This document shows positions 1 to 64,000 of a DNA stretch of 64,000 bases, one piece after another. The stretch is from Catenulispora sp. EB89 (lineage in GTDB: Bacteria; Actinomycetota; Actinomycetes; Streptomycetales; Catenulisporaceae). The position numbers were made by a program, and so were the translations under genes. Where the stretch lies: the NCBI RefSeq assembly GCF_041261445.1, contig NZ_JBGCCU010000001.1:620001-684000 (forward strand), written 5' to 3'. The stretch's first letter is position 1, and each line of letters opens with the position of its first letter. The notes below the pieces were generated by a model. It saw only the letters and a program-made list of their open reading frames with translations. It was not told the DNA's origin and did not search any database.

Positions 1-945
1 AGCGTCGATCACCGACTTGTACGCGGCCTTCAGGCTCGGCACGTCGGTGCAGGCCCGGGCCAGCTCGGTGCCGTTGGCGCCGCCGAAGGAGGCGATGGCG
101 TCGCCGCCCTTGGACCGCAGGTCCGCCAGGCCGGCCTTCAGGCTCGCCTCGAAGGCCGGGTCGGAGGTGCCGTTCCACGCCGGGGTGCAACCGCTGCCCC
201 CGGCCAGCATGAACGCCGCGGTGACGTACTTCATGCCGGCCGCCGCCGCGACCGCGCCGAGATCCTGGCGCTGGCTGGTGTCGACGTAGGGCGCGAAGGT
301 GTAGGACGCGCCGGACGGTGGCGGGGCCGGCACCGACGGGGCCGAGGAGGGCACCGAGGAGGGCACCGAGGACGGTGCGCTGCTCGGCCCCGACGACGGG
401 ACGGTGCTCGGCTTGCTCGACGGCGCGCCGCTGGGAGACGCGCTGGAGCCCGGCGCGGTGCTGGGGCCGCTGCCGGGAGCCGAGCTCGGACCGCCGCCGG
501 ACGTCCCGCCGCCGGGACCGCCGCCGCACGAGGCGCCGTTGACCAGACAGTTCAGCGGCTCGGCGCTCCCGGAGGTGGCGTCCACCACGAAGCCGAACGT
601 GGCGCTCGTCCCGGTGGCGATGTCCCCGGCCCAGGACGGGTTGGCGACGGTGATGTGCTGCCCGGCGGCGGTCATCGTGCCGTTCCACAGGGAGCTGATG
701 CGCTCCCCGGCCGGCAGGTCGAAGGAGACGGTCCAGCCGTGCACCGTCTGGCCGGTGCCGTTGGCGATCGTGTACTGGCCCTGGAAACCGGTGCCCCAGT
801 CCGAGGTCTTGGCGAAGGCGGCCGTGACGGTTCCACTGCTGCTTCCGGCGGCGCCGGCCGAGAAGGCGGCGACGGATCCGGCGCCGACGACGGCAGCGGT
901 GGCTAGTGAGATCCCTATGACGCGGGCGCGCTTCGACAGTCCCAT
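1..945 (-). CDS. Secreted chitinase with CBM2 and GH18 domain (3' end beyond window)
   Basis: Open reading frame of 315 codons running off the left edge, so the C-terminus is missing. The start ATG follows an AAGGAG at 957-962. Order: signal peptide (residues 1-31, basic MGLSKRARV then a hydrophobic stretch), a carbohydrate-binding module 2-like domain (about 35-135, with spaced Trp residues in SDWGTGFQGQYTI and VHGWTVSF, and a Cys pair near its end), a Ser/Pro-rich linker (about 140-200) and the beginning of a GH18 barrel with the SFGGANG strand typical of family 18 chitinases. The DxxDxDxE catalytic motif would lie outside the window. It likely degrades chitin extracellularly. A cellulase-type partner is possible, but the SxGG strand favours GH18. 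The 5' region carries a 12-bp inverted repeat over the Shine-Dalgarno. Confidence 0.85.
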   Translation of the reverse strand, partial: MGLSKRARVIGISLATAAVVGAGSVAAFSAGAAGSSSGTVTAAFAKTSDWGTGFQGQYTIANGTGQTVHGWTVSFDLPAGERISSLWNGTMTAAGQHITVANPSWAGDIATGTSATFGFVVDATSGSAEPLNCLVNGASCGGGPGGGTSGGGPSSAPGSGPSTAPGSSASPSGAPSSKPSTVPSSGPSSAPSSVPSSVPSSAPSVPAPPPSGASYTFAPYVDTSQRQDLGAVAAAAGMKYVTAAFMLAGGSGCTPAWNGTSDPAFEASLKAGLADLRSKGGDAIASFGGANGTELARACTDVPSLKAAYKSVIDA

Positions 946-959
946 GATCGAGCGGTGTC

Positions 960-1009
960 TCCTTGCGGTTGTGCGAGTAGGTGGTGGCACAGCGAGCCAA
1001 CCGCAAGGA
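960..1009 (-). promoter_or_regulatory. 12-bp inverted repeat covering the chitinase Shine-Dalgarno
   Basis: Plus-strand arms TCCTTGCGGTTG (960-971) and CAACCGCAAGGA (998-1009) are perfect complements separated by 26 nt. In the chitinase mRNA the proximal arm contains most of the AAGGAG ribosome-binding site, so a folded leader would hide it. It could equally be a DNA operator. Seen directly; the function is inference. Confidence 0.5.
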
Positions 1010-1036
1010 CGTTCGGGGGCGGAAGGAGGTTAGGAC

Positions 1037-1051
1037 GATCCGGTCCGGATC
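1037..1051. promoter_or_regulatory. Palindrome upstream of the chitinase gene
   Basis: GATCCGG-T-CCGGATC is a perfect 7-1-7 inverted repeat about 90 bp upstream of the chitinase start and just downstream of cydB. It may be an operator. It does not match the DasR-site consensus as I remember it. Confidence 0.3.
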
Positions 1052-1099
1052 TTGACTCCGTCTTGGCACTCGCACGGGTGTTCTTGGTGTCTCCTTTAC

Positions 1100-2116
1100 T
1101 TAGTTTGCGGGTTCTGTAGTGATCGCGTCCCTTTCGGGCCCTGAGAAGACCTTCAGAAGCATGTAAAAAGCGGGCAGGATGACCACCATCCCGAAGGCCA
1201 TCGCGATCAGCAGGGCGTGCAGGTTCGCGGATCCGGCGGCCGAGTCGCGGGCGGTCGCCGCGCCGACGGCCAGATCCGGGTACTGAGCTGCCGCCCAGCC
1301 GAGCAGCACGCCGATCACGGCGGTGGCCGCCGTCGCGCGGGCCAGGACGTAGTGCCGCTTCCAGATCACCGCGATCGAGCCGAAACCGCAGACCACTGCG
1401 ACGGCCACGAACGGGATCGACCGCTCGGTGAAGCGGTGCGCGACGGTCGGTGCGTCCTGATACAGCAGCGGGAGCAGGGCCAGGCTGACCACGCCGGCCA
1501 GTGCGGCGGCGGCCAGGGCCCGGCGCCGGAACGCGGGGACCAGGTCCTCGGTTTCCGGGTCGGTGCCGGCGTCGTAGCAGAGATATACGGCGGCCAGGAA
1601 CGCGGTGACGACGACCGCGAACGCGCCGGCCACCAGCGTGAACGGGGACTCGAAGGGCGTCAGGGGCCCGGAGCTCGGGGTGATCTTGCCGGTGGCCAGC
1701 GCCGCGCCGCTGACGCCGAGCATGAACGGGGTGATCGAGGAGGCCACCGCGAAGACGCGGCTCCACAGGCTGTCGGGTCCGGCGGCGCCTTCGCCGTAGG
1801 CGCGGTAGACGTACGCCGCCCCGCGCAGCACGATCCCGGCCAATGCCAGCGCCAGCGGCAGTTCCAGGCCGCGCGCGATGATGCCGAAGGCGGAGGGGAA
1901 GCCGCTGAACGTCGCGACGATCACGAAGATCAGCCAGACGTGGTTGGCCTCCCAGACCGGGCCGAGCGCGTGCGCGATGAGGCGGCGCTCGCGGTCGGCG
2001 TGGCGGCCGCGGGCCAGCAGGTCCCAGACGCCGGCGCCGAAGTCGGCGCCGGCCAGCAGCGCGTAGGCGGCCAGGGCGCAGACGATCACGCCGAGCAGGA
2101 GGTCGACGGCGGTCAT
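1100..2116 (-). CDS. cydB: Cytochrome bd ubiquinol oxidase subunit II
   Basis: 338 residues, the usual length for CydB. The N-terminus (MTAVDLLLGVIVCALAAYAL then LAGADFGAGVW) carries the GADFGxGxWDLL motif of the family, followed by about eight hydrophobic helices. It forms the membrane heterodimer with CydA that oxidises menaquinol and reduces O2 with high affinity. Its start ATG overlaps the cydA stop by 4 bases (ATGA), so the two are translationally coupled. No cydDC exporter follows in the window, so the haem-assembly ABC transporter must be elsewhere or fused elsewhere. Assignment is firm. Confidence 0.95.
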   Translation of the reverse strand: MTAVDLLLGVIVCALAAYALLAGADFGAGVWDLLARGRHADRERRLIAHALGPVWEANHVWLIFVIVATFSGFPSAFGIIARGLELPLALALAGIVLRGAAYVYRAYGEGAAGPDSLWSRVFAVASSITPFMLGVSGAALATGKITPSSGPLTPFESPFTLVAGAFAVVVTAFLAAVYLCYDAGTDPETEDLVPAFRRRALAAAALAGVVSLALLPLLYQDAPTVAHRFTERSIPFVAVAVVCGFGSIAVIWKRHYVLARATAATAVIGVLLGWAAAQYPDLAVGAATARDSAAGSANLHALLIAMAFGMVVILPAFYMLLKVFSGPERDAITTEPAN

Positions 2117-3597
2117 CGGGCGGCTCCTTCCAGTTCGGTGCTGGTCTCAGGGGTCTGGGATCCGGCGGTCTGCGGTTCCGGGTTCCGGGGTTCGCGGTCT
2201 CGCGAATCAGGGCTCTGTGGTGCGTGGTCCGGGGACTCGGGGTCCCGCGGCCCGGGGTTCTCGACCCCGTCCGCCAGCTCCGGCGGCGCGCCGGTCGCCA
2301 GCCGGCGCAGGATCAGCAGCAGCGCCGTGGCCAGCCCCAGGTAGACCACGATCGTGGCGATCAGCGACCAGCCGATGCCGCCGCTGGTCGTCGCGGCCTC
2401 GCGCACGGTCATCCGGCCGTAGACGATCCACGGCTGCCGGCCGGCCTCGGTGACCTCCCAGCCGGCCAGCATCGCGGCCATCGCGGCCGGGCCGGTGAGC
2501 CCGCCGGCCAGCAGCCAGGGCCGGCTGAGCGGGATCAGGGGGCGGACACCCTTGCGGCGCCTCCAGAACGCGACCACGGTGAGCAGCGCCGCGAGCCCGA
2601 GGATCGCCATGCCGCCGGCCACCATGGTGTCGAAGGCCAGGTGCACGACCGGCGTCGCAGGCTGCTGCTTCGCCGGCAGGATGTCCAGGCCCCGGATGGT
2701 CTTGTCGGTGCGGAAGCCGGTGAGCAGGGACAGGCCGTCCGGGATCTCGATGCCGAACCGGGTCTTGCCGGTGCTCGGATCGTAGATGCCGCCGAGGGTC
2801 AGCGGCGCGTGGCTCTGGGTGTGGGTCAGGGCTTCCATCGCGGCGAGCTTGGCCGGCTGGTACTTCTCCACCACCCGCGCGGCCAGGTCGCCGACCACCA
2901 GCTGGAGCGGGGCCATGGCCAGCACCGTGACCAGGCCGACCCGGAAGCCGCGCCGGTGGTAGCTGTCGCGCCGGCCGCGCAGCATCCCGACCGCGTAGAC
3001 CGCGGCGACCACCCCGCCGGTGCACATGAGCGCGGCGAGCAGCATGTGCAGCGACTCCGGCAGCGCGCCGGGGCCGGTGAGCGGCGCCAGCGGCTCGGCG
3101 GAGACGACCTTGCCGCCGACCTCCTTGACCCCGGTCGGGACGTTCATCCAGGAGTTGGCGGTGACGATGAACAGCGTCGAGAGCGTGCCGGAGATCGCGA
3201 TCGGCCACAGCGTGAGCCAGTGCGCCCGCGGCGACAGGCGCTTCCAGCCGTAGAGGTAGAGGCCGACGAAGATCGCCTCGGCGAAGAACGCGAAGGCCTC
3301 CAGCGTGAAGGGCAGCCCCAGCACGCCGCCGTAGCGCGCCATGAACGCCGGCCACAGCAGCCCGAACTCGAAGGACAGGACGGTCCCGGACACCGCGCCG
3401 ATGGCGAACAGCACCGCCATCACCCGAGACCACTTGCGCGTCAGGGCGAGCCACGTCGGGTCGCCGGTCTTCAGCCACCGGCCCTCGGTGAACAGCAGGA
3501 GCCAGGGAAGCCCCACCCCGAAGACCGCGAAGACGATGTGGAAGGCGAGCGAGAACCCGGTCTCGACTCGGGCGTCGGTGAGCGTGCTGCCGAGCAT
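2113..3597 (-). CDS. cydA: Cytochrome bd ubiquinol oxidase subunit I
   Basis: 494 residues with about nine transmembrane segments. The N-terminal helix holds His20 (SLAFHIVF), the conserved haem ligand region, and SLHMLLAAL holds the second conserved His. The segment between these and GIYDPSTGKTRFGIEIPDGL is the Q-loop. The last 60 residues form a hydrophilic tail of Pro/Glu/Asp/Ser repeats that is not part of the family core. It is first in the cydAB operon and divergent from the BlaI-family gene, with two palindromes in the 58-bp gap, so BlaI control of the oxidase is likely (inference). It acts in the cytoplasmic membrane as the quinol-oxidising, haem-b/d subunit. Confidence 0.95.
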   Translation of the reverse strand: MLGSTLTDARVETGFSLAFHIVFAVFGVGLPWLLLFTEGRWLKTGDPTWLALTRKWSRVMAVLFAIGAVSGTVLSFEFGLLWPAFMARYGGVLGLPFTLEAFAFFAEAIFVGLYLYGWKRLSPRAHWLTLWPIAISGTLSTLFIVTANSWMNVPTGVKEVGGKVVSAEPLAPLTGPGALPESLHMLLAALMCTGGVVAAVYAVGMLRGRRDSYHRRGFRVGLVTVLAMAPLQLVVGDLAARVVEKYQPAKLAAMEALTHTQSHAPLTLGGIYDPSTGKTRFGIEIPDGLSLLTGFRTDKTIRGLDILPAKQQPATPVVHLAFDTMVAGGMAILGLAALLTVVAFWRRRKGVRPLIPLSRPWLLAGGLTGPAAMAAMLAGWEVTEAGRQPWIVYGRMTVREAATTSGGIGWSLIATIVVYLGLATALLLILRRLATGAPPELADGVENPGPRDPESPDHAPQSPDSRDREPRNPEPQTAGSQTPETSTELEGAAR

Positions 3598-3613
3598 GGG
3601 CGTCTCCCATAAG

Positions 3614-3647
3614 TTCTACGATCCGTAGAAGTTCTACCAGTTGTAGA
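3614..3647. promoter_or_regulatory. Two BlaI-type operators between cydA and blaI
   Basis: Site 1 is a perfect inverted repeat, TTCTACG-ATC-CGTAGAA (3614-3630). Site 2, TCTAC-CAGTT-GTAGA (3633-3647), is a second copy of the same half-site. The TAC/GTA dyad resembles known BlaI/MecI operators. Site 2 overlaps a -10-like TAGAGT (3644-3649) placed 6 nt before the blaI ATG, so binding would block blaI and probably cydAB. Confidence 0.7.
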
Positions 3648-3655
3648 GTAACCCC

Positions 3656-4045
3656 ATGGCGAACGAGCGCGCGGGCGGCCCCCCAAGACTGGGCGAACTG
3701 GAACGCGCGGTGATGGACGTCCTCTGGAACGCCCCCGACGGAAGCACCGCGCAGGAGATCGTCGAACGACTGGCGACCCGCGACGGCACCACAGAGCTGG
3801 CGCCCACGACCGTCCTGACGGTGCTGGACCGCCTCCGCCGCAAGGACTTCGTGGAGCGCGAGCGCGTCGGCCGCGCCCACCGCTACCGCGCAGCGCGGAC
3901 CCGCGACGACGTGATCGCCGCCTCGATGCTCGCGGTCCTGGAAACGACCGACGACCGCCGCTCGGCGCTGGTGCGCTTCGCCGGCTCGGTGTCGGCCGAG
4001 GAGGCCGCGCTGCTGCGCGAGGCCTTGGCGGGGCTGGAGGAGTAG
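3656..4045 (+). CDS. BlaI/MecI-family transcriptional repressor
   Basis: 129 residues, standard family length. The winged-helix domain spans about residues 10-85 (LGELERAVMDVLWNAPDG, then STAQEIVERLA and the recognition region PTTVLTVLDRLRRKDFVERE), followed by a short C-terminal dimerisation and cleavage region. The start is the ATG 6 nt after TAGAGT, with no Shine-Dalgarno, so the mRNA may be leaderless. It is divergent from cydAB and followed by an M56 peptidase, the usual BlaI/BlaR-like partner pair in actinobacteria, but no beta-lactamase is nearby. The targets are therefore probably cydAB and itself (inference from the palindromes). Confidence 0.88.
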   Translation: MANERAGGPPRLGELERAVMDVLWNAPDGSTAQEIVERLATRDGTTELAPTTVLTVLDRLRRKDFVERERVGRAHRYRAARTRDDVIAASMLAVLETTDDRRSALVRFAGSVSAEEAALLREALAGLEE

Positions 4046-4096
4046 GCGGCGCGGCGGTGTGGGCTCTTGCGCCGAGCGGGCAGAGATCGGCAGGCA

Positions 4097-4219
4097 GCGG
4101 CCAAGCGGCGTGCGGGCTGGCGCGATGTGCTGCGCGGCAAGTCGGCAGCTGGCGCAATGGTGCTTGTTTCGCGGCGGGCGCGGCGAGAAAGGCGGCGGCC
4201 GAGCGGCGCGCGGGCTGGC
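4097..4219. repeat. Imperfect direct repeat between blaI and the M56 gene
   Basis: 4097-4121 and 4195-4219 agree at 23 of 25 positions, starting GCGGCC(A/G)AGCGGCG. Weaker similarity continues on both sides with a period of 98 bp, suggesting a decayed tandem duplication of non-coding DNA. No convincing gene lies in 4046-4297. Confidence 0.45.
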
Positions 4220-4297
4220 CCGCCATGCAGCGCGGCGTGTCTGAGAAGCTGGTAGCGATGAGCATTTCACTGGCCGTGGTCGTGTAGGCGGCGCGCC

Positions 4298-5233
4298 ATG
4301 TTTTCTGATGCCTGGCCCCTGGCCGTCCTGGCGGTGCTGTTGGCCTGGCCGGTCCCGGTGTTCCTGGCCCGCGCCGCGTGGCCGCGTCGTCATGCCCGCG
4401 CCGCGATCGCGTTGTGGCAGGCGGTCGGCATTGCCGGCGGCTTGTCGCTGATCGGCGCGCCGCTCGCGGTCGGCGTCGCCCCGCTCGACAGGCATCTGCG
4501 GACCGGCCTGGTCGTGCTGTGGCGTGATGCGTTCCACCTTCGCGTGCCGAGTTCGCTGGGCCTCCTTCAGGAGGCGGCGCTGGCGCTCGCGGCCGTGCTC
4601 ACCGTGCGGCTGGTCGGCGTGACGTTGCTCTCAGCGTGGCGGATCGAGCGCGATCTGCGGCGGCAGCGCGATGCCGTCGACCTGGCCGCCGAGCACGCCG
4701 ATCGCCAGCTCCGGGTCCTCGAACATGCCGCGCCCGCCGCCTACTGCCTCCCCGGTACGCGGCCTCGCATCGTCATCACCGAGGGCACCATCGCCGCGCT
4801 CGCGCCCGATGAGCTCGAAGCGGTGTTGGCGCACGAGCGTGCGCATGCGAAGTGGCGCCACGAGCTGGTGGTCCAGCCCTTCGTCGCGTGGGAGTCGGCG
4901 CTGCCGCTGCCCCCGGCGCGCCGTGCGACCGCCTCGGTCACGGCGCTCGTCGAGATGCTCGCCGACGATCACGCCGCCCGCTCCGTCGGACGCCCCGCGC
5001 TGGCCCGGGCCCTGGTCGCCATCGGTGGGACGGCGGGCCCCGTGCCGAATCAGCGTGCGGACAACGGTTCCGGCGCGGCTCGCAGCACCCGCAGCACTCC
5101 GACGCTCGACCGCGTGCAGCGCCTGGTGAAGTCCGCCGGGGCCACGTCGTTCGCCGAACGCCTCATCGGCCCGGCGGCCTGGTTCGCCGCGGTCCTGCTC
5201 GTCGCGGGGCCGACCTGGTACGTCCTGCGCTGA
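4298..5233 (+). CDS. M56-family (BlaR1-like) membrane metallopeptidase
   Basis: 311 residues. There are hydrophobic helices at about 8-25, 48-70, 90-112 and 292-308, with a cytoplasmic or membrane-surface zinc protease domain carrying HERAH (HExxH, about residue 181) and a downstream acidic MLADDHAAR. M56 proteins cleave BlaI/MecI-type repressors or other factors upon signal. Here there is no extracellular penicillin-binding sensor domain, so the trigger is unknown. It lies 252 bp after blaI on the same strand and converges with the M18 peptidase with a 1-bp gap. The Shine-Dalgarno before the ATG is weak. Confidence 0.85.
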   Translation: MFSDAWPLAVLAVLLAWPVPVFLARAAWPRRHARAAIALWQAVGIAGGLSLIGAPLAVGVAPLDRHLRTGLVVLWRDAFHLRVPSSLGLLQEAALALAAVLTVRLVGVTLLSAWRIERDLRRQRDAVDLAAEHADRQLRVLEHAAPAAYCLPGTRPRIVITEGTIAALAPDELEAVLAHERAHAKWRHELVVQPFVAWESALPLPPARRATASVTALVEMLADDHAARSVGRPALARALVAIGGTAGPVPNQRADNGSGAARSTRSTPTLDRVQRLVKSAGATSFAERLIGPAAWFAAVLLVAGPTWYVLR

Positions 5234-5234
5234 C

Positions 5235-6530
5235 TCAGCCCCCGAAGAAAGCCGCCGCGGCCGAAGCCAGCAGGAACGGATCGTCCGCCCCGCCCAGCTC
5301 CCGCGCCGAGTGCATCGACAGCGACGTGATCCCCACGTCGAACGTCGTCACCCCGAGCTTCGCCGCGGTGATCGGCCCGATCGTCGTCCCGCACGGCAGC
5401 GAGTTCTTGCCCACGAAGTACTGCGTCGGGATTCCCGCGCGCTCGCAGACGTCCGTCCAGATCGCGCGCCCGAGTCCGTCGGTGGCGTAGCGCTGGTTGA
5501 CGTTCGTCTTCAGCGCCGGGCCGCCGTTCAGCCGGGGGCGGTGGCCGGGCTCGTGGCGCTCCGGGTAGTTCGGGTGCACCGCGTGGCTCATGTCGCTGGA
5601 CATCACCACGGTCCCGGCCAGCGCCCGCGCGTAGTCCTCCGTGCCGCCGCCGAGCTGGGCCTGCGTCACCCGGGTGAGCACGTTGTTGAGCAGCGGCCCG
5701 CCCGCGCCGGTGTCCGACTCGCTGCCGGCCTCCTCGTGGTCGAAGGCGGCCAGGACCGGGACGGCCGACAGGGGTCCGGCCGCTCCGGCGGAGGCCGCGA
5801 TCAGCGCCTGCACCCCGGCGTGCACCGAGACCAGGTTGTCCATCCGCGGGCCGGCGATCATCTCCAGGTCGCGGCCCAGGTACGTCGGGGGCGTCACGTC
5901 GTGCAGCATCAGGTCGAAGCCCAGCACGTCGCTCGCCGAGACCCCGGCCTCCTTCGCGGCGAACTCGATCAGCGCGCCGTCCTCCACCGGCCCCAGCCCC
6001 CAGGCCGGGGTCAGGTGCTGCTGCTTGTCCAGCAGCAGTCCGGTGTCGTTCACGCCGCGGTCCAGGTGGATCGCCAGCTGCGGCACGCGCATCAGCGCGC
6101 GGTCCACGTGCACCAGCGCCGCGTCGCCCCCGCGCAGCACCAGCCGTCCGGCCAGGCCCAGGTCGCGGTCCAGCCACGAGTTCAGCAGCGGCCCGCCGTA
6201 GAGCTCGACCGCCACCTGCCGGAAGCCCGCCGAGCCGGTGTCCGGCAGCGGCTTGACCCGCAGGTTGGGGGAGTCGGTGTGCGCGCCGACGACGCGGAAG
6301 CCGGTGTGCGCCTTCGTGTTCTCCGGGACGTACCAGGCGATGAGCGCCGCCCCCCGGATCACGTAGAACCCGCCGCTGCCCGCGCCCTCCCAGCCGGCGC
6401 TCTGCCGGAGCTGGCGGAACCCGGCGGCCTCCAGGCGGGCGGCCGCGTTCGCGACCGCGTGGTACGGGGTCGGCGAGGCGGCGAGGAACGTGAGGAGGTC
6501 GTCCGTGTGGGCGCGGTCGAATATCGGCAT
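5235..6530 (-). CDS. M18-family aminopeptidase (aspartyl aminopeptidase type)
   Basis: 431 residues, matching bacterial M18 enzymes. Metal-binding and catalytic motifs are visible: GAHTDSPNLRVK, GGPLLNSWLDRDLGLAGR, AAFDHEEAGS and SSDMSHAVHPNYPERH. It is a soluble, dinuclear-zinc exopeptidase that removes N-terminal, often acidic, residues in the cytoplasm. The ATG is preceded by TATGCT (6538-6543) with a 7-nt spacer and no Shine-Dalgarno, so a leaderless mRNA is likely. It is a single-gene unit. Confidence 0.93.
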   Translation of the reverse strand: MPIFDRAHTDDLLTFLAASPTPYHAVANAAARLEAAGFRQLRQSAGWEGAGSGGFYVIRGAALIAWYVPENTKAHTGFRVVGAHTDSPNLRVKPLPDTGSAGFRQVAVELYGGPLLNSWLDRDLGLAGRLVLRGGDAALVHVDRALMRVPQLAIHLDRGVNDTGLLLDKQQHLTPAWGLGPVEDGALIEFAAKEAGVSASDVLGFDLMLHDVTPPTYLGRDLEMIAGPRMDNLVSVHAGVQALIAASAGAAGPLSAVPVLAAFDHEEAGSESDTGAGGPLLNNVLTRVTQAQLGGGTEDYARALAGTVVMSSDMSHAVHPNYPERHEPGHRPRLNGGPALKTNVNQRYATDGLGRAIWTDVCERAGIPTQYFVGKNSLPCGTTIGPITAAKLGVTTFDVGITSLSMHSARELGGADDPFLLASAAAAFFGG

Positions 6531-6549
6531 GCTTCAGAGCATAAGAGAC

Positions 6550-6584
6550 GGGCGCCCCTGTCACTGGGAGTGACAGGGGCGCCC
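6550..6584 (-). terminator. Terminator of the MMPL gene
   Basis: A perfect 16-bp stem (6550-6565 with 6569-6584) closes a 3-nt GGG loop, 46 bp beyond the MMPL stop. On the minus strand it is followed by a moderately T-rich tract. It also sits directly upstream of the M18 promoter and would insulate it. Confidence 0.8.
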
Positions 6585-6630
6585 GGGACTTCGTTATGGC
6601 AGTGGAACCGTCATGTGGGTACTAGTGCCG

Positions 6631-8859
6631 TCACCCGCGGGCGCCGGCTCCGACCCTCTCGTCGTCCAGGTCGCTGATCCGCGGCCGCCCCTCGCCCCGG
6701 TCGTCGCCGTGCGACGCCACGCCCTTGTGCCCGGGCCACCAGGCCTTGGCACCCATCAGCGCGGTGAACGCCGGCACCAGGAACATCGACATGATGAACG
6801 CCGCGATGCTGATGCCGATCGACACCGCGAACCCGATCTGCTGCATCATCGACAGCCCGCCGAGCATCAGCGAGGCGAAGGTGCCGGCCAGGATCAGGCC
6901 GGCCGAGGCCACCGACGGCCCGGCGTGCTCGACGGCCAGGGCCGCCGCGCGCTTCGGCTCGTTGCCCTCGCGGGCCTCCTCGCGGAGCCGGGAGATCATC
7001 AGGATGTTGTAGTCGGTGCCGATCGCCACCACGAACAGGTAGACCATGACCGGCAGCATGAACATCATGCCGGGCTTGTTCTGGACGGTCTGGAACATCA
7101 GCACCGAGGCGCCCAGGGTGCCGGCGTAGCCCAGCCCCACGGCCACCATCAGGTACAGCGGCGCGACCAGGGCCCGCAGCTGGAGCGCCAGCACCAGGAA
7201 GATCAGCAGGCCGGCCACCGGCAGGATCAGCGCCAGGTCGGAGTTGTTCGCCGACTGGATGTCCGCCAGCGCCGCGGTCCCGCCGCCGACCAGGGCCTTG
7301 GTCCCGGCCGGTGCGGAGCTGTGCGCCAGGCTCTTGAGCGGGCCGTTGACCGCGCTCATCGAGGACGCGGCGAACGGCGAGTCCTTGGTCAGCACCTGGA
7401 TGTGCGCCGCGGTGCCGGCCGGGTTGTACTCCACGGTCGCGCCCTTGGTCCCCGCTGGGGAGCCCGGCTTGACCGGGAACGGCATCAGACCGCCGAGCTG
7501 CGGCGAGGCCGTGCCGAGGGCGTTGGCGTAGTTCTGGATCTGCCCCTGGTCCAGCGGCTTGCCGTCGGTCGAGGTGACGATCACGTCGGTCGCCGCGGTG
7601 GCGCCCTGGGCGAATCCGGCGCTCTGCATGTCCTTGATCGCGATCGTGGACTCCACGCCGGCCGGCATCTGCGACTGCTGGTCGTAGTCGGCCTTGAAGC
7701 CGGTCGCGCCGATCGCCAGGCCCGCCATGATGACGAAGGCGACCGCGGCCACCGCCGCCGGACGCTTGCCGACCAGGTTGCCGACCTTGCGCGCCGGACC
7801 CGCGGTGGGGATCCTGCGCCACTTCTTGCCGGGCCAGAAGATCTTCGTGCCCAGCTTCACCATCAGCGCCGGCACCAGCGTCAGACCGGCCAGCAGCATC
7901 ACCGCGACCGCGATGGCCAGCGCCGGGCCCAGCGAGGTGAAGGCCTTGAAGGTGGCCAGGCCCAGGGCGCAGAAGGCGATGATGACGGCCGCCGCGGCCG
8001 AGGCGATGGCCTCGCCGACGCGCTCGACGGTGGTCTGGACGGCCTGCTCGATCGTGTCCCCGGTGCGCAGCCGTTCACGCAGCCGGAACAGCAGGAAGAC
8101 GATGTAGTCGGTGCCTATGCCGAACAGCACCACGACCAGCATGATCTCCAGGAACGACTGCACGTGCAGACCGAACCCCTTGGCCATCAGCGCGATGACC
8201 GGCTGGGAGACCATCATCACCAGGAACACCGACAGGATCGGCAGCAGCACCGCGATGACGCCCCGGAAGATGAAGCCCATCAGGACGATGATCAGCAGCA
8301 GCGTGGCCATCATGACGATGCCGGTGGCCTTGTTCGAGGAGTCCGAGGTGTCCAGGCCCATGGCCGCGTCGCCGGTCACCTCGGCCTTCATCCCGGTGCC
8401 GTTCAGCTTGCTCGCCAGGTCCGCGCGCAGCGCCTTGACGGCGTCGCTGCTCCCCTTCTGGTCGCCCTGGTCGGCGGTCAGCTTCGCGAACATCAGCTGA
8501 GCGGTCTGCTTCGGCGACACCTGGCCGGCCTGCACCCCGGCCACACCGGTGATGTGGTCATCGGTCAGCGTGGTCGCCAGGTCGGAGACCTTCTGCTGCG
8601 CGGCGCCCGACAGCGCGCCGTCGCCGACCGGCCGGATCACGATGGTCGCGACCTGTCCGACGGTCGAGGGGAACTCGGCGTCCAGGGCGTTCTTGGCCTG
8701 GACCGACTCGTACTTGGAGGGCAGGAAGGAGGACTGGTTGTCGTTCGTCACGCTGGACAACTGCGGGCCGAGCGCGACGAGCGCCACGGCCGCGATGATC
8801 CAGCCGACGATGATCTTCCAGGGATTGTGGACGACGAAGCGTCCGAGCCGTCCGAACAT
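6631..8859 (-). CDS. MMPL-family (RND superfamily) transporter
   Basis: 742 residues from the ATG at 8859, chosen because AGGAG lies 7 nt upstream and the protein then begins MFGRLGRFVVHNPWKIIVG, a standard MMPL start. Two repeated halves are seen: TM1, a large periplasmic loop (about 45-190), five to six helices, a cytosolic linker near 370, TM7, a second periplasmic loop and a final helix bundle. Motifs include GIGTDYIVFLLFRLRE and IGTDYNILMISRLREE, the GxxxDY proton-relay segments of both halves. It probably exports a lipid or hydrophobic compound. It is divergent from a TetR gene with two palindromes between, so it is likely repressed by that TetR. Confidence 0.93.
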   Translation of the reverse strand: MFGRLGRFVVHNPWKIIVGWIIAAVALVALGPQLSSVTNDNQSSFLPSKYESVQAKNALDAEFPSTVGQVATIVIRPVGDGALSGAAQQKVSDLATTLTDDHITGVAGVQAGQVSPKQTAQLMFAKLTADQGDQKGSSDAVKALRADLASKLNGTGMKAEVTGDAAMGLDTSDSSNKATGIVMMATLLLIIVLMGFIFRGVIAVLLPILSVFLVMMVSQPVIALMAKGFGLHVQSFLEIMLVVVLFGIGTDYIVFLLFRLRERLRTGDTIEQAVQTTVERVGEAIASAAAAVIIAFCALGLATFKAFTSLGPALAIAVAVMLLAGLTLVPALMVKLGTKIFWPGKKWRRIPTAGPARKVGNLVGKRPAAVAAVAFVIMAGLAIGATGFKADYDQQSQMPAGVESTIAIKDMQSAGFAQGATAATDVIVTSTDGKPLDQGQIQNYANALGTASPQLGGLMPFPVKPGSPAGTKGATVEYNPAGTAAHIQVLTKDSPFAASSMSAVNGPLKSLAHSSAPAGTKALVGGGTAALADIQSANNSDLALILPVAGLLIFLVLALQLRALVAPLYLMVAVGLGYAGTLGASVLMFQTVQNKPGMMFMLPVMVYLFVVAIGTDYNILMISRLREEAREGNEPKRAAALAVEHAGPSVASAGLILAGTFASLMLGGLSMMQQIGFAVSIGISIAAFIMSMFLVPAFTALMGAKAWWPGHKGVASHGDDRGEGRPRISDLDDERVGAGARG

Positions 8860-8896
8860 GGGCGAACTCCTGAGCGTTTCGGTTTCGAGATATGTC

Positions 8897-8932
8897 TTGT
8901 GCAAGCTTTCACAAACTTACCGTGCGGCAAGT
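8897..8932. promoter_or_regulatory. Paired palindromic operators between MMPL and TetR genes
   Basis: Two abutting 18-bp near-palindromes: TTGTGCAAGCTTTCACAA (8897-8914, 8 of 9 pairs) and ACTTACCGTGCGGCAAGT (8915-8932, 7 of 9). A TAGACT -10-like hexamer for tetR begins at 8932, so occupancy would block both divergent promoters. Confidence 0.6.
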
Positions 8933-8968
8933 AGACTGGGCTTCGGGATTTTGGCCCTGAGAGGGTTC

Positions 8969-9604
8969 ATGAGACGCACCTCACACTCGGAGCACGACCC
9001 GGGCGGCACCAAGGAACGCATCCAGCAGGTCGCGCTGGAGCTGTTCGTGCTGCACGGGTACGAGAAGACTTCGCTACGCGAGATCGCCGACCGCCTCGGC
9101 ATCACCAAGGCGGCGCTGTACTACCACTACGCCTCCAAGCAGGAGCTGCTGAAGTCGGTCACGCAGCCGCTGATCGACGAGTTCGAGCTCCTGGTCGCCG
9201 GCGACCCGGACCCGGAGACGTTGCTGCGCTCGTACATCGACCTGTTGAACCGGCACCAGGCGGTCTTCCAGCTGGTCGCCAACGACCACGCGAGCCTGGC
9301 CGCCGCCGAGCTCGTGGAGCGTTCGGTGAAGCTGCGGCGGGACGTCAACCGGCGGCTGGCCGGCCCCGATCCGCGGCCCGAGGACTACATCCGCGCCGCC
9401 GCCGCGTTCGGGGCCATATCGCAGGGCTTCATGATCGCCCGGCGGGTCGAGTCCGCGGCCGATCCGGCGCTGCCCGACATCGAGGCGGCTGCCGCCGCGG
9501 CGGCCGGCCTGCCGGCTCCGGCCGACTACCCCGAGGGCGCCGAACTCGCCGAGATCCTGCTGGCGGCGGCGCTCGCGGTGCTGCGGTCCGGATCCGAGTC
9601 CTGA
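8969..9604 (+). CDS. TetR/AcrR-family regulator
   Basis: 211 residues. The N-terminal helix-turn-helix (about residues 14-60) reads TKERIQQVALELF, then TSLREIADRLGITKAALYYHYASK, the TetR signature. The remainder is a variable ligand-binding helical domain. The start at 8969 is preceded by GAGAGGG; upstream in-frame codons have no support. Divergent arrangement with the MMPL exporter and palindromes in the gap make it the likely repressor of that exporter. The ligand is unknown. Confidence 0.9.
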   Translation: MRRTSHSEHDPGGTKERIQQVALELFVLHGYEKTSLREIADRLGITKAALYYHYASKQELLKSVTQPLIDEFELLVAGDPDPETLLRSYIDLLNRHQAVFQLVANDHASLAAAELVERSVKLRRDVNRRLAGPDPRPEDYIRAAAAFGAISQGFMIARRVESAADPALPDIEAAAAAAAGLPAPADYPEGAELAEILLAAALAVLRSGSES

Positions 9605-9668
9605 GGCTGCCCCAAGTCCGCACAAAAACCCTGCTGGGCCCGGCGGCACCACGCCTATCCTGGTGGGG

Positions 9669-10532
9669 ATGGATCTCGCGCTGCTGAGGACGTTCCTCGC
9701 CGTCCACCGCGCCGGCTCGCTCACCCGGGCCGCCGCGGACCTCGGCGTGTCCCAGCCCGCGGTGACCGCGCAGATCAGGACCCTGGAACAGCGTGTCGGC
9801 CGGGAGCTGTTCGTCCGGCTGCCGCGCGGCGTCGCGCCCACGGCCGCCGCCGACGAGCTGGCCCGCGCCGTGGCCCCGCATCTGGACGCGCTCGCCGCGG
9901 TCGCGCACGAGACGCTGATCCCGGACTCGGGGTCGCACGCCGTGGTCCGCCTCGGCTGTCCGGCCAGCCTCACCACGACGCTCCTGCTCCCGGCCCTCGC
10001 CCCGTTGGTGGACGAGGGCCTTCGCGTCGTCGTGGCCGGAGGACGCAGCGAAGAGCTGGTCGCGCAGCTGGCGGCCGGCCGGCTGGACATGACGCTGTCG
10101 GTCACCCGGCCGCGGCTGCCCGGGGTCACGGTGATCCCGCTGGCCGACGAGGAGTACGCGCTGGTCGGCGCACCGCGCTGGAAGCCGTTCGACCGCGCCG
10201 GCCGCACGCCGCTGCTCGACCTCGCCGAGGATCTTCCTTATATAGGTCTCTACTGGTCGTCCGTATACGACGCCGAATCCCCTTCCCGCGCCGCGCTGGT
10301 CATCCCCGACCTGCGCGGCGTTCTCGATGCGGCGGTCGCCGGCTGCGGTGTCGCGGTGCTGCCGCGGCCGCTGTGCGCGCCGGCCCTGGACGACGGCACG
10401 CTCGTCCTGCTCGATGAACCGGAGATCCCGCCGATCCGTACTCTCTTCGTCGCGGTGCGTGGGCAGCGGGCCCGGTCGGCGGCGGTCGCGCGAGTGCGGG
10501 ACCGGCTGGTCGCGGTGGCTTCCCGCTGGTGA
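9669..10532 (+). CDS. LysR-family transcriptional regulator
   Basis: 287 residues: N-terminal winged helix (MDLALLRTFLAVHRAGSLTR, then AAADLGVSQPAVTAQIRTLE, residues 1-60) and a periplasmic-binding-like effector domain from about 90. The ATG at 9669 is preferred to an in-frame GTG at 9663 because TATCCT (9656-9661) stands exactly 7 nt before it, as in several other genes here. No divergent target gene accompanies it, since the neighbour tetR points the same way, so the regulon is not evident. Confidence 0.9.
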   Translation: MDLALLRTFLAVHRAGSLTRAAADLGVSQPAVTAQIRTLEQRVGRELFVRLPRGVAPTAAADELARAVAPHLDALAAVAHETLIPDSGSHAVVRLGCPASLTTTLLLPALAPLVDEGLRVVVAGGRSEELVAQLAAGRLDMTLSVTRPRLPGVTVIPLADEEYALVGAPRWKPFDRAGRTPLLDLAEDLPYIGLYWSSVYDAESPSRAALVIPDLRGVLDAAVAGCGVAVLPRPLCAPALDDGTLVLLDEPEIPPIRTLFVAVRGQRARSAAVARVRDRLVAVASRW

Positions 10533-10693
10533 GAAAGGCCGGTCGCCGGTAACCAAGGCAAAGAGCAAGCCAAGAGTGGGTCAAGAGTCGCCGCCGCGCC
10601 ATCGGCCTGCCTGGGATCCGTGGCGAGAGCGCATACGGGCTTTGCTTGGGTGTTCTACAGTGGGCGGGTCTGCCCGAGGGGGTTCAGAGAACC

Positions 10694-11923
10694 ATGGAGA
10701 CTTGTCAGCACTGCGGGACCGTCCTGCCGAAAACGCCGGGGGCACGCTATTGCCCCAATTGTGGCGAGATGTCGGCATCGGTTCCGGCTGCTGTGTCCGA
10801 TCCGACCCAGGCCTACGCGGCCGTGGGCGTGGGCAACCAGGGCGTGCCGAGCGCCCCGCCCGACAATGCCGTGAACAACGGTATGACGTGGGCGCTGCCA
10901 CCCCAGGAGGCGGCGACCCAGGCCATCCCGGCGCAGGGCGCGCCGCCGGAGCCGGACCCGTTCGCTCATCTCTACCGCCCCGAGGGCGGCGCGGCGCGGG
11001 CCAACCCGAACGCCACGCAGGTGATGCCGCCGGTCTCGCCCGACTTCGGCCGGCCGGGGTACGACCGGCCCGGCTATGACCAGCCCGCCTACGACCAGCC
11101 GATCGACTATCAGGCCGGGGGCGGCGGCGCCTACGCCGAGCCCTACGACGCCGGGTACGCGGACGACGACTACCCGGGCGAACCCGAGGACGGGCGCCGC
11201 TCCAACCGCGGCGCGATGATCGGCATCGGCGTCGCGGCCGGCGCGGTCCTGGTGATCGTGGTCTCGCTGATCACCCTCGGCGGCGGCAGCTCCACTCCGA
11301 CGGCCGCGCCGAGCGGTGCGCAGGGCTCGGTCACCACCCCGACCGGGCCGCCCAGCTCGGCCGCGCAGACGTCGGCGCCGGCCAGCACCGCGACCAGCTC
11401 CACGCCGAGCAGTTCGGCCAGCTCGCCGACCCAGCACACCCCGGGTCAGCTGCAGCTCGGCGACACCGGCGCCGAGGTGAAGTGGCTGCAGACCCGGCTG
11501 CACCAGCTCGGGCTCTACAACGGCCCGATCAACAGCACCTTCGACGCGCAGACGCAGGCCGCGGTCGCCGCGTTCCAGAACCGGAGCCACGCGACGGATC
11601 CGTCCGGCGTCGTCGGTCGGTCCACGCGGACCGCGCTGATCGCCGCGGGGAGCAAGCCCACGCTGACCGTTCAGGTGGGTGCGGGGCTTCCGATCTTCGG
11701 CGGCGGGGACAAGCACCACAAGGGCGGCAGTGCCGCGGACATCAAGCGGCTGCAGCAGGCGCTGGCTGTGGCGTTGAACTCGAACGTGAAGGCCAGCGGG
11801 CAGTTCGACACGGACACGTTCGCCGCCGTGGTGCAGTACGAGGCTGCGATGCACCTGCCCGCGGACGGGATCGTCAACGGCCCGGTGTGGACGGCGTTGC
11901 AGCAGGGGCAGATCGTCGGCTGA
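10694..11923 (+). CDS. Zinc-ribbon, membrane-anchored protein with two peptidoglycan-binding domains
   Basis: 409 residues with an unusual layout. There is a cytosolic zinc ribbon (Cys4, Cys7, Cys20, Cys23), a Pro/Ala/Tyr-rich region with RPGYD-type repeats (119-139), one transmembrane helix (about 174-196), a Ser/Thr/Pro linker (198-250) and two PG_binding_1-type domains (about 251-313, beginning GQLQLGDTGAEVKWLQTRL, and about 338-405). Topology predicts the C-terminal domains outside, bound to cell wall. No catalytic domain is present. The start ATG is the one that places the Cys motif at the N-terminus. A TACAGT at 10656 is a plausible -10. Function unknown; a wall-linked sensor or scaffold is possible. 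Confidence 0.8.
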   Translation: METCQHCGTVLPKTPGARYCPNCGEMSASVPAAVSDPTQAYAAVGVGNQGVPSAPPDNAVNNGMTWALPPQEAATQAIPAQGAPPEPDPFAHLYRPEGGAARANPNATQVMPPVSPDFGRPGYDRPGYDQPAYDQPIDYQAGGGGAYAEPYDAGYADDDYPGEPEDGRRSNRGAMIGIGVAAGAVLVIVVSLITLGGGSSTPTAAPSGAQGSVTTPTGPPSSAAQTSAPASTATSSTPSSSASSPTQHTPGQLQLGDTGAEVKWLQTRLHQLGLYNGPINSTFDAQTQAAVAAFQNRSHATDPSGVVGRSTRTALIAAGSKPTLTVQVGAGLPIFGGGDKHHKGGSAADIKRLQQALAVALNSNVKASGQFDTDTFAAVVQYEAAMHLPADGIVNGPVWTALQQGQIVG

Positions 11924-11937
11924 GCCGGCGGGCCCCG

Positions 11938-12243
11938 TCAGCGTTTCTTCGGGGCCCGCAGCTCCGAGGCGTCCTTCAGGCCGACCTCGACCAGCAGCGC
12001 GTCGCGTTCCGAGCGCGGGATCGAGGTCCACCGCTGCCCGCGCAGCGCGCCCTCCAGGGCGAGCAGCATGTGCGCGCACTCATTGCCCTCGGCGGTGTCG
12101 GCGATCAGCTGCCACACCTCGATGGCGCCGCGCTCGCGGACCTCGTCCAGGGTGGTGACGCCGACGTCGCGGAGCCGTTGCGTCAGCACCGGCCCTATGT
12201 TCACGGCGTTCTGGATCGGGGTGACCGTCTCAGTCGAACTCAC
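11938..12243 (-). CDS. TfoX C-terminal-domain (helix-hairpin-helix) protein
   Basis: 101 residues from GTG at 12243; an ATG at 12279 would add 12 poorly conserved-looking residues. NIGPVLTQRLRDVGVTTLDE is the helix-hairpin-helix-like start of the TfoX_C domain, followed by GAIEVWQLI. The partner N-terminal TfoX domain is absent, as in many stand-alone actinobacterial copies. CAGGCT lies 7 nt before the GTG, matching the leaderless pattern seen elsewhere in the window. Role unknown; a link to DNA uptake cannot be claimed from this domain alone. Confidence 0.7.
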   Translation of the reverse strand: MSSTETVTPIQNAVNIGPVLTQRLRDVGVTTLDEVRERGAIEVWQLIADTAEGNECAHMLLALEGALRGQRWTSIPRSERDALLVEVGLKDASELRAPKKR

Positions 12244-12311
12244 GCCTCCAAGCCTGAACCGGGAACGGGAAGCGGGCATCCCGGACTGACCCGTCAGGGG
12301 ACGCGGACCGC

Positions 12312-12725
12312 TCAGACGATGGTGACCGGCTCCTCGGTGACTTCGCCGTCGACGATCCGGAACGAGCGGAACTGGAAGTCCCCGAGTTTGTCCGTGTCGC
12401 GCGTGGACACCAGCACGTAATGCGCATTGGGTTCAGAGGCATAGCTGATGTCGGTCCGCGAGGGACGGGCCTCGGTCGAGGTGTGCGAGTGGTAGATGAT
12501 CACCGGCTCCTCGTCCCGGTCGTCCATCTCCCGCCACACCTTGAACTGCTCGGCCGGGTCCAGGCTGTAGAACGTCGGCGAGCGCTCGGCGTTCGTCATC
12601 GGCACGAAGCGCTCGGGGCGGTCCGAGCCCTCGGGGCCGGCCACGATCCCGCAGGCCTCGTCCGGGTGGTCCTTGCGGGCGTGCGCGACGATCGCGTCGT
12701 AGATCTCCTGCGAGACGTTCAGCAT
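12312..12725 (-). CDS. JAMM/MPN (M67) metalloprotease
   Basis: 137 residues. The complete zinc motif is present: HSH, seven residues, S-x2-D (HSHTSTEARPSRTD), plus an upstream Glu. It resembles Mec+/CysO-cysteine peptidases, which cut a ubiquitin-like MoaD/CysO carrier from its cargo. The usual cysO-cysM neighbours are not here. Starting at MLNVSQEIYD places TACCGT (12733-12738) 7 nt upstream, so a leaderless mRNA is likely. Substrate assignment is inference. Confidence 0.88.
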   Translation of the reverse strand: MLNVSQEIYDAIVAHARKDHPDEACGIVAGPEGSDRPERFVPMTNAERSPTFYSLDPAEQFKVWREMDDRDEEPVIIYHSHTSTEARPSRTDISYASEPNAHYVLVSTRDTDKLGDFQFRSFRIVDGEVTEEPVTIV

Positions 12726-12802
12726 GCGCTCCACGGTAGGCCAACCACCCGATCGGACGCATCGCCGCATCGCCAGGCGGGATCGGCGGCAGGGGTAGGG
12801 GT

Positions 12803-14242
12803 ATGACGACCAGGACCGACCGCGCGAGCGGCCCCGACCAGCCAGGCCCGTCCACGGCGGCGAAGGTCGCGCCGCGCATCGTTTTCATCGCCGCCGCCGC
12901 GGCGCTGGGCGGCTTCCTGTTCGGGTACGACTCGGCGGTCATCAACGGCGCCGTCACCGGCATCCAGCACGACTTCAAGGTGGGCAGCGGCACCACCGGC
13001 TTCATGGTCGCCGCGGCCCTGCCGGGAGCGGCCGCCGGGGCGATCGCCGGCGGCTGGATGGCCGACCGGATCGGCCGGATCCGGGCCATGCAGATCGCGG
13101 CCGTCCTGTTCACGATCAGCGGCGTCGGCAGTATGTTCTCCTACCAGCCGTGGGACCTGACGATCTGGCGCGTCATCGGCGGCTTCGCCATCGGCATCGC
13201 CTCGGTGATCGGCCCGGCCTACATCGCCGAGGTCTCCCCGCCGGCCTTCCGCGGCCGGCTGACCGCCTTCCAGCAGCTGGCGATCGTCCTGGGCATCGCC
13301 ATCTCCGCGGTGGTCAACTACGTGATCAACCAGTGGGCCGGCGGCACCAACACCGACCACCTCGGCGGGCTGGCGGCCTGGCGCTGGATGCTCGGCGCCG
13401 AAGTGGTTCCGGCGATCGTGTACGGGGTGCTGAGCTCGATGATCCCGGAGTCGCCGCGGTTCCTGGTCGCGGTCGGGCGCGACGACCAGGCCCGCCAGGT
13501 GCTCGCCGAGGTCGAGGGCACGGACGAGAACGTCGGCGACCGCATCTCGGAGATCCGCGAGCAGCTGGCCGGCGAGGTCAAACCCAAGGTGACGGATCTG
13601 CTGACGCCCAGCCGGAAGAACCTGCTGGCCGTGGTGTGGATCGGCATCGGACTGTCGGTGCTCCAGCAGTTCGTCGGCATCAACGTGATCTTCTACTACA
13701 GCTCTCTGCTGTGGCAGTCGGTCGGCATCAACACCTCCAACTCGCTGCTGATCTCGATGATCTCGGCGGTGGTGAACATCGCCGGCACCGTGGTGGCGAT
13801 GGCGCTGGTGGACCGGATCGGCCGGCGTCCGCTGCTGCTGATCGGCTCGGCGGGCATGGCCGTGACGCTCGGGCTGTGCGCGTGGATGTTCTCCTACGGC
13901 AGCCACGTCAACGGGAAGACGACCATGCCCAAGGGGCAGGGGGTCGCCGCGCTGATCAGTGCGAACGCCTACGTGTTCTTCTTCGCCATGTCGTGGGGCG
14001 TGGTGGTGTGGGTGCTGCTCGGCGAGATGTTCCCGAACCGGATCAGGGCCTTGGCACTGTCGGTCGCGGCCAGCGCCCAGTGGCTGGCGAACTGGCTGGT
14101 GACGGTCTCGTTCCCGTCGCTGTCCCGCTGGAGCCTGGCCGGCGCGTACTCGCTCTACGCGATCGCCGCGGCGATCTCCATCCCCTTCGTGTACTACCTC
14201 GTACGCGAAACGAAGGGAAAAACCTTGGAATCCATGGGTTAG
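12803..14242 (+). CDS. Sugar porter (MFS) family transporter
   Basis: 479 residues and 12 predicted helices. Sugar-porter signatures are GGFLFGYDSAVINGAV in TM1, GGWMADRIGR, RVIGGFAIGIASVIGPAYI, PESPRFL at the end of TM6, QQFVGINVIFYYSS in TM7, DRIGRRPLL and PETKG-like RETKGKTLE near the C-terminus. It is likely an H+-coupled hexose or pentose symporter in the cytoplasmic membrane. It is divergent from the JAMM gene. Sugar specificity cannot be read from sequence. Confidence 0.92.
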   Translation: MTTRTDRASGPDQPGPSTAAKVAPRIVFIAAAAALGGFLFGYDSAVINGAVTGIQHDFKVGSGTTGFMVAAALPGAAAGAIAGGWMADRIGRIRAMQIAAVLFTISGVGSMFSYQPWDLTIWRVIGGFAIGIASVIGPAYIAEVSPPAFRGRLTAFQQLAIVLGIAISAVVNYVINQWAGGTNTDHLGGLAAWRWMLGAEVVPAIVYGVLSSMIPESPRFLVAVGRDDQARQVLAEVEGTDENVGDRISEIREQLAGEVKPKVTDLLTPSRKNLLAVVWIGIGLSVLQQFVGINVIFYYSSLLWQSVGINTSNSLLISMISAVVNIAGTVVAMALVDRIGRRPLLLIGSAGMAVTLGLCAWMFSYGSHVNGKTTMPKGQGVAALISANAYVFFFAMSWGVVVWVLLGEMFPNRIRALALSVAASAQWLANWLVTVSFPSLSRWSLAGAYSLYAIAAAISIPFVYYLVRETKGKTLESMG

Positions 14243-14281
14243 GTGTCGCGTAAGGACCCTTCTGCGTCGCAGGATGGACCC

Positions 14282-14794
14282 ATGGGCCTTGACTTCCGCA
14301 CCGATCCGGAGACCTTGCGCGAGATCGTCGACGATCCCGCCGCACTGTCCGCCCGGATCGGCACCCTGGCCGCGCTCGACCTCGAGGAGATGCCCGACGC
14401 CCGCTCGGAGTACGCCAACCTGCTGCGCATCGCCGGCCGCCACGAAGAGGCCGCCCTCGAAGCAGAACTGACCCTCGCCTCCGCCGACATGTCCGGCGAC
14501 CTCCGCCGCATGGTCCGCGCCATGCTCCTGGTCGGCCACGCCCGCCAGTGGCGCGGCGAATGGGACCAGGCCGACACCATGTTCCACCGCGCCGAGAAGC
14601 TGGCGCTGTACCTGAAGGACGACCACCTGGTCGCCGCCGCCGCGCACCACTCCGGCCGCAGCTTCTACGACCAGGGCAAGCACGTGGAGGCGGCGCTGCG
14701 CTTCCGGCTCGCGCTGGAGATCGACCAGCGGATCGGGAGCCCGAAGCTGCCGGTGGTGCGGGCGGCTTTCGAGGCGGCGATGGCGAAGTTGTAG
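14282..14794 (+). CDS. Tetratricopeptide-like helical repeat protein
   Basis: 170 residues. Paired helices resembling TPR units are visible: ARSEYANLLRIAGRHEEAAL, MLLVGHARQWRGEWDQADTM, then HHSGRSFYDQGKHVEAALRF. No signal peptide or catalytic motif is present. The ATG at 14282 follows CAGGAT by 6 nt and no Shine-Dalgarno is seen. It probably mediates protein interaction; no partner is implied by the neighbours. Confidence 0.7.
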   Translation: MGLDFRTDPETLREIVDDPAALSARIGTLAALDLEEMPDARSEYANLLRIAGRHEEAALEAELTLASADMSGDLRRMVRAMLLVGHARQWRGEWDQADTMFHRAEKLALYLKDDHLVAAAAHHSGRSFYDQGKHVEAALRFRLALEIDQRIGSPKLPVVRAAFEAAMAKL

Positions 14795-14816
14795 GGGGCT
14801 TCTAGCTGGATGGGCT

Positions 14817-14844
14817 GGTCGGCGCTCCACAGTGAGCGCCGGCC
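14817..14844. terminator. Shared terminator of convergent genes
   Basis: GGTCGGCGCTC (14817-14827) pairs with GAGCGCCGGCC (14834-14844), 11 bp with one G-U, around a 6-nt loop, between the convergent TPR and methyltransferase genes. Confidence 0.65.
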
Positions 14845-14855
14845 AGGCTCAGCCG

Positions 14856-15608
14856 TCAGCCGCCGAGCCGGAATGCCGCGAGCCTGTACTCCGGATCGAC
14901 CCGCCTGGCGTCCTGCTCCGGCAGTGCCTCCAGCGCGTCGCAGATCTCCGCCACCCGGCGCGGGTCGGCCCGGCGCGTCCAGGGGATCTCCTCCCGTACC
15001 CGGCGGGCCCACTCGCGCGGCGACCGGCCCTGGCCGTGTCCCAGGTAGCCGGCCGTTCCCGCCGGCTCCAGGCCTGCGGCCGTCGCGAGGTCCCGCACCA
15101 GTTCCATGCCGTCGCTCGGCGGTGGCGCCAGTTCCCGTCGGGCAGCACGGAGGATGTCGCGGACGTCGCCGGCCGTCTCGAACTGCGCCGAGTTCTTGTC
15201 CACCGTCGTCACCATCACCCCGCCGGGCCGCAGTACCCGGGCCGCCTCGGTGATCGCCGCCGCCACCACGGGTTCGTCGACCAGGTGGAGCAGCCACATG
15301 AACGTCACCGCGTCCACCGACCGCGACGCCACCGGCAGCCGTGTCGCGTCGCCGCGTACCGCCGTTCCGCGGCCGGCGAGCCGGGGCCGCGCCAGCGCCA
15401 GCATCCCGGCGGACATGTCCACCCCGATCACCGTCCGCCCCGGCGCCGTCAGCAGCTCCGTCACGATGCCGGTCCCGCACGCCACGTCCACCAGCGCCGC
15501 ACAGTCCCCCGGCATCAACTCCAGGACCGCCCCGGCCGCCGCACGGGCCCGCGCGACGCCGCCCCGCGTCTGGTCGTAATGAGCCGCTTCAAGGTCGTAA
15601 TCCAGCAC
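14856..15608 (-). CDS. Class I SAM-dependent methyltransferase
   Basis: 250 residues from GTG at 15608. SAM-binding motif I is VDVACGTGIVTELL (about 45-58), with the acidic GVDMSAGML end of strand 2 and ARVLRPGGVMVTTV as motif III. The start is fixed by TATCGT (15616-15621) standing 7 nt before the GTG; the longer open frame upstream is Arg/Gly-rich noise overlapping the divergent promoter. The substrate is unknown. It is divergent from the LLM oxidoreductase. Confidence 0.87.
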   Translation of the reverse strand: MLDYDLEAAHYDQTRGGVARARAAAGAVLELMPGDCAALVDVACGTGIVTELLTAPGRTVIGVDMSAGMLALARPRLAGRGTAVRGDATRLPVASRSVDAVTFMWLLHLVDEPVVAAAITEAARVLRPGGVMVTTVDKNSAQFETAGDVRDILRAARRELAPPPSDGMELVRDLATAAGLEPAGTAGYLGHGQGRSPREWARRVREEIPWTRRADPRRVAEICDALEALPEQDARRVDPEYRLAAFRLGG

Positions 15609-15745
15609 GCTGGAGACGATACGACGACTACTCCCGGCAGAGTACGGACGCGACCTCCCCTCGCCGGACGCCCGCCTCCCCCGGGCAGGAGCAGGATCGG
15701 CTCGAACAGCACCGCAGAACGCAGAACCCACCCAGGGAGACCGCC

Positions 15746-16609
15746 ATGCACCCCCGCACCTTCCGCTTCGCCGTCGTCGCGGCCCTGGCCCCGACCGCGA
15801 AAGCCTGGCAGGCACTGGCCCGCCGGGCCGAGGACCTCGGCTACGACACCCTCCTCGCCCCCGACACCATGACCACCCTGGAGCCCTTCACGGCCCTCGC
15901 CGCAGCGGCCACCGCCACCGAACGCCTCCGCGTCGGCACCTTCGTCCTCCCGGCGCCGTTCTACCCGCCCTCGGAGATCGCCTGGCGCGCGCTGGCCCTG
16001 GACCTGCTCTCCGGCGGCCGCTTCGACCTGGGCCTGGGCGCCGGCCGCCCGGGGGCCGAGGACGAGGTCGTGCACCGCGAGCGGCGGTTCGGCACGCCGG
16101 CCGAGCGGGTGAAGCAGCTCTCTGACGCCCTGCACATCGTCAAGGAGGAGATGGCCGCCGCCGCGACCGGCCACTCCCTGCTCAAGCCGGTCCAGACGCC
16201 GCACCCGCCGATCCTGGTGGCCGCCTCCGGCCCGAAGATGTTCCAGCTGGCCGCCGCCGAGGCCGACATCATCACCCTCGGCCTGAGCCCGCGCACCACC
16301 GAGGAAGGCCTCGCCGCGAAGGTCGCCGAGCTCCGCGCGATCGCCGGCTCCCGTTTCGACGACCTCGAACTCAACTACAACATCGCCGGCGTCGGCACCG
16401 ATCTGCCCGCCTACCTGAGCCAGCAGATGGGCGTCGACCCCGCCGAACTGATCCGCACCGGGGCCCCGGCCGTCCTCACCGGCACGCCGCAGGAGATGGC
16501 CGACACGCTGCGCCGCCGCCGCGACGAGCTGGGGATCTCCTCCATCGCGGTGAACGGGATGTTCCTGGAGCAGCTGGCCCCGGTGGTGGAGATGCTCTCA
16601 GGGAACTGA
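15746..16609 (+). CDS. LLM-class F420-dependent oxidoreductase
   Basis: 287 residues, a luciferase-like monooxygenase barrel. It begins RFAVVAALAPTAKAWQALAR and continues with AEDLGYDTLLAPDTM, GTFVLPAPFYPPSEIAW and LSGGRFDLGLGAGRP, typical of F420-using TIM-barrel oxidoreductases of the actinobacterial subfamily. The start ATG follows GGGAGA by 5 nt. The cofactor F420 is inferred from family resemblance and the host lineage. Substrate unknown. Confidence 0.88.
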   Translation: MHPRTFRFAVVAALAPTAKAWQALARRAEDLGYDTLLAPDTMTTLEPFTALAAAATATERLRVGTFVLPAPFYPPSEIAWRALALDLLSGGRFDLGLGAGRPGAEDEVVHRERRFGTPAERVKQLSDALHIVKEEMAAAATGHSLLKPVQTPHPPILVAASGPKMFQLAAAEADIITLGLSPRTTEEGLAAKVAELRAIAGSRFDDLELNYNIAGVGTDLPAYLSQQMGVDPAELIRTGAPAVLTGTPQEMADTLRRRRDELGISSIAVNGMFLEQLAPVVEMLSGN

Positions 16610-16626
16610 ATAAGTCCCGAGCACGC

Positions 16627-17091
16627 CTAGCGCCGATCGGCCGGCATCCCCGGCCCGATCTCGGCGCTGATCTCCGCCGGATCGTCGACGACGCCGCAGT
16701 GCGCGCACACCGTCTGCTGCGTGACCCCGCTCCCGCACACCGAGTGCACGTAAAGAATCGGCGGCTCACCCTCCGTCGCCCACTGGTCGCCCCACTCCGA
16801 GAGCGCGACCAGCGAGTGCGCCAGCGCCCGGCCCTTGTCGGTCAGCAGGTACTCGTACTGCTCCGGCTGCTGCGAGTACTGGTGACGCCGCATGATGCCC
16901 GTCTCGACGAAGCCGTCGAGGCGGGTCTTGAGGATGTTGGTCGCGATCCCGAGGCTCCGCTGGAAGTCGCTGTACCGCGTCGCGCCGGCGAACAACGCGT
17001 CGCGCACGATCAGCAGGCTCCAGCGTTCGCCGATCACCTCCAGGGCCCGCGCGATCGAGCACACCTGAGAGTCGTACGTCTTCCCGAGCAT
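16627..17091 (-). CDS. HxlR-family transcriptional regulator
   Basis: 154 residues. The winged helix spans about 8-95 (CSIARALEVIGERWSLLIVR, RYSDFQRSLGIATNILKTRL, wing YEYLLTDKGRAL). The C-terminal tail contains CGSGVTQQTVCAHCG, a Cys4-like cluster that could bind zinc or respond to oxidation. The ATG at 17091 is chosen because TAGGAT (17099-17104) lies exactly 7 nt upstream. It is divergent from the SRPBCC gene, with two palindromes covering both promoters, so it is very likely autoregulated and controls that gene. Confidence 0.9.
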   Translation of the reverse strand: MLGKTYDSQVCSIARALEVIGERWSLLIVRDALFAGATRYSDFQRSLGIATNILKTRLDGFVETGIMRRHQYSQQPEQYEYLLTDKGRALAHSLVALSEWGDQWATEGEPPILYVHSVCGSGVTQQTVCAHCGVVDDPAEISAEIGPGMPADRR

Positions 17092-17112
17092 GGAACCCAT
17101 CCTACCGAACCA

Positions 17113-17159
17113 CTTGCATGATGAAAGCGCCTCGCCTACCGTTGCTTGCATGATGCAAG
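17113..17159. promoter_or_regulatory. Two HxlR operators between the divergent hxlR and SRPBCC genes
   Basis: CTTGCATGATGCAAG (17145-17159) is a perfect 7-1-7 palindrome; CTTGCATGATGAAAG (17113-17127) is the same site with one mismatch. Centres are 32 bp apart, three helical turns. The perfect site overlaps the SRPBCC start codon. Confidence 0.75.
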
Positions 17160-17719
17160 TCACACGGGAACAGCACGAAGCGCAGCAACGCCACTACACG
17201 ACCGCCTTCACCGTGGACCGAACCCCACGCGAGGCCTACGAAGCCATCCTCAACGTCCGCGGCTGGTGGTCCGAAGCCGTCGAAGGACCCACCGACCGGA
17301 TCGGCGGCGTCTTCGACTACCGGTTCCAGGACGTCCACCGCTGCCGGGTCCACGTCACGGAGCTCGTGCCCGGTCAGAAGGTGGCCTGGCACATCGAGGA
17401 CAACTACTTCGACTTCATCGAGGACCAGAAGGAGTGGACCGGCACCGACGTCGTCTTCGAGATCCGCCGGACCGACGCCGGCACCGAGGTCCACTTCACC
17501 CACGTCGGTCTGCTGCCGCAGGACGAGTGCTACGACGTCTGTTCCAACGCCTGGGGCGGCTACATCGGCGGCAGCCTGCGCAGCCTGATCGAGACCGGCC
17601 AGGGACACCCCAATCCGAAGAACGACGGCGACGCCCCGGAGCACCAGGACGCCGCCTCCGTCGTACGTACGGAACGCGCCGAGCGTGCCAAGCACGCCGA
17701 CCGCGCTGACCTCGCCTAG
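17150..17719 (+). CDS. SRPBCC (AHSA1/START-like) domain protein
   Basis: 189 residues. The lipid-cavity fold is visible in YTTAFTVDRTPREAYEAILN, VRGWWSEAVEG, GGVFDYRFQDVH and the C-terminal helix EVHFTHVGLLPQDECYDVCS. The final 35 residues are charged and Ala/Arg-rich. The start is the first ATG of an ATGATG pair, 7 nt after TACCGT (17137-17142), without Shine-Dalgarno. Such proteins often bind small hydrophobic ligands; the ligand is unknown. The HxlR palindrome covers its start. Confidence 0.85.
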   Translation: MMQVTREQHEAQQRHYTTAFTVDRTPREAYEAILNVRGWWSEAVEGPTDRIGGVFDYRFQDVHRCRVHVTELVPGQKVAWHIEDNYFDFIEDQKEWTGTDVVFEIRRTDAGTEVHFTHVGLLPQDECYDVCSNAWGGYIGGSLRSLIETGQGHPNPKNDGDAPEHQDAASVVRTERAERAKHADRADLA

Positions 17720-17776
17720 CAACCAGAGCGCGCCCAGAATCCGCCGAGCCCGCCGAGCCCGCGGCCCAGACCCGCC

Positions 17777-18502
17777 TCACATAAGGGCTCGAACAGCCCC
17801 GTACTCATACCAGGGCTCCGTCAGAATCCGCTCGGGCCCCTCGGCATGCCCACGAACGCTGACCCGGTAGTACAGCATCCGCCGCGTCGTGTCCGACTCG
17901 TAGTTCCCCCCGATGTTGTGCCCGAGCAAGTAGTGCGCGAGCAACAGGTCGCCGGCGCGCGCGGTGACCTGTTCCGGCTCGGGCAGCTCGATGTCCGGGT
18001 ACGCGCAGTACATCTCCACACCGCGCTCTCGGAAGTACTCCGCATGCGTCAGGTGCGTGCCGGGCCAGACCCACAGGTTCCCCGAGTTCTCCGTCATCTG
18101 ATCGGTGACGAAAACCCCGGCCAGCAACGTGAAGCTGTTCGGCTTGAAACCCGGCGTCGGCTCGCTGATCGAGGCGTCGATGTGCGGCCGCCCCGGCTGG
18201 TGCGAGAACGGCGGGATGTTCAGCGCCACCTGCACCTGCTGCGGCGCTTCCAGAAGTCCGGGCTCGGTCAGCGCCTCGGCATAAGCGAACCCGGCATCCA
18301 TCAGCGGTTCGGTCAGCGCCGGCTCATCCGCGGCGACCGGGAAGTAGAAGTGATGCCCGACATGGCCCTCGGCCGGAGGTTTCTCCGCGATCAGCTCGTC
18401 GATCCGCCGGTCCGCCCGCTCCAGGAGCTCCGGCGCCACCACACCCGGTACGACGACGAATCCCCGTTCGCCGAACTCCTTCACCTGTTTGTTGCTCAGC
18501 AC
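17777..18502 (-). CDS. Phytanoyl-CoA dioxygenase (PhyH) family protein
   Basis: 241 residues of double-stranded beta-helix Fe(II)/2-oxoglutarate oxygenase type. The HxD metal motif is His107-Ile-Asp109 (PHIDAS), the distal His is likely His195 (LLGHNIGGN), and Arg207/208 (TTRRMLYYRV) is placed to bind 2-oxoglutarate. GTG at 18502 follows TAGGCT (18509-18514) by 6 nt, suggesting a leaderless mRNA. It converges with the SRPBCC gene. Substrate unknown; a small hydroxylated metabolite is likely. Confidence 0.85.
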   Translation of the reverse strand: MLSNKQVKEFGERGFVVVPGVVAPELLERADRRIDELIAEKPPAEGHVGHHFYFPVAADEPALTEPLMDAGFAYAEALTEPGLLEAPQQVQVALNIPPFSHQPGRPHIDASISEPTPGFKPNSFTLLAGVFVTDQMTENSGNLWVWPGTHLTHAEYFRERGVEMYCAYPDIELPEPEQVTARAGDLLLAHYLLGHNIGGNYESDTTRRMLYYRVSVRGHAEGPERILTEPWYEYGAVRALM

Positions 18503-18545
18503 ACCGCCAGCCTAGGCACGGCGGCGGAAGCCGGGCGAACGGATT

Positions 18546-19403
18546 TCACGCCGTCATGCCGGAACCCGCCGGTGACCAGCCCGGACCCCGCAGCACGTAG
18601 CCGAACCGGGCCCGCCAGCTCGCCGCGCCCCGCACGTCCCTCGCGATCGCGGCGTATTCGTGCACTGCGACGCGCAGCGGATTGAACGTGCCGATGTTCT
18701 TCGTCAGCCCGTAATGCACCGGCTCGCCCTCCGGCTCGAAGGACCGGAACAGCCGGTCGAAGACGATGAACACCCCGCCGTAGTTCTTGTCCAGGTAGCC
18801 CTGGTTCGATCCGTGGTGCACGCGGTGGTGCGAGGGCGTGTTCATCACGAACTCGACCGGCCGCCACATCTTCCCGATCCGCTCGGTGTGGATCCAGAAC
18901 TGGTACAGCAGGTTCATCGCCGCGGTCGCGAAGATCATGTACGACGGGAAGCCGGCCAGCGCCAGCGGCAGCAGGAACACCGTGTTGCCGACGCCGGTCC
19001 AGGTCTGCCGCAGCGCGGTCGACAGGTTGTAGTGCCGGCTGGAGTGGTGCACCACGTGCGAGGCCCACAGGATCCGGACGCGGTGGTTGGCCCGGTGCTC
19101 CCAGTAGTAGAAGAAGTCGTACGCCACGAACAGCACGAGCCAGCTGGTCAGCGAGCTCCCGATGTGCCACGGCGAGATCGCGTGCACCCCGGCCACCGCG
19201 GCGACCGTCACCAGTCCCCAGCCCAGGTTGCAGACGATCGAGCCGATGCCCATCGTCAGCGAGGTCGCGGTGTCCTTGACGGTGTAGCCCTGCTCGCCGG
19301 GGTCCGGGAAGAACCGTAGCGAGAGCAGTTCCAGCGCCATGAACAGCACATAGAAGGGGATCGCGAGGGTCGTGAGGTCTATGCCGTCGATCACACGGCG
19401 CAT
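18546..19403 (-). CDS. Sterol desaturase / fatty acid hydroxylase family membrane enzyme
   Basis: 285 residues with four hydrophobic helices and the full set of di-iron histidine boxes: HRANH, HVVHHSSRH and HHRVHHG. These ligate two irons in integral-membrane hydroxylases acting on lipids. The final 40 residues are soluble. No clear Shine-Dalgarno or -10 precedes the ATG. It sits in the same orientation as the PhyH gene, 43 bp upstream of it, and the two may be co-transcribed, but a shared pathway is only a guess. Confidence 0.9.
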   Translation of the reverse strand: MRRVIDGIDLTTLAIPFYVLFMALELLSLRFFPDPGEQGYTVKDTATSLTMGIGSIVCNLGWGLVTVAAVAGVHAISPWHIGSSLTSWLVLFVAYDFFYYWEHRANHRVRILWASHVVHHSSRHYNLSTALRQTWTGVGNTVFLLPLALAGFPSYMIFATAAMNLLYQFWIHTERIGKMWRPVEFVMNTPSHHRVHHGSNQGYLDKNYGGVFIVFDRLFRSFEPEGEPVHYGLTKNIGTFNPLRVAVHEYAAIARDVRGAASWRARFGYVLRGPGWSPAGSGMTA

Positions 19404-19466
19404 GTTACTGACCGGTAGTCCAACTGGCCAGAGCCGTCGGGCTGCCGCTCCTTACGATTCGGTACC

Positions 19467-19490
19467 GGCCGGACGCCGAAGCGTCCGGCC
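19467..19490 (-). terminator. Terminator of the TROVE gene
   Basis: GGCCGGACGC (19467-19476) pairs perfectly with GCGTCCGGCC (19481-19490) around a stable CGAA tetraloop, 18 bp past the stop codon. Confidence 0.75.
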
Positions 19491-19508
19491 GATCCCTCAG
19501 CCGGCCTC

Positions 19509-21080
19509 TCAGAACGGCCAGGCCGGACCGTCCCCGGTGGCGAGCAACCCGAACATGGTGAACACCTTGTCCGAGAATCCACCGATCTCGAACCGGTTCC
19601 GCTTGCCCGGAGGCAACGCGCTCGGGCCGTAGCCCGCGGTGTTGATCCCGAACACCGGCACCGACTCCGGGATGAACGCGTCCGCGCCCTTGTCCCGGTT
19701 GTAGTAGTACGGGAACGTCTGCATGTCGCTGACGATCACCACGCGGTCGTGCCGGTCGTAGCTGTTCGCGATGGCGTCGACCATCCGCGTGCCGTGCCCG
19801 ACCTCGCCGGAGCGCTTGGCGAACGCCTCGACCCCGCGCAGCACGCTGCCGCCCTTGGCGAGCTCGTGCGTGAACACGCCGTCGGCGAAGCCCACGAGGT
19901 CCACGGCGCCGGCCCGGCCGGACCCCGCCGCGCGGTCGGCCAGCGCGACCCCGATCAGGGCCCCGATGTCCAGGTGCGTGACGGTCGAGCGCGTCGAGAC
20001 CCGGCCGGTCATCGACCCGGAGGTGTCGACCAGGACCAGGGTGCGCCCCGGCAGCTCCGGGATCCCCGCGATCGCGTGACCCAGCGCCCCCTCCAGCGCG
20101 TGCCCCCACCGCAGCGACGGCGCGGCCTTGTACGCCGACAGCCACCGGTAGGGCAGCATCCGCGACCGCGCGACCTGTCCGGCGTCCAGGAACCGCGAGC
20201 AGACCTGCCAGGCCACCTCGTCGGCGACCCCGGCCTCGTCGAAGTTCCGCAGGTTCCGCGCCAGCGCCATCAGGCCCATCGACGGGATGACGGACTCCCA
20301 CGCGGTCCGGTCCATCGGCCCCTGCAGCCAGCCGGCCAGCGCCTCCCAGGTCATGCCGGCCTCGGCCAGCCGCTCGGTCCCGCCGGCGGCGAGCAGCACC
20401 GGCCGCCGGTCCTCGACCGGCAGCGCCAGCAGCTGCGCCCGCTTGGTCAGCTTCGGCAGCGACTCCGGGACCGGGTTGTCCCGGCCGTGGCGCCGGTCCA
20501 GCGCGTGCCGGAACAGGTCGCCCTGCCACGGCTTGTCGGCCGCGGCGGCCGGGTGCACGAGGTCGATGACGTCGCCGAAGCGGTAGCCCTTGGCGTCCGA
20601 GTCGTACTTCGCGAACGAGTACTCGTTGTACAGCCGCCCCACAGCGTCGGCCACGCCGCGCTTCACCGGCTTCGGCAGCGCGCGGCCGTAGCGGCCGGTC
20701 CAGTACGCCAGCACCTCGCCGGGCTCGTCAGCACGCTGACACGCGGCGGCGATCAGCTGCCGGCTGTACCCGGACGCGCCGGCGTCCAGCCGGGCCCGGA
20801 CCGCCTCGCACGCCGCGACCACCGCGGCGCTGCGCATGTTCGCCTCGGCCCGCAGCCAGGTGACGAACCGCAGCATCCACTCCGGGTCGGCGACGGCGAC
20901 CGCGTGGATCAGGTCGCGGTAGCGCTTGTCGCGGACGTCGGCGGCCTCGTAGAAGGTGTCCTCGCCGACCATGTTGGTGACGGCCAGCAGGAACAGGTCC
21001 GACTTCGGGTCGCGCTTGTAGGCCTTGCCGCCCTCGAAAGTCTGGGTGACAGCGGTCGACCCCTTGTTGAACTTCGCCAT
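19509..21080 (-). CDS. TROVE-domain (Ro60/Rsr-like) RNA-binding protein
   Basis: 523 residues. The N-terminal HEAT-like TROVE ring covers about residues 1-335, including DLFLLAVTNMVGEDTFYEAA and FVTWLRAEANMRSAAVVAAC. A von Willebrand A-type domain follows with the metal site DTSGSMTG at about residue 352. Bacterial Ro proteins bind Y RNAs and misfolded RNAs and can tether PNPase for RNA decay. ATG at 21080 gives MAKFNKG; an ATG three codons earlier is possible. It lies downstream of a 225-bp intergenic stretch with several stem-loops on the same strand, where a partner Y RNA might be encoded. A terminator hairpin follows the gene. Confidence 0.92.
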   Translation of the reverse strand: MAKFNKGSTAVTQTFEGGKAYKRDPKSDLFLLAVTNMVGEDTFYEAADVRDKRYRDLIHAVAVADPEWMLRFVTWLRAEANMRSAAVVAACEAVRARLDAGASGYSRQLIAAACQRADEPGEVLAYWTGRYGRALPKPVKRGVADAVGRLYNEYSFAKYDSDAKGYRFGDVIDLVHPAAAADKPWQGDLFRHALDRRHGRDNPVPESLPKLTKRAQLLALPVEDRRPVLLAAGGTERLAEAGMTWEALAGWLQGPMDRTAWESVIPSMGLMALARNLRNFDEAGVADEVAWQVCSRFLDAGQVARSRMLPYRWLSAYKAAPSLRWGHALEGALGHAIAGIPELPGRTLVLVDTSGSMTGRVSTRSTVTHLDIGALIGVALADRAAGSGRAGAVDLVGFADGVFTHELAKGGSVLRGVEAFAKRSGEVGHGTRMVDAIANSYDRHDRVVIVSDMQTFPYYYNRDKGADAFIPESVPVFGINTAGYGPSALPPGKRNRFEIGGFSDKVFTMFGLLATGDGPAWPF

Positions 21081-21137
21081 CCGGACCACCCCGTTGTGTT
21101 GCGGGGGAGCGGCGCGCGCTTCACGGAAAGGCTGAAT

Positions 21138-21260
21138 GAAAGGCCGGCAGATATGCCGGCCGACCCCCCGCGAAGTCAGAGCGCCCTCCCGAGATCAAAT
21201 TGGCTGCGGTCTCGGTTCTTTGGAAGAAGTATCCGCCGCCTGCGCACCGGGAGGTGCCCT
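21138..21260 (-). ncRNA. Candidate structured RNA upstream of the TROVE gene (possible Y RNA)
   Basis: Non-coding region with consecutive hairpins: 21243-21256 (GCACC/GGTGC), 21216-21228 (TTCTT/AAGAA), 21189-21215 (CCGAGA/TCTCGG) and a perfect 8-bp stem at 21142-21161 followed on the minus strand by TTTCATT. A GATACT -10-like hexamer lies on the minus strand at 21228-21233. Y RNA genes are commonly encoded next to bacterial Ro genes. No tRNA-like T-arm or clear Ro-binding motif could be confirmed by eye, so this remains a candidate. Confidence 0.25.
21142..21161 (-). terminator. Terminator-like hairpin between the MFS and TROVE genes
   Basis: GGCCGGCA and TGCCGGCC form a perfect 8-bp stem with a 4-nt loop, followed on the minus strand by T-rich TTTCATT. 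It may end the MFS transcript or a small RNA, leaving about 60 bp for the TROVE promoter. Confidence 0.6.
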
Positions 21261-21305
21261 GAAAGAATGCTGGAGGCGCTGTCCGGCGCGCCACCCGTTT
21301 TCCCT

Positions 21306-22877
21306 TTATGCCGAAGCGGATTCCGGAACGGCCGTGGTCGTCTCCGGCTCCGTGACGACCGTCTTTGCCTTTCTGGGCTTGGCAAATCCACCGAACACGA
21401 GCAGCGCACCGATCCCCGTGGCCGCCGCGGACCACAGCATCCCGGTGTGCATGGCGTGCACGAAGGCGAGGTCCGCCTGGTGCACGAGCCCGGGGATCCC
21501 GTTGTGCCGGGCCACGTTCCGCGCCATCTCGGCCGACGTCTCAGCCTGCTGCTTCAGGGGCGCGGGTAGTCCCGCGACCGAACCGCCGATCGCGTGCCGG
21601 TAGCCGATCGACAGGATCGTGCCGCCCAACGCGATGCCCAGCACGCTGCCGGTCTGCCGCATCGTCGCGTTCACCGCGCTGCCCGCGCCGGCCTGGGTCA
21701 GCGGCAGCGAGCCGAGGATCGCGCCGGTCAGCGGGGCGATCGTCATGCCGATCGCGGTGGCCTGGACGATGGCCACCGCGATGTAGGCGGGGATCGGCAT
21801 GGTCAGGCCGATGCGGGAGAACACCGCGAGCGTGATCGTGGCGACCACCAGCGCGGTGCCGCTGACCCGGCGCACCGACGTGCGGCGTGCCAGCCGGGCC
21901 GCGACCGGACCGCCGACGACCACGCCGAGCGCGCCGGGGATGCCGATCAGGCTGGCACGCAGAGCCGAGTAGCCGCGCGCGCCCTGGAGGTAGAACGCGA
22001 AGTAGAAGCCGCTCGCGCTCAACGCCAGGAACAGCAGCGTCAGCGTGACGTTCCCGGCCGCGAACTGGCGCAGCCGGAACAGCCGAGGGTCGAAGCTCGG
22101 GTACTTGCGGCGCAGCTCGACGTACACGAACGCGGCGGTGACGACGAGGCCGGCCACGACCGTGCTCCACACCTGCGGCTCGGTGACCGTGCCGTCCTGG
22201 CCGGCGCGGATCAGGCCGTAGGAGAGCAGGCCCAGGCCGGCGGTGGACAGCACCAGGCCGGGGAAGTCCAGCCCGCGCTTCTGCGGCGGCTGGAAGTTCG
22301 GCACCGTGCGGGCGATCGCGACCAGGCCGACCAGCACCACCGGCACGTTGATCAGGAACACCGACCCCCACCAGAAATTCGCCAGCATCAGTCCGGCCAG
22401 CACCGGGCCGGCCGCGATGCCGACGCCGGCGAAGCTGCTCAGCACGCCGAAGGCCTGCGGGCGCTGCTCGGGCGGATAGGTGAAGCTGATCACCGCCAGC
22501 GTCGCCGGGATCAGCAGCGCGGCGCCCAGGCCCATGACGGCGCGGGCCGCGATGAGCTCGCCGGTGCTGTGCGAGTAGGCGGCGAGGACCGAGGCCAGGC
22601 CGAACAGCGCCATCCCGGTCAACAGGGTGTTGCGATGGCCGAAGCGGTCGCCGAGGGCGCCGCCGGTGAAGGTGACGGTGGCCAGCACCAGCGTGTAGGA
22701 GCCGGTGGCCCACTGGAGCTGGTCGGGCGTGGCGCCCAGGCCGCGCACCGGATCGGCCAGGGTCTCGTAGGCGGTGGACAGGACGGTGCCGTCGATCCAG
22801 ATCAGGAGCTGCGCGAAGATCAGGACGGTCAGGATCAGGCGCTGCCTTCGGCCGGACGGCGGGCTGCTTGTGGACAT
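21306..22877 (-). CDS. DHA2-family MFS drug exporter
   Basis: 523 residues, 14 predicted helices. TM1 IFAQLLIWIDGTVLSTAYET, then LGDRFGHRN (motif A), ARAVMGLGAALLIPATLAVI and the motif C region SSFAGVGIAAGPVLAGLML are typical EmrB/QacA antiporter features. It likely expels hydrophobic or cationic drugs using proton motive force. It is divergent from a MarR gene with two CAGGTACCTG palindromes between, so repression by MarR is expected. The C-terminal tail is Thr/Glu/Pro-rich. Confidence 0.93.
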   Translation of the reverse strand: MSTSSPPSGRRQRLILTVLIFAQLLIWIDGTVLSTAYETLADPVRGLGATPDQLQWATGSYTLVLATVTFTGGALGDRFGHRNTLLTGMALFGLASVLAAYSHSTGELIAARAVMGLGAALLIPATLAVISFTYPPEQRPQAFGVLSSFAGVGIAAGPVLAGLMLANFWWGSVFLINVPVVLVGLVAIARTVPNFQPPQKRGLDFPGLVLSTAGLGLLSYGLIRAGQDGTVTEPQVWSTVVAGLVVTAAFVYVELRRKYPSFDPRLFRLRQFAAGNVTLTLLFLALSASGFYFAFYLQGARGYSALRASLIGIPGALGVVVGGPVAARLARRTSVRRVSGTALVVATITLAVFSRIGLTMPIPAYIAVAIVQATAIGMTIAPLTGAILGSLPLTQAGAGSAVNATMRQTGSVLGIALGGTILSIGYRHAIGGSVAGLPAPLKQQAETSAEMARNVARHNGIPGLVHQADLAFVHAMHTGMLWSAAATGIGALLVFGGFAKPRKAKTVVTEPETTTAVPESASA

Positions 22878-22951
22878 GGCTGGACGACCCCCCAGGATCG
22901 CGGAATGAGCAGACGGGACATGCTTGGTGCACGGGACACGCTTGGTACGAT

Positions 22952-22999
22952 CGACAGGTACCTGTCGGATATCAGCCTGGCAAACTCGTCAGGTACCTG
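22952..22999. promoter_or_regulatory. Two MarR operators
   Basis: CGACAGGTACCTGTCG (22952-22967) is a perfect 16-bp palindrome; its core CAGGTACCTG recurs at 22990-22999. Centres are 35 bp apart in the gap between the divergent exporter and marR genes. Confidence 0.75.
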
Positions 23000-23051
23000 T
23001 CAATCGTTCCCGTGCTGTCTTCTGCGACCGTGAGAGGCGAGGTGTGCCGGA

Positions 23052-23504
23052 ATGCCCCACTCCGATAAGTACGGCGAGGACAGCGTCGTCAGCTTCGCCG
23101 TCCGCCACGTCTGGCTCGGCATGCGCGCCGCGATCGAGGACGAGCTGGCCGAGTTCGGCCTGACCGTCCCGCAGTTCGCGACCCTGATGATGCTGGAGGG
23201 CTCCCCGGGCCTGAGCATCGCCGAGGTCGCCCGGCTGTGCGGCAGCACCCGGCAGTCCGCGAACGAGATGGTCGCCGGCCTGGAGGCGCACGGCCTGGTC
23301 GAGCGCGCCCCGCATCCGACGGACCGGCGCATGTACCAGCTGCACGCGACCGAGGCCGGCCTGGCGCTGTCGGCCAAGGCCCGGCCGGCCGTGCGCCGCC
23401 GCGAGGACGAGCTGGAGGCCGGGCTCAGCACCGAGGTGCGGCAGGCCGCCCGGGAGTGGATGGCGGCGCTGGCGGCGTCGTGCGGTGCGGCGGACAAGAA
23501 GTAA
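23052..23504 (+). CDS. MarR-family transcriptional regulator
   Basis: 150 residues. The winged helix is at about 50-105 with LSIAEVARLCGSTRQSANEM as recognition region and APHPTDRRMYQLHATEAG as the wing, both classic MarR features. The ATG at 23052 follows a loose GAGGCGAGG. It is divergent from the DHA2 exporter and upstream of the leader-peptide/hydrolase unit, which has its own promoter at 23512-23541. It probably senses a phenolic or drug-like ligand. Confidence 0.92.
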   Translation: MPHSDKYGEDSVVSFAVRHVWLGMRAAIEDELAEFGLTVPQFATLMMLEGSPGLSIAEVARLCGSTRQSANEMVAGLEAHGLVERAPHPTDRRMYQLHATEAGLALSAKARPAVRRREDELEAGLSTEVRQAAREWMAALAASCGAADKK

Positions 23505-23511
23505 AACCCTG

Positions 23512-23541
23512 TTGCGGGCTGCCGGAGCGGACGGCTACCTT
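23512..23541 (+). promoter_or_regulatory. Sigma-70-type promoter of the leader-hydrolase unit
   Basis: TTGCGG (23512-23517), an 18-nt spacer and TACCTT (23536-23541) predict a start near 23548, about 30 nt before the leader ORF. Confidence 0.55.
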
Positions 23542-23577
23542 GCGTACGCCGTGACCGAAGCGAAGGAGGTGAGACCC

Positions 23578-23631
23578 ATGAAGGCGGTATCGACGTGGGT
23601 GCTCCCCGTGCTGTCACGGGCAGGCGACTGA
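23578..23631 (+). CDS. 17-residue leader peptide
   Basis: ATG to TGA encodes MKAVSTWVLPVLSRAGD. It is preceded by AAGGAGGTGA, a full-length match to the 16S anti-Shine-Dalgarno, at ideal spacing; this is far stronger than the ribosome-binding site of the downstream hydrolase. Its codons 8-11 contain GTGCTCCC, repeated exactly at 23662-23669 beside the hydrolase ribosome-binding site. This is the arrangement of a ribosome-mediated attenuator, in which translation or stalling on the leader changes folding downstream. The peptide itself is probably not functional as a product. Confidence 0.6.
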   Translation: MKAVSTWVLPVLSRAGD

Positions 23632-23675
23632 CACAGCGGTCGTCGGGAGCGCCGGATTCCAGTGCTCCCGAAAGG
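23599..23675 (+). promoter_or_regulatory. Attenuator with mutually exclusive stems
   Basis: Stem A: CCCGTG/CACGGG (23605-23620, 4-nt loop) inside the leader ORF. Stem B: TCGGGAGC (23643-23650) with GCTCCCGA (23664-23671), directly followed by AAGG of the hydrolase ribosome-binding site. GGGAGC (23645-23650) can pair instead with GCTCCC at 23601-23606 in the leader ORF, giving an alternative fold. Ribosome position on the leader would choose between them. Confidence 0.55.
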
Positions 23676-23683
23676 TGACTGCC

Positions 23684-24487
23684 ATGTCTTCTTCACTTCT
23701 TTTCACCAGTGACTTCTCCGCGGACGGCGTCCGCGAACGCGACTTCACCGTGGGCGGCGTCCCCGGTGTCCTGTGGTCGCCGGACTCCCGTCCCGACCGC
23801 GCACCGCTGGTCCTGATCGGCCACGGCGGCGGCATCCACAAGAAGGCGCCGGCCAGCGCGGGGCGGGCCCGCCGCCTGGTGCTCGGCTGCGGGTTCCACG
23901 CCGCCGCGATCGACGCGCCCGGCCACGGCGACCGGCCGCGGACCGAGCACGACGAGCGCGAGCTCGACGCGATGTTCGCGGCGCGCGACGCCGGCGAGCC
24001 GGAGGGCCCGGTCATCGTGCGCTACAACGCTCATCTGGCCGAGCAGGCCGTGCCGGAATGGCGGATGACCCTGGACGCGCTCCAGGAGCTGCCGGAGATC
24101 GGCGCCGACGGACCGGTCGGGTACTGGGGCATCAACATGGGGACGGCGACCGGCGTCCCGCTGGTCGCTTCCGACGCCCGGTTCACGGCCGCCGTGTTCG
24201 GCCAGCACTGGCCCGACTTCCTGGTCGAGCCGGCCCGGCGGATCACGATCCCGATCGAGTTCGATCTGCAGTGGGACGACGAGCACATCCCGCGCTCGGC
24301 CGGGCTGGAGCTGTTCGACGCCTTCGCCTCGGCGGAGAAGACGCTGCACGCCAACGCGGGGCGGCACAAGGAGCTGCCACGGTTCGAGGCGGACAGCGCC
24401 GTCCGGTTCTTCGCCCGGCACTTGGTCGGCGGACTCGGAGCCGACTCCGCGTCAGAGCCCGTGGCCCCGGCGGTGGGCGCCGCGTGA
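23684..24487 (+). CDS. Alpha/beta hydrolase-fold protein lacking the nucleophile serine
   Basis: 267 residues with a dienelactone-hydrolase-like layout: LVLIGHGGGIHKKAP (oxyanion region), AAAIDAPGHGDRPR, and the nucleophile elbow written GYWGINMG. The usual GxSxG serine is replaced by Asn (codon AAC), so ordinary esterase chemistry is unlikely. An acidic residue follows in FDLQWDDEHIP and a His in NAGRHKELPRF. It sits behind a leader-peptide attenuator and next to a MarR/DHA2 exporter pair, suggesting an induced stress or drug-response role such as ligand binding. Alternatively it is a degenerate enzyme. The ATG has AAAGG 8 nt upstream. Confidence 0.8.
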   Translation: MSSSLLFTSDFSADGVRERDFTVGGVPGVLWSPDSRPDRAPLVLIGHGGGIHKKAPASAGRARRLVLGCGFHAAAIDAPGHGDRPRTEHDERELDAMFAARDAGEPEGPVIVRYNAHLAEQAVPEWRMTLDALQELPEIGADGPVGYWGINMGTATGVPLVASDARFTAAVFGQHWPDFLVEPARRITIPIEFDLQWDDEHIPRSAGLELFDAFASAEKTLHANAGRHKELPRFEADSAVRFFARHLVGGLGADSASEPVAPAVGAA

Positions 24488-24500
24488 CCGGAGCGACGTC

Positions 24501-24526
24501 GGCGTCCGGCCACCCGGCCGGGCGCC
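24501..24526. terminator. Terminator between convergent genes
   Basis: GGCGTCCGGCC (24501-24511) pairs with GGCCGGGCGCC (24516-24526), 11 bp with one G-U and a 4-nt loop, between the hydrolase and DUF6882 genes. Confidence 0.65.
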
Positions 24527-24539
24527 GGTGCCGCACCGC

Positions 24540-25259
24540 TCAGCCGGCGGCGTGGTTCCCCAGGGACTCCTTGGTGACCGACCCCATCGAGACCGCGGAG
24601 ACCCGGCCCTGCTGGTCGAACTGCACCGACGCGGTCGCCCCGCCGGGCAGCTCGGCGCTGATCGTGTCGCCCTCCTGCCGCCACGGGATGCCGAAGTGGT
24701 GGAAGTAGCCGGCGACCACCTCGTACGCCGAGCGGTTGAAGAACTGCGCCCCCTGCATCAGCAGTCGGGGCAGCGCTATCGGATCGGGCGCGGCCACCGG
24801 CACCTGCGGGTCGTCCGGCACCATGTACAGCCGCCCGGTCTCGTTGGCCTGCACGCCGATGTAGCCGTCGGCGCGCAGCACGCCCATCGCCCCGAACGCC
24901 AGCATCTCCGCGGCGTACCGGGGGTCTTCGAAGCCCGACAGGTCGACCAGTTCCTCGGCGAACTCCGGCACGCCGTGCTCCTGCCCGAACGCCCGCAGCG
25001 CCTCGGCGGCGGCCACCACCGGCAGTTTGCCGAACCCGGGGTTGGCCCAGCCCCACAGCCAGGAGCCCTCCGAGGTGTCGAAGCTGCCGAGCACGCTGAT
25101 CCGCAGCTCCCGCCCGGACTGCCGGTACCGGCGCTCGTCCAGGTTCACCGTCCACGGCCCGATCGGCAGGAACTCGTTGAACTCCTCGATCTGGCGCATG
25201 CCCCAGGCCGCGTGGGGCTCCGCCATACGGAGGAAGGCATCGCTGAACGCAGAAGTCAC
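24540..25259 (-). CDS. DUF6882-like hypothetical protein
   Basis: 239 residues, soluble, no signal peptide. Aromatic-rich segments include EGSWLWGWANPGF, LVDLSGFEDPRYAAEM and FFNRSAYEVVAGYFHHFGIPW, which I associate with the uncharacterised DUF6882 family of actinobacteria. GTG at 25259 follows TACTGT (25266-25271) by 6 nt. Function unknown; neighbours offer no pathway. Confidence 0.7.
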   Translation of the reverse strand: MTSAFSDAFLRMAEPHAAWGMRQIEEFNEFLPIGPWTVNLDERRYRQSGRELRISVLGSFDTSEGSWLWGWANPGFGKLPVVAAAEALRAFGQEHGVPEFAEELVDLSGFEDPRYAAEMLAFGAMGVLRADGYIGVQANETGRLYMVPDDPQVPVAAPDPIALPRLLMQGAQFFNRSAYEVVAGYFHHFGIPWRQEGDTISAELPGGATASVQFDQQGRVSAVSMGSVTKESLGNHAAG

Positions 25260-25349
25260 GTGTCGACAGTAGCGGGGCGCGGTGGATTCTGTCGGGGCGA
25301 TGGTCCAAGCTGCCGGGTTAATGGCAGGTGACGGCCTTGATCTGAATTC

Positions 25350-26315
25350 TCAGGCGCCCCCGCGCGCTCTTGACGCGAGGCGTTCGGCGAGCGCCAGGAC
25401 AAGATCGCGCAGCTCGGCCGGACGCTCGATCTCGAAGGGCAGGTCGAGCGCGGCCAGCGTGGCGGGGAGCCAGTCGAGCCGTTCGGCGCGGATGGCGAGG
25501 CGGTGCCATCTCGGGCGGCCCTCGTCGGCGAGCGGCTGGAGGGTCGCGACACTGGCCGGGAACCGGGTCCGGATCTGCTCGACGGTGCCTTCGACCCGGA
25601 TCACGACCTCGTGGCGGTACTCCGCCGTGGCGAATCCCGTGACGAGGCCGCGTACCGGATCTTCGGCGGGCGGCTCGAAGGTGCCGGGCAGCGTCCGGAC
25701 GGCGCCGATCCGGTCCAGGCGGAAGGTGCGCTCCTCCGCGATCGCCGGATCCAGAGCCCTGACATACCAGCGCTTCTCGTGGCTCACGATGGCATACGGA
25801 TGCACGGTCCGGTCTGTGCGGTCGCCGTAGGCGAGGGCGATCGGCCGCCGGTTCGCGACGGCGTCGGCGATCGTGAGCAGCACGGTGGCATCCGGCGCCG
25901 CGCTCTGATCTTGTTCCCCGCCGGTGAAGGCGATGCTTTCGAGCACGCCGTCCAGCCGGTCGGCCAGCCGCGCGGGCAACACCCGGCGGATCTTGGCGGC
26001 CGCGGTCTCGCCGGCCGGTCCCAGAGTCGCCGTCAGCCCGCTGCGTCGCCCGGAGAGCAGGCCCAGCAGGACCGCCAGCGCCTCGTCGTCGCCCAGCATC
26101 AGCGGCGGCAGCCGGAACCCGCGAGCGAGCCGGTAGCCGCCGTGGCGGCCGCGCACCGACTCGACGGGGATGTCCAGATCCAGCAGGTGGTCGACGTAGC
26201 GGCGGACGGTCCGCGGGTCGACGCCGAGCCGGTCGGCGAGCTCGGCCGCCGGCCGCACGCCGCCGGACTGCAACAGCTCCAGCAGCGTCAGCACGCGTCC
26301 GACCGGTCGGTTCAC
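25350..26315 (-). CDS. YafY-type WYL-domain transcriptional regulator
   Basis: 321 residues. An N-terminal HTH_11 domain (RVLTLLELLQSGGVRPAAEL, then DRLGVDPRTVRRYVDHLLDL) is followed by a WYL domain with AYGDRTDRTVHPYAIVSHEK and RWYVRALD. WYL domains bind nucleic acids or small ligands. GTG at 26315 is preferred over one at 26324 because TAGTTT (26323-26328) lies 7 nt before it. A 13-7-13 perfect inverted repeat just upstream separates it from the divergent VOC gene and is its probable operator. Confidence 0.88.
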   Translation of the reverse strand: MNRPVGRVLTLLELLQSGGVRPAAELADRLGVDPRTVRRYVDHLLDLDIPVESVRGRHGGYRLARGFRLPPLMLGDDEALAVLLGLLSGRRSGLTATLGPAGETAAAKIRRVLPARLADRLDGVLESIAFTGGEQDQSAAPDATVLLTIADAVANRRPIALAYGDRTDRTVHPYAIVSHEKRWYVRALDPAIAEERTFRLDRIGAVRTLPGTFEPPAEDPVRGLVTGFATAEYRHEVVIRVEGTVEQIRTRFPASVATLQPLADEGRPRWHRLAIRAERLDWLPATLAALDLPFEIERPAELRDLVLALAERLASRARGGA

Positions 26316-26330
26316 GGTTCCCAAACTAGC

Positions 26331-26363
26331 GCGGATACCGGACCGATTCTGTCCGGTATCCGC
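26331..26363. promoter_or_regulatory. Long perfect inverted repeat, probable WYL-regulator operator
   Basis: GCGGATACCGGAC (26331-26343) and GTCCGGTATCCGC (26351-26363) are perfect complements around a 7-bp spacer. The repeat lies beside both divergent promoters: TAGTTT for the regulator, TACGGT (26366-26371) for the VOC gene. Confidence 0.75.
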
Positions 26364-26401
26364 CGTACGGTGCGAGTACGACGACCCGCAAGGAGAAGAT
26401 C

Positions 26402-26809
26402 ATGAACTTCGCATCGACCCGCGTCATCACCGCCGACATCACCGCCCTGGTCGCCTTCTACGAGAAGGCCACCACGCTCGCCGCCACCTGGTTCACGCCC
26501 GACTTCGCCGAGCTGGCCGGCCCCGCTGGCGCGACCCTCGCCATCGGCAGCACCAGCACCGTCCCGCTGTTCGCCGCCGGCAGCGCCGCACCGGCCGCCA
26601 ACCGCAGCGTGATCCTCGAGTTCCTGGTGGACGACGTCGACACCCGCTGGCAGGAACTCGCCGCCTGGATCCCCGGCTCCGACGTCGTCGCCGAGCCGAA
26701 GACCATGCCCTGGGGCAACCGCTCCCTGCTGGTTCGCGACCCCGACGGCAACCTGGTGAACTTCTTCACGCCGGTGACGCCCGAGGCGCGCGCCACGTTC
26801 GGGTTGTGA
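26402..26809 (+). CDS. VOC-family (glyoxalase/bleomycin-resistance-like) protein
   Basis: 135 residues, one pair of beta-alpha-beta-beta-beta modules: VITADITALVAFYEKAT at the start and SLLVRDPDGNLVNFFTP at the end, the latter the usual DPDGNxxxF signature. AAGGAG ends 6 nt before the ATG. Divergent from the WYL regulator with a shared operator, so probably its target. Metal ligands and substrate are uncertain; resistance or isomerase roles are both possible. Confidence 0.88.
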   Translation: MNFASTRVITADITALVAFYEKATTLAATWFTPDFAELAGPAGATLAIGSTSTVPLFAAGSAAPAANRSVILEFLVDDVDTRWQELAAWIPGSDVVAEPKTMPWGNRSLLVRDPDGNLVNFFTPVTPEARATFGL

Positions 26810-26863
26810 GGCCTGGCTGTTCGGGTTCTCCGGTCGCGCTGCTTCTTTCCGCCTTGTTCCGCC

Positions 26864-27454
26864 TCAGGAAGACGGCTGCGGCCTGAGCCCGTCCATCAGC
26901 ACATCGAGCAATCGCTTGGCCTGCGCGGCGTTCCCGCGTTCGGCGGACACGGCGAGGATGCCCAGCACCGCGGCGCTGACGTCCTCGGGGCTGGTGTCGG
27001 CCCGGATCTCGCCGGCCGCGACCCCGGCGTCGAGGATGGCGGCGACCGCCGACAACAGCTCGCCGCGGGTGTGCGCGAGGGAGATCTCCCCGGAGTCGAC
27101 CATGGCGAGCAGCGTGTCGGTCATCCCGCGCTTGGTGGCCAGCCAGTCGGCGAACAGGTCCATCCACAGGCGCAGCGCGCGCGCCGGCGGGTGCGCGCCG
27201 AGCAGGTCGTGCGCGCCGGCGGTCAGCCGTACCACCTGGTCCCGGTAGACCGCGTCGACCAGCGCCTCCCTGGTCGGGAAGTGGCGGTAGACGGTGGCGA
27301 CCCCGACGCCGGCCTGGCGGGCGATCTCGCGCATGGACGGCTCGGCCTCCGCCGTGGCGAACGCGCGCGTGGCGGCGGCGAGCACGCTCTCGCGGTTGCG
27401 CACGGCGTCGGAGCGGAGCTGCTGCTGGGCGGGGGAGGTCGGGGCGGTGTCCAT
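26864..27454 (-). CDS. TetR/AcrR-family regulator
   Basis: 196 residues. HTH at about 20-65: NRESVLAAATRAFATAEAEP, then SMREIARQAGVGVATVYRHF, the AcrR-type signature. It is divergent from an MDR-family oxidoreductase with two AAACGGA-type inverted repeats between, one abutting its own start. A TATACT on the minus strand (27496-27501) is a good -10, implying a leader of roughly 35 nt. Likely repressor of the oxidoreductase and itself. Confidence 0.9.
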   Translation of the reverse strand: MDTAPTSPAQQQLRSDAVRNRESVLAAATRAFATAEAEPSMREIARQAGVGVATVYRHFPTREALVDAVYRDQVVRLTAGAHDLLGAHPPARALRLWMDLFADWLATKRGMTDTLLAMVDSGEISLAHTRGELLSAVAAILDAGVAAGEIRADTSPEDVSAAVLGILAVSAERGNAAQAKRLLDVLMDGLRPQPSS

Positions 27455-27458
27455 GGCT

Positions 27459-27532
27459 AAACGGATCGCGTTCCATTTTTGGCGGTCATCGGGTTAGTAT
27501 AGGCCGGAGTTGAAACGGAGCGTGTTCCGTTT
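27459..27532. promoter_or_regulatory. Two TetR operators
   Basis: AAACGGA-N6-TCCGTTT (27513-27532) is perfect; AAACGGA-N6-TCCATTT (27459-27478) has one mismatch. Centres are 54 bp apart and flank the divergent -10 elements at 27495-27501. Confidence 0.75.
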
Positions 27533-27584
27533 TGCTTCCGTTCCGTTTCTCCGCCGCTGTTCCAGCGCCCGATCTGGAGATCCC

Positions 27585-28562
27585 ATGGCTGACCACACCC
27601 CCGCACCCGACACCATGCGCACAGTGCGCTTCCACGAGTACGGCGCGCCCTCCGACGTGCTGACCCTGGAGACCGCCCCGGTCCCCGAGCCCGGCCCCGG
27701 CCGCATCCGGGTGGCCGTGCACGCCTGCGGCCTGGCTCCCGCCGACTGGGCCCTGTGCCGCGGCCTGTTCGCCGGCGAGCTGCCCCGCGGCGTCGGCTGC
27801 GACGTCGCCGGAACCGTCGAGGCGGTCGGCGCCGGCGTCACCGACGTCGCGGTGGGCGACCTCGTGTTCGGCACCGCCGACTACGTCGGCCAGCCCAGCG
27901 CCGGCGCAGCGGATCATGCGGTGATGGACCACTGGTTCGCCGTCCCCGAGGGCCTGGACCCGGTCCAGGCGGCCGCGCTCCCGATGGCGCTGAGCACCGC
28001 GTACTGGCACCTGGCCCGCCTCGGCCTGACTCCGGGCCGCACGCTGCTGGTCAACGGCGCCGGGACCACGATCGGCTACGCGGCCGTGCAGATCGCGCTC
28101 ATCCGCGGCCTTCGCGTCATAGCCACCGCCGGCGAGACGTACGCCGCCCGGCTGACGGACCTCGGCGCCACGGTCACGCCCTACGGCGACGGCCTGGTGG
28201 AGCGTGTCAAGGCCCTGACGGACGGCCCGGTGGACATCGTCTTCGACACGGCACCCGCGAACGGAGCGCTCCCCGATCTCGTGCGCATCGCCGGCGGGGA
28301 CCCGCGCCGCGTCCTGACCTGCTCCGACCTGGCCGGCGCGGCAGAACTCGGCGCGCGCGACAGCTTCCACGAGGATCCCGCGACGTTCACCGACGAAGAG
28401 CGCTACGGCCACTTCCCCGAGTTCGCGAAGCTCACCGCCGACGGCGCGTTCAGCATCCCGGTCGCCGGCACCTTCCCGCTCGACCAGTGGCGCACGGCGC
28501 TGGAGATCAGCCAGTCCGGACGGGCCCGCGGCAAGCTCCTGCTGGTGCCGACCTCAACGTGA
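27585..28562 (+). CDS. MDR-family NADP-dependent oxidoreductase (quinone reductase type)
   Basis: 325 residues: GroES-like N-terminal domain (MRTVRFHEYGAPSDVLTLE, then DVAGTVEAVGAGVTDVAVGD) and a Rossmann domain with LLVNGAGTTIGYAAVQIA as the dinucleotide loop. Zinc ligands are absent, as in quinone oxidoreductases. GGAGA lies 4 nt before the ATG. It is the presumed target of the divergent TetR and may detoxify quinones or enones. Confidence 0.9.
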   Translation: MADHTPAPDTMRTVRFHEYGAPSDVLTLETAPVPEPGPGRIRVAVHACGLAPADWALCRGLFAGELPRGVGCDVAGTVEAVGAGVTDVAVGDLVFGTADYVGQPSAGAADHAVMDHWFAVPEGLDPVQAAALPMALSTAYWHLARLGLTPGRTLLVNGAGTTIGYAAVQIALIRGLRVIATAGETYAARLTDLGATVTPYGDGLVERVKALTDGPVDIVFDTAPANGALPDLVRIAGGDPRRVLTCSDLAGAAELGARDSFHEDPATFTDEERYGHFPEFAKLTADGAFSIPVAGTFPLDQWRTALEISQSGRARGKLLLVPTST

Positions 28563-28603
28563 GGAGCCGCCGCCGTGACAGTGGCGGCGTAGGGTCTCGG
28601 GCC

Positions 28604-29359
28604 GTGGGCGCGTTCGTACTGGTCGCCGAGGACGATCCGAAGCAGGCTGAGCTGGTTCGCCGCTACCTGCGGCGCGAGGACCACGCGGTCCTCGTGGTCG
28701 CCGACGGTCGCGCGGCGATCGACCAGGTGCGCAGCAGACGCCCCGACCTGCTGATCCTCGACGTGATGATGCCCGAGCTCGACGGCCTCGACGTGCTGCG
28801 CGTCCTGCGGCGCGACTACGACGTGCCGATCCTGGTGGTGACGGCCCGGTCGGCGGCCGAGGACAAGCTCGCCGGCTTCGACCTCGGCGCCGACGACTAC
28901 CTCACCAAGCCCTACGACCCGCGCGAGCTGATGGCCCGCGTGCGCTCGCTGCTGCGGCGCGCGCAGGCCTCCGGCGGCGCGGCCGGCTCGGTCGGCTCGG
29001 TCGTCCTCCCGCTGCGCGTCGGGCCGCTGACCCTCGACCAGGTCCGCCACGAGGTCCGGCTCGACGGCGCCAGAATCGAGTGCACGCCGGTGGAATTCCG
29101 CCTTCTCGAAACGCTCATGTCCAGTCCCGGCCGGGTCTTCAGCCGGCGTCAGTTGCTCGACCGGGCGCACGAGCCCGACAGTTTCGTGACCGAGCGGACC
29201 GCCGACGCGCATGTGAAGAACCTGCGGCGCAAGATCGAGGTCGATCCCCGCAATCCCGTACTTCTGCAAACGGTCTACGGCGTCGGCTATCGCATGACGG
29301 AAGCGCCGCATCCGACATCGGCGGCCGACGGGATCGTTGCCGACGCCGCCGATGCCTAA
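28604..29359 (+). CDS. OmpR-family response regulator
   Basis: 251 residues: receiver domain (acidic pair DD10-11 in VAEDDPKQ, phosphoacceptor Asp53 in LILDVMMPELDG, Lys in DDYLTKPYDP) and a C-terminal winged helix (ECTPVEFRLLETLMSSPGRV, TERTADAHVKNLRRKI). The GTG is 8 nt downstream of TAGGGT (28590-28595), so the operon may start leaderless. The stop overlaps the kinase start by 8 bp. It probably controls the following lipoprotein-ABC genes. Confidence 0.95.
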   Translation: MGAFVLVAEDDPKQAELVRRYLRREDHAVLVVADGRAAIDQVRSRRPDLLILDVMMPELDGLDVLRVLRRDYDVPILVVTARSAAEDKLAGFDLGADDYLTKPYDPRELMARVRSLLRRAQASGGAAGSVGSVVLPLRVGPLTLDQVRHEVRLDGARIECTPVEFRLLETLMSSPGRVFSRRQLLDRAHEPDSFVTERTADAHVKNLRRKIEVDPRNPVLLQTVYGVGYRMTEAPHPTSAADGIVADAADA

Positions 29360-31130
29360 GTACGGCCTCCGGACCAGGCTTCTGGCCGGCACGATCCTGG
29401 TCGCCGCCGCTGCCGTCGCCGCGACGGCCTGGCTCTCGGTCCAGGGCGCGACCACCTCCATCGCACAGCAGGAGAAGGCCGTCCGCCAGGCCTATCCCCT
29501 GGTCTACGAAGCCGTGATCGACTACGCCGCCACCCACACCACCTGGTCCACCGTCGGCCCGGTCCTGGCCAACATGTCGCAGGAGCTGGACGTCCGCATC
29601 GTCGTCACCCCGGACGGCGGCCGGCCGATCGAGAGCTCGCCGGCCTCGTCGTCCGATGCGCACGGCTCGGAGCCGCTGGTCGCCATCGACCCGCTGACCG
29701 TCGACAACGCGCTCGCCTCGACCCAGTTCCCGGACGGCATCGACCCCAAGGTCACCAGCCCCTTCCTGCTGACCACGCAGGAACACTCCGACCTGGAGTC
29801 GCTGGTCGAGAAGGCGGCGGGCTGCCTGCGCTACGACGGCCTGGACGACGGCATCGCCGAAGTCCCCAGCGGCCGTCCCTACCTGCGCGTCCCGATGGCC
29901 GGCGTCCCAGAGGCCTGCCGCGACGTCCTGTATCAGGGCGGCGGCTACGTCGGGTTCGAGGACTCCCCCTCGATCCGGGCCACCGCGACCGAACAAGCGG
30001 CGCTCGACCAGCTGGCCGCGTCGATGAAGAGCTGCGTCACCGCCGCCCCGATGAAGCTGGCGTTGACCGGTGCCGGCGAGGTCACCGTCGTCGCGCCCCC
30101 GGCCGACGAAGCGCAGGACCGCACCTGCCTGCTCAACGCCCGGCGGCTCCAGCTGCGGCCGTACGTCGCACCCGCCGCGTTCATGGAAGCCATGCCGCTC
30201 GGCAGGGCCGACGGCCAGGCGACCGTCGGCTTGTCGTCGGCCGACAGCTGGCGCATCGCCGGTGTCGCCACCCTCGTCGCGCTGCTCACGGTCGGCGTCG
30301 CCATGCTGCTGGCGAACCGCGTGATCCGGCCGGTCCGCGCGCTCACCGAGGCCACGCGCCGGATGCGCGCCGGCGACGGCACGGCGCGCGCCGCGACCAG
30401 CGCCCGCTGGGAGATCGCCGAACTGACCGCGGCCTTCAACGAGATGGCCGAGCACGTCGCGCGGACCGACCGGCAGCGCAAGGCGCTGGTCAACGACATC
30501 TCCCACGAGCTGCGCACGCCGCTGAGCACGATCAAGGGCTGGCTGATCGCCGCGAACGACGGGGTCGCCGACGTCGACGCCGACCTGGTCTCCTCGCTGC
30601 TGGAGGAGACTCAGCTGCTCCAGCATCTGGTCGACGACCTGCGGGACCTCGCCCTGGCCGACGCCGGGCAGCTGCGGTTGGAACCGGCCGAGCTCGACCT
30701 CGGCGGACTGCTCCGGCACATCGGCGCGGCCGGCGGGGGACATGCGATCGTCGAGGTGCCGCCGGATCTGCGGGTCGTGGCGGATCCGATGCGGTTGCGG
30801 CAGGCGGTCGGGAACCTGGTGGCCAATGCCGAGCGGCATACTCCGCCGGAAGGACGGATCACGATTCGCGCTGAGCAGGTCGGCGAACTCGTGTGCATCG
30901 AGGTGACCGACACCGGACCCGGAATCGCCGCGGAGGATCTGCCCTCCGTCTTCGATCGCTTCTGGCGTGCGGACAAGTCGCGCAACCGCCGGACCGGCGG
31001 CAGCGGTCTGGGGCTGGCCATCGTGCGTCAACTTGTCGAGGCGCACGGTGGCGACGTCAGCGTCGCCAGCACGCCGGGCGCGGGCACGACGTTCACCATC
31101 CGGCTGCCGGTGGCGAAGGAACCCGCATAG
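29352..31130 (+). CDS. Membrane sensor histidine kinase
   Basis: 592 residues. Two membrane segments (about 10-30 and 300-318) enclose a large extracellular domain of some 270 residues with four or more Cys (KAAGCLRYD, EACRDVL, KSCVTAAP, RTCLLNARR). A HAMP linker, the H-box ISHELRTPLSTIKG with His385, and an HATPase domain (NLVANAERHTPPEG, DTGPGIA, GSGLGLAIV) follow. Overlap with the regulator indicates coupling. The sensor domain is not recognised; its paired Cys suggest disulphides. Confidence 0.95.
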   Translation: MPKYGLRTRLLAGTILVAAAAVAATAWLSVQGATTSIAQQEKAVRQAYPLVYEAVIDYAATHTTWSTVGPVLANMSQELDVRIVVTPDGGRPIESSPASSSDAHGSEPLVAIDPLTVDNALASTQFPDGIDPKVTSPFLLTTQEHSDLESLVEKAAGCLRYDGLDDGIAEVPSGRPYLRVPMAGVPEACRDVLYQGGGYVGFEDSPSIRATATEQAALDQLAASMKSCVTAAPMKLALTGAGEVTVVAPPADEAQDRTCLLNARRLQLRPYVAPAAFMEAMPLGRADGQATVGLSSADSWRIAGVATLVALLTVGVAMLLANRVIRPVRALTEATRRMRAGDGTARAATSARWEIAELTAAFNEMAEHVARTDRQRKALVNDISHELRTPLSTIKGWLIAANDGVADVDADLVSSLLEETQLLQHLVDDLRDLALADAGQLRLEPAELDLGGLLRHIGAAGGGHAIVEVPPDLRVVADPMRLRQAVGNLVANAERHTPPEGRITIRAEQVGELVCIEVTDTGPGIAAEDLPSVFDRFWRADKSRNRRTGGSGLGLAIVRQLVEAHGGDVSVASTPGAGTTFTIRLPVAKEPA

Positions 31131-31174
31131 CGTTCGCACAAGTTCTTCGCATTTGCTCGACAGGCTCGTGGGCT

Positions 31175-31798
31175 GTGAAAACCCATACCTGGTCTTCCTG
31201 GCCTTCCCTTCCTACCGCCGGCGGCGTGGCCGCATGCGCGCTGGCGCTTGCCGCGTGCTCGTCCTCCGCGGCCAAGCAGCCTCAGGCCCAAGTCCCTTCG
31301 CTGCCGGCCGTTGTCGCCACCTCCGGTTCGGCGAGCGCGAACGCGGGCGCGGGCCCGAACGCGGGTGCCTCGGCGGGGACGACGAGCACTGCCACCGCCG
31401 CGCGGCCGCGCATCACACTCGACATGACCAACACGCAGATCAACGCGCTTTACAACCAGTACAGCCAATGCATGGCGACGAACGGCTACAGCAAGGAGAA
31501 GAACGTCCAGGACCAGGCCGCCAGGACCAAGGCCGAGAACGCCTGCGTGTCGGAGGATCCGCTGCCGCCGTGGCAGCTCGACGCGAGCAATCCCAAGGCC
31601 GGGGCGTTCGTCCACGCGGTCGTGCAGTGCTTGCGGGACAAGGGCGTGCAGTACGTCTCGGAGAACAACTCGCCGCAGAACGGCCAGGTCGGCTTCTCGT
31701 TCGGCGGTCCTGACAACGACTCCCAGTCGATCACCCTCGGGATGCAGGACACGCCGGAGTGCGAGAAGCAGGTCGCCGCGCAAGGACTTGGCAGCTGA
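31175..31798 (+). CDS. Lipoprotein of an ABC efflux operon
   Basis: 207 residues from GTG at 31175, giving a signal peptide ending in the lipobox LALAACSSS. The mature part has an Ala/Gly/Thr-rich linker, then LYNQYSQCMATNGYSKEK and CVSEDPLPPW, resembling the Cys-Met-rich lipoproteins often found ahead of HlyD-like adaptors in actinobacteria. No enzyme motif is seen. The start codon is uncertain because no clear Shine-Dalgarno is present. The 3' end is 1 bp before the adaptor start. Confidence 0.75.
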   Translation: MKTHTWSSWPSLPTAGGVAACALALAACSSSAAKQPQAQVPSLPAVVATSGSASANAGAGPNAGASAGTTSTATAARPRITLDMTNTQINALYNQYSQCMATNGYSKEKNVQDQAARTKAENACVSEDPLPPWQLDASNPKAGAFVHAVVQCLRDKGVQYVSENNSPQNGQVGFSFGGPDNDSQSITLGMQDTPECEKQVAAQGLGS

Positions 31799-31799
31799 G

Positions 31800-32891
31800 G
31801 TGCGCAAATGGTTCCTCGCCGCGCTCGGCGCCGTGGTCGTTGCCGCGGTCGCTGTGACAGCGGCCTACATGCTGCGCTTCCACCCCGCGCCTCCGCCTGA
31901 AGCCAAGCCGGCACCGCCGCAGACGACGGCGATCGCGCGGACCGACCTGACCACCACGGTCACGCTCCAGGGCACCCTGGGGTATGGCACCGCCACGCCC
32001 TACACCGGCCGGAAGAGCGGCACGGTCACCTGGCTTCCCGCTGTCGGCGCGGTCGTGGGTCAAGGCCAGACGCTCTATGGCGTCGACGCACAGCCTGTGG
32101 TCCTCTTTCTCGGCGCCACCCCGCTCTACCGCGCGATCAACGCGCAGGCCACGCCGGGGCCGGACATCGCTGAAGTCAACGCGGACCTGCGCTCTCTCGG
32201 GTACGAGGTTGCGCCGAGCGGCGACGCGTACACCTCGGGCACCGAGAGCGCGCTCAAGAAGTGGCAGCTGAGCAAGGGGCTCGCGGCGAACGGGACGTTG
32301 GCGATCGGCGATCTTGCCGTGCTGCCCGCGCCGGTCCGTGTCAGCTCGCTCGACGCTCAGCTCGGGGCGTCGGCGACGGCGGATCTGTTGAGTCTGAGTT
32401 CGACGACGAAGCACGTCACGGTCGCCGTCGATCCGCGGCAGGTGGATACCAGTGTTCTGACTCGCGGGCTGAAGGTCTCTCTTTCGCTGCCGGACGGTAA
32501 GCAGACCACGGGCAGCGTTTCGGCGCTGAGTTCGCCTGGTGGGGCGGCTGCGGCTGGTTCCAACGCTTCCGGCGGCGGTAGTGGCGGCGGTGGCGCTGGT
32601 GCGTCTGGTCCGTCGATGACCATCGACATCGCCGACCAGTCTGTGCTGACCGGGATGGATTCGGGCTCGGTCGGGGTGAACGTGACCACGGGCTCTGTGA
32701 ACAACGTGCTGGCCGTGCCGGTCGAGGCTTTGGTGGCGGTCCAGGGCGGCGGGTACGCGGTCCAGGTGGTCGCCGGGGGCGGCCAGACGAGCATGCTCGT
32801 CGGGGTGCAGACCGGGCTGTTCGCGAACGGGCTCGTGCAGATCTCCGGGCAGGGGATCACCGAAGGGCTGAAGGTCGTGACGGTCTCATGA
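31800..32891 (+). CDS. HlyD/RND-type adaptor with peptidoglycan-binding domain
   Basis: 363 residues from GTG at 31800; TTG at 31788 would add four. TM anchor at about 5-24, then a barrel-sandwich segment ([40 protein letters not shown]), a PG_binding_1-like insert ([14 protein letters not shown] region to LKKWQLSKG), and a C-terminal membrane-proximal domain. A Gly/Ser-rich linker lies at about 252-272. It bridges the ABC permease to the cell wall in Gram-positive MacAB-like systems. It overlaps the ATPase start by 4 bases. Confidence 0.85.
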
Positions 32892-33598
32892 GCACGGTGC
32901 TGAAGCTCGACCACGCGACCAAGGACTACGCCGGCGGCGTACGGGCTCTGGACGACGCCAGCCTCACCATCGAGGCCGGCGAACTGCTCGCGATCGTCGG
33001 ACCCTCCGGCAGCGGCAAATCCACGCTGCTGAACCTGATGGGCACCCTGGACCGGCCCTCCAGCGGGACGGTGTCCGTCCGTGACCAGGACGTGGCGACG
33101 CTGAACGACCGGGAGCTGTCCGCACTACGCGCCAGAGAGATCGGATTCGTGTTCCAGCAGTTCCAACTGATCGAAGGCCTCAGCGCCGCCCAGAACGTCG
33201 CAACCGGCCTGCTCTACGCCGGCGTGCCACGAAGATCCCGCAGCACCCTCGCCGAAACCGCCCTGGACAAGGTCGGCCTGGCGCACCGCCGCAACCACAA
33301 ACCCCACCAACTCTCCGGCGGCGAGAAGCAACGCGTCGCCATCGCCCGAGCCCTGGTCAACGACCCAGCCCTGGTCCTCGCCGACGAACCGACCGGCGCC
33401 CTGGACACCGCCAACGGCCGCGCGATCCTCCACCTCCTGCGCACCCTCAACCAGACGGGCACCACGATCGCCCTGATCACCCACGACCGCCAGATCGCCG
33501 ACGCACTCCCCCGCCGAGTGGAGATCCTGGACGGCCGGATCAGGACGGACGAGGCACTGTCCGCGCCGGTCGCTGCGGAGCAGGGGGCGATGTTGTGA
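32888..33598 (+). CDS. MacB/LolD-type ABC transporter ATPase
   Basis: 236 residues with all motifs: Walker [11 protein letters not shown]-loop [12 protein letters not shown], signature [15 protein letters not shown], Walker [14 protein letters not shown] and a switch His (ALITHDR). It powers the adjacent permease and adaptor. It overlaps its neighbours by 4 bases at both ends, so the four genes form one translational unit. The transport substrate is not indicated; antimicrobial peptide or lipid export is typical for the family. Confidence 0.95.
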
Positions 33599-35268
33599 CG
33601 CGCTTTGATGGGGACGCCTCCGAAAGCGCCCGCGACGCCTTGTCCGAACGTGCTGCGCGCGATGCGGCGCGCGCTGCTGCCGCCGCCGACGATGCCGCGC
33701 ACGATGCCGGCCGCGAGATCGAGTCCGATGCTTTCGCCGCTGCCCACGATGCCCGCGGCGCCTCCGAGGCTGACCCTGCCGCCGCGCGTGCCGCCCGCGC
33801 TGCCGCTCTTGATACCGCCAACCATGCGGCGCGCGCTGCCGCCTCCGCCGCGCACGCCGCTGGCCGCGATATCAAGACTGATCCTTTTGCCGCTGCCCCC
33901 ACCGCCGCCTCTGCCGAGCCCGACCCTGCCTCCAAGCGCGCCGGTCGCGATGCCGAGCCTGATGCCTTTGCATCTGCCCGCAACCGAGCCGCCCCCGCCG
34001 CCGCCTCCGAGCCCGACCCTGCCTCAAAGCGCGCCGCCCGCGCAGCTCGCCCCGGTCGCTCGTCGCGCCGCACGGTCCGCCTCAACCCGGCCGACATCCT
34101 CCTCCTGGGCCTCCTGGGCCCCCGCACCCGCAAGCTCCGCGCCGTCCTGTCTTCCCTCGGCATCTCGATCGGCATCGCCACCGTGATCATGGTCGTCGGC
34201 ATCCCGGCGTCCTCCCAGCGCGCGCTCACCGAGCAGCTCTCCGCCCTCGGGACGAACCTGCTCAGCGCGCAGGCGGTCCTCGACCAGGACACGCAGGCGC
34301 CGCCGCCGGTGTTGAAGTCGGCCGGGGCGATGGTCGCCAGGATCCCGCCGGTCGAGCAGGTCAGCGAGGTCGCGAACACCGGTGCCGACGTGCGCCGGTC
34401 GCGGGCCATCCCGGCCAAGGACAGTTCCGGCGTCAGCGTTCTGGCCGCCGAGGGCTACGACCTTCCCGCGGTGATCGGCGCGCATCTCGCCGCGGGGCAC
34501 TACCTCACCGCCTCCGACGAGGCCTTCCCGACCGTCGTCCTCGGCTCCGTGGCCGCCACCTGGCTGGGCATCACCACGCTCCCGCCCGGCCAGCCCGCTC
34601 CGCAGATCTGGATCGGCTCGCAGGCCTTCACCGTCATCGGCATCCTCACGGCCACCCCGCTGGCCCCCGAGGTGCAGCAGTCCGTCCTCGTCGGCTGGGA
34701 CGCGGCCCGCCGCTACCTGAGCTTCGACGAACACCCGACGCAGCTCTACGCACGAGTCCAGGAATCCCAGATCTACGCGGTGCAATCCGTGCTCGCCGCG
34801 ACGGTCTACCCGCAGAACCCGGGCCAGATCGTGGTCAGCCAGCCCTCCGCCGCCCTCGCCGCCAAGCAGCTGACCGAGACCGCGCTGTCGGGCCTGTTCC
34901 TCGGCCTGGCGGGCGTGGCGCTGCTGGTCGGAGCGGTCGGCGTGGCCAACACGATGATCGTGTCAGTCCTCGAACGCCGCCGGGAGATCGGCCTGCGCCG
35001 AGCCCTCGGCGCCACCCGCCGCCAGATCCGCGGCCAGTTCCTGACCGAATCCGTGATGCTGTGCCTCCTCGGCGGCCTCGCCGGCGCCGCGGTGGGCGTC
35101 CTCGGCACCGCCGGCTACGCGATGTCCCGCAACTGGCCCGCGGTCATCCCCGTCGGTTCCGTCCTCGGCGGCGTCGGCGCGGCACTGGTCGTCGGCGTCC
35201 TCGCCGGGGTCCATCCGGCCGTGCGCGCCTCGCGCCTGCCGCCGACCGAGGCCCTGGCGACGGTGTGA
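33595..35268 (+). CDS. MacB-like ABC permease with a 160-residue Ala-rich N-terminal extension
   Basis: 557 residues. The C-terminal part is a standard MacB/FtsX permease: [20 protein letters not shown] leading TM1, an extracellular MacB_PCD domain, then three helices around [20 protein letters not shown] and [14 protein letters not shown]. Residues 1-160 are an Ala/Arg/Asp-rich low-complexity region with degenerate repeats ([50 protein letters not shown]) not found in typical members. GTG start overlaps the ATPase stop by 4 bases. Confidence 0.88.
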
Positions 35269-35269
35269 C

Positions 35270-35304
35270 GCGATGGCCCCGAAGCCTCACCTCGGGGCCA
35301 TCGC
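35270..35304 (+). terminator. Terminator of the two-component/ABC operon
   Basis: GCGATGGCCCCGA (35270-35282) pairs perfectly with TCGGGGCCATCGC (35292-35304) around a 9-nt loop, starting 2 bp after the permease stop. Confidence 0.85.
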
Positions 35305-35348
35305 TCAAGGAGGTGCTGAACGCCACGTCGGCGGCATACTACTGCGCT

Positions 35349-35795
35349 ATGGGCGACGATCAGTTCGGTACGGCGCGGCGGGACCCCGAAGACGAGTTCA
35401 CCCTGCCGTCCGTCTACGACGGCCGCACGATCGTCGACCGCTCCCGGTTCGCATTCGGTAAGCACCCTGAGATGGATCGCAGCGGTGCCGAGCGGGTCCT
35501 GGCGCAACGCCAGCAACGGGATTCCGGCCTGCTACGCCTGATCGAGCAGGCGCGGACCTCTCCCGAAAGCGATCTGGAACTGGTCGAGGCGCTGTCTGAC
35601 GTCGACGTCTTCGACCTCGCGGCGCAGTCTCCTTTGCAGGCCGCTCTGATCGCGATGACGATCCGCGCCAGCGAATATTCGAACACTGATGACGACGTCG
35701 CGGACGTCGAGATCTGGGAATGCGCCCGGGATCTGGCCTTCGCCGTGGAGGCGTTCGCCCACTTCTGCCATCTGGACTCGACTGGCCGCAGCTGA
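35349..35795 (+). CDS. N-terminal fragment of a frameshifted DUF4132 protein
   Basis: 148 residues beginning MGDDQFGTARRDPEDEFTLP and ending at TGA just after FAHFCHLDSTGRS. No membrane segment or enzyme motif is seen. Coding-type GC3 continues past the stop in the next frame (GLDWPQLKRLLELRRR, then FHRTLTSFLFPEEADW, about 35780-35940) and then in a third frame into the DUF4132 ORF. It is therefore best read as the broken 5' part of the same gene, not a separate gene. A stand-alone short protein cannot be excluded. Confidence 0.6.
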   Translation: MGDDQFGTARRDPEDEFTLPSVYDGRTIVDRSRFAFGKHPEMDRSGAERVLAQRQQRDSGLLRLIEQARTSPESDLELVEALSDVDVFDLAAQSPLQAALIAMTIRASEYSNTDDDVADVEIWECARDLAFAVEAFAHFCHLDSTGRS

Positions 35796-38574
35796 AGCGG
35801 CTGCTGGAGCTCCGCCGCCGGGTCCCAGCGCCGGATCACGACGACGCCAAACGCGCCGCCGTCCGGCGGAGGGAAGGCGATCGCACCGGCTTTCATCGAA
35901 CCCTGACGAGCTTCCTCTTCCCCGAGGAAGCCGACTGGGGCCGGTCGGACAGGGAAGTGCTCAGCAGGCGGTCGCGCTCGGCGACGCCGCTCGCCTACAG
36001 CCCTGGGAGTGGAACGGCGATCTGGACATCGAGTTCACGTTCCTGACTTACGCGGGCGCTGGCGCCTTGCCGTTCCTGGTCGCGTGGCTGGATCTCGGCC
36101 ATCGTTGTGAGCCTGACGAATCCTGTGCCGTCCACGAACGAATCCTGGACCTGATCGCCCGGATACCTCGCGCCGAAGCGATATCGGCGCTCCTGGAACG
36201 AGCAGAGGATCTCAAGGTTCTGTCTCGCCTGTCCGATGCCGAACCGACTGCCGTCGCCACTGCCGTCCTGACCACGGTCGTACACGCTGATCCCGAGTTT
36301 GCTCGCGCGGAGCTGGCATATCTGAGCTCGGCCGCCGCGAGGCAAGTCAGCACACTGTTTCCTGATGATCCAGACGGAAAGGCGCTCCTGGCTCAGCTTC
36401 CTGCGATCCTCGCGGCGCCGCCATGGCGAGACCGGAAACGTCAGCCGGCTCGGCCGATCGTGGTCGAAGGCCTCACGCCGCCGTCCGAGACCGAGATGGA
36501 CTGGCTGCCCGGCGAGCGGGAGGACTGGCTCTGTCCACAGGATGCCGGCTGGGCGCCGCAGGAGGGCTGGTCGGGCCTGCTGAAGCAGATCACTGACAAC
36601 ACAGCCGTCCCCTCGATCGCGCTCTACTTCGCGGCACACGGCCCCGACGACCTGGTCCGTCCGCTGTTGGCCGACGGATGGCGTCCCCCGATCAAGGCGG
36701 ACGACGACCGGGCCCGGGCGTTCGTCGCGCGCCACGACCTCCTCGCGCTTCCGGCCGTGCTGGCGATCGAGCGGCGGCCCGCCCTGCGTGCGCGGCTGCT
36801 GGTGCCGTTCGTGAATCCGGAGATCGCCGCGCTGATGGTGGACGGCATGAGCCGGCTGCGCAGCGTGCAGGGCTCCGCGATGAGCTGGCTGCGCCGCCAT
36901 CCTGAAGCGGCGGCGCGGTGTGTGGTGCCGGCGGCGTTGGGCAAGCGCGGCAAGGTCCGCCGCGGTGCCGAGGCGGCGCTGCGGGTCGTCGAGGCCGCCG
37001 GCGTCGACGTGCCGGCGGTCGCGACCCGCGCCTACGGTGCCGAGGTCGGCCAGGCCGTCAAGGAGCTGCTGGCCGACGACGGGCTCGGCGTCTTCCCGCG
37101 CACGATGCCCCAGCCGCCGCCCGCTGCTCGGGCCGCGCTGCTTGCCCCGATCCGGTTGAAGGACGGCCAGACGACGCTGCCGCAGAGCGCGGCGCAGGCC
37201 GTCGTCGACATGCTCATGATCTCCAAGCCGGACGAGCCGTACGCCGGGTTGGCGATCGTCGCAGAGACCTGCGACGCCACTTCTCTCGCCGAGTTCGCGT
37301 GGTCGCTGTACAAGGCATCGCGCGAGGTCGGGCTGCGCGCGCTCGGCGCGTTCGGCGACGAGAGCACCGTCGAGCGGCTGCTTCCGGTGCTGCGGGAGAT
37401 GAACGAGAGCGGCAGCGAGTCGGTGGGGGACGAGTTCCAGGCGCTGGCGGCGATCGGCGGCGACCGGGCTTTGACGACGCTGCGGGCCTACGCGACGAAG
37501 GGGCGGCGGGCCGGGATCAAGCGCGCGGCGCAGGAGCGGTTCGACGCCGTCGCCGAGGCGATGGATCTTTCGGCGAGCGCGCTGTCCGACCGCGTGGTTC
37601 CGGACCTCGGCCTGGGGCCTGAAGGCACGCTGGAGTTGGACTACGGGGCGCGTCGGTTCGTCGTCGGGTTCGACGAGTTGTTGCGTCCGTGGGTCGCCGA
37701 CTCGGCCGGCAATCCGTTGAAGGCGTTGCCGAAGCCGGGGAAGAACGACGATCCGGAGCTGGCGGACGCGGCGTACAAGAAGTTCGCGGAGCTGAAGAAG
37801 ACGGCTCGGACGGTCGCCGTCGATCAGGTCAATCGGCTGGAGTCGGCGATGCTCAGCCGGGGCCGGTGGACTCCGGAGGACTTCGCTACGTACTTGGTGG
37901 GGCACCCGGTCATGCTGCGTTTCGTGCGGCGTCTGGTCTGGGGCGTCTACGACGAGCGGGAGAACGTGCTCGGGTCGTTCCGCGTAGCCGAGGACCTTAG
38001 CTATGCAGACGTCAGCGATGGACGTTACGAGATCCCGTCCGGCGCGCGGGTCGGCGTCGCGCACCCCGCCGATCTGGGGGCGGCGCTGGGGGAGTGGTCC
38101 GAGGTCGCGGCCGACTACGAGATCCTGCAGCCGTTCGAGCAGCTGGGGCGGCCGCTTCCGGCGTTGACCGCCCGGGATCGCGCGTCGAAGCTACTGGTCC
38201 GGTCTTTCATCACACCGGAGCCGGAACGGCCCGACTACCTGCACCTGCAGATCAGCTTCTTCGCGTGGTCGATCGCTCGACTCCAGGCGCGAGGCTGGCA
38301 GCGTGGCCCGCTCGTCGCCGCTTCGCTGGTCTACGGCCCGCGGTGGCACCGTGCCCTTCGTCCGGTGGGCGGCGGTCGGCATGTGGTGATGGAGCTGGCG
38401 CCGGGCATCGACGCGGGCGCGGCGGGGCACAGCGAGCGTCAGTTCATTACTGCGGTGTGGCTGAGTGCGACCGGCGAGGAGCCCGATTTCGACCGTGACG
38501 CTCTGCCCTGGTCCGAACTCGACGACGCGACGGCCGCGCAGGTGCTGCGCCAGCTAGAGGAGCTACAGGCGTAG
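35689..38574 (+). CDS. DUF4132-domain protein, 5' end disrupted by frameshifts
   Basis: The main frame is genuinely coding from about 35945 (AQQAVALGDAARLQPWEWNG) to 38574; the first 85 codons from 35689 have low GC3 and look spurious. The C-terminal third (LELDYGARRFVVGFDELLRP, NRLESAMLSRGRWTPEDFAT, HPVMLRFVRRLVWGVYD) matches DUF4132, a family of large cytosolic proteins of unknown function often linked to MolR/WGR proteins. Middle residues form HEAT-like helices. No usable start codon lies between 35945 and the ATG at 36498, so expression would need the upstream start and two frame changes. It is either a recent pseudogene, sequencing errors or, less likely, programmed shifting. Confidence 0.65.
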   Translation: MTTSRTSRSGNAPGIWPSPWRRSPTSAIWTRLAAAEAAAGAPPPGPSAGSRRRQTRRRPAEGRRSHRLSSNPDELPLPRGSRLGPVGQGSAQQAVALGDAARLQPWEWNGDLDIEFTFLTYAGAGALPFLVAWLDLGHRCEPDESCAVHERILDLIARIPRAEAISALLERAEDLKVLSRLSDAEPTAVATAVLTTVVHADPEFARAELAYLSSAAARQVSTLFPDDPDGKALLAQLPAILAAPPWRDRKRQPARPIVVEGLTPPSETEMDWLPGEREDWLCPQDAGWAPQEGWSGLLKQITDNTAVPSIALYFAAHGPDDLVRPLLADGWRPPIKADDDRARAFVARHDLLALPAVLAIERRPALRARLLVPFVNPEIAALMVDGMSRLRSVQGSAMSWLRRHPEAAARCVVPAALGKRGKVRRGAEAALRVVEAAGVDVPAVATRAYGAEVGQAVKELLADDGLGVFPRTMPQPPPAARAALLAPIRLKDGQTTLPQSAAQAVVDMLMISKPDEPYAGLAIVAETCDATSLAEFAWSLYKASREVGLRALGAFGDESTVERLLPVLREMNESGSESVGDEFQALAAIGGDRALTTLRAYATKGRRAGIKRAAQERFDAVAEAMDLSASALSDRVVPDLGLGPEGTLELDYGARRFVVGFDELLRPWVADSAGNPLKALPKPGKNDDPELADAAYKKFAELKKTARTVAVDQVNRLESAMLSRGRWTPEDFATYLVGHPVMLRFVRRLVWGVYDERENVLGSFRVAEDLSYADVSDGRYEIPSGARVGVAHPADLGAALGEWSEVAADYEILQPFEQLGRPLPALTARDRASKLLVRSFITPEPERPDYLHLQISFFAWSIARLQARGWQRGPLVAASLVYGPRWHRALRPVGGGRHVVMELAPGIDAGAAGHSERQFITAVWLSATGEEPDFDRDALPWSELDDATAAQVLRQLEELQA

Positions 38575-38602
38575 TTTCAGTATTCGCATATAGGGAGGCT
38601 TG

Positions 38603-39340
38603 ATGCCGGGCGGACAGTTGTACGACACCATCGGCGCGACCTACACGGCGACGCGCCGCACCGATGCGCGAATCGCTGCGCAGATCTGGGCGGCACTTGG
38701 CGATGCCAGGACTGTGCTGAACGTCGGGGCGGGTACCGGGTCCTACGAGCCGTCCGACCGTGACGTCACCGCGGTGGAGCCGTCGGCGACCATGCGGGCC
38801 CAGCGCCCGGCAGGCGCGGCGCCATGTGTGGCCGCCAGCGCCGAGAGCCTTCCGTTCGAGGACCAGTCCTTCGACGCCGCGATGGCCCTCGCCACCATCG
38901 ACCATTGGACGGATCCCATCGCCGGCCTGCGCGAGCTGCGCCGCGTCGCGCGCCGCGTGGTGGTGTTCACGCACGACGCCGGCGCTTCCGACCGCTTCTG
39001 GCTGACGCGCGACCACCTGCCCGAGCATGCCGCCCTCTGGACCGGCCGACCTCCCCTGCCTGCGCTGGCCGCAGCGATCGGCGCCCGCGCCGAACCGGTA
39101 CGGATCCCCTGGGACTGCACCGACGGCTTCTACGAGGCCTACTGGCGCCGCCCCGAGGCCTACCTCGACGACCAGATCCGCGCCGGCATGTCGGTCTGGA
39201 GCCGCGTCGGCCCCGCCGCCGAAGAGCGGGCCGTGCGCACCCTGCGCGCCGACCTGTCGTCAGGCCGATGGGCCGAGCGCAACCGCGACTTGCTCGATCT
39301 CGACGAGGCGGTCTTTGGCAGCTGTCTGCTTATCGCCTAG
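38603..39340 (+). CDS. Class I SAM-dependent methyltransferase
   Basis: 245 residues. Motif I is VLNVGAGTGSYEP, preceded by YDTIGATYTATRRTDARIAA; the Methyltransf_11 pattern continues with VTAVEPSATM and LPFEDQSFDAAMALATIDHW. GGGAGG lies 4 nt before the ATG, and a TTG directly before it is ignored. The C-terminal half is typical of small-molecule methyltransferases, but the substrate is unknown. It lies 28 bp after the DUF4132 gene on the same strand. Confidence 0.88.
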   Translation: MPGGQLYDTIGATYTATRRTDARIAAQIWAALGDARTVLNVGAGTGSYEPSDRDVTAVEPSATMRAQRPAGAAPCVAASAESLPFEDQSFDAAMALATIDHWTDPIAGLRELRRVARRVVVFTHDAGASDRFWLTRDHLPEHAALWTGRPPLPALAAAIGARAEPVRIPWDCTDGFYEAYWRRPEAYLDDQIRAGMSVWSRVGPAAEERAVRTLRADLSSGRWAERNRDLLDLDEAVFGSCLLIA

Positions 39341-39353
39341 CACTGGATCCCTG

Positions 39354-39394
39354 CGCGAGCCGACCTAATCGGTGGGAGGAAGGGGCGGCTCGCG
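39354..39394. terminator. Terminator between convergent methyltransferase and reductase genes
   Basis: CGCGAGCCG (39354-39362) pairs with CGGCTCGCG (39386-39394); the 23-nt loop contains a smaller nested CCGA/TCGG pairing option. Confidence 0.5.
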
Positions 39395-39400
39395 AGGTGG

Positions 39401-40276
39401 CTACCGAACCGTCGCATAGGCGCGCATCTGCTCGGCCGTCCGCTCGAGTTCGGCCGCCTCCGTGGCAGGCGTGGCACTGTCGAGCCCGCTGTGCGCGGCC
39501 GTCGGGCCGCGCAGGAAGCGCCGCAGCGTGGGCACGAGCAGCGCTTCCGGCAGCTTCTGCAACGCGGCGAAGGCGCGCGGGACCGGCGGCGTCGGCATGG
39601 CGGCCAGGTTCTGCCGCATGAGGCGGATCATGGCGCGGACCGCGTCCGGATCGTCGGCCAGCGCTTTCGGGCCGCCGGCCGCGAGCACCGCCTGCCCGAG
39701 TGGCACGACGAACGCGGCGTGCGTCTTGAGCCAGGCGTCCATCCGCGGCTCGGCCTTGGCGTTGATCCCGGCGGTGCGGAACGCCTGCACGATCCGTTCC
39801 AGTCGCGGGGTGGTTCGGCCGTCGGGCTCGCCGACCGGCATCGGGACCCGGCGGGTCATGAAGCTGGGCGGGCGGTAGCGGACCACGTCGCCGTCCATCG
39901 TGCCGCCGTCCGTGGGGAAGCCGAGCAGCACCCGCTCCGGGCCGATCACCTTGCCCAGCGGCTCCGGGCCGGCTGCCCAGCTGAGGGCGAACAGCACGTC
40001 TCCCCCGGTGCCGGCGAGCGATTCCAGCACCGCGTCCACCTGGTGCGTGCGGACGAAGACGGCGATCAGGTCGTACCCGCCGCCCGGATGCTCGACCACC
40101 GGTACCGGTATCCGCCTGACCTCCGGGCTGTGTCCCTCGGCGAGCTGTACGCCGTGCCGGCGCAGGGCAGCCAGGCGCTCGCCCCGGGCGAGGAGCGAGA
40201 CGTCGTGCCCGGCCTCGTAGAGGCGGGCGGAGAACATGCTGCCGGTGACCCCGGCGCCGTAGACGAGCAGTTTCAT
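39401..40276 (-). CDS. Ketopantoate reductase (ApbA/PanE)-like NAD(P)H oxidoreductase
   Basis: 291 residues. Starts MKLLVYGAGVTGSMFSARLY, with the GAGxxG dinucleotide-binding loop at residues 8-13, then YDLIAVFVRTHQVDAVLESL typical of the family. A C-terminal helical domain contains the ketopantoate-reductase-like NAKAEPRMDAWLKTHAAFVV. The start at 40276 has AGAGGG upstream; longer in-frame starts overlap the TetR operator. Without pan genes nearby, the true substrate may be another 2-oxo acid. It is divergent from a TetR gene. Confidence 0.82.
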   Translation of the reverse strand: MKLLVYGAGVTGSMFSARLYEAGHDVSLLARGERLAALRRHGVQLAEGHSPEVRRIPVPVVEHPGGGYDLIAVFVRTHQVDAVLESLAGTGGDVLFALSWAAGPEPLGKVIGPERVLLGFPTDGGTMDGDVVRYRPPSFMTRRVPMPVGEPDGRTTPRLERIVQAFRTAGINAKAEPRMDAWLKTHAAFVVPLGQAVLAAGGPKALADDPDAVRAMIRLMRQNLAAMPTPPVPRAFAALQKLPEALLVPTLRRFLRGPTAAHSGLDSATPATEAAELERTAEQMRAYATVR

Positions 40277-40311
40277 GGCGACCCTCTTCGCGCGCGTCTC
40301 ATTCATACGTT

Positions 40312-40326
40312 CGTTTGATTCAAACG
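40312..40326. promoter_or_regulatory. TetR operator
   Basis: CGTTTG-ATT-CAAACG is a perfect 6-3-6 palindrome between the reductase and tetR, adjacent to the TATCGT (40331-40336) -10 of tetR. Confidence 0.65.
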
Positions 40327-40344
40327 TTGGTATCGTACGCACCC

Positions 40345-40974
40345 ATGGCGCCCCCCGACACCCGCAGCCGGATCCTGGACGCGGCCGAGCACCTCTTCGC
40401 CGAGCGCGGTTTCCGCGGCACCTCGATCCGCGCGATCACCGAGCGCGCCGGGGCGAACCTGGCCGCCGTCGGCTATCACTTCGGCTCCAAGGCGGAGCTC
40501 CTGGGCGCGGTCGCCCGCCGCGTGATCGAGCCCATCAACGCCGCGCAGTCCGCCGGGCTCGACCGGCTGCTGGCCCGGACCCCGGACCCGTCGGCCGCCG
40601 AACTGGTGGCGGCCTTCGCGGGGCCGCTGTTCGACGAGATGCCGGCCGGCGACGAGGGCGGCGCCCGCACATCCCGGCTGATCGTGACGATCATCGCCGA
40701 CCCGGCCGAGGAAGTCCGCAGCTGGACCGGCCCGGCCGAGGCCGCGGTCCACGACCGCTACCTGGCGGCCTTCGCACGTGCACTCCCCGCCCTTTCCCCA
40801 GAGGAGCTGGTGTTCCGGCTGCGGGGAATCCTCGCCGTGGTGGCCATGGACCGCATCGACGTCCACAACCAGCCCACCCCGGGCTGCCCGACCCCGCCGG
40901 CGGGCGAGGCGGCCCGGCGCTGGGCGATTACGTTCCTGGCAGCGGCGATGAGCGCGCCGCCGACCGGGACCTGA
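40345..40974 (+). CDS. TetR/AcrR-family regulator
   Basis: 209 residues. HTH: DTRSRILDAAEHLFAERGFR, then GTSIRAITERAGANLAAVGY. The C-terminal domain resembles the CerR/TetR_C type with RLRGILAVVAMDRIDVH. The ATG is 8 nt after TATCGT, without a Shine-Dalgarno. Divergent from the ketopantoate-reductase-like gene with a palindrome between; probably represses it and itself. The following 297 bp to the next gene show nothing convincing. Confidence 0.9.
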   Translation: MAPPDTRSRILDAAEHLFAERGFRGTSIRAITERAGANLAAVGYHFGSKAELLGAVARRVIEPINAAQSAGLDRLLARTPDPSAAELVAAFAGPLFDEMPAGDEGGARTSRLIVTIIADPAEEVRSWTGPAEAAVHDRYLAAFARALPALSPEELVFRLRGILAVVAMDRIDVHNQPTPGCPTPPAGEAARRWAITFLAAAMSAPPTGT

Positions 40975-41271
40975 GGACCTTGTAGGCAGCCGTTTGTCCT
41001 GGCGGCCCAAGGCTGGCCGGCCTGCGATCTGATGCCTCGTCCCGCTTCTGGCGAAGGGGCGCCCGTCCCGTTCCGGTGGCGGAAATCTCTGGCTGCTGTG
41101 GTCTCAGCCGTGAAACGATCGAGGCGTCCCCTCAACAGGTGCTGCCGGGGTGCCCGAGGCCGGCTGACCGAACCGGCGGGAGTAAGAGGCGGCGCGGGGA
41201 CGGTCGCACGCGTGATGCACGATCGGCATCCTGAGCAGACCCTGCTGGACCCGGCCAAGGAGCGGTGTGTT

Positions 41272-41604
41272 GTGTCCTGGTTCCGCGTTGAGTCCGACGG
41301 CTTCGAGGCTTCCTTCCTTCTCGGCGTCGGTGAGGATCCCGCCGATGCATGCAACGTAGACGTCGAGGTTTGTCTGGGCGACGGCTCCCGCTGGGGTGCG
41401 ACGATCTTCACCCTCGACGAGGTGCGGCGCCTGATGGATCGGTGGGCGACCACCGGAGAAGCCCAGGGCGGCCGCTACTTTGCCTGCCCGGACGGACTGA
41501 TTGTCCGTGAGCCAGGCGTGGACGCCATGGTTGCCGTCATCGCCGGGTTGCTTGCCTGCGACGAGCTCGGCAGTGTGCTGCAGCGACTGGATGAATCAGC
41601 CTGA
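41272..41604 (+). CDS. Conserved-looking hypothetical protein
   Basis: 110 residues from GTG at 41272, preferred because AAGGAG (41257-41262) lies 9 nt upstream; the longer open frame upstream is Arg/Gly-rich noise. The protein begins MSWFRVESDGFEASFLLGVG and continues EVCLGDGSRWGATIFTLDEV and RYFACPDGLIVREPGVDAM. It is soluble and acidic, with no known motif; its small acidic nature resembles immunity-type proteins, but no toxin is adjacent. It converges with dnaB. Confidence 0.65.
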   Translation: MSWFRVESDGFEASFLLGVGEDPADACNVDVEVCLGDGSRWGATIFTLDEVRRLMDRWATTGEAQGGRYFACPDGLIVREPGVDAMVAVIAGLLACDELGSVLQRLDESA

Positions 41605-41627
41605 TGCCAGCCGGTTGTGCAGTAGGA

Positions 41628-41642
41628 CCGACGCTACGTCGG
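41628..41642. terminator. Short hairpin between convergent hypothetical gene and dnaB
   Basis: CCGACG-CTA-CGTCGG, perfect 6-bp stem, 9 bp beyond the dnaB stop. Confidence 0.45.
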
Positions 41643-41651
41643 CACTCAGCC

Positions 41652-43034
41652 CTAGCTCTGCGCCATATCCACGAACCGCGAGTAGTGGCCCTGGAAAGCC
41701 ACCGTGATGTTCGCGGTCGGCCCGTTACGGTGTTTGGCCACGATCAGGTCGGCCTCGCCGGCGCGCGGCGACTCGCGCTCGTAGGCGTCCTCGCGGTGCA
41801 GCAGGATGATGACGTCCGCGTCCTGCTCCAGGGAGCCGGACTCGCGCAGGTCGCTCATCATCGGGCGCTTGTCGGTGCGCTGTTCGGGGCCTCGGTTCAG
41901 CTGGCTGATGGCGATGACCGGGACCTCGAGCTCCTTGGCCAGGAGCTTCAGGGACCGGGAGATCTCCGAGACCTCCTGCTGGCGGCTGTCGGGCCGCTTG
42001 GAGTTGGTGCTGCTGTGCTGCATCAGCTGCATGTAGTCGATGATCACCAGCTGCAGGTCGTGCCGCTGCTTGAGCCGCCGGGCCTTGGCTCGGATCTCCA
42101 TCATGGACATGTTCGGCGAGTCGTCGATGAACAGTGGCGCCTCGGATACCGGCCCCATGCGGCGCGCCAGGCGGGCCCAGTCCTCGTCGGTCATCGTGCC
42201 GCTGCGCATGTGGTGCAGGGCGACGCGGGCCTCGGCCGAGAGCAGGCGCATGATGATCTCGTTGCGGCCCATCTCGAGGGAGAAGATGACGCAGCTCAGG
42301 CCGTTCTTGATGGAGCAGCTGCGGGCTAGGTCCAGTCCCAGGGTCGACTTGCCGATGGCGGGGCGCGCCGCGATGATCACCATCTGCCCCGGGTGCAGTC
42401 CGTTCGTCAGCGCGTCCAGGTCGTGGAAGCCGGTGGGGACGCCGGTCATCTGGCCGGAGCGGTTGGAGATGGACTCGATCTCGTCGAGCGCGCCTTCCAT
42501 GGCGTCGGCCAGGGGGACGAAGTCCTCGCTGGTGCGGGTCTCGGTGACGTTGTACATCTCCTGCTGGGCGGCGTCGACGATCTGCTCGACGTCGCTGCCG
42601 TCGGTGCTGTAGCCCATCTGGACGATGCGGGTGCCCGCCTCGACCAGGCGGCGCAGGACGGCGCGCTCCTTGACGATCTCGGCGTAGTAGCCGGCGTTGG
42701 CGGCGGTGGGGACCGAGTTGATCAGGGTGTGCAGATAGGGCGCGCCGCCGATGCGGTTGATGTCGCCCTTCTTGGTGAGCAGCGCGGCGACGGTGACCGG
42801 GTCGGCCGGCTCGCCGCGGCCGTAGAGCTCGAGGATGGCTCCGTAGACCGCCTCGTGGGCCGGCTTGTAGAAGTCGACGGCCTTGATGACCTCGATGACC
42901 TCGGCGATGGCGTCCTTGGACAGCAGCATGCCGCCCAGCACCGACTGCTCCGCCGGGATGTCCTGCGGCGGGGTCCGTTCGAAGCCGCCCTGGTAGGCCT
43001 CGTCGGCGGTGTACGGGAGGTCGTCGATGCTCAT
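41652..43034 (-). CDS. dnaB: Replicative DNA helicase
   Basis: 460 residues with no intein. N-terminal DnaB domain (about 20-120: AEQSVLGGMLLSKDAIAEV), linker, and RecA-like helicase core with Walker A ARPAIGKST (224-231), Walker B LVIIDYMQLM, and ISQLNRGPEQR. It unwinds DNA ahead of the replisome as a hexamer. GGGAGG lies 6 nt before the ATG. It follows rplI in the conserved block but is separated from it by a DMFase-like gene, an insertion relative to the usual order. Confidence 0.97.
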   Translation of the reverse strand: MSIDDLPYTADEAYQGGFERTPPQDIPAEQSVLGGMLLSKDAIAEVIEVIKAVDFYKPAHEAVYGAILELYGRGEPADPVTVAALLTKKGDINRIGGAPYLHTLINSVPTAANAGYYAEIVKERAVLRRLVEAGTRIVQMGYSTDGSDVEQIVDAAQQEMYNVTETRTSEDFVPLADAMEGALDEIESISNRSGQMTGVPTGFHDLDALTNGLHPGQMVIIAARPAIGKSTLGLDLARSCSIKNGLSCVIFSLEMGRNEIIMRLLSAEARVALHHMRSGTMTDEDWARLARRMGPVSEAPLFIDDSPNMSMMEIRAKARRLKQRHDLQLVIIDYMQLMQHSSTNSKRPDSRQQEVSEISRSLKLLAKELEVPVIAISQLNRGPEQRTDKRPMMSDLRESGSLEQDADVIILLHREDAYERESPRAGEADLIVAKHRNGPTANITVAFQGHYSRFVDMAQS

Positions 43035-43169
43035 GTCCCGCCTCCCTTGCCCGCGTTGCCAGTCCTGCGAAACCCTCGTCTCTTCTTTGTACGGGACGGG
43101 TCAGACAGGCTCGTACCCTCCACGGTACGGAACCGGGCGCCGCCGGTCGAGGCGGCCGTCCACACCCCC

Positions 43170-43329
43170 TGTGGATAACCTGTGGATAAGTGGCGGAAAG
43201 CTGTGGAGACACGCCGATGTACCTGGGGACAGAGTGTGGAAGGTCCCTGTGAATAATCTCGGCGGCGACTGATCGCGAAGCCCTGACGTGCACGGGAGCG
43301 TCGCTGATTCGTCCACCGGCTGTGGAGAA
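43170..43329. promoter_or_regulatory. Cluster of DnaA-box-like 9-mers upstream of dnaB
   Basis: TGTGGATAA (complement of TTATCCACA) occurs perfectly at 43170-43178 and 43181-43189. Single-mismatch copies are TGTGAATAA (43248-43256) and TGTGGAGAA (43321-43329), all in one orientation. The last runs into AAAAATTTT, rare in this GC-rich DNA. This 382-bp gap (43035-43416) has no gene. Confidence 0.6.
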
Positions 43330-43416
43330 AAATTTTCCCGGAAGAATCTTGCTGGACTCCCGGAGCTTTGCTAAAGAACAGGGCGTTCTCGCCAGGCGCC
43401 GGCGGGCACAGACCCG

Positions 43417-45030
43417 CTAAGCCTTGACCTTCCCCGTCATCCGATCGAGCAGGTTCCGCGTCGCCCGCTGAACCCGCTCGTCCACGAACCCGGGTGTGGA
43501 CAACCCGTGGTTCCAGTGGAACGTCCCGGCGTCGAACACCCACGCCCCCGACGGGTACTGACACAGCACCGTCTGCTGCGTGTCCTTGACCGGCCGGTTC
43601 CCGTCGCCCTCCGCCGTGAACGGCGACTGCGCCAGGATCGTCGGCGCCGGCCCGCCCTTCACGTGCGGGAACACCTTGTCCGCCTCCCCGGCGACTAGGT
43701 GCGGGATCTGCTGCCCGTCCTTCAGCCCGGTCCCGGACCAGAACCAGTGCGCCGTCGTCGACACCACCAGCGGCTGCGGCTTGGGGTCGGTGATGATCGC
43801 CGTGTACATCGAGCCCAGCGTCTGCTGTTCGGGCTCGCCCAGGTCGCGCCACAGCACGGTGGCCGCCACCCCGCCGGTCGCCGCCGGGTCCGGGTGCCGC
43901 TTGTAACAGGTCACCTGCCGGTGGTCCGCACCGGCGTCGGAGGTGTCCAGCCGGATGTTCCAGTAGACGTTGTTCGCCGCCATGAACGCGGCACTGACAC
44001 CCCTAGTAAGCGCGCCCTGCAGAACGGTGCGCATCTGCGGCGACCAGTACTCGTCGTGGCCTGAGAAGACCATCGCCTTGTACTTCGCCGGATCCACCCG
44101 GCCGGCGTGCAGGTCGATGCTCGACGCGTACGTGATCGTGTACGGCTGTGCCTCGACCCACTGCGCGAAGGCCTGGTCGAGCTCGAACAGCCGGGGCAAC
44201 CCGTCCTGGTGGTACGGCCGGTCGAAGGAGACCCGGGTCGAGCAGATGTCGGCGCCGCCCTCCTTGCCGTTGGGCAGGTACGCGTTGTACAGGCTGGACC
44301 CGAGCTCTTTGTCCACCGGGTACATGTTGTAGGCCTGGTACGTGGTGAACGGCAGCACCACCAGCAGGTCCGCCGCCTTGCCGTCCTCGCGCACCACGAA
44401 CGGCACGCAGCTGCGGTACTTGTCCTGGCTCTCCAGCGTCGCGACGTACAGCCCGCCCCGCCATGTGGCGGGCACCTTCAGCGTGTACGAGGACTGCCAC
44501 GGCGCCACGACCGTCCGGGTCGGCTCGACGACCTTCAGCGCCGGCTGCGACTTGCCGGTGATCCGGGGGCTGGTGAAGATCAGCTCCGAGCCCTTGCCGG
44601 CGGCGCTGCGCCCGAGCCGGTAGAACTTGATGACGAAGCTCTTCGCCGGGCGCACGCTGACGTGGAAGTCGATCGACTCCCCGAGGTTCACGCTGGTCGA
44701 CGACGCGAAGCCCTTGATCCGCTGGTCGCGGTCGTCCACGGCCTGGTAGCCCGCCGCGTCCGGCCGCCAGGCGCCGTCGTCCGACAGCGCCAGCGCCAGG
44801 GTGGGCATGGTCTCGCCGGTCTGGGCGTCCGAGCCGCCCTCCAGCCCTTCGTTGACGTCGCCGCCGCCACCGCGGTGGTGGCCGCGGCCCTTGCTGCCGT
44901 ATCCGGCGGGCGCGTCGGCGTCGCTGGTGTTCCCGCCGTGGTTCTCCAGCATGTACGCGCCGCCGGCCACGGCGGCCAGGCCCAGGCTGCCGAGGATCAG
45001 CAGGGACTGGCGACGGGAAGGGGCATGCAT
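43417..45030 (-). CDS. N,N-dimethylformamidase beta-subunit-like protein, membrane-anchored or secreted
   Basis: 537 residues from the ATG at 45030. N-terminus APSRRQSLLILGSLGLAAVA is a Tat-like signal or anchor; then a Gly/His-rich linker and a large domain matching the DMFase large-subunit family: YRLGRSAAGKG, FVVREDGKAADLLVVLPFTT, YQAYNMYPVD, SGHDEYWSP, AHWFWSGTGLKDG and GAWVFDAGTFHW. Real DMFases hydrolyse formamides with a Tyr/Tyr/Glu iron; whether these ligands are conserved cannot be told by eye. A paralogue lies at 50850-52415. Start upstream of 45030 is excluded because it would cross the operon terminator. Confidence 0.75.
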   Translation of the reverse strand: MHAPSRRQSLLILGSLGLAAVAGGAYMLENHGGNTSDADAPAGYGSKGRGHHRGGGGDVNEGLEGGSDAQTGETMPTLALALSDDGAWRPDAAGYQAVDDRDQRIKGFASSTSVNLGESIDFHVSVRPAKSFVIKFYRLGRSAAGKGSELIFTSPRITGKSQPALKVVEPTRTVVAPWQSSYTLKVPATWRGGLYVATLESQDKYRSCVPFVVREDGKAADLLVVLPFTTYQAYNMYPVDKELGSSLYNAYLPNGKEGGADICSTRVSFDRPYHQDGLPRLFELDQAFAQWVEAQPYTITYASSIDLHAGRVDPAKYKAMVFSGHDEYWSPQMRTVLQGALTRGVSAAFMAANNVYWNIRLDTSDAGADHRQVTCYKRHPDPAATGGVAATVLWRDLGEPEQQTLGSMYTAIITDPKPQPLVVSTTAHWFWSGTGLKDGQQIPHLVAGEADKVFPHVKGGPAPTILAQSPFTAEGDGNRPVKDTQQTVLCQYPSGAWVFDAGTFHWNHGLSTPGFVDERVQRATRNLLDRMTGKVKA

Positions 45031-45076
45031 GAGCGAAGTCAACCAGGTGCTCGGCGCACTGGGCAAACAGAATGCG

Positions 45077-45123
45077 AAAGAGACCGCTCCACCGCGTTTG
45101 ATCTGCGGTGGAGCGGTCTCTTT
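45077..45123. terminator. Terminator of the rpsF-ssb-rpsR-rplI operon
   Basis: A perfect 19-bp stem (45077-45095 with 45105-45123) around a 9-nt loop, with A/T ends (AAAG...CTTT) on both sides, 67 bp beyond the rplI stop. It can work in either direction. Confidence 0.9.
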
Positions 45124-45189
45124 GAACAGTTCCGTTGAGCCTTCCACAAGCCTTCCGGATTACCTCCGGAAAGGCGTTGGAGAGGGTTC

Positions 45190-45645
45190 TCAGGCGGCGA
45201 CGACGGTGATTTCCACCTTCGCCTGCACCTCGGGGTGCAGCCGGACCGAGACGGTGTGCGCGCCGACGGTCTTGATCGGGTTCCCGATCTCGATCCGCCG
45301 CTTGTCCACGTCCGGGCCGCCGGCGCGCTTGACCGCGTCGGCCACGTCGGCCACGGTCACGCCGCCGAACAGCCGGCCGGACTCGCCGGCCCGGGTCGCC
45401 AGGCGGACCCGCAGGCCCTCCAGCTCGCCCTTGAGCTCGGTGGCGTGGGCCAGGTCGCGGACCGTACGGACCTTGCGGGCCTTGCGGATCAGCTCGATCT
45501 GCTTCTCGCCGCCGCGGGTCCACGCGATCGCGTAGCCGCGCGGGACGAGGTAGTTGCGGGCGTAGCCGCCCTTGACCTCGACGACGTCGCCGGGCTCGCC
45601 GAGACCGCCGACCTCGTGGGTGAGGATGAGCTTCGTGCTAGCCAT
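45190..45645 (-). CDS. rplI: 50S ribosomal protein L9
   Basis: 151 residues, full length. N-terminal domain motif [20 protein letters not shown], then [15 protein letters not shown]; a long connecting helix; C-terminal domain with [18 protein letters not shown]. It binds 23S rRNA domain V. GGGGGAGG precedes the ATG. It is last gene of the ribosomal operon, 15 bp after rpsR. Confidence 0.98.
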
Positions 45646-45660
45646 GTTTCCTCCCCCTTC

Positions 45661-45897
45661 CTAGCGGGTGGTGCTGGTGTAGGGCAGCAGCGCCATCTCA
45701 CGGCTGTTCTTCACGGCCACGGCGACGTCACGCTGGTGCTGGGTGCAGTTGCCGGTCACGCGGCGAGCACGGATCTTCCCACGGTCCGAAATGAACTTCC
45801 GGAGCAGGGTGGTGTCCTTGTAGTCGACGTACGCGACCTTGTCCTTGCAGAATCCGCAAACCTTCTTCTTCGGCTTGCGGAGAGGTGCCTTAGGCAT
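45661..45897 (-). CDS. rpsR: 30S ribosomal protein S18, zinc-binding (C+) form
   Basis: 78 residues. KVCGFCKDK and GNCTQHQRD give the Cys14, Cys17, Cys51, His54 zinc set, so this is the C+ variety. Actinobacteria often carry a second zinc-free S18 elsewhere for zinc limitation. S18 forms a dimer with S6, encoded two genes upstream. AGGAG lies 7 nt before the ATG. Confidence 0.98.
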
Positions 45898-45999
45898 GGG
45901 ATCTCTCCTGGTTACTTCTTCACTACGAGTTCAAGGGTCCGTTTGAGGGACCGGACGCCGGGTGCTTGTGGAAAGCGGGCGTCCTGGAAAACAGGCGTC

Positions 46000-46644
46000 T
46001 TAGAACGGAGGCTCGTCGTTGCCCCAGCCGCCGTCGCCGCCGGATGCCCAGGGGTCGTTGCCGCCGCCCTGGTTTCCGCCACCGCCGCCGCCGGAGTTAC
46101 CGCCGCCGCCACCGGAGTTGCCGCCGGAGTTTCCACCCCAGCCGCCACCACCGCCGGAGTTGCCGCCGCCGGAGTTTCCACCCCAGCCGCCGCCGCCTCC
46201 GCCGGAGTTGCCGCCGCCACCGCCGGAGTTTCCACCCCAGCCGCCGCCTCCGCCGCCTCCGCCGCCCTGGCCGCCGGGCCGGTTGGCCTTGGTGACCTTC
46301 GCCGTCGCGTACTTCAGCGACGGGCCGATCTCCTCGACGTCGAGTTCGACGACGGTGCGCTTCTCGCCTTCCTTGGTCTCGTAAGACCGCTGGCGCAGCC
46401 GCCCGGAGACGATCACCCGCATTCCGCGGGTCAGCGACTCGGCGACGTTCTCCGCGGCCTGGCGCCAGATCGAGCAGCGAAGGAACAGCGCGTCGCCGTC
46501 CTTCCACTCGTTGGTCTGCTTGTCCAGGGTGCGCGGCGTGGACGCGACGGTGAAGTTCGCGACCGCGGCACCGGAGGGGGTGAAGCGGAGCTCGGGGTCG
46601 TCGGTCAGGTTGCCGACGACGGTGATGACGGTCTCGCCTGCCAT
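46000..46644 (-). CDS. ssb: Single-stranded DNA-binding protein
   Basis: 214 residues: OB fold (1-110, [20 protein letters not shown] to [14 protein letters not shown]), a glycine-rich linker of about 75 residues with repeated WGGNSGG units, and the acidic C-terminal tip DEPPF that recruits partner proteins. It coats single-stranded DNA during replication and repair. In operon between rpsF and rpsR. The start follows GAGGACC. Confidence 0.97.
46085..46265 (-). repeat. Glycine-repeat tract in ssb
   Basis: Units encoding (G)nNSGG and GWGGNSGG recur about seven times; on the plus strand they appear as CCGGAGTT and CCACCCCAGCCGCC motifs at irregular spacing. Likely prone to length change by slippage. 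Confidence 0.7.
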
Positions 46645-46674
46645 GTCAGGTCCTCAAACGTGAGAGCGGGTGTC

Positions 46675-46980
46675 TTACCGCTGGTCGGGACGGATGACCT
46701 TGGTGCGGACGACGGTCTCGGACAGGTTCGCCTGACGGTCGAACTCCTTGACGGCGTCCGGCGTGGCCTGCACGTCGACGACGGCGTAGATGCCCTCGCT
46801 GACCTTCTTGCCGCTCTTGGTCTTGATCTCGTAGGCGAGCCGACGGCGGCCCCAGATGTCGTTCTTCTCGATGCTGCCGCCCAGATCGCGGATGACCTTG
46901 AGGAATCCCTCGAGGGCCGGGGCGATCGAACGCTCGTCGAGGTCCGGGTCCAGGATGACCATGACTTCGTACTGACGCAT
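46675..46980 (-). CDS. rpsF: 30S ribosomal protein S6
   Basis: 101 residues. [19 protein letters not shown] and [20 protein letters not shown] are the standard S6 strands. First gene of rpsF-ssb-rpsR-rplI. A very strong AAAGGAGGTGG precedes the ATG, and a 7-bp hairpin (47011-47029) lies just upstream of that, a place where S6:S18 autoregulation is known in other bacteria. Confidence 0.98.
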
Positions 46981-47010
46981 ATGCGTAACCCACCTCCTTT
47001 GGACTATGCG

Positions 47011-47029
47011 GCCACGGTCTCTCCGTGGC
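47011..47029 (-). promoter_or_regulatory. Hairpin in the rpsF leader
   Basis: GCCACGG-N5-CCGTGGC perfect 7-bp stem, about 20 nt before the rpsF Shine-Dalgarno on the transcript. Could be a binding site for the S6:S18 dimer; the exact known motif was not matched. Confidence 0.35.
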
Positions 47030-47233
47030 AGGAGGGTTTTGCGCGTCTCCCCTGGTCGGCACCGTCACAACTCGCCTGCGGCGACGCTACTCCGGCGCTC
47101 TGACACTCGGGGAACGGTCAAGGTTACCCCGGCGAGCCGTCCGGATTGAAATCCGTGTCGGTTCACCCGATCCTGGGTATTGGTCCGATTACGTTTGTGA
47201 TCCGCTGTGCGCACGTGAGTGAGGTGACAGGGC

Positions 47234-47593
47234 ATGACGCAGACGACCCCCGGTACGGGTGACTACGGCCCCGAGGTGGCCGGCCGGCCCGGATCGACGG
47301 CCGCGGACTACGCGGAGGATCCGCGCGAGCGCCCCGGCTTCCACATCGGCAGCCACACGCACGAGCTCGCCCTGACGGCGGCCTCCCTGATCCTGGGCGT
47401 GATCGCCGCCGCGATGATCGGCTGGACCGGCGGGCACGTCCTGGGCGGCTGGATCGCGCTGGCCGGCATCGTGGTCGGCCTCTACGCGCAGCTGACCTCG
47501 GACACCACCTATGAGCGGATGGTGAACGTCTGCGCGATCGGGCTCGCCGCGGTGGCCTTCGCCTTCCACATCCATCACGGCGGTCTCTGGTAG
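47234..47593 (+). CDS. Small membrane protein of unknown function
   Basis: 119 residues. Soluble N-terminal 45 residues (Thr/Gly/Asp-rich, then RPGFHIGSHTHELALTAASL), followed by three close helices: TAASLILGVIAAAMIGWTGG, VLGGWIALAGIVVGLYAQLT and VNVCAIGLAAVAFAFHIHHG, ending HHGGLW. GAGGTGAC lies upstream. It is divergent from rpsF. No family recognised. Confidence 0.7.
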   Translation: MTQTTPGTGDYGPEVAGRPGSTAADYAEDPRERPGFHIGSHTHELALTAASLILGVIAAAMIGWTGGHVLGGWIALAGIVVGLYAQLTSDTTYERMVNVCAIGLAAVAFAFHIHHGGLW

Positions 47594-47715
47594 TCACTGC
47601 GGTCACTGCCGTCCCAGGAGCGTTCGCGGGCGTCTCGCGGAGGTGTCGCGGCTGTCCCGGTGCGCTGTCGGACGCCTGAGTAGCCCTGTCGGTGCCGGGC
47701 GTTAGCGTGGAGCCC

Positions 47716-48504
47716 ATGGTTATGCTCATCGGCTCCCACGTCGGCAACGAAGATCCGATCGCGGAGGCGGCGGCCCGCGGGGCCGACGCGGTCCAGATCT
47801 TCCTGGGCGATCCGCAGAGCTGGAAGGCGCCGACCGTCGCCTATCCCGGCGGCGCCGCCGCGCTGCGGGCTGCCGCCGAGCAGGCCGATCTGGCCGTCTA
47901 CGTGCACGCCGCGTACATCATCAACGTCGCCAGCACCAACAACCGGATCCGCATCCCCAGCCGCAAGCTGCTCCAGCAGACCGTCGCGCTGGCCGCCGAG
48001 GCGGGCGCCCGCGGCGTGGTCGTGCACGGCGGCCACACCACCGCCAACGACGACCCCGACGTCGGCTTCGAGAACTGGCGCAAGGCCGTGGACCAGCTGG
48101 AGCAGCACTGCCCGGTGTTCATCGAGAACACCGCCGGCGGCGACCACGCCATGGCCCGGCGGCTGGAGGCGATCGCGAAGCTGTGGGACGCCGTGGGCCA
48201 CAGCGGCATCGGCCTGTGCCTGGACACCTGCCATGCCTTCGCCGGCGGCATTCCGCTGGAGAGCGCGGTCGCCGACATCAAGGCCGTCACCGGCCGGATC
48301 GACCTGGTCCACGCCAACGACTCCCAGGGCGGCTTCGACTCCGGCGTCGACCGCCACGCCAACTTCGGCACCGGTGAGATCGCCCCGCCGGACCTGATCG
48401 CGCAGGTGATCGCGGACGCCGGGAGCCCGGCGATCTGCGAGACCCCGGGCGGTCCGGAGGCGCAGGCGGCGGACATCAAGTGGCTGCGGGAGCGCGTCGC
48501 ATAA
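47716..48504 (+). CDS. nfo: Endonuclease IV (AP endonuclease)
   Basis: 262 residues of the xylose-isomerase-like TIM barrel. Trinuclear zinc ligands are visible: [64 protein letters not shown] and ICETPGG. It nicks DNA 5' to abasic sites in base-excision repair. The ATG at 47716 lies 7 nt after TAGCGT (47703-47708), indicating a leaderless transcript; the upstream frame from 47692 is unsupported. Confidence 0.93.
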
Positions 48505-48513
48505 GGTTGGCGC

Positions 48514-49710
48514 ATGGTCTTGAGGGTGCGGACGCTGAGCCGCGAGGAACATGTGGCGTTCATCGAGGAGCGCACCGGACAAACGGGAGCGAAGGACGCC
48601 GCGACGCAGTCTGTCAGCTTCCTGCAGTGTCCCTCCTGGGGAGACCTGAAGACCGACTGGCGGGCCGAGTCCGTCGGCTGGGTCGACGACGCCACCGGCC
48701 GGATCGTCGGCGCGGCCCTGGTGCTGTACCGGGACGTGCCGATCCCCAAGCGCGACAAGATCCCGTTCCTGCGCCGCTCCCTGGCCTACCTCCCCGAGGG
48801 CCCGATCCTGGACCTCACCTCCGCCGACGCCGGCCAGGCGCTCAAGCTGCTGCTGGCGCACCTGCGCAAGCGGCGCGCGTTCACGGTGAAGATGGGCCCG
48901 CAGCTGGTGTCCCGCCGCTGGACCTCGGAGACGCTGAAGAAGGCCATCGCCGAGACCGAGGGCGGCGTCCGTCTGAAGGACATCAAGCCGGACTTCGAGG
49001 ACCCCGCTGCGCTGCGCGTCATCGACAAGCTGCGCGCCACCGGCTGGACCCGCAAGGAGTCCGAGGGCGCCGGCTTCGGCGACTTCCAGCCGCGCTACGT
49101 GTTCCAGCTGCCGCTGGTCGACGACGCCGGCAAGCCCAGGACTCTGGAGGACATCCAGAAGGGCTTCAACCAGCTGTGGCGCCGCAACATCAAGAAGGCC
49201 GACAAGAACGGCGTCGAAGTCACCCTCGGGGGCTACGAGGACCTCGCGGAGTTCCACAAGATCTACGAGATCACCGCCGTCCGCGACCACTTCACCCCGC
49301 GGCCCCTGGCGTACTTCCAGCGGATGTGGAAGGCGATGGAGGCGGAGAATCCCAACCGCCTGCGTCTGTACCTCGCGCGCCACGAGGGCGAACTGCTGGC
49401 CGCCACGACGCTGGTCACCGTCGGGGACCACGCCTGGTACTCCTACGGCGCCTCCGACAACCACAAGCGCGAACTGCGGCCCTCCAACGCCATCCAGTGG
49501 CGCATGCTCAGCGATTCCCACGCCGCCGGCTGCAAGGTCTACGACCTGCGCGGGATCAGTGACACCCTGGACCCGGACGACCACCTGTTCGGCCTGATCC
49601 AGTTCAAGCTGGGCACCGGCGGCGAGGCGGTGGAGTACCTCGGGGAGTGGGACTACGCCCTGAATCCGCTGCTGCACCGCGCCTTCGAGATGTACATGGC
49701 CCGCCGCTAA
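48514..49710 (+). CDS. FemAB-family peptidoglycan-bridge aminoacyltransferase
   Basis: 398 residues. Two GNAT-like halves: SFLQCPSWGDLKTDWRAESV with YLPEGPILD, then NQLWRRNIKKADKNGVEVTL, YSYGASDNHKRELRPSNAIQ and YDLRGISDTLDPDDHLFGLI, FKLGTGGEAVEYLGEWDY. FemX/VanK proteins use aminoacyl-tRNA to add the first cross-bridge residue (Gly in LL-DAP actinomycetes) to lipid II. TAAGGT 6 nt before the ATG suggests a leaderless mRNA. Followed by an alanine-racemase-like gene, in keeping with cell-wall metabolism. Confidence 0.9.
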   Translation: MVLRVRTLSREEHVAFIEERTGQTGAKDAATQSVSFLQCPSWGDLKTDWRAESVGWVDDATGRIVGAALVLYRDVPIPKRDKIPFLRRSLAYLPEGPILDLTSADAGQALKLLLAHLRKRRAFTVKMGPQLVSRRWTSETLKKAIAETEGGVRLKDIKPDFEDPAALRVIDKLRATGWTRKESEGAGFGDFQPRYVFQLPLVDDAGKPRTLEDIQKGFNQLWRRNIKKADKNGVEVTLGGYEDLAEFHKIYEITAVRDHFTPRPLAYFQRMWKAMEAENPNRLRLYLARHEGELLAATTLVTVGDHAWYSYGASDNHKRELRPSNAIQWRMLSDSHAAGCKVYDLRGISDTLDPDDHLFGLIQFKLGTGGEAVEYLGEWDYALNPLLHRAFEMYMARR

Positions 49711-49763
49711 AGGTGCGGACTCACTGCGCATCCCCTGAGCTGTTTCCCTAAGGAGTCGGAACC

Positions 49764-50822
49764 TTGTCGCTCACGCTGCACGTCGACATGGAGCGCTGGC
49801 GCGCCCACCAGGACGAAGTGCTGGCCCGCCACCCCGATCTGGTGCCGGTGGCCAAGGGCGTCAACGGCTACGGCATCGGCATCCCGAACCTCATGGAGGC
49901 CGCCTCCAAGCTCGCCGCAGGGGGCGTGGAGATAACGGCAGTGGGCACGGCTGCCGAAGCCGAACAGGCCAAGGACCACTACTCCGGACGCCTCCTGGTC
50001 CTCACGCCGTACCTGCTCGGCGAGGACGTCCGCGGCCTCCCGGACCGCGTCATCCGCACGGTGTCCTCGGTCGAGGCGGTGGAGGCGCTGCTGGGCCGGC
50101 GCGTGGTCGTCGACCTGATGACCTCCATGCGCCGCTTCGGCCTGGAGAAGACGGACATCCCCCGGCTCGCCACGGCCCTGGAGTCCGACCAGGCGCGCGT
50201 CGAGGGCTTCTCGGTGCACATGCCGCTGGACCGCGTGGCAGGCGACTACCTGCGCGAAGTCAGCGACTGGGTGGACGCGCTGGTCGCGGCGGGCATTCCG
50301 GTACGGACACTGTTCGTCAGCCACCTGTCCCCCGCCGAGATCAGCACACTGGCGAAGCGGCACCAGGGGACGACAGTGCGCCCGCGCATCGGCACGGAGC
50401 TCTGGCTCGGCGACCGCAAAGCGCTGCAGGCGCGCGGGACCGTGCACAGCGTGCAGAAGGTGAGCAAGGGCGACCGCTTCGGCTACCGGCAGCACAAGGT
50501 ACGCGGCGACGGCTACCTGATCGTGGCCTCCGGCGGCACAGCCCACGGCGTCGGCCTGGAGAACCCGAAGAACTTCGGCCGCGGCGTCCCGGGCCTCAGA
50601 TCCCGAGCGAAGTTCACAGCCCGCGCGGGCCTGGCGCTGCTGAACCGGACGATGTCGCCCTTCTCCTGGCAGGGGAAGGCGCTGTGGTTCGCGGAGCCGC
50701 CGCACATGCAGGTGTCGGTGCTGTTCCTGCCCGCCGGCGGCACCCCGCCGAAGGTGGGGGAGGAGCTGCCGGTCGAGGTGAGTCCGGTGATGACGCATGT
50801 GGACCGGGTGGTTTTCGACTGA
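49764..50822 (+). CDS. Alanine-racemase-like PLP protein
   Basis: 352 residues. An N-terminal fold-type III barrel with the PLP lysine in VPVAKGVNGYGIG (about Lys31), VDLMTSMRRFGLE and GFSVHMPLD; the C-terminal beta domain includes RPRIGTELWLGDRKAL. It may supply D-amino acids for the wall. Similarity to true Alr is moderate and substrate cannot be fixed. TTG start with AAGGAG (49750-49755) 8 nt upstream. 53 bp after the FemAB gene. Confidence 0.8.
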   Translation: MSLTLHVDMERWRAHQDEVLARHPDLVPVAKGVNGYGIGIPNLMEAASKLAAGGVEITAVGTAAEAEQAKDHYSGRLLVLTPYLLGEDVRGLPDRVIRTVSSVEAVEALLGRRVVVDLMTSMRRFGLEKTDIPRLATALESDQARVEGFSVHMPLDRVAGDYLREVSDWVDALVAAGIPVRTLFVSHLSPAEISTLAKRHQGTTVRPRIGTELWLGDRKALQARGTVHSVQKVSKGDRFGYRQHKVRGDGYLIVASGGTAHGVGLENPKNFGRGVPGLRSRAKFTARAGLALLNRTMSPFSWQGKALWFAEPPHMQVSVLFLPAGGTPPKVGEELPVEVSPVMTHVDRVVFD

Positions 50823-50849
50823 CGCTGGGTTCGGCGCCGGGGAGCGCGG

Positions 50850-52415
50850 CTACCCCTTCACCCGCCCCAAGAAGTTCGCCATAGCCCGAGCCACCCGCTT
50901 GTCCTGATACCCCGGGTGCCCCAGCCCCAGCGGCCACAGGAACGTGCCCGCGGTGAACACCCAAGCGCCGCTCGGCGCGCGGTAGACGCTCGTGTTCTGC
51001 ACGAACTGCGTGCCGTTGGAGATCGTGTACGGCGTCGCCGTCAGTAGTGCCTGCTCCTCGGCTTTCGCCTTCGGCATCGCCTCGAAGAGCGAGTCGGCCT
51101 CGCCGCCGAGGAGGCCGGGGATCTCGTCGCCGTCCTTGAGGCCGGTGCCGGACCAGAACCAGTGCGCGGCCTCGCGGACCACCAATGGGTGGCGGCCCTT
51201 GAGGATGCCGCTGTACTGCACTCCCATGAGTTGCTGTTCGGCGCGCGGATGTCCTTCGCCGGCGCGCCACATGCCCGTGGGGAAGTCCTCGGCGTGCGGG
51301 TCCTCGAAGCCCTTGTAGCAGGACATGGTTCGCGTGGACTCGTCGTAGCGGACGTGCCAATAGGCGTTGTTCGCGGTAAGGAACGCCAGAGACGTCCCCG
51401 CCGCGACCGCCTCCTCTGCGTGCCGATACATGTCGGTGGACCAGTACTCGTCGTGGCCGGCGAAGATCAGGCCCCGGTACTTGGCCGGGTCGATGCGTCC
51501 AGCGTGCAGGTCCAGTCCGGTGGCGTAGGTGAGGTCGTAGCCCATGCCTTCGGCCCACTGGATGAAGGACTGTTCGCGCACGAAGCCGTCGGGCAGTCCG
51601 TCGGCGAAGTACGGCCGTGCGAAGGAGACCTGGGTGGCGCGCGCAGGATTGGAGATCCAGCCGCGGGCGTCTGTAGAGAACTTCGCCTTAAGCGCGGAGT
51701 CCCCTTCCGCAGCTTCCTTAGTGACATAGCCGTAGTAGACGTTCCGACCGGTGATCCCGTCGCGCGGCCACCAGTTGTACGCCTGCCAGCTCGTCGACGG
51801 CAGCACCACGAGGAAGTCCGACGCCGCCTCGTCGTCGCGCACCACGAACGGCACGTAGTTGCGGAACCCGTCGGCCTTGTCCAGCACCGCCACGTACGTC
51901 CCCGACACCCACTCCCTGGGCACGTCCAGAGTCCACGCCACCGGCCACTCCACCGCGATGCGGCCCGTCTCCGGATCGGCCGTGGGCACCGGCTGCGGCC
52001 CGGCGGTCATCGGCGGCGAGACCAGGACGCGGCGCGCCGAGGCGCCGGCGTAGTAGCCGAGGCGGTAGACGGAGATCGTGAAGGACCCCGCGGGCTCCAC
52101 CGCGACGTGGAAGTCGATGGCCTCGCCGACGGCCACCGAATCGGTCGACGCGTAGCCCTTGATCTGACGCTCGTAGTCCGTCCCCGGCCGCGACTTCCCC
52201 GAACCCATCCGCCACTCTGCAGAGCCCGCCTTAGCGTTCTCCGCAGTAATACGGTTCCCGCCTGCCGGGAGCACAGACGCCGGAAGTCCTGCGCGCGGAT
52301 CCCCCAGCCGCCCCGGCCCGGACTTCAGGTGCGTGGCCTTCAGGACGGCGCGCGCGGCCGAAGCCGTGTTGGTCTTCTTCGCCAGATCGCGCAGGAACTT
52401 CGACGTGCTCGACAT
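50850..52415 (-). CDS. Second N,N-dimethylformamidase beta-subunit-like protein
   Basis: 521 residues, sharing with 43417-45030 YRLGYYAGASARRVLVSPP, FVVRDDEAASDFLVVLPSTS, WQAYNWWPRDG, AGHDEYWSTDMY, NNAYWHVRYD, AHWFWSGTGLKDGDEIPGLL and PSGAWVFTAGTFLWPLGLGH. Unlike that paralogue it has no signal peptide, only a Lys-rich soluble N-terminus, so it is probably cytosolic. The ATG at 52415 is 7 nt after TACGAT (52423-52428). Catalytic ligands and substrate not confirmed. Confidence 0.75.
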   Translation of the reverse strand: MSSTSKFLRDLAKKTNTASAARAVLKATHLKSGPGRLGDPRAGLPASVLPAGGNRITAENAKAGSAEWRMGSGKSRPGTDYERQIKGYASTDSVAVGEAIDFHVAVEPAGSFTISVYRLGYYAGASARRVLVSPPMTAGPQPVPTADPETGRIAVEWPVAWTLDVPREWVSGTYVAVLDKADGFRNYVPFVVRDDEAASDFLVVLPSTSWQAYNWWPRDGITGRNVYYGYVTKEAAEGDSALKAKFSTDARGWISNPARATQVSFARPYFADGLPDGFVREQSFIQWAEGMGYDLTYATGLDLHAGRIDPAKYRGLIFAGHDEYWSTDMYRHAEEAVAAGTSLAFLTANNAYWHVRYDESTRTMSCYKGFEDPHAEDFPTGMWRAGEGHPRAEQQLMGVQYSGILKGRHPLVVREAAHWFWSGTGLKDGDEIPGLLGGEADSLFEAMPKAKAEEQALLTATPYTISNGTQFVQNTSVYRAPSGAWVFTAGTFLWPLGLGHPGYQDKRVARAMANFLGRVKG

Positions 52416-52565
52416 GGGGACGATCGTAGCCGGGAGGTTTAAGGAATCCCCTCTGCGGCCCACATACGTGGCAGGACACTGTCAGCGGGGATTTGCGCGG
52501 TACCCACTACGCGCTACGCACGCATTACGCATACGCACCGAGTATCTGTTGACCGGGGGGACTAG

Positions 52566-53336
52566 ATGACTCGTATTCCGTTCGGCACGCTCCTGTCCAC
52601 CGTGTTGGTCGCTGCCGCAGCCGTGTTCTGGGCGATCACGGTCACGCACAGTGACGCGGGAGTGAGTGCCAGCCGGGCCGCCGCCTGTAGCGCCTCGCAG
52701 GCCGCGCAGGAGAACGCCTACTGCTGGGTCGACAAGCCCGCCACGATCACCGACACCGGTACCGTGTGGCGCACGATCGCCGTCAGCGACGGCACGCACG
52801 GCGGCTCCCGTTCGGTCCTGACAGGCTGGATCACGCTGAACATCCCGCCGTCGACCACGCCGGGCCCGCAGATCCCGTTCGCGGAGGCGGACTGGCCGGC
52901 GTTCGACCCGCACAAGGGTGACAAGGTCACCGCGCGCGTCGTGCGGGGCAAGGTGGTCAGCGTCGAGAGCGCGCGCGGACGGTTCGGCGTCGTGGACGGC
53001 ACGCCGGCCACGTATCCGCTGGTCTTCATCTCGCTGGTGATGCTGGTCTTCGGGCTGATTGGCGCGCGCGTCATGCGCCACACCCCGCGAACCGGATTCC
53101 GCCACGGCTTCGCGCGGGTGGCGGACCGGTACCTGGTGGCGCTGACCGTCGTGGCGATCATCGTCTTCTACGTGCACCGCTCCGACCCGACGGTGTGGGG
53201 GATCGTCGCCGCCGGCGGAGCGACCGCCGCCGGCTACCTGGCCGGCGCGCGCTGGATCCGGGCCGACAAGCCCGCCCGGAACGACAAGGCTGCGCGGCCC
53301 GACAAGCCTGCCCGACCCACTCAGCCGGCCCACTGA
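52566..53336 (+). CDS. Membrane protein of unknown function
   Basis: 256 residues. N-terminal helix (about 9-26), an extracellular domain of about 120 residues with two Cys (ASRAAACSAS and ENAYCWVDKP) and a beta-rich stretch WRTIAVSDGTHGG, then helices near 157-175 and 190-233. The tail repeats DKPAR (DKPARNDKAARPDKPARPTQ). GGGGGG precedes the ATG. The last 16 bp overlap the convergent mannosyltransferase gene. Layout resembles DUF3592-type proteins, but I cannot assign it. Confidence 0.7.
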   Translation: MTRIPFGTLLSTVLVAAAAVFWAITVTHSDAGVSASRAAACSASQAAQENAYCWVDKPATITDTGTVWRTIAVSDGTHGGSRSVLTGWITLNIPPSTTPGPQIPFAEADWPAFDPHKGDKVTARVVRGKVVSVESARGRFGVVDGTPATYPLVFISLVMLVFGLIGARVMRHTPRTGFRHGFARVADRYLVALTVVAIIVFYVHRSDPTVWGIVAAGGATAAGYLAGARWIRADKPARNDKAARPDKPARPTQPAH

Positions 53337-54967
53337 CCCGACAGGAACAGTAACGCCACCCCCGCCATGACCGGCGCGACGCAGCAGATGTAGAGCGTGC
53401 GCACCGCCGGGCGCCGGGTGGCCCACGCGCCGAGCATCGTCCACAGCGGCCACCACAGGAGCATGGTGCGTGGGACGGACATGAACCACGTGGTGGTGCC
53501 CAGCGCGAGCAGCGAGAGAGCGACGTAGAGGGCTTCGGGCCAGCGGCGCTTCAGCAGCAGGAGCGCCGTCAGCCCGAGCCCCACGACCACCGCCAGCAGC
53601 TCCAGCTGGAAGACCCACGCGGTGTGCCCCGCCTGGCTGGCCTCGAAGGCCGCGCGCCAGGTCTGGTCCCACGCGTACTTCGGGTTGCGGAACGTGCGGA
53701 ACCACCCGGCGGCCTGCGCGTGCTGCCAGGCGAGCCAGTCCCCGGTGTCGTGGTGGAGGTAGAGCACATAGGCCGCGACCGGCAGCGCCGGCACGACGAG
53801 CAGCGGCGCCTGCCGCCACCGCCGCCGAGCCCGCCCCGCGAGCACGAACTCCAACGCGATGGCCGCCGCGAGGAACAACCCGTTCACGCGCACCGTGCTG
53901 GCGCCCGCCGCCAGCACGACGGCGCTCGTCCACCGATCGCGCCGCGCCGCCGCCCACGCCGAGAAGGCGAACGCGGCGAACAGGCTCTCGCTGTAGCCCG
54001 CCGCGAGGAAGACGGCCGCCGGCGCGAGGGTGAAGAAGAGCGCGGCGTTGGCGGCGGCCTGGTTGGCTCGGGCGCGGACGCCTCGGGGGAGGGGGAGGTT
54101 CGCGGAGGGCTGGACGGCGCCGCGCACGTGCCCGCCTGCGCTCGCATCGGACGCAGGCAGCGAGGCGGTTGCTTCGCTTGGCCGCGCCGGCTCCGCGGCC
54201 GCGATCGCTTGTGGCGCGGAGTCTGCGCGCGCTGAGCCGATGCCGATCGGGGAGGGCTGCGGTGCAATGGATGATTCGGAATTCGGAACCTCAGCGAGGT
54301 TGAGGGCGGCACGCATCCGGGGCAACCGAAGCACCGCATCCAGTGGATCACGGCTGCCCTCGCGACGCACCCAAGCGCCCTCGACCTCCTGCGCCGCGAG
54401 CCGCCCCAAAGCCACCGTCGCGACCGCGCCGGCCACCGCTGACACCGCCAGCCCGGCGGCGACCCAGTTCCAGACCAGGAGGTGCGCCAGCCACATCGCC
54501 ACCGGAAAGCCCGGGAAGAACGCCACGTGCCTCGGGTCGGTGCCCGGTGCGAAGTACCAGTGCTGCGCGATGCTGGTGAAGATGCCCTCGTCCCAGCGGT
54601 CCCAGCGGGCCAGCCAGGGGCCCGGCGTCGTGGCCGCCGTCGCGAACACCCAGGCGCTCATCCACGCCAGGACGATCATCCCGAGCCGCGTCGCGCCCCA
54701 CGCCGCCAGGGCCGTGCGGTCCCCGTCGCCGAGCCTGCGCCGGGGGCGCTGACCGCCGGATAGCGCAGGGGCACCGCCCTCCAGCGCGCCGCCCACCAGA
54801 CCGCCGCTGTCCGGCACGCCGCCCTCCAGCGCGCCGCCCTCCGGCTCGCGCGCCACGACCGCCTCCCCACTGGGCTCGCGGCTATCGCTCTCCGGCAGTC
54901 GGGCCCCCGGAGCTTCGCGAGCCGCCGAAGCCCCCCGAGCCTCCCCAGCCCCGTCCCCCGCGGCCAA
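53321..54967 (-). CDS. PIG-V-like mannosyltransferase family membrane protein
   Basis: 548 residues from TTG at 54967; the start is uncertain because the first 80 residues are Ala/Gly/Glu-rich, with repeats such as GGALEGG. The catalytic region fits PIG-V/GT76-type polyprenol-phosphate-mannose transferases: LARWDRWDEGIFTSIAQHWY, DPRHVAFFPGFPVAMWLAHL and GYSESLFAAFAFSAW, in about nine helices. An 85-residue disordered insertion (about 202-290) separates the first loop from the later helices. It follows GT87 by 2 bp and is presumably translated with it. Confidence 0.75.
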   Translation of the reverse strand: MAAGDGAGEARGASAAREAPGARLPESDSREPSGEAVVAREPEGGALEGGVPDSGGLVGGALEGGAPALSGGQRPRRRLGDGDRTALAAWGATRLGMIVLAWMSAWVFATAATTPGPWLARWDRWDEGIFTSIAQHWYFAPGTDPRHVAFFPGFPVAMWLAHLLVWNWVAAGLAVSAVAGAVATVALGRLAAQEVEGAWVRREGSRDPLDAVLRLPRMRAALNLAEVPNSESSIAPQPSPIGIGSARADSAPQAIAAAEPARPSEATASLPASDASAGGHVRGAVQPSANLPLPRGVRARANQAAANAALFFTLAPAAVFLAAGYSESLFAAFAFSAWAAARRDRWTSAVVLAAGASTVRVNGLFLAAAIALEFVLAGRARRRWRQAPLLVVPALPVAAYVLYLHHDTGDWLAWQHAQAAGWFRTFRNPKYAWDQTWRAAFEASQAGHTAWVFQLELLAVVVGLGLTALLLLKRRWPEALYVALSLLALGTTTWFMSVPRTMLLWWPLWTMLGAWATRRPAVRTLYICCVAPVMAGVALLFLSGQWAG

Positions 54968-54969
54968 CT

Positions 54970-56550
54970 TCAGGCCGAAGCAAGCTCAGGCTCGGCTCCG
55001 GCCCCGACCCCATGCCCCGCCCCCGCCCGGTGCGACCGCGGCTGCGACCACGCCCACACGTCCGGGCTGTCCGCGATCACGCCGCCCGCCGGGTCGTCGT
55101 CGACGCCGTCGGCGCGGATCGGATCGCGACGGGGGTCCATGATGTCGCGGATGATCTGCACCATCATGAACACGATGCCCGCGAGGTGGATCACGATCGC
55201 CCACACGTAGAAGTTGTCCGGCAGGCCGCGGGTGTTGCCGTTGCTCGGCCCGGCCTGCCAGACCAGGTAGTACCAGACCGCCACGTAGTACGCGACCTCG
55301 CAGCACTGCCAGATCAGGAAGTCGCGCCAGCGCGGCCGCGCCAGTGCCGCCAGAGGGATCAGCCACAGCACGTACTGCGGCGAGTACACCTTGTTCAGCA
55401 GAACGAACACCGCGACCGTCAGGAACGCCAGCTGCGCGAACCGGGGCCGGCGGCGGGCCATCAGGCCCAGCAGCGCCACGGCCAGCCAGCCGGCCAGCAC
55501 CAGGGCGATGATGACGATGTTCTTGTTCGGCGGTTCCCAGCCCCACCAGTGGCGGATCGCGAACCACGGCGAGCCCAGGTCGATCGGGCGGTTGTCGTTG
55601 AACGTGAAGAAGTACTTCCAGCCCTGGAAGGCGAAGATCATGACCGGGGCGTTCACCACCAGCCAGGTCACCACCGCGGTGCCGGTCGCCTGCGTCCACT
55701 GGCGCATCCGGCCCGCGCGCCAGCACAGCACCAGCAGCGGGATCAGCAGGAACACCGGGTACAGCTTCGTCGCCGAGCCCAGGCCCAGCGCGATGCCCGC
55801 GACCACCGGTTTGTTCCGCGCCCACGCCAGCATCCCGACCGAGGCCAGCGCGACCGCGATCAGGTCCCAGTTTATGGTTCCGGTCAGCAGCAACCCTGGC
55901 GCCAGCGCGAACATCGCCGCGTCCCATGGTCTTCGTCCTGCCAGCCCGATCACCGCCAGGACGCAGACGAGCGCGAAGATGATCAGGAACCACGTCGTGA
56001 CGTTGTAGAACCAGCGCACCTGGTCCGGGGTGTCGGCGCCCATCTTCTGCGCCAGCAGCGCCGCGGTCTCCATCGCCGCGCCGGCCACCACCGGGTACTC
56101 CAGGCCGTAGTTGCCGCTGGCCGCGTCGGTCTGGCGGTACGGCGTGAGGTGCTTGTCGAAGCCCCGGCCGTAGTACATGTACGGCACGTCGGTGTAGCAC
56201 AGGTGGTTGTACTGCTGCTTGCCCGTGCCGTTCCAGGCCGTGGAGTAGCACGGCGAGCGCTGCGCCACCCCGAGCCCCAGCGTGAGCAGCGTCAGCAGCA
56301 CCAGCACCCTGGCGACCGTCCGGATCGCGGAGCGCGACCCCAGCCGGGGCCGCCACGCGCGCGCGCCCAGCGGGCCGCCCACGGCGTCGGAGGCGGCGTT
56401 CACCACCGGGTCGTCGAGGGAGGGGGCGACGAGGGTCGGTGCCGCCGCCGCGCTCCGGCCCGTCGGTTCCGCCGACGGGCCGGGCGCCTGGTCGCTCACG
56501 TCCGAACTCACTTGCACATCGTGCCCTACCGCTCCGTCCCCCGTCTGCAT
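54970..56550 (-). CDS. Glycosyltransferase family 87 (DUF2029) membrane protein
   Basis: 526 residues; ATG at 56550, 20 bp after the PBP stop. Cytosolic low-complexity N-terminus (about 1-70), then 10-11 helices. GT87 features: DVPYMYYGRGFDKHLTPYRQ, LEYPVVAGAAMETAALL, LLLTGTINWDLIAVALASVG, GLGSATKLYPVFLLIPLLVL, and NKVYSPQYVLWLIPLAAL. Members use polyprenyl-phosphate sugars to mannosylate or arabinosylate cell-envelope glycans. Located between PBP and a PIG-V-like enzyme, it fits envelope glycan assembly. Confidence 0.88.
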   Translation of the reverse strand: MQTGDGAVGHDVQVSSDVSDQAPGPSAEPTGRSAAAAPTLVAPSLDDPVVNAASDAVGGPLGARAWRPRLGSRSAIRTVARVLVLLTLLTLGLGVAQRSPCYSTAWNGTGKQQYNHLCYTDVPYMYYGRGFDKHLTPYRQTDAASGNYGLEYPVVAGAAMETAALLAQKMGADTPDQVRWFYNVTTWFLIIFALVCVLAVIGLAGRRPWDAAMFALAPGLLLTGTINWDLIAVALASVGMLAWARNKPVVAGIALGLGSATKLYPVFLLIPLLVLCWRAGRMRQWTQATGTAVVTWLVVNAPVMIFAFQGWKYFFTFNDNRPIDLGSPWFAIRHWWGWEPPNKNIVIIALVLAGWLAVALLGLMARRRPRFAQLAFLTVAVFVLLNKVYSPQYVLWLIPLAALARPRWRDFLIWQCCEVAYYVAVWYYLVWQAGPSNGNTRGLPDNFYVWAIVIHLAGIVFMMVQIIRDIMDPRRDPIRADGVDDDPAGGVIADSPDVWAWSQPRSHRAGAGHGVGAGAEPELASA

Positions 56551-56570
56551 GTCCTGGCAAAGATCCCGCG

Positions 56571-59500
56571 TCAGCCCCCGGGCGGGGCGCCGAAGGGGTT
56601 GGACGTGGTGCTGGAGGTGGTCGGCGACGTCGTCGTCGTCGGGCACAGCGGATCCGTCGGATGGTTCTGGCAGAACTTGCTCGACGGCGTGGTCGGGGTG
56701 GTGTTCGTCGGAGTGGTCGGCCCGGTGGTGTTGGTCGCGCCGGTGCCGGTCGGCTGCTGCTGCGTGGTGCTGTCCGTCGGGGTCGACGGCAGCGTCACGC
56801 ACTGCTGCGAGGCCGGGTCGAACTGGGCCGGCGGCTGGCACAGCTGCTGCTGCGAGCTTGTCGTGGCCTTCGTCGGGGTCGGCGTCGGCGTCGGGGTCGG
56901 CGTCGGGACGAACACCGCCTGGCAGTTCGCCTCCGAGCCGGTCGGGGTGCCAGGCAGCGCGTTGGTGTCCGTGGCCAGCGGGCCGGCCGAGACGGACTGG
57001 CCGAAGCTCACGATGTTGCTGACCCCGGAACAGATCGGCGCGTAGGGTGCGAACGGTTTGGCGAAGTTGGTCTTGTCCTTGTTGAACTCGATGCTCATGA
57101 ACTTCGTCCAGACCGACGTCGGCCAGTCCATACCGTTGATACGGGTGCTCTGGTCGTCGTAGCCAAGGCCCTTGATGGATTCGAGCGTGCCGTCAGGGGT
57201 GGATCTGAAGATCGCGACCGACGTCGCCAGCGACGAGGAGAACCCGGTGAACCAGGCCGAGTGGTTCTGGTCGGTGGTACCGGTCTTGCCGGCCAGGTTG
57301 TAGTTGGTGGACGCGGCCAGCGCGGCGGCGTAGTTGTTCGCGTTCGCCGTGCCGCCCTTCTGGAGCACCGACTGCAGCGCGTTGGTGACCCCGGCGGCGG
57401 TGTTCGCGGACATCACCTGCTTGTTGACGGTGCTGTCCTTGCGCATCGACGGCGGCGTCCACACGGTCTGCCCGGTGCGCTGGTCGATGATCGCGGTGAC
57501 CTGCACCGGCTCGTGCGAGACGCCGCCGTTGTCGAAGGCGCCGTAGACGTTGGCCATGCGCATCGGCGTGATTTCCGCGGTGCCCAGGGTCAGCGAGGCG
57601 ACCAGGCCGAAGTCGGGGGTGCCGGCCTTGATGCCGAGCGACTGGGCCATGTTGTAGACGGCGGGCACGCCCACCGAGGGGTCCAGCTCCAGGGCGGCGA
57701 ACACCGAGTTCAGCGACTTCGCCAGGCCCTCCTTGAGGGTCGCGTTGCCGTTGACGCCGCCGGCGCTCTCGTCGTCCTCGTTGGGGGGCCAGAAGGCGGT
57801 CGCGTGCTTGGTGGTGTCGTAGAACGTCAGCGGCTGCGAGGCGCCGACCGGGTAGAACAGTGGCTTGCTGTTGCTGCCGGGCTCCGTGCTGTCCAGCGAG
57901 AACTTGCCGGACTGGAGCGCGGTCGCCAGGGTGATCGGCTTGAACGTCGAACCGACCTGGACACCACCCTGCAACGCGTAGTTGAAGGCGTTCTTCGTGT
58001 ACTCCTCGGCGCCGTCCGTCCCGGTGTAGAAGGACTTCAGCTCGCCGGAGTGCGGGTCCACCGAGGCGAACGCCAAGTGCACGTCATGGTCGGACAGGTG
58101 TTTGGACTGATCGAACTTGCCGTCGCCGTTGTAGCTCGGGTCCTTCCACAACGCGTCCGCCGCCTGGACCGAGTCGTTCATCATCACCTGGTTGTACGTG
58201 GTGACGATCTTGTACCCGCCCTTGGACAGGTTGTCGATGTTCGCGTACAGCTGCGTCTGCTTGTCGTCCGGGTACTCCTGCATCTGCGCCGCGAGGTAAG
58301 CCGTGGCGGCGTCCTTCATGTAGCCGACGTACCCGGTGAGGTTCGCCGCCTTGTAGTCCTTCACCTGTGGCAGCTTGCCCTGGAACTTGTCGGTGATCGA
58401 CTTGTCCACGAACTTGTACTGCGACATGTTCGCCAGGATCGCGTTGTACCGCTTCTCGAAGCGGTCGAACGTCTTGGGGTTGTCCGTGCGGGCCTTGGCG
58501 TTGGCCAGCGCCGTGGAGAAGTTGCTGGGGTCGTTGACCAGCGCGGCCAGGAAGGCCGCCTCGCCGACGTCGTTGTTGGTGAAGCTGCTGATCGGCCTGC
58601 CGAAGTAGGCGCGCGCGGCGGCGTCGATGCCGTAGGCGCCGCGGCCGAACGAGATCTGGTTCAGGTACCCGAGCAGGATCTGCTGCTTGCTCTCCGTGTG
58701 GTTGAGCTTTATGGAGATCATGATCTCGTTGATCTTGCGGCCCAGCGTCTGGTCCTGCGACAGGTACGCGTTCTTCACGTACTGCTGGGTGATCGTCGAA
58801 CCGCCCTGGGTGCCGCCGCTGCCGAACAGGTCGTTCAGCGCCGAACGCGCCACACCGGTGAAGGACACGCCCGGGTCCGACCAGAACGAGTAGTTCTCCG
58901 CCGCGACGAACGCGTTCTGGAAGACCTGCGGGATCTGGTTTATGTCGTTGACCTGGTAGTAGTTGACGCCGATGTTGGCGAAGATGTCTTTGCCGTTGTC
59001 ATACGTGTAGATGGTCGGGTTGCCCGCCGCGATGCTGTTCTTGACCTGCGGGATCTGCGTGTTCGCGTACGCGTAGGCCACCACGCCTATGACGGTGAAC
59101 AGGAAGCCCAGGAAGACCGACAGCAACTGCTTGATCGACGGCATCCAGTGCCGCCACCCGCGCTTGCCGTAGCGCGGGTAGTTGATGAACCGCATCCACC
59201 AGTCTTTGGGCGGCAGCTCGTCCTGGCCGCGGCCGCGGGAGCGCCCGCCGCGGCCGGTGCCACCGGTGCCACCGGTGCCGCCGACCGCGCCAGTCGCGCC
59301 GGAGCGGGCCGAGGAGCGGCGTCCGGAGCCCCGCCGACCGCCGCCGGAGGCGACCTCGGCCTCGTCGCCGTAGCCGTCGCCGTACGAGTCGCCGTAGCCG
59401 GCGTTCTCGTAGCCGCGGTCGTCGTAGGACCCGTACTCGTCGTACTGGTCGTCGTAGCCGTCGCCGCCACGGCGGCCGCCGCCGCGCTTGCCGAACATCC

Positions 59501-59615
59501 CGGACAGTTGGTTGGTGAGCCCGTCGAGCTTGTCGGAGAAGCCGCCGCCGTTGGCCGACCGGCGCCCCCGTGATCCGCCGCCACCTCCGGCGCGCCGACT
59601 GCCGTGCTCGCTCAT
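56571..59615 (-). CDS. Class A penicillin-binding protein (transglycosylase/transpeptidase)
   Basis: 1014 residues. Cytosolic Gly/Asp/Tyr-rich tail (1-130), one TM (about 163-184), GT51 transglycosylase (AAENYSFWSDPGVSFTGVAR, GGSTITQQYVKNAYLSQDQT), transpeptidase with STFK (GSTFKPITLA), SLN (KSLNSVFAAL) and KTGT motifs, and a Thr/Pro/Cys-rich C-terminal tail of about 140 residues (PTPTPTPTPT repeats). It polymerises and cross-links peptidoglycan. It is divergent from padR, with a 410-bp gap containing PadR half-sites near 59890. Confidence 0.95.
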   Translation of the reverse strand: MSEHGSRRAGGGGGSRGRRSANGGGFSDKLDGLTNQLSGMFGKRGGGRRGGDGYDDQYDEYGSYDDRGYENAGYGDSYGDGYGDEAEVASGGGRRGSGRRSSARSGATGAVGGTGGTGGTGRGGRSRGRGQDELPPKDWWMRFINYPRYGKRGWRHWMPSIKQLLSVFLGFLFTVIGVVAYAYANTQIPQVKNSIAAGNPTIYTYDNGKDIFANIGVNYYQVNDINQIPQVFQNAFVAAENYSFWSDPGVSFTGVARSALNDLFGSGGTQGGSTITQQYVKNAYLSQDQTLGRKINEIMISIKLNHTESKQQILLGYLNQISFGRGAYGIDAAARAYFGRPISSFTNNDVGEAAFLAALVNDPSNFSTALANAKARTDNPKTFDRFEKRYNAILANMSQYKFVDKSITDKFQGKLPQVKDYKAANLTGYVGYMKDAATAYLAAQMQEYPDDKQTQLYANIDNLSKGGYKIVTTYNQVMMNDSVQAADALWKDPSYNGDGKFDQSKHLSDHDVHLAFASVDPHSGELKSFYTGTDGAEEYTKNAFNYALQGGVQVGSTFKPITLATALQSGKFSLDSTEPGSNSKPLFYPVGASQPLTFYDTTKHATAFWPPNEDDESAGGVNGNATLKEGLAKSLNSVFAALELDPSVGVPAVYNMAQSLGIKAGTPDFGLVASLTLGTAEITPMRMANVYGAFDNGGVSHEPVQVTAIIDQRTGQTVWTPPSMRKDSTVNKQVMSANTAAGVTNALQSVLQKGGTANANNYAAALAASTNYNLAGKTGTTDQNHSAWFTGFSSSLATSVAIFRSTPDGTLESIKGLGYDDQSTRINGMDWPTSVWTKFMSIEFNKDKTNFAKPFAPYAPICSGVSNIVSFGQSVSAGPLATDTNALPGTPTGSEANCQAVFVPTPTPTPTPTPTKATTSSQQQLCQPPAQFDPASQQCVTLPSTPTDSTTQQQPTGTGATNTTGPTTPTNTTPTTPSSKFCQNHPTDPLCPTTTTSPTTSSTTSNPFGAPPGG

Positions 59616-59889
59616 ACCTCGGTCCGCCTCACCTGAGTCCTCTGTGGAGCCACGCTTGCCGCACGCCCCCCTGCCTGCCGGAATCCGGCGGATGCCGAAC
59701 CGCCATGAACCGGCTTGCTCGCGGAGACGCCCGAAACCGGTCAGTCGGTTGCGATCCCGCCCCGCCCCGGACGCGCTACCGGCACAGGGTACGCCACGGA
59801 CCCGTGCACAGAGCGCGACTGGCGCCGAAGTGTCCGTTTCGCCCCGGTCACCTGGGGACTTGTGCGGTGCGGCCGACACCCGCTAACGT

Positions 59890-59954
59890 CTCGATGTATC
59901 GGAGCGATACATCGAGTGGCTGTATCGAGTTGGTGTATCCGCCCGATGTATCGG
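59890..59954. promoter_or_regulatory. PadR operator array
   Basis: CTCGATGTATCG-GAG-CGATACATCGAG (arms 59890-59901 and 59905-59916) is a perfect 12-3-12 repeat. TGTATC half-sites recur at 59921, 59934 and 59947. It lies in the 410-bp gap 59616-60025 between PBP and padR, closer to padR. Confidence 0.7.
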
Positions 59955-59982
59955 CAGTGTTTGTTTCCCATGCAGGCGGCGG

Positions 59983-59998
59983 CGTACGGAACCGTACG
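59983..59998. promoter_or_regulatory. Inverted repeat in the padR leader
   Basis: CGTACGG-AA-CCGTACG, a perfect 7-2-7 repeat 28 bp before padR. May be a second operator or an RNA hairpin; it is not the TGTATC motif. Confidence 0.35.
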
Positions 59999-60025
59999 GC
60001 GCGCAGGGTCGAGGAAGGAGCAGCG

Positions 60026-60631
60026 ATGGCGAAGCGGTCCCAGATCCTGGAACTGGCCGTCCTCGGCCTGCTCCACGAGCACCCGATGCACGGCTACGAG
60101 CTGCGCCGTCAGCTCAACGTGCAGCTCGGCGCCTTCCGTGCGCTGTCCTACGGGACCCTGTACCCCTGTCTGAAGGACCTGGTCGCCCGCGGCTGGATCG
60201 CCGAGGACGACACCCAGACCGCCAACATCGCCTCCTCACGCCGGGCCAAGATCAGCTACAAGCTGACCGCGGAGGGCAAGGAGCGGTTCCAGGAGCTCAT
60301 GACCACCTCCGGCTCGGCGGCCTGGGAGGACGACAACTTCGGCGTCCACTTCGCGTTCTTCGGGCGGACCAACGCCGGCGTCCGGATCCGCATCCTCGAG
60401 GGGCGGCGCAGCCGTCTGGAGGAGCGGATGGAAGCGGTGCGGGGCTCGCTGGCCCGCAGCCGTGACCGGTTGGACTCCTACACGCTGGAGCTCCAACGGC
60501 ACGGTCTGGAGAGCACCGAGCGCGAGGTCAGATGGCTCAACGAGCTCATCAGGACCGAGCACGAGCAGGCGTTCCCGACTCCACCGCAGCAGCAACCCCA
60601 GCAAGGCTCCCCGGAGCCCCGGGCCTCCTAG
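60026..60631 (+). CDS. PadR-family transcriptional regulator
   Basis: 201 residues. Winged helix [60 protein letters not shown], then a helical C-terminal dimerisation region and a Gln/Pro-rich tail. AAGGAG (60015-60020) sits 5 nt before the ATG. Upstream is a perfect palindrome plus half-sites, so autoregulation is likely. The padR-ino1 pairing is widely conserved in actinobacteria and suggests control of inositol synthesis. Confidence 0.92.
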
Positions 60632-60759
60632 CGCTCCCGGCGCCGAGAGGTCACACCCGAGGCCCGGTCACAGCCGGCCGGCCACTGTCCCCATTCCATA
60701 AATATGCAGGAGAACGTGCCCGTTTCCCCCGGGCGCGGAACATGAAGGAGAAACCGTCC

Positions 60760-61839
60760 ATGGGTTCGGTTCGAGTAGCGATCATCGGCGTCGGTAACTG
60801 CGCCGCCTCGCTGGTGCAGGGCGTCGAGTACTACAAGGACGCAGACCCCAACGCCAAGGTCCCCGGCCTGATGCACGTCCAGTTCGGCGAGTACCACGTC
60901 AGCGACCTGGAGTTCGTCGCGGCGTTCGACGTCGACGCCAAGAAGGTGGGCCTGGACCTGGCCGACGCCATCGGCGCCAGCGAGAACAACACCATCAAGA
61001 TCGCCGACGTCCCGCCGACCGGCGTGGTCGTGCAGCGCGGCCACACCAACGACGGCCTGGGCAAGTACTACCGCCAGACCATCGTGGAGTCCGACGCCGA
61101 GCCGGTCGACATGGTCGCCGCGCTGAAGGCCGCCAAGGCCGACGTCGTGGTCTGCTACCTGCCGGTGGGCTCGCAGTCCGCCGTCGAGTACTACGCGCAG
61201 GTCGCGATCGACGCCAAGGTGGCGTTCGTGAACGCGCTGCCGGTCTTCATCGCCGGCACCAAGGAGTGGGCCGACAAGTTCGAGGCCGCCGGTGTCCCGA
61301 TCGTCGGCGACGACATCAAGTCCCAGGTCGGCGCGACCATCACGCACCGCGTGCTGGCCAAGCTGTTCGAGGACCGCGGCGTCGTGCTGGACCGCACCAT
61401 GCAGCTGAACGTCGGCGGCAACATGGACTTCATGAACATGCTCGAGCGCGAGCGCCTGGAGTCCAAGAAGATCTCCAAGACCCAGGCCGTGACCTCGCAG
61501 CTGTCCCACGACCTCGGCGCCGGCAACGTGCACATCGGCCCGTCGGACTACGTCGCGTGGCTCGACGACCGCAAGTGGGCGTACGTGCGCCTCGAGGGCC
61601 GCGCCTTCGGCGACGTCCCGCTGAACCTGGAGTACAAGCTCGAGGTCTGGGACTCCCCGAACTCGGCCGGCGTCATCATCGACGCGGTGCGCTGCGCGAA
61701 GATCGCGCTGGACCGCGGCATCGGCGGCCCGATCCTGTCGGCGTCCTCCTACTTCATGAAGTCGCCGCCGGTCCAGTACTTCGACGACGAGGCCCGCGAC
61801 GCGGTCGAGGCCTTCATCCGCGGCGACGTCGAGCGCTGA
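60760..61839 (+). CDS. ino1: Inositol-3-phosphate synthase
   Basis: 359 residues, the short actinobacterial/archaeal type. [18 protein letters not shown] is the NAD-binding loop, with later motifs [32 protein letters not shown] and [20 protein letters not shown]. It converts glucose-6-phosphate to inositol-3-phosphate for phosphatidylinositol, mycothiol and PIM lipids. AAGGAG (60745-60750) lies 9 nt before the ATG. The open frame continues upstream in-frame but without support. Confidence 0.97.
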
Positions 61840-61893
61840 TGAGCCCCTGGTCGGGTAGGGCGTTGACACGTCGATCGCCCTTACCGGACCAGC

Positions 61894-61966
61894 CGTCTAC
61901 GACATAGTCCGTAGACGAAATTACGCCTCAAAATACTGCCCCGAGCCTGCAAAGGCCCGGGGCAGT
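61894..61966. terminator. Tandem terminators after ino1
   Basis: First hairpin CGTCTACG/CGTAGACG (61894-61917, 8 bp). The second is longer: ACTGCCCCG/CGGGGCAGT (61935-61966, 9 bp) with an inner GCCT/AGGC stem and an A-rich 5' flank. Confidence 0.75.
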
Positions 61967-62011
61967 TCGCGTAAGCTCCCGCGAGGTATTTAAAAACGCA
62001 AGGAGTCTTAC

Positions 62012-64000
62012 ATGGGCCGCAAGCGCGAAATTTCGGTCATATCGAGTCTCGCGGTGGCAGGCGCGGCCTTCGGCGGGACCATGGTCTCGGCACCCAGCGC
62101 CTCAGCCGCGAGCATCACGGTCTCCGCGTCCGGTTCGGACGTGGTGGCGATCAATCCGTCGGTCTTCTCCGGCGGCGCCCCGACAGATCTGGTCAGCACC
62201 CAGACCGCGCAGGTCCTGAGCAACTCTGCGCGCTACCTCGCGACCACCTGGTACAACACCACCTACAACAACGGCAACAACGTGGCGTCCGACGGTTATC
62301 TGAACCTGGACATCGCCGGCGCCGTCCCCGAGCAGAGCTTCCGGCTCCCGGGCATGGCGGCGCTGTCCATCGCGACCGCCGTGAAGCTGGGCGACTGGGA
62401 CCAGTACGACTCCGGCATCACCCCGGACGAGGCCGAGAACCGCGCGGCGACCATGGTGCGCGCGCTCGCGCACCGTTACTACGCCAACAACTCGCTGGCC
62501 GGCGTGTCCACGTGGGGCAACAGCTGGCAGTCCCCGCTGTGGGCGTTCTACACCGGTCAGGCCGCCTGGCTGGTCTGGGACAAGCTCTCGCCGTGGGACC
62601 GGGACGCCGTGGCCCGGATGATGGCCGACGAGGCGAACCGGCTGATCACCGGCAACGACGTCTTCCTGACCTCGGACCAGGGCAGCCAGCAGCTGTACCA
62701 GTACAACAAGTCCGGCACGGACGTCACCCCCGGCGACACCAAGGCCGAAGAGGACAACTACGAGGCGCAGCTGCTCGGGCTGGCCGTGGCGATGATGCCC
62801 AACCACCCGAACGCCGCCAAGTGGCAGCGCCGCAACGAGGACCTGCTGATCGCGGACACCGCGACCCAGGCCGACCTGTCCAGCACCAAGGTGGTCAACG
62901 GCCGCCAGCTGAACCAGTGGCTCCAGGGCTGGAACGTGCAGCCCGACGGCACCGTGCAGAACCACAACATCCTGCACCCGGTGTACATGACGGCGCTGGA
63001 CCAGTCGCTGCAGCAGGTCGGGACCTTCGCGCTGGCCGGGAAGTGCGCGCCGCAGGCGGTGACGGACAACGTCGGGCTGGTCTACAACGCGCTGACAAGT
63101 GTGACGACGTTCAAGTACGCACCGGACCCGAACAACCTCAGCCAGGACGTCACCCTCGCCAACCCGAACAACGCGCCGATCTACAACCCGTGGAGCGGCG
63201 GCAACACGGCCCAGAACGCGCAGATCAACTACCCGCAGGGCAACGACTGGGGCACCCAGTTCCCGGCCTACTACGGGTCCTTCGACGCTCTGGTCAGCGC
63301 CTACAACCTGGCGCCGAGCGCCGGGCACTACTCCGCGGCGCACAACGCCATGGAGCTCCAGCTGCAGGGCCGGTTCCACACCGGCCAGACTTACAAGCCG
63401 TGGAACCCGGCGACCACGCCCGGCGACCAGGCCGAGAACTCCTACGTCGGTGCCGAGCAGCGCGTCGGCCAGATCGCCGCGCAGGCCTACATGGCGCTGT
63501 GGCTGAACCACTCGCACACCGCGTGCTTCGACAACTCCGGCACCCCGACCCCGCCGAACGTCCCGCCGGCGCAGCCGACCGCCGTCTCCCGGCTGGCCGG
63601 CAGCGACCGCTACGCGACCGGCGTCGCGGTGTCGCAGAGCCAGTGGTCCAACGCCGGGGGCGACAACACGCCGCGGGCGATCGCCGACGCGGTCGTGCTG
63701 GCGCGCGGCGACAACTTCCCGGACGCGCTGGCCGGTGTGCCGCTGGCCAAGCGGGACCGCGGTCCGCTGCTGCTGACCGAGCCCGGGGCGCTGAACGGGG
63801 CCACCGCGGCGGAGATCCGCCGGGTCCTGCCCAAGGGCAAGACGGTCTACATCCTCGGCGGCAACCAGGCGGTCTCGCCGAAGGTGCAGCAGCAGCTGCA
63901 GGGCATGGGCTACAACGTCCAGCGCTTCGGCGGTGCGGACCGCTACGGCACCGCGCTGCAGATCGCGGAGCAGGGTATGGGTTCCCCGCACCAGGTCGTG
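62012..64000 (+). CDS. Secreted protein with cell-wall-binding repeats (3' end beyond window)
   Basis: 663 codons to the window edge, open at the end. Signal peptide (MGRKREISVISSLAVAGAAF to ASA). A large domain of about 480 residues follows, rich in helices and aromatic residues (DKLSPWDRDAVARMMADEAN, ILHPVYMTALDQSLQQVG, WLNHSHTACFD) that I do not recognise; it may be a carbohydrate-active toroid. From about residue 528 come CW_binding_2 repeats (SRLAGSDRYATGVAVSQ, ARGDNFPDALAGVPLAKRD, VYILGGNQAVSPKV, RFGGADRYGTALQIA), which bind wall polymers. AAGGAG (62000-62005) lies 6 nt before the ATG. Confidence 0.8.
   Translation, partial: MGRKREISVISSLAVAGAAFGGTMVSAPSASAASITVSASGSDVVAINPSVFSGGAPTDLVSTQTAQVLSNSARYLATTWYNTTYNNGNNVASDGYLNLDIAGAVPEQSFRLPGMAALSIATAVKLGDWDQYDSGITPDEAENRAATMVRALAHRYYANNSLAGVSTWGNSWQSPLWAFYTGQAAWLVWDKLSPWDRDAVARMMADEANRLITGNDVFLTSDQGSQQLYQYNKSGTDVTPGDTKAEEDNYEAQLLGLAVAMMPNHPNAAKWQRRNEDLLIADTATQADLSSTKVVNGRQLNQWLQGWNVQPDGTVQNHNILHPVYMTALDQSLQQVGTFALAGKCAPQAVTDNVGLVYNALTSVTTFKYAPDPNNLSQDVTLANPNNAPIYNPWSGGNTAQNAQINYPQGNDWGTQFPAYYGSFDALVSAYNLAPSAGHYSAAHNAMELQLQGRFHTGQTYKPWNPATTPGDQAENSYVGAEQRVGQIAAQAYMALWLNHSHTACFDNSGTPTPPNVPPAQPTAVSRLAGSDRYATGVAVSQSQWSNAGGDNTPRAIADAVVLARGDNFPDALAGVPLAKRDRGPLLLTEPGALNGATAAEIRRVLPKGKTVYILGGNQAVSPKVQQQLQGMGYNVQRFGGADRYGTALQIAEQGMGSPHQVV

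Follow-up and report, generated by a model that had tools for sequence, protein, structure and literature searches.

A short leader ORF with alternative RNA pairings, a probable translational attenuator, is shared by diverse actinobacterial genes

A leader RNA upstream of a gene for an alpha/beta-hydrolase-fold protein in Catenulispora sp. EB89 is probably a translational attenuator, which would read where along a short leader ORF a ribosome has been arrested. It lies in the window, the 64 000-nt stretch of DNA that was analysed. The leader is conserved upstream of relatives of the hydrolase and is reused in front of genes of other families. Its core is based upon four strands, numbered 1 to 4 from the 5′ end, that can pair in mutually exclusive ways, and covariation is found in the hairpin that would hide the downstream ribosome-binding site.

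Organization of the leader

The intergenic stretch between a MarR gene (23052–23504) and the hydrolase-fold gene (23684–24487) holds a promoter, the leader ORF and three complementary segments, all features described here being on the forward strand. Starting at the 5′ side, the promoter (23503–23541) comprises an A-rich box (AAAA, 23503–23506), a −35 element TTGCGG (23512–23517), an 18-nt spacer and a −10 element TACCTT (23536–23541). The sequence-only reading had described this promoter as complete; a relaxed WblC-type pattern is fitted by the sequence, but a scan of the promoter with the sigma-70 consensus found no match. From the 7–8 bp spacing given in PMC7157823, the transcript is expected to start at about 23548–23549. 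The start of this expected transcript forms the 5′ arm of the outer helix A (CCGTGAC, 23549–23555), with 90.2% of cells paired in alignment A1 (described below), while the 3′ arm is GTCACGG (23613–23619).

The strand continues with the leader Shine–Dalgarno sequence AAGGAGGTGA (23563–23572) and strand 1 (GAGACCCA, 23571–23578), the partner of which is strand 2 (98.6% of cells paired). The leader ORF, MKAVSTWVLPVLSRAGD, runs over 17 codons from the ATG at 23578 to the TGA at 23631, and is preceded by a perfect ribosome-binding site. Within it lies strand 2 (GGTGCTCCC, 23598–23606), which contains GCTCCC; its GGG begins at 23597, a distance of 19 nt from the start of the leader ORF. Following the ORF come the 5′ arm of helix E (GCGGTCGTC, 23636–23644), the lower part of the OFF hairpin, and strand 3 (GGGAGCGCC, 23645–23653). 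Strand 3 is complementary both to the leader-ORF segment and to a segment touching the hydrolase ribosome-binding site, and so may be partnered by strand 2 (ON) or by strand 4 (OFF). Strand 4 (AGTGCTCCC, 23661–23669) is joined directly to the hydrolase Shine–Dalgarno sequence GAAAGG (23670–23675), with GTGCTCCC at 23662–23669 immediately on its 5′ side, and in the predicted fold the Shine–Dalgarno sequence is bulged or paired within the OFF hairpin. The 3′ arm of helix E (GGTGACTGC, 23674–23682) is assigned from the fold, the alignment and the comparison of own with swapped arms. The hydrolase-fold gene then begins at the ATG at 23684 and ends with a TGA at 24487, encoding 267 amino acids. The ORF of 17 codons, its perfect ribosome-binding site, the coordinates and the pairings all read in the sequence as the sequence-only reading had stated them, and the section from 23555 to 23700 is predicted to fold better than all of 200 dinucleotide shuffles (z −4.45).

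Conservation and distribution

The hydrolase loci are the best 80 of 156 relatives from a protein scan of GTDB contigs. The leader is present at all 80 of these best 80 (79 found by script and one, L036, by eye), in genera that include Streptomyces, Kitasatospora, Microbispora, Planotetraspora, Actinomadura and Hamadaea; the ORF, whose conservation across homologous loci had been proposed as a check, is thus kept upstream of the orthologues. The hydrolase of the window shares 94% identity with the one from Catenulispora rubra. The common leader peptide of the hydrolase subfamily hydA is MNAVSxWVLPL followed by a variable tail.

Alignment A1 contains 82 leaders: that of the window, those of 77 of the 80 loci (without L001, L072 and L075) and four from loci of other genomes. 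The leader Shine–Dalgarno sequence, GAGACCC, GGGTGCTCCC, GGGAGC and the region of the hydrolase Shine–Dalgarno sequence are near-invariant in it. A covariance model, R1, was built from A1. Its E-values are rough. In the window's order, which we take to be Streptomycetales, 334 of 391 genomes contain a match to R1 (E ≤ 0.01 per genome), single genomes having as many as five. In a sample of 296 genomes from the whole phylum 13 contain one (E ≤ 1e-5), six of the 13 lying outside the order. The genome of the window has two copies, the second of which precedes a GNAT gene (L143).

Gene families downstream of the leader

A further 107 loci were collected, 77 picked over the range of R1 scores and 30 that score best, and the class counts are consequently not frequencies. 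Each class was represented by a single reference, to which the loci were matched by tblastn; hydA and hydB are two hydrolase subfamilies and Rox denotes rifampin monooxygenases. The downstream gene is GNAT at 34 loci, PrmC-related at 21, hydA at 17, Rox at 17, hydB at 14 and patatin-like at two, so that 105 of the 107 are assigned (all except L168 and L209). L138, one of the 107, coincides with L089 of alignment A1, and L193 is placed in the patatin-like class because it shares 70% identity with L186 across 177 amino acids. Among the 30 best-scoring loci of the order, 16 precede Rox and 14 hydA.

The four Rox proteins tested score 802.4, 809.1, 802.6 and 833.1, all above the NCBIfam cut-off of 800 for rifampin monooxygenase. 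Similarity places the other 13 of the 17, and 16 of the 17 are 75–82% identical to the reference L175. The target of rifampin is not the ribosome, and Rox is therefore no obvious client of a ribosome sensor. One methyltransferase exceeds the cut-off of PrmC_rel_meth TIGR03704 (414 against 248.8), and Pfam cut-offs are met by one patatin-like and one GNAT protein. The ORF on the 3′ side of one GNAT gene is IF-1, and an IF-1-like motif occurs, anywhere in the fetched stretch and on either strand, in 27 of the 35 loci then classed as GNAT (now 34). No ABCF gene is found among the 105 assigned of the 107 loci.

The sequence-only reading had taken the neighbouring MarR and DHA2 exporter genes to fit a drug response. 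Among the best 80 of the 156 relatives a MarR gene is present at two loci, both from Catenulispora, with less than 1000 nt of upstream DNA available at L003 and L073, and an exporter of high identity is found at the same two loci, with three weak matches elsewhere. The neighbourhood therefore does not explain the leader; the pair is no evidence of a drug response, and an operon logic of MarR and exporter is rejected.

Pairing and covariation

In the OFF structure 89.0% of the cells of A1 are paired, the figure for strands 3 and 4 being 88.4%. Eight pairs have changes on both sides, a number equalled by nine of 500 shuffles, and the covariation score of the structure is reached by none of the 500. 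Sliding the structure by −1 or −2 gives 10 and 8 double-changed pairs respectively against the eight unslid, but with 38–41% of cells paired at these two positions and 36–44% over the slid versions. In helix E four of the six outer pairs are changed on both sides.

Pairing was also assessed by an alignment-free test, in which the arms of each locus are compared with arms exchanged between loci in 2000 permutations. This test, like the full-length folding of classes described below, used 155 of the 157 loci at which the leader start had been identified, under an earlier classification in which L151 (hydA) stood under GNAT and L164 and L200 were unplaced. For the OFF hairpin, permutations as good as the own arms number 0 of 2000 in hydA (84 loci), 0 in GNAT (34) and 4 in PrmC (20), the PrmC result resting on the permutation count since the swapped mean there includes duplexes that failed to form and is not an energy. 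The own arms of helix E are likewise better than swapped arms. In hydB 975 of 2000 permutations of the OFF hairpin are as good, and all four helices tested fail. Helix A is positive in GNAT alone, failing in hydA, hydB and PrmC.

The ON helix, formed by strands 2 and 3 (2:3), has 98.9% of cells paired. Within every class both this helix and that of strands 1 and 2 (1:2) fail the test, the permutations as good for 2:3 being 433 in hydA, 638 in GNAT, 2000 in hydB and 238 in PrmC, of 2000 each; a pooled test, which mixes classes, gives 1 of 2000. As the 2:3 helix is almost invariant and the tests within classes are null, covariation is no proof of the ON helix, although a double role would fit with so little variation. 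The covariation of the two stems that the sequence-only reading had looked to is thus borne out for the OFF hairpin in hydA, GNAT and PrmC, but not for that of hydB nor for the ON helix.

A held ribosome as the proposed switch

The pairings suggest how the leader might work. When no ribosome is on the leader strands 1 and 2 would pair, leaving strand 3 free to pair with strand 4 and helix E to form, so that the hydrolase ribosome-binding site would be hidden (OFF). A normally elongating ribosome would cover strand 2, and 3:4 would form once more (OFF). A ribosome held at about codons 1–2 would cover strand 1 with strand 2, located 18–19 nt downstream, just exposed; strand 2 could then capture strand 3 during transcription, and the downstream ribosome-binding site would stay open (ON). 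The likely signal would be blocked initiation or blocked formation of the first peptide bonds, as might be caused by lincosamide, streptogramin A and pleuromutilin drugs.

The folding of nascent transcripts was calculated with the RNA cut just 3′ of strand 3 and the ribosome footprint kept unpaired. For the 82 loci the mean probability of the 2:3 helix, P(2:3), is 0.04 without a ribosome, 0.83 with the P site on codon 1, 0.72 on codon 2, 0.06 on codon 3 and 0.00 on codons 4–14. It rises again at codons 15, 16 and 17 (0.18, 0.66 and 0.61), and that ribosomes on codons 16–17 likewise permit 2:3 counts against the model. The other classes have a profile of the same shape over codons 1–8; in the 17 Rox loci P(2:3) is 0.00 when free, 0.91 on codon 1, 0.87 on codon 2 and 0.01 thereafter. 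The nascent RNA of the window itself is a less clean case, with a P(2:3) of 0.68 without a ribosome, which also counts against the model, 0.99 on codons 1–2 and 0.00 on codons 3–14. The profile depends on the choice of footprint: with a small one codons 3–4 switch too, and with the largest mainly codon 1 does so (28 of 82 loci).

At full-length equilibrium a held ribosome fails to open the ribosome-binding site in the hydrolase class, the gain exceeding 3 kcal/mol at one of 82 loci, and in the window the cost of opening goes up from 5.1 to 9.2–10.0 kcal/mol with a ribosome on codons 1–2. In both hydA and GNAT the OFF hairpin wins at full-length equilibrium regardless of the ribosome, 3:4 having overtaken 2:3 within about 30 nt of where strand 3 begins, and an ON state in these classes would therefore have to be a kinetic trap. 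The switch persists at full length in PrmC (0.58–0.62 against 0.13) and is weak in hydB (0.17 against 0.00). The attenuator with exclusive pairings of the sequence-only reading therefore stands in so far as leader and pairings are kept upstream of orthologues, but hydA shows no switch at full-length equilibrium.

Spacing and reading frame

The distance from the leader start to strand 2 is closely kept. It is 19 nt in 82 of 84 hydA loci and in 17 of 17 Rox loci, 18–19 nt in 33 of 34 GNAT and 21 of 21 PrmC loci, and 20 nt in both patatin-like loci; of the 14 hydB loci nine have 19 nt and five 16 nt. The frame across strand 2 differs. In hydA the strand 2 nucleotides encode WVLP; most GNAT leaders (21 of 34) use a second frame, giving HGCS or RGCS, and the two patatin-class leaders use a third. 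As the spacing is kept while the frame varies, it is the nucleotides and their spacing that are conserved and not the body of the peptide, and the RNA is more strictly conserved than the C-terminal half of the leader peptide. A run of a single codon, as expected of an amino-acid starvation leader, is absent from the listed leader peptides.

These data bear on the possibility that the leader is an attenuator of the erm type, in which a drug acting with a nascent peptide of defined sequence (WVLP, for instance) would arrest the ribosome inside the leader and so switch the gene. The hydA peptide is well conserved, as this would require, with Trp at codon 7 and Ala at codon 3 each in 80 of 84 leaders; all four Ala codons are used at codon 3, which suggests some coding constraint there. 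Yet an arrest peptide in one frame is not what the classes share, since three frames are used across strand 2, and ribosomes at the inner codons 4–14 are just those for which P(2:3) vanishes. Peptide-specific arrest is unlikely given these differences in frame, and we regard an erm-type mechanism as quite improbable. Where stalling on the leader had been proposed as the switch, the nascent folding agrees with a ribosome on about codons 1–2; stalling driven by the peptide body is unlikely, because the frame of strand 2 is not fixed.

PrmC-class leaders and their start codons

The R1 matches of the PrmC class are weak (E of about 2e-8 to 5e-4 per genome), and the leader core is near letter-identical to that of hydA. 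The start codon is unusual: the 21 leaders begin with ATT (17), ATC (3) or GTC (1), and none with ATG or GTG. Of 99 genomes from the order, 45 contain an exact PrmC-leader pattern requiring ATT or ATC, against 0 for the reversed control. All 30 loci fetched by this pattern precede a PrmC-related gene, seven of them coinciding with the 21. In a family-first search, independent of the leader, a PrmC-related gene above the cut-off is present in 43 of 45 genomes. At 20 of 30 such loci fetched the script found a leader, starting with ATT in 13, ATC in seven and ATG or GTG in none; at the other 10 the script recognised none, four being degenerate and six having no such ribosome-binding site, including both from the genus of the window.

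IF3 represses the start codons of infC (ATT in Escherichia coli and ATC in Streptomyces) and sigR (GTC), according to PMC5472188. The PrmC-class starts are codons of the same kind, and this sub-class may therefore read initiation fidelity, which the codons suggest without proof. Carried further, the leader as a whole could be a sensor of the initiation state proper, its near-perfect ribosome-binding site loading 30S subunits and its signal coming from initiation that is slow or blocked by IF3, as opposed to elongation stalled by a drug. The starts of the PrmC class, codons under IF3 repression in infC and sigR (PMC5472188), would suit such a sensor, as would the persistence of 2:3 at full length in that class and the IF-1-like ORF near GNAT genes in 27 loci. 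Against it, hydA, GNAT, Rox, hydB and patatin leaders start with ATG or GTG (although the scripts for hydA and the best-30 set sought those two codons alone), and the script recognised no leader at 10 of the 30 PrmC-related genes. We consider this explanation unlikely.

Transcription attenuation, or an untranslated structural element (a riboswitch, or a leader bound by a protein) in which the ORF plays no part, is very improbable: the RNA is indeed better conserved than the peptide's C-terminal half, but the near-perfect Shine–Dalgarno sequence, start codon and spacing are conserved, there is no intrinsic terminator on the forward, coding strand of 23450–23750, and Rfam has no match in the window (none up to E 10 for 23480–23720), so that transcription attenuation and a known RNA family are both rejected. 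Across seven loci of other classes the sole Rfam match is a cobalamin riboswitch elsewhere in L005.

A WblC-like promoter

The published WblC promoter motif is GAAAWY N3 TKGMNN N16–19 TANNNT, with 7–8 bp spacing to the transcription start (PMC7157823). A relaxed form of this pattern is present at 68 of 85 hydA loci (11 of 14 in the best-30 set), 23 of 34 GNAT, 15 of 17 Rox and 10 of 14 hydB loci, and at none of 21 PrmC and two patatin-like loci; the loci are related and these counts are not independent. The rate in shuffles is 0.000, for the earlier-classified loci together with the alignment. The strict published pattern is matched at five of 85 hydA loci (none in the best-30 set), three of 34 GNAT and two of 14 hydB loci, and at none of the 17 Rox, 21 PrmC and two patatin-like loci. 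A promoter of the WblC/WhiB7 type would probably supply the transcript under translation stress. A link to drugs would rest on these WblC-like promoters and on the leader-bearing rifampin monooxygenases.

The hydrolase-fold protein

The AlphaFold model of the encoded protein is an alpha/beta-hydrolase fold (pLDDT 88.1, pTM 0.87). The best match among solved structures is a cold-adapted metagenomic esterase, 4ao6–4ao8 (phmmer 5.2e-34; Foldseek 9.6e-20), and no Pfam or NCBIfam family matches the window protein at E ≤ 0.001. The nucleophile elbow of the esterase is GLSMG with its serine, whereas the protein of the window has GINMG, with Asn151 at the aligned place; the hydrolase fold without catalytic serine that had been noticed is confirmed. 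In 81 aligned proteins the nucleophile position is Asn in 80 and Gly in one, and Ser in a GxSxG motif is absent. The acid and histidine of the triad are kept (Asp199 in 81 of 81, His228 in 80 of 81). With Asn in place of Ser at the nucleophile, a serine-esterase mechanism is unlikely. The protein may function in binding or in some unusual chemistry, and its benefit to the cell under the proposed control is presumed.

DISCUSSION

The leader thus appears to be a translational attenuator responding to a ribosome held on the first codons. A broader reading is more tentative, and we hold it to be somewhat doubtful. The RNA might be a portable actinobacterial sensor of the initiation state, with strand 2 acting in any frame as a ruler of 18–19 nt outside an initiating ribosome. 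It would be placed before unrelated stress genes, namely Rox, GNAT with an adjacent IF-1 paralog, PrmC-related, patatin-like and the Asn-for-Ser hydrolase-fold genes, and the sub-class with ATT, ATC and GTC starts would read IF3-controlled fidelity and not drug stalling. If this were true, one RNA cassette would link many actinobacterial stress and resistance genes, rifampin monooxygenase for example, to ribosomes stuck at initiation, adding a translational layer beside WblC. R1 would provide a sequence handle with which further translation-stress genes could be found, and the family of hydrolase-fold proteins with Asn at the nucleophile position would be marked as likely translation-stress proteins. 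Sensing of IF3 by a leader ORF would become testable with published infC strains.

Comparison with known systems

No description of this leader element was found in open-licence papers. The leaders of erm genes depend on drug–peptide arrest at an inner codon, and the leader ORF frees or hides the downstream ribosome-binding site. The present leader resembles these attenuators in having a leader ORF that would control exposure of a downstream ribosome-binding site, but differs in that its frame varies and just the first codons are predicted to matter.

The IF3-gated starts of infC and sigR (PMC5472188) are of the same codon set as the PrmC-class leaders; there the codon opens the main protein, whereas in the PrmC class it opens the leader ORF.

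The closest known drug-sensing leader ORFs are the start-codon-stall leaders of are5sc and tiaA, ABCF attenuators of Streptomyces, where lincosamide, streptogramin A and pleuromutilin drugs stall the ribosome at the start codon (PMC12421871). The likeness lies in a short leader ORF, in a hold at the start codon, here a prediction, and in a link to the WblC regulon, here suggested by the WblC-like promoter. The are5sc and tiaA leaders encode MLV and MVGDDDISG, with predicted terminator/antiterminator action. The present element, in contrast, is a different RNA with no terminator; it is widely reused and independent of frame, and it includes a class with non-canonical starts.

The hydrolase genes and their flanks

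The hydA protein encoded in the window belongs to an alpha/beta-hydrolase-fold class in which asparagine replaces the nucleophilic serine. At the position of its GYWGINMG motif, three relatives with approximately 50% identity to the window protein (L104, L108 and L110) have GYSGW or GYSGG, and it is possible that in these the nucleophile is shifted.

At 8 of 80 loci (the best 80 of 156 relatives), which come from several genera, the sequence GCCTGTCTGGA occurs no more than 300 nt before the hydrolase gene. It is located just upstream of the promoter (L004, L006, L023, L039, L042, L054, L063 and L067), and may be the end of a mobile element. A cobalamin riboswitch (RF00174, 40 bits) lies on the minus strand of another locus (L005, 2064–2201). 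In the window a gene for a DUF6882 protein of unknown function (24540–25259, minus strand) is convergent with the hydrolase gene.

Other genes preceded by the leader

The leader ORFs upstream of PrmC-related genes start with ATT, ATC or GTC (L199, L201–L208, L210–L221, L222–L251, and 20 of the family-first sample L252–L281), with a near-perfect ribosome-binding site in front. Among 99 genomes from the window's order, 45 contain the exact ATT/ATC form.

An IF-1-like ORF lies close to the leader-controlled GNAT gene at L146, L166 and 25 further GNAT loci, suggesting an operon of acetyltransferase and initiation-factor paralog.

The top matches to the covariance model built from hydrolase leaders (L111–L140) are mostly Rox leaders, with rifampin monooxygenase downstream at 16 of these 30 best-scoring loci. 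The target of rifampin is not the ribosome. One genome (G232, contig C1) carries two leader copies in opposite orientation, separated by about 5 kb (393930–394080, minus; 399164–399314, plus), one preceding Rox (L175) and the other hydA (L127).
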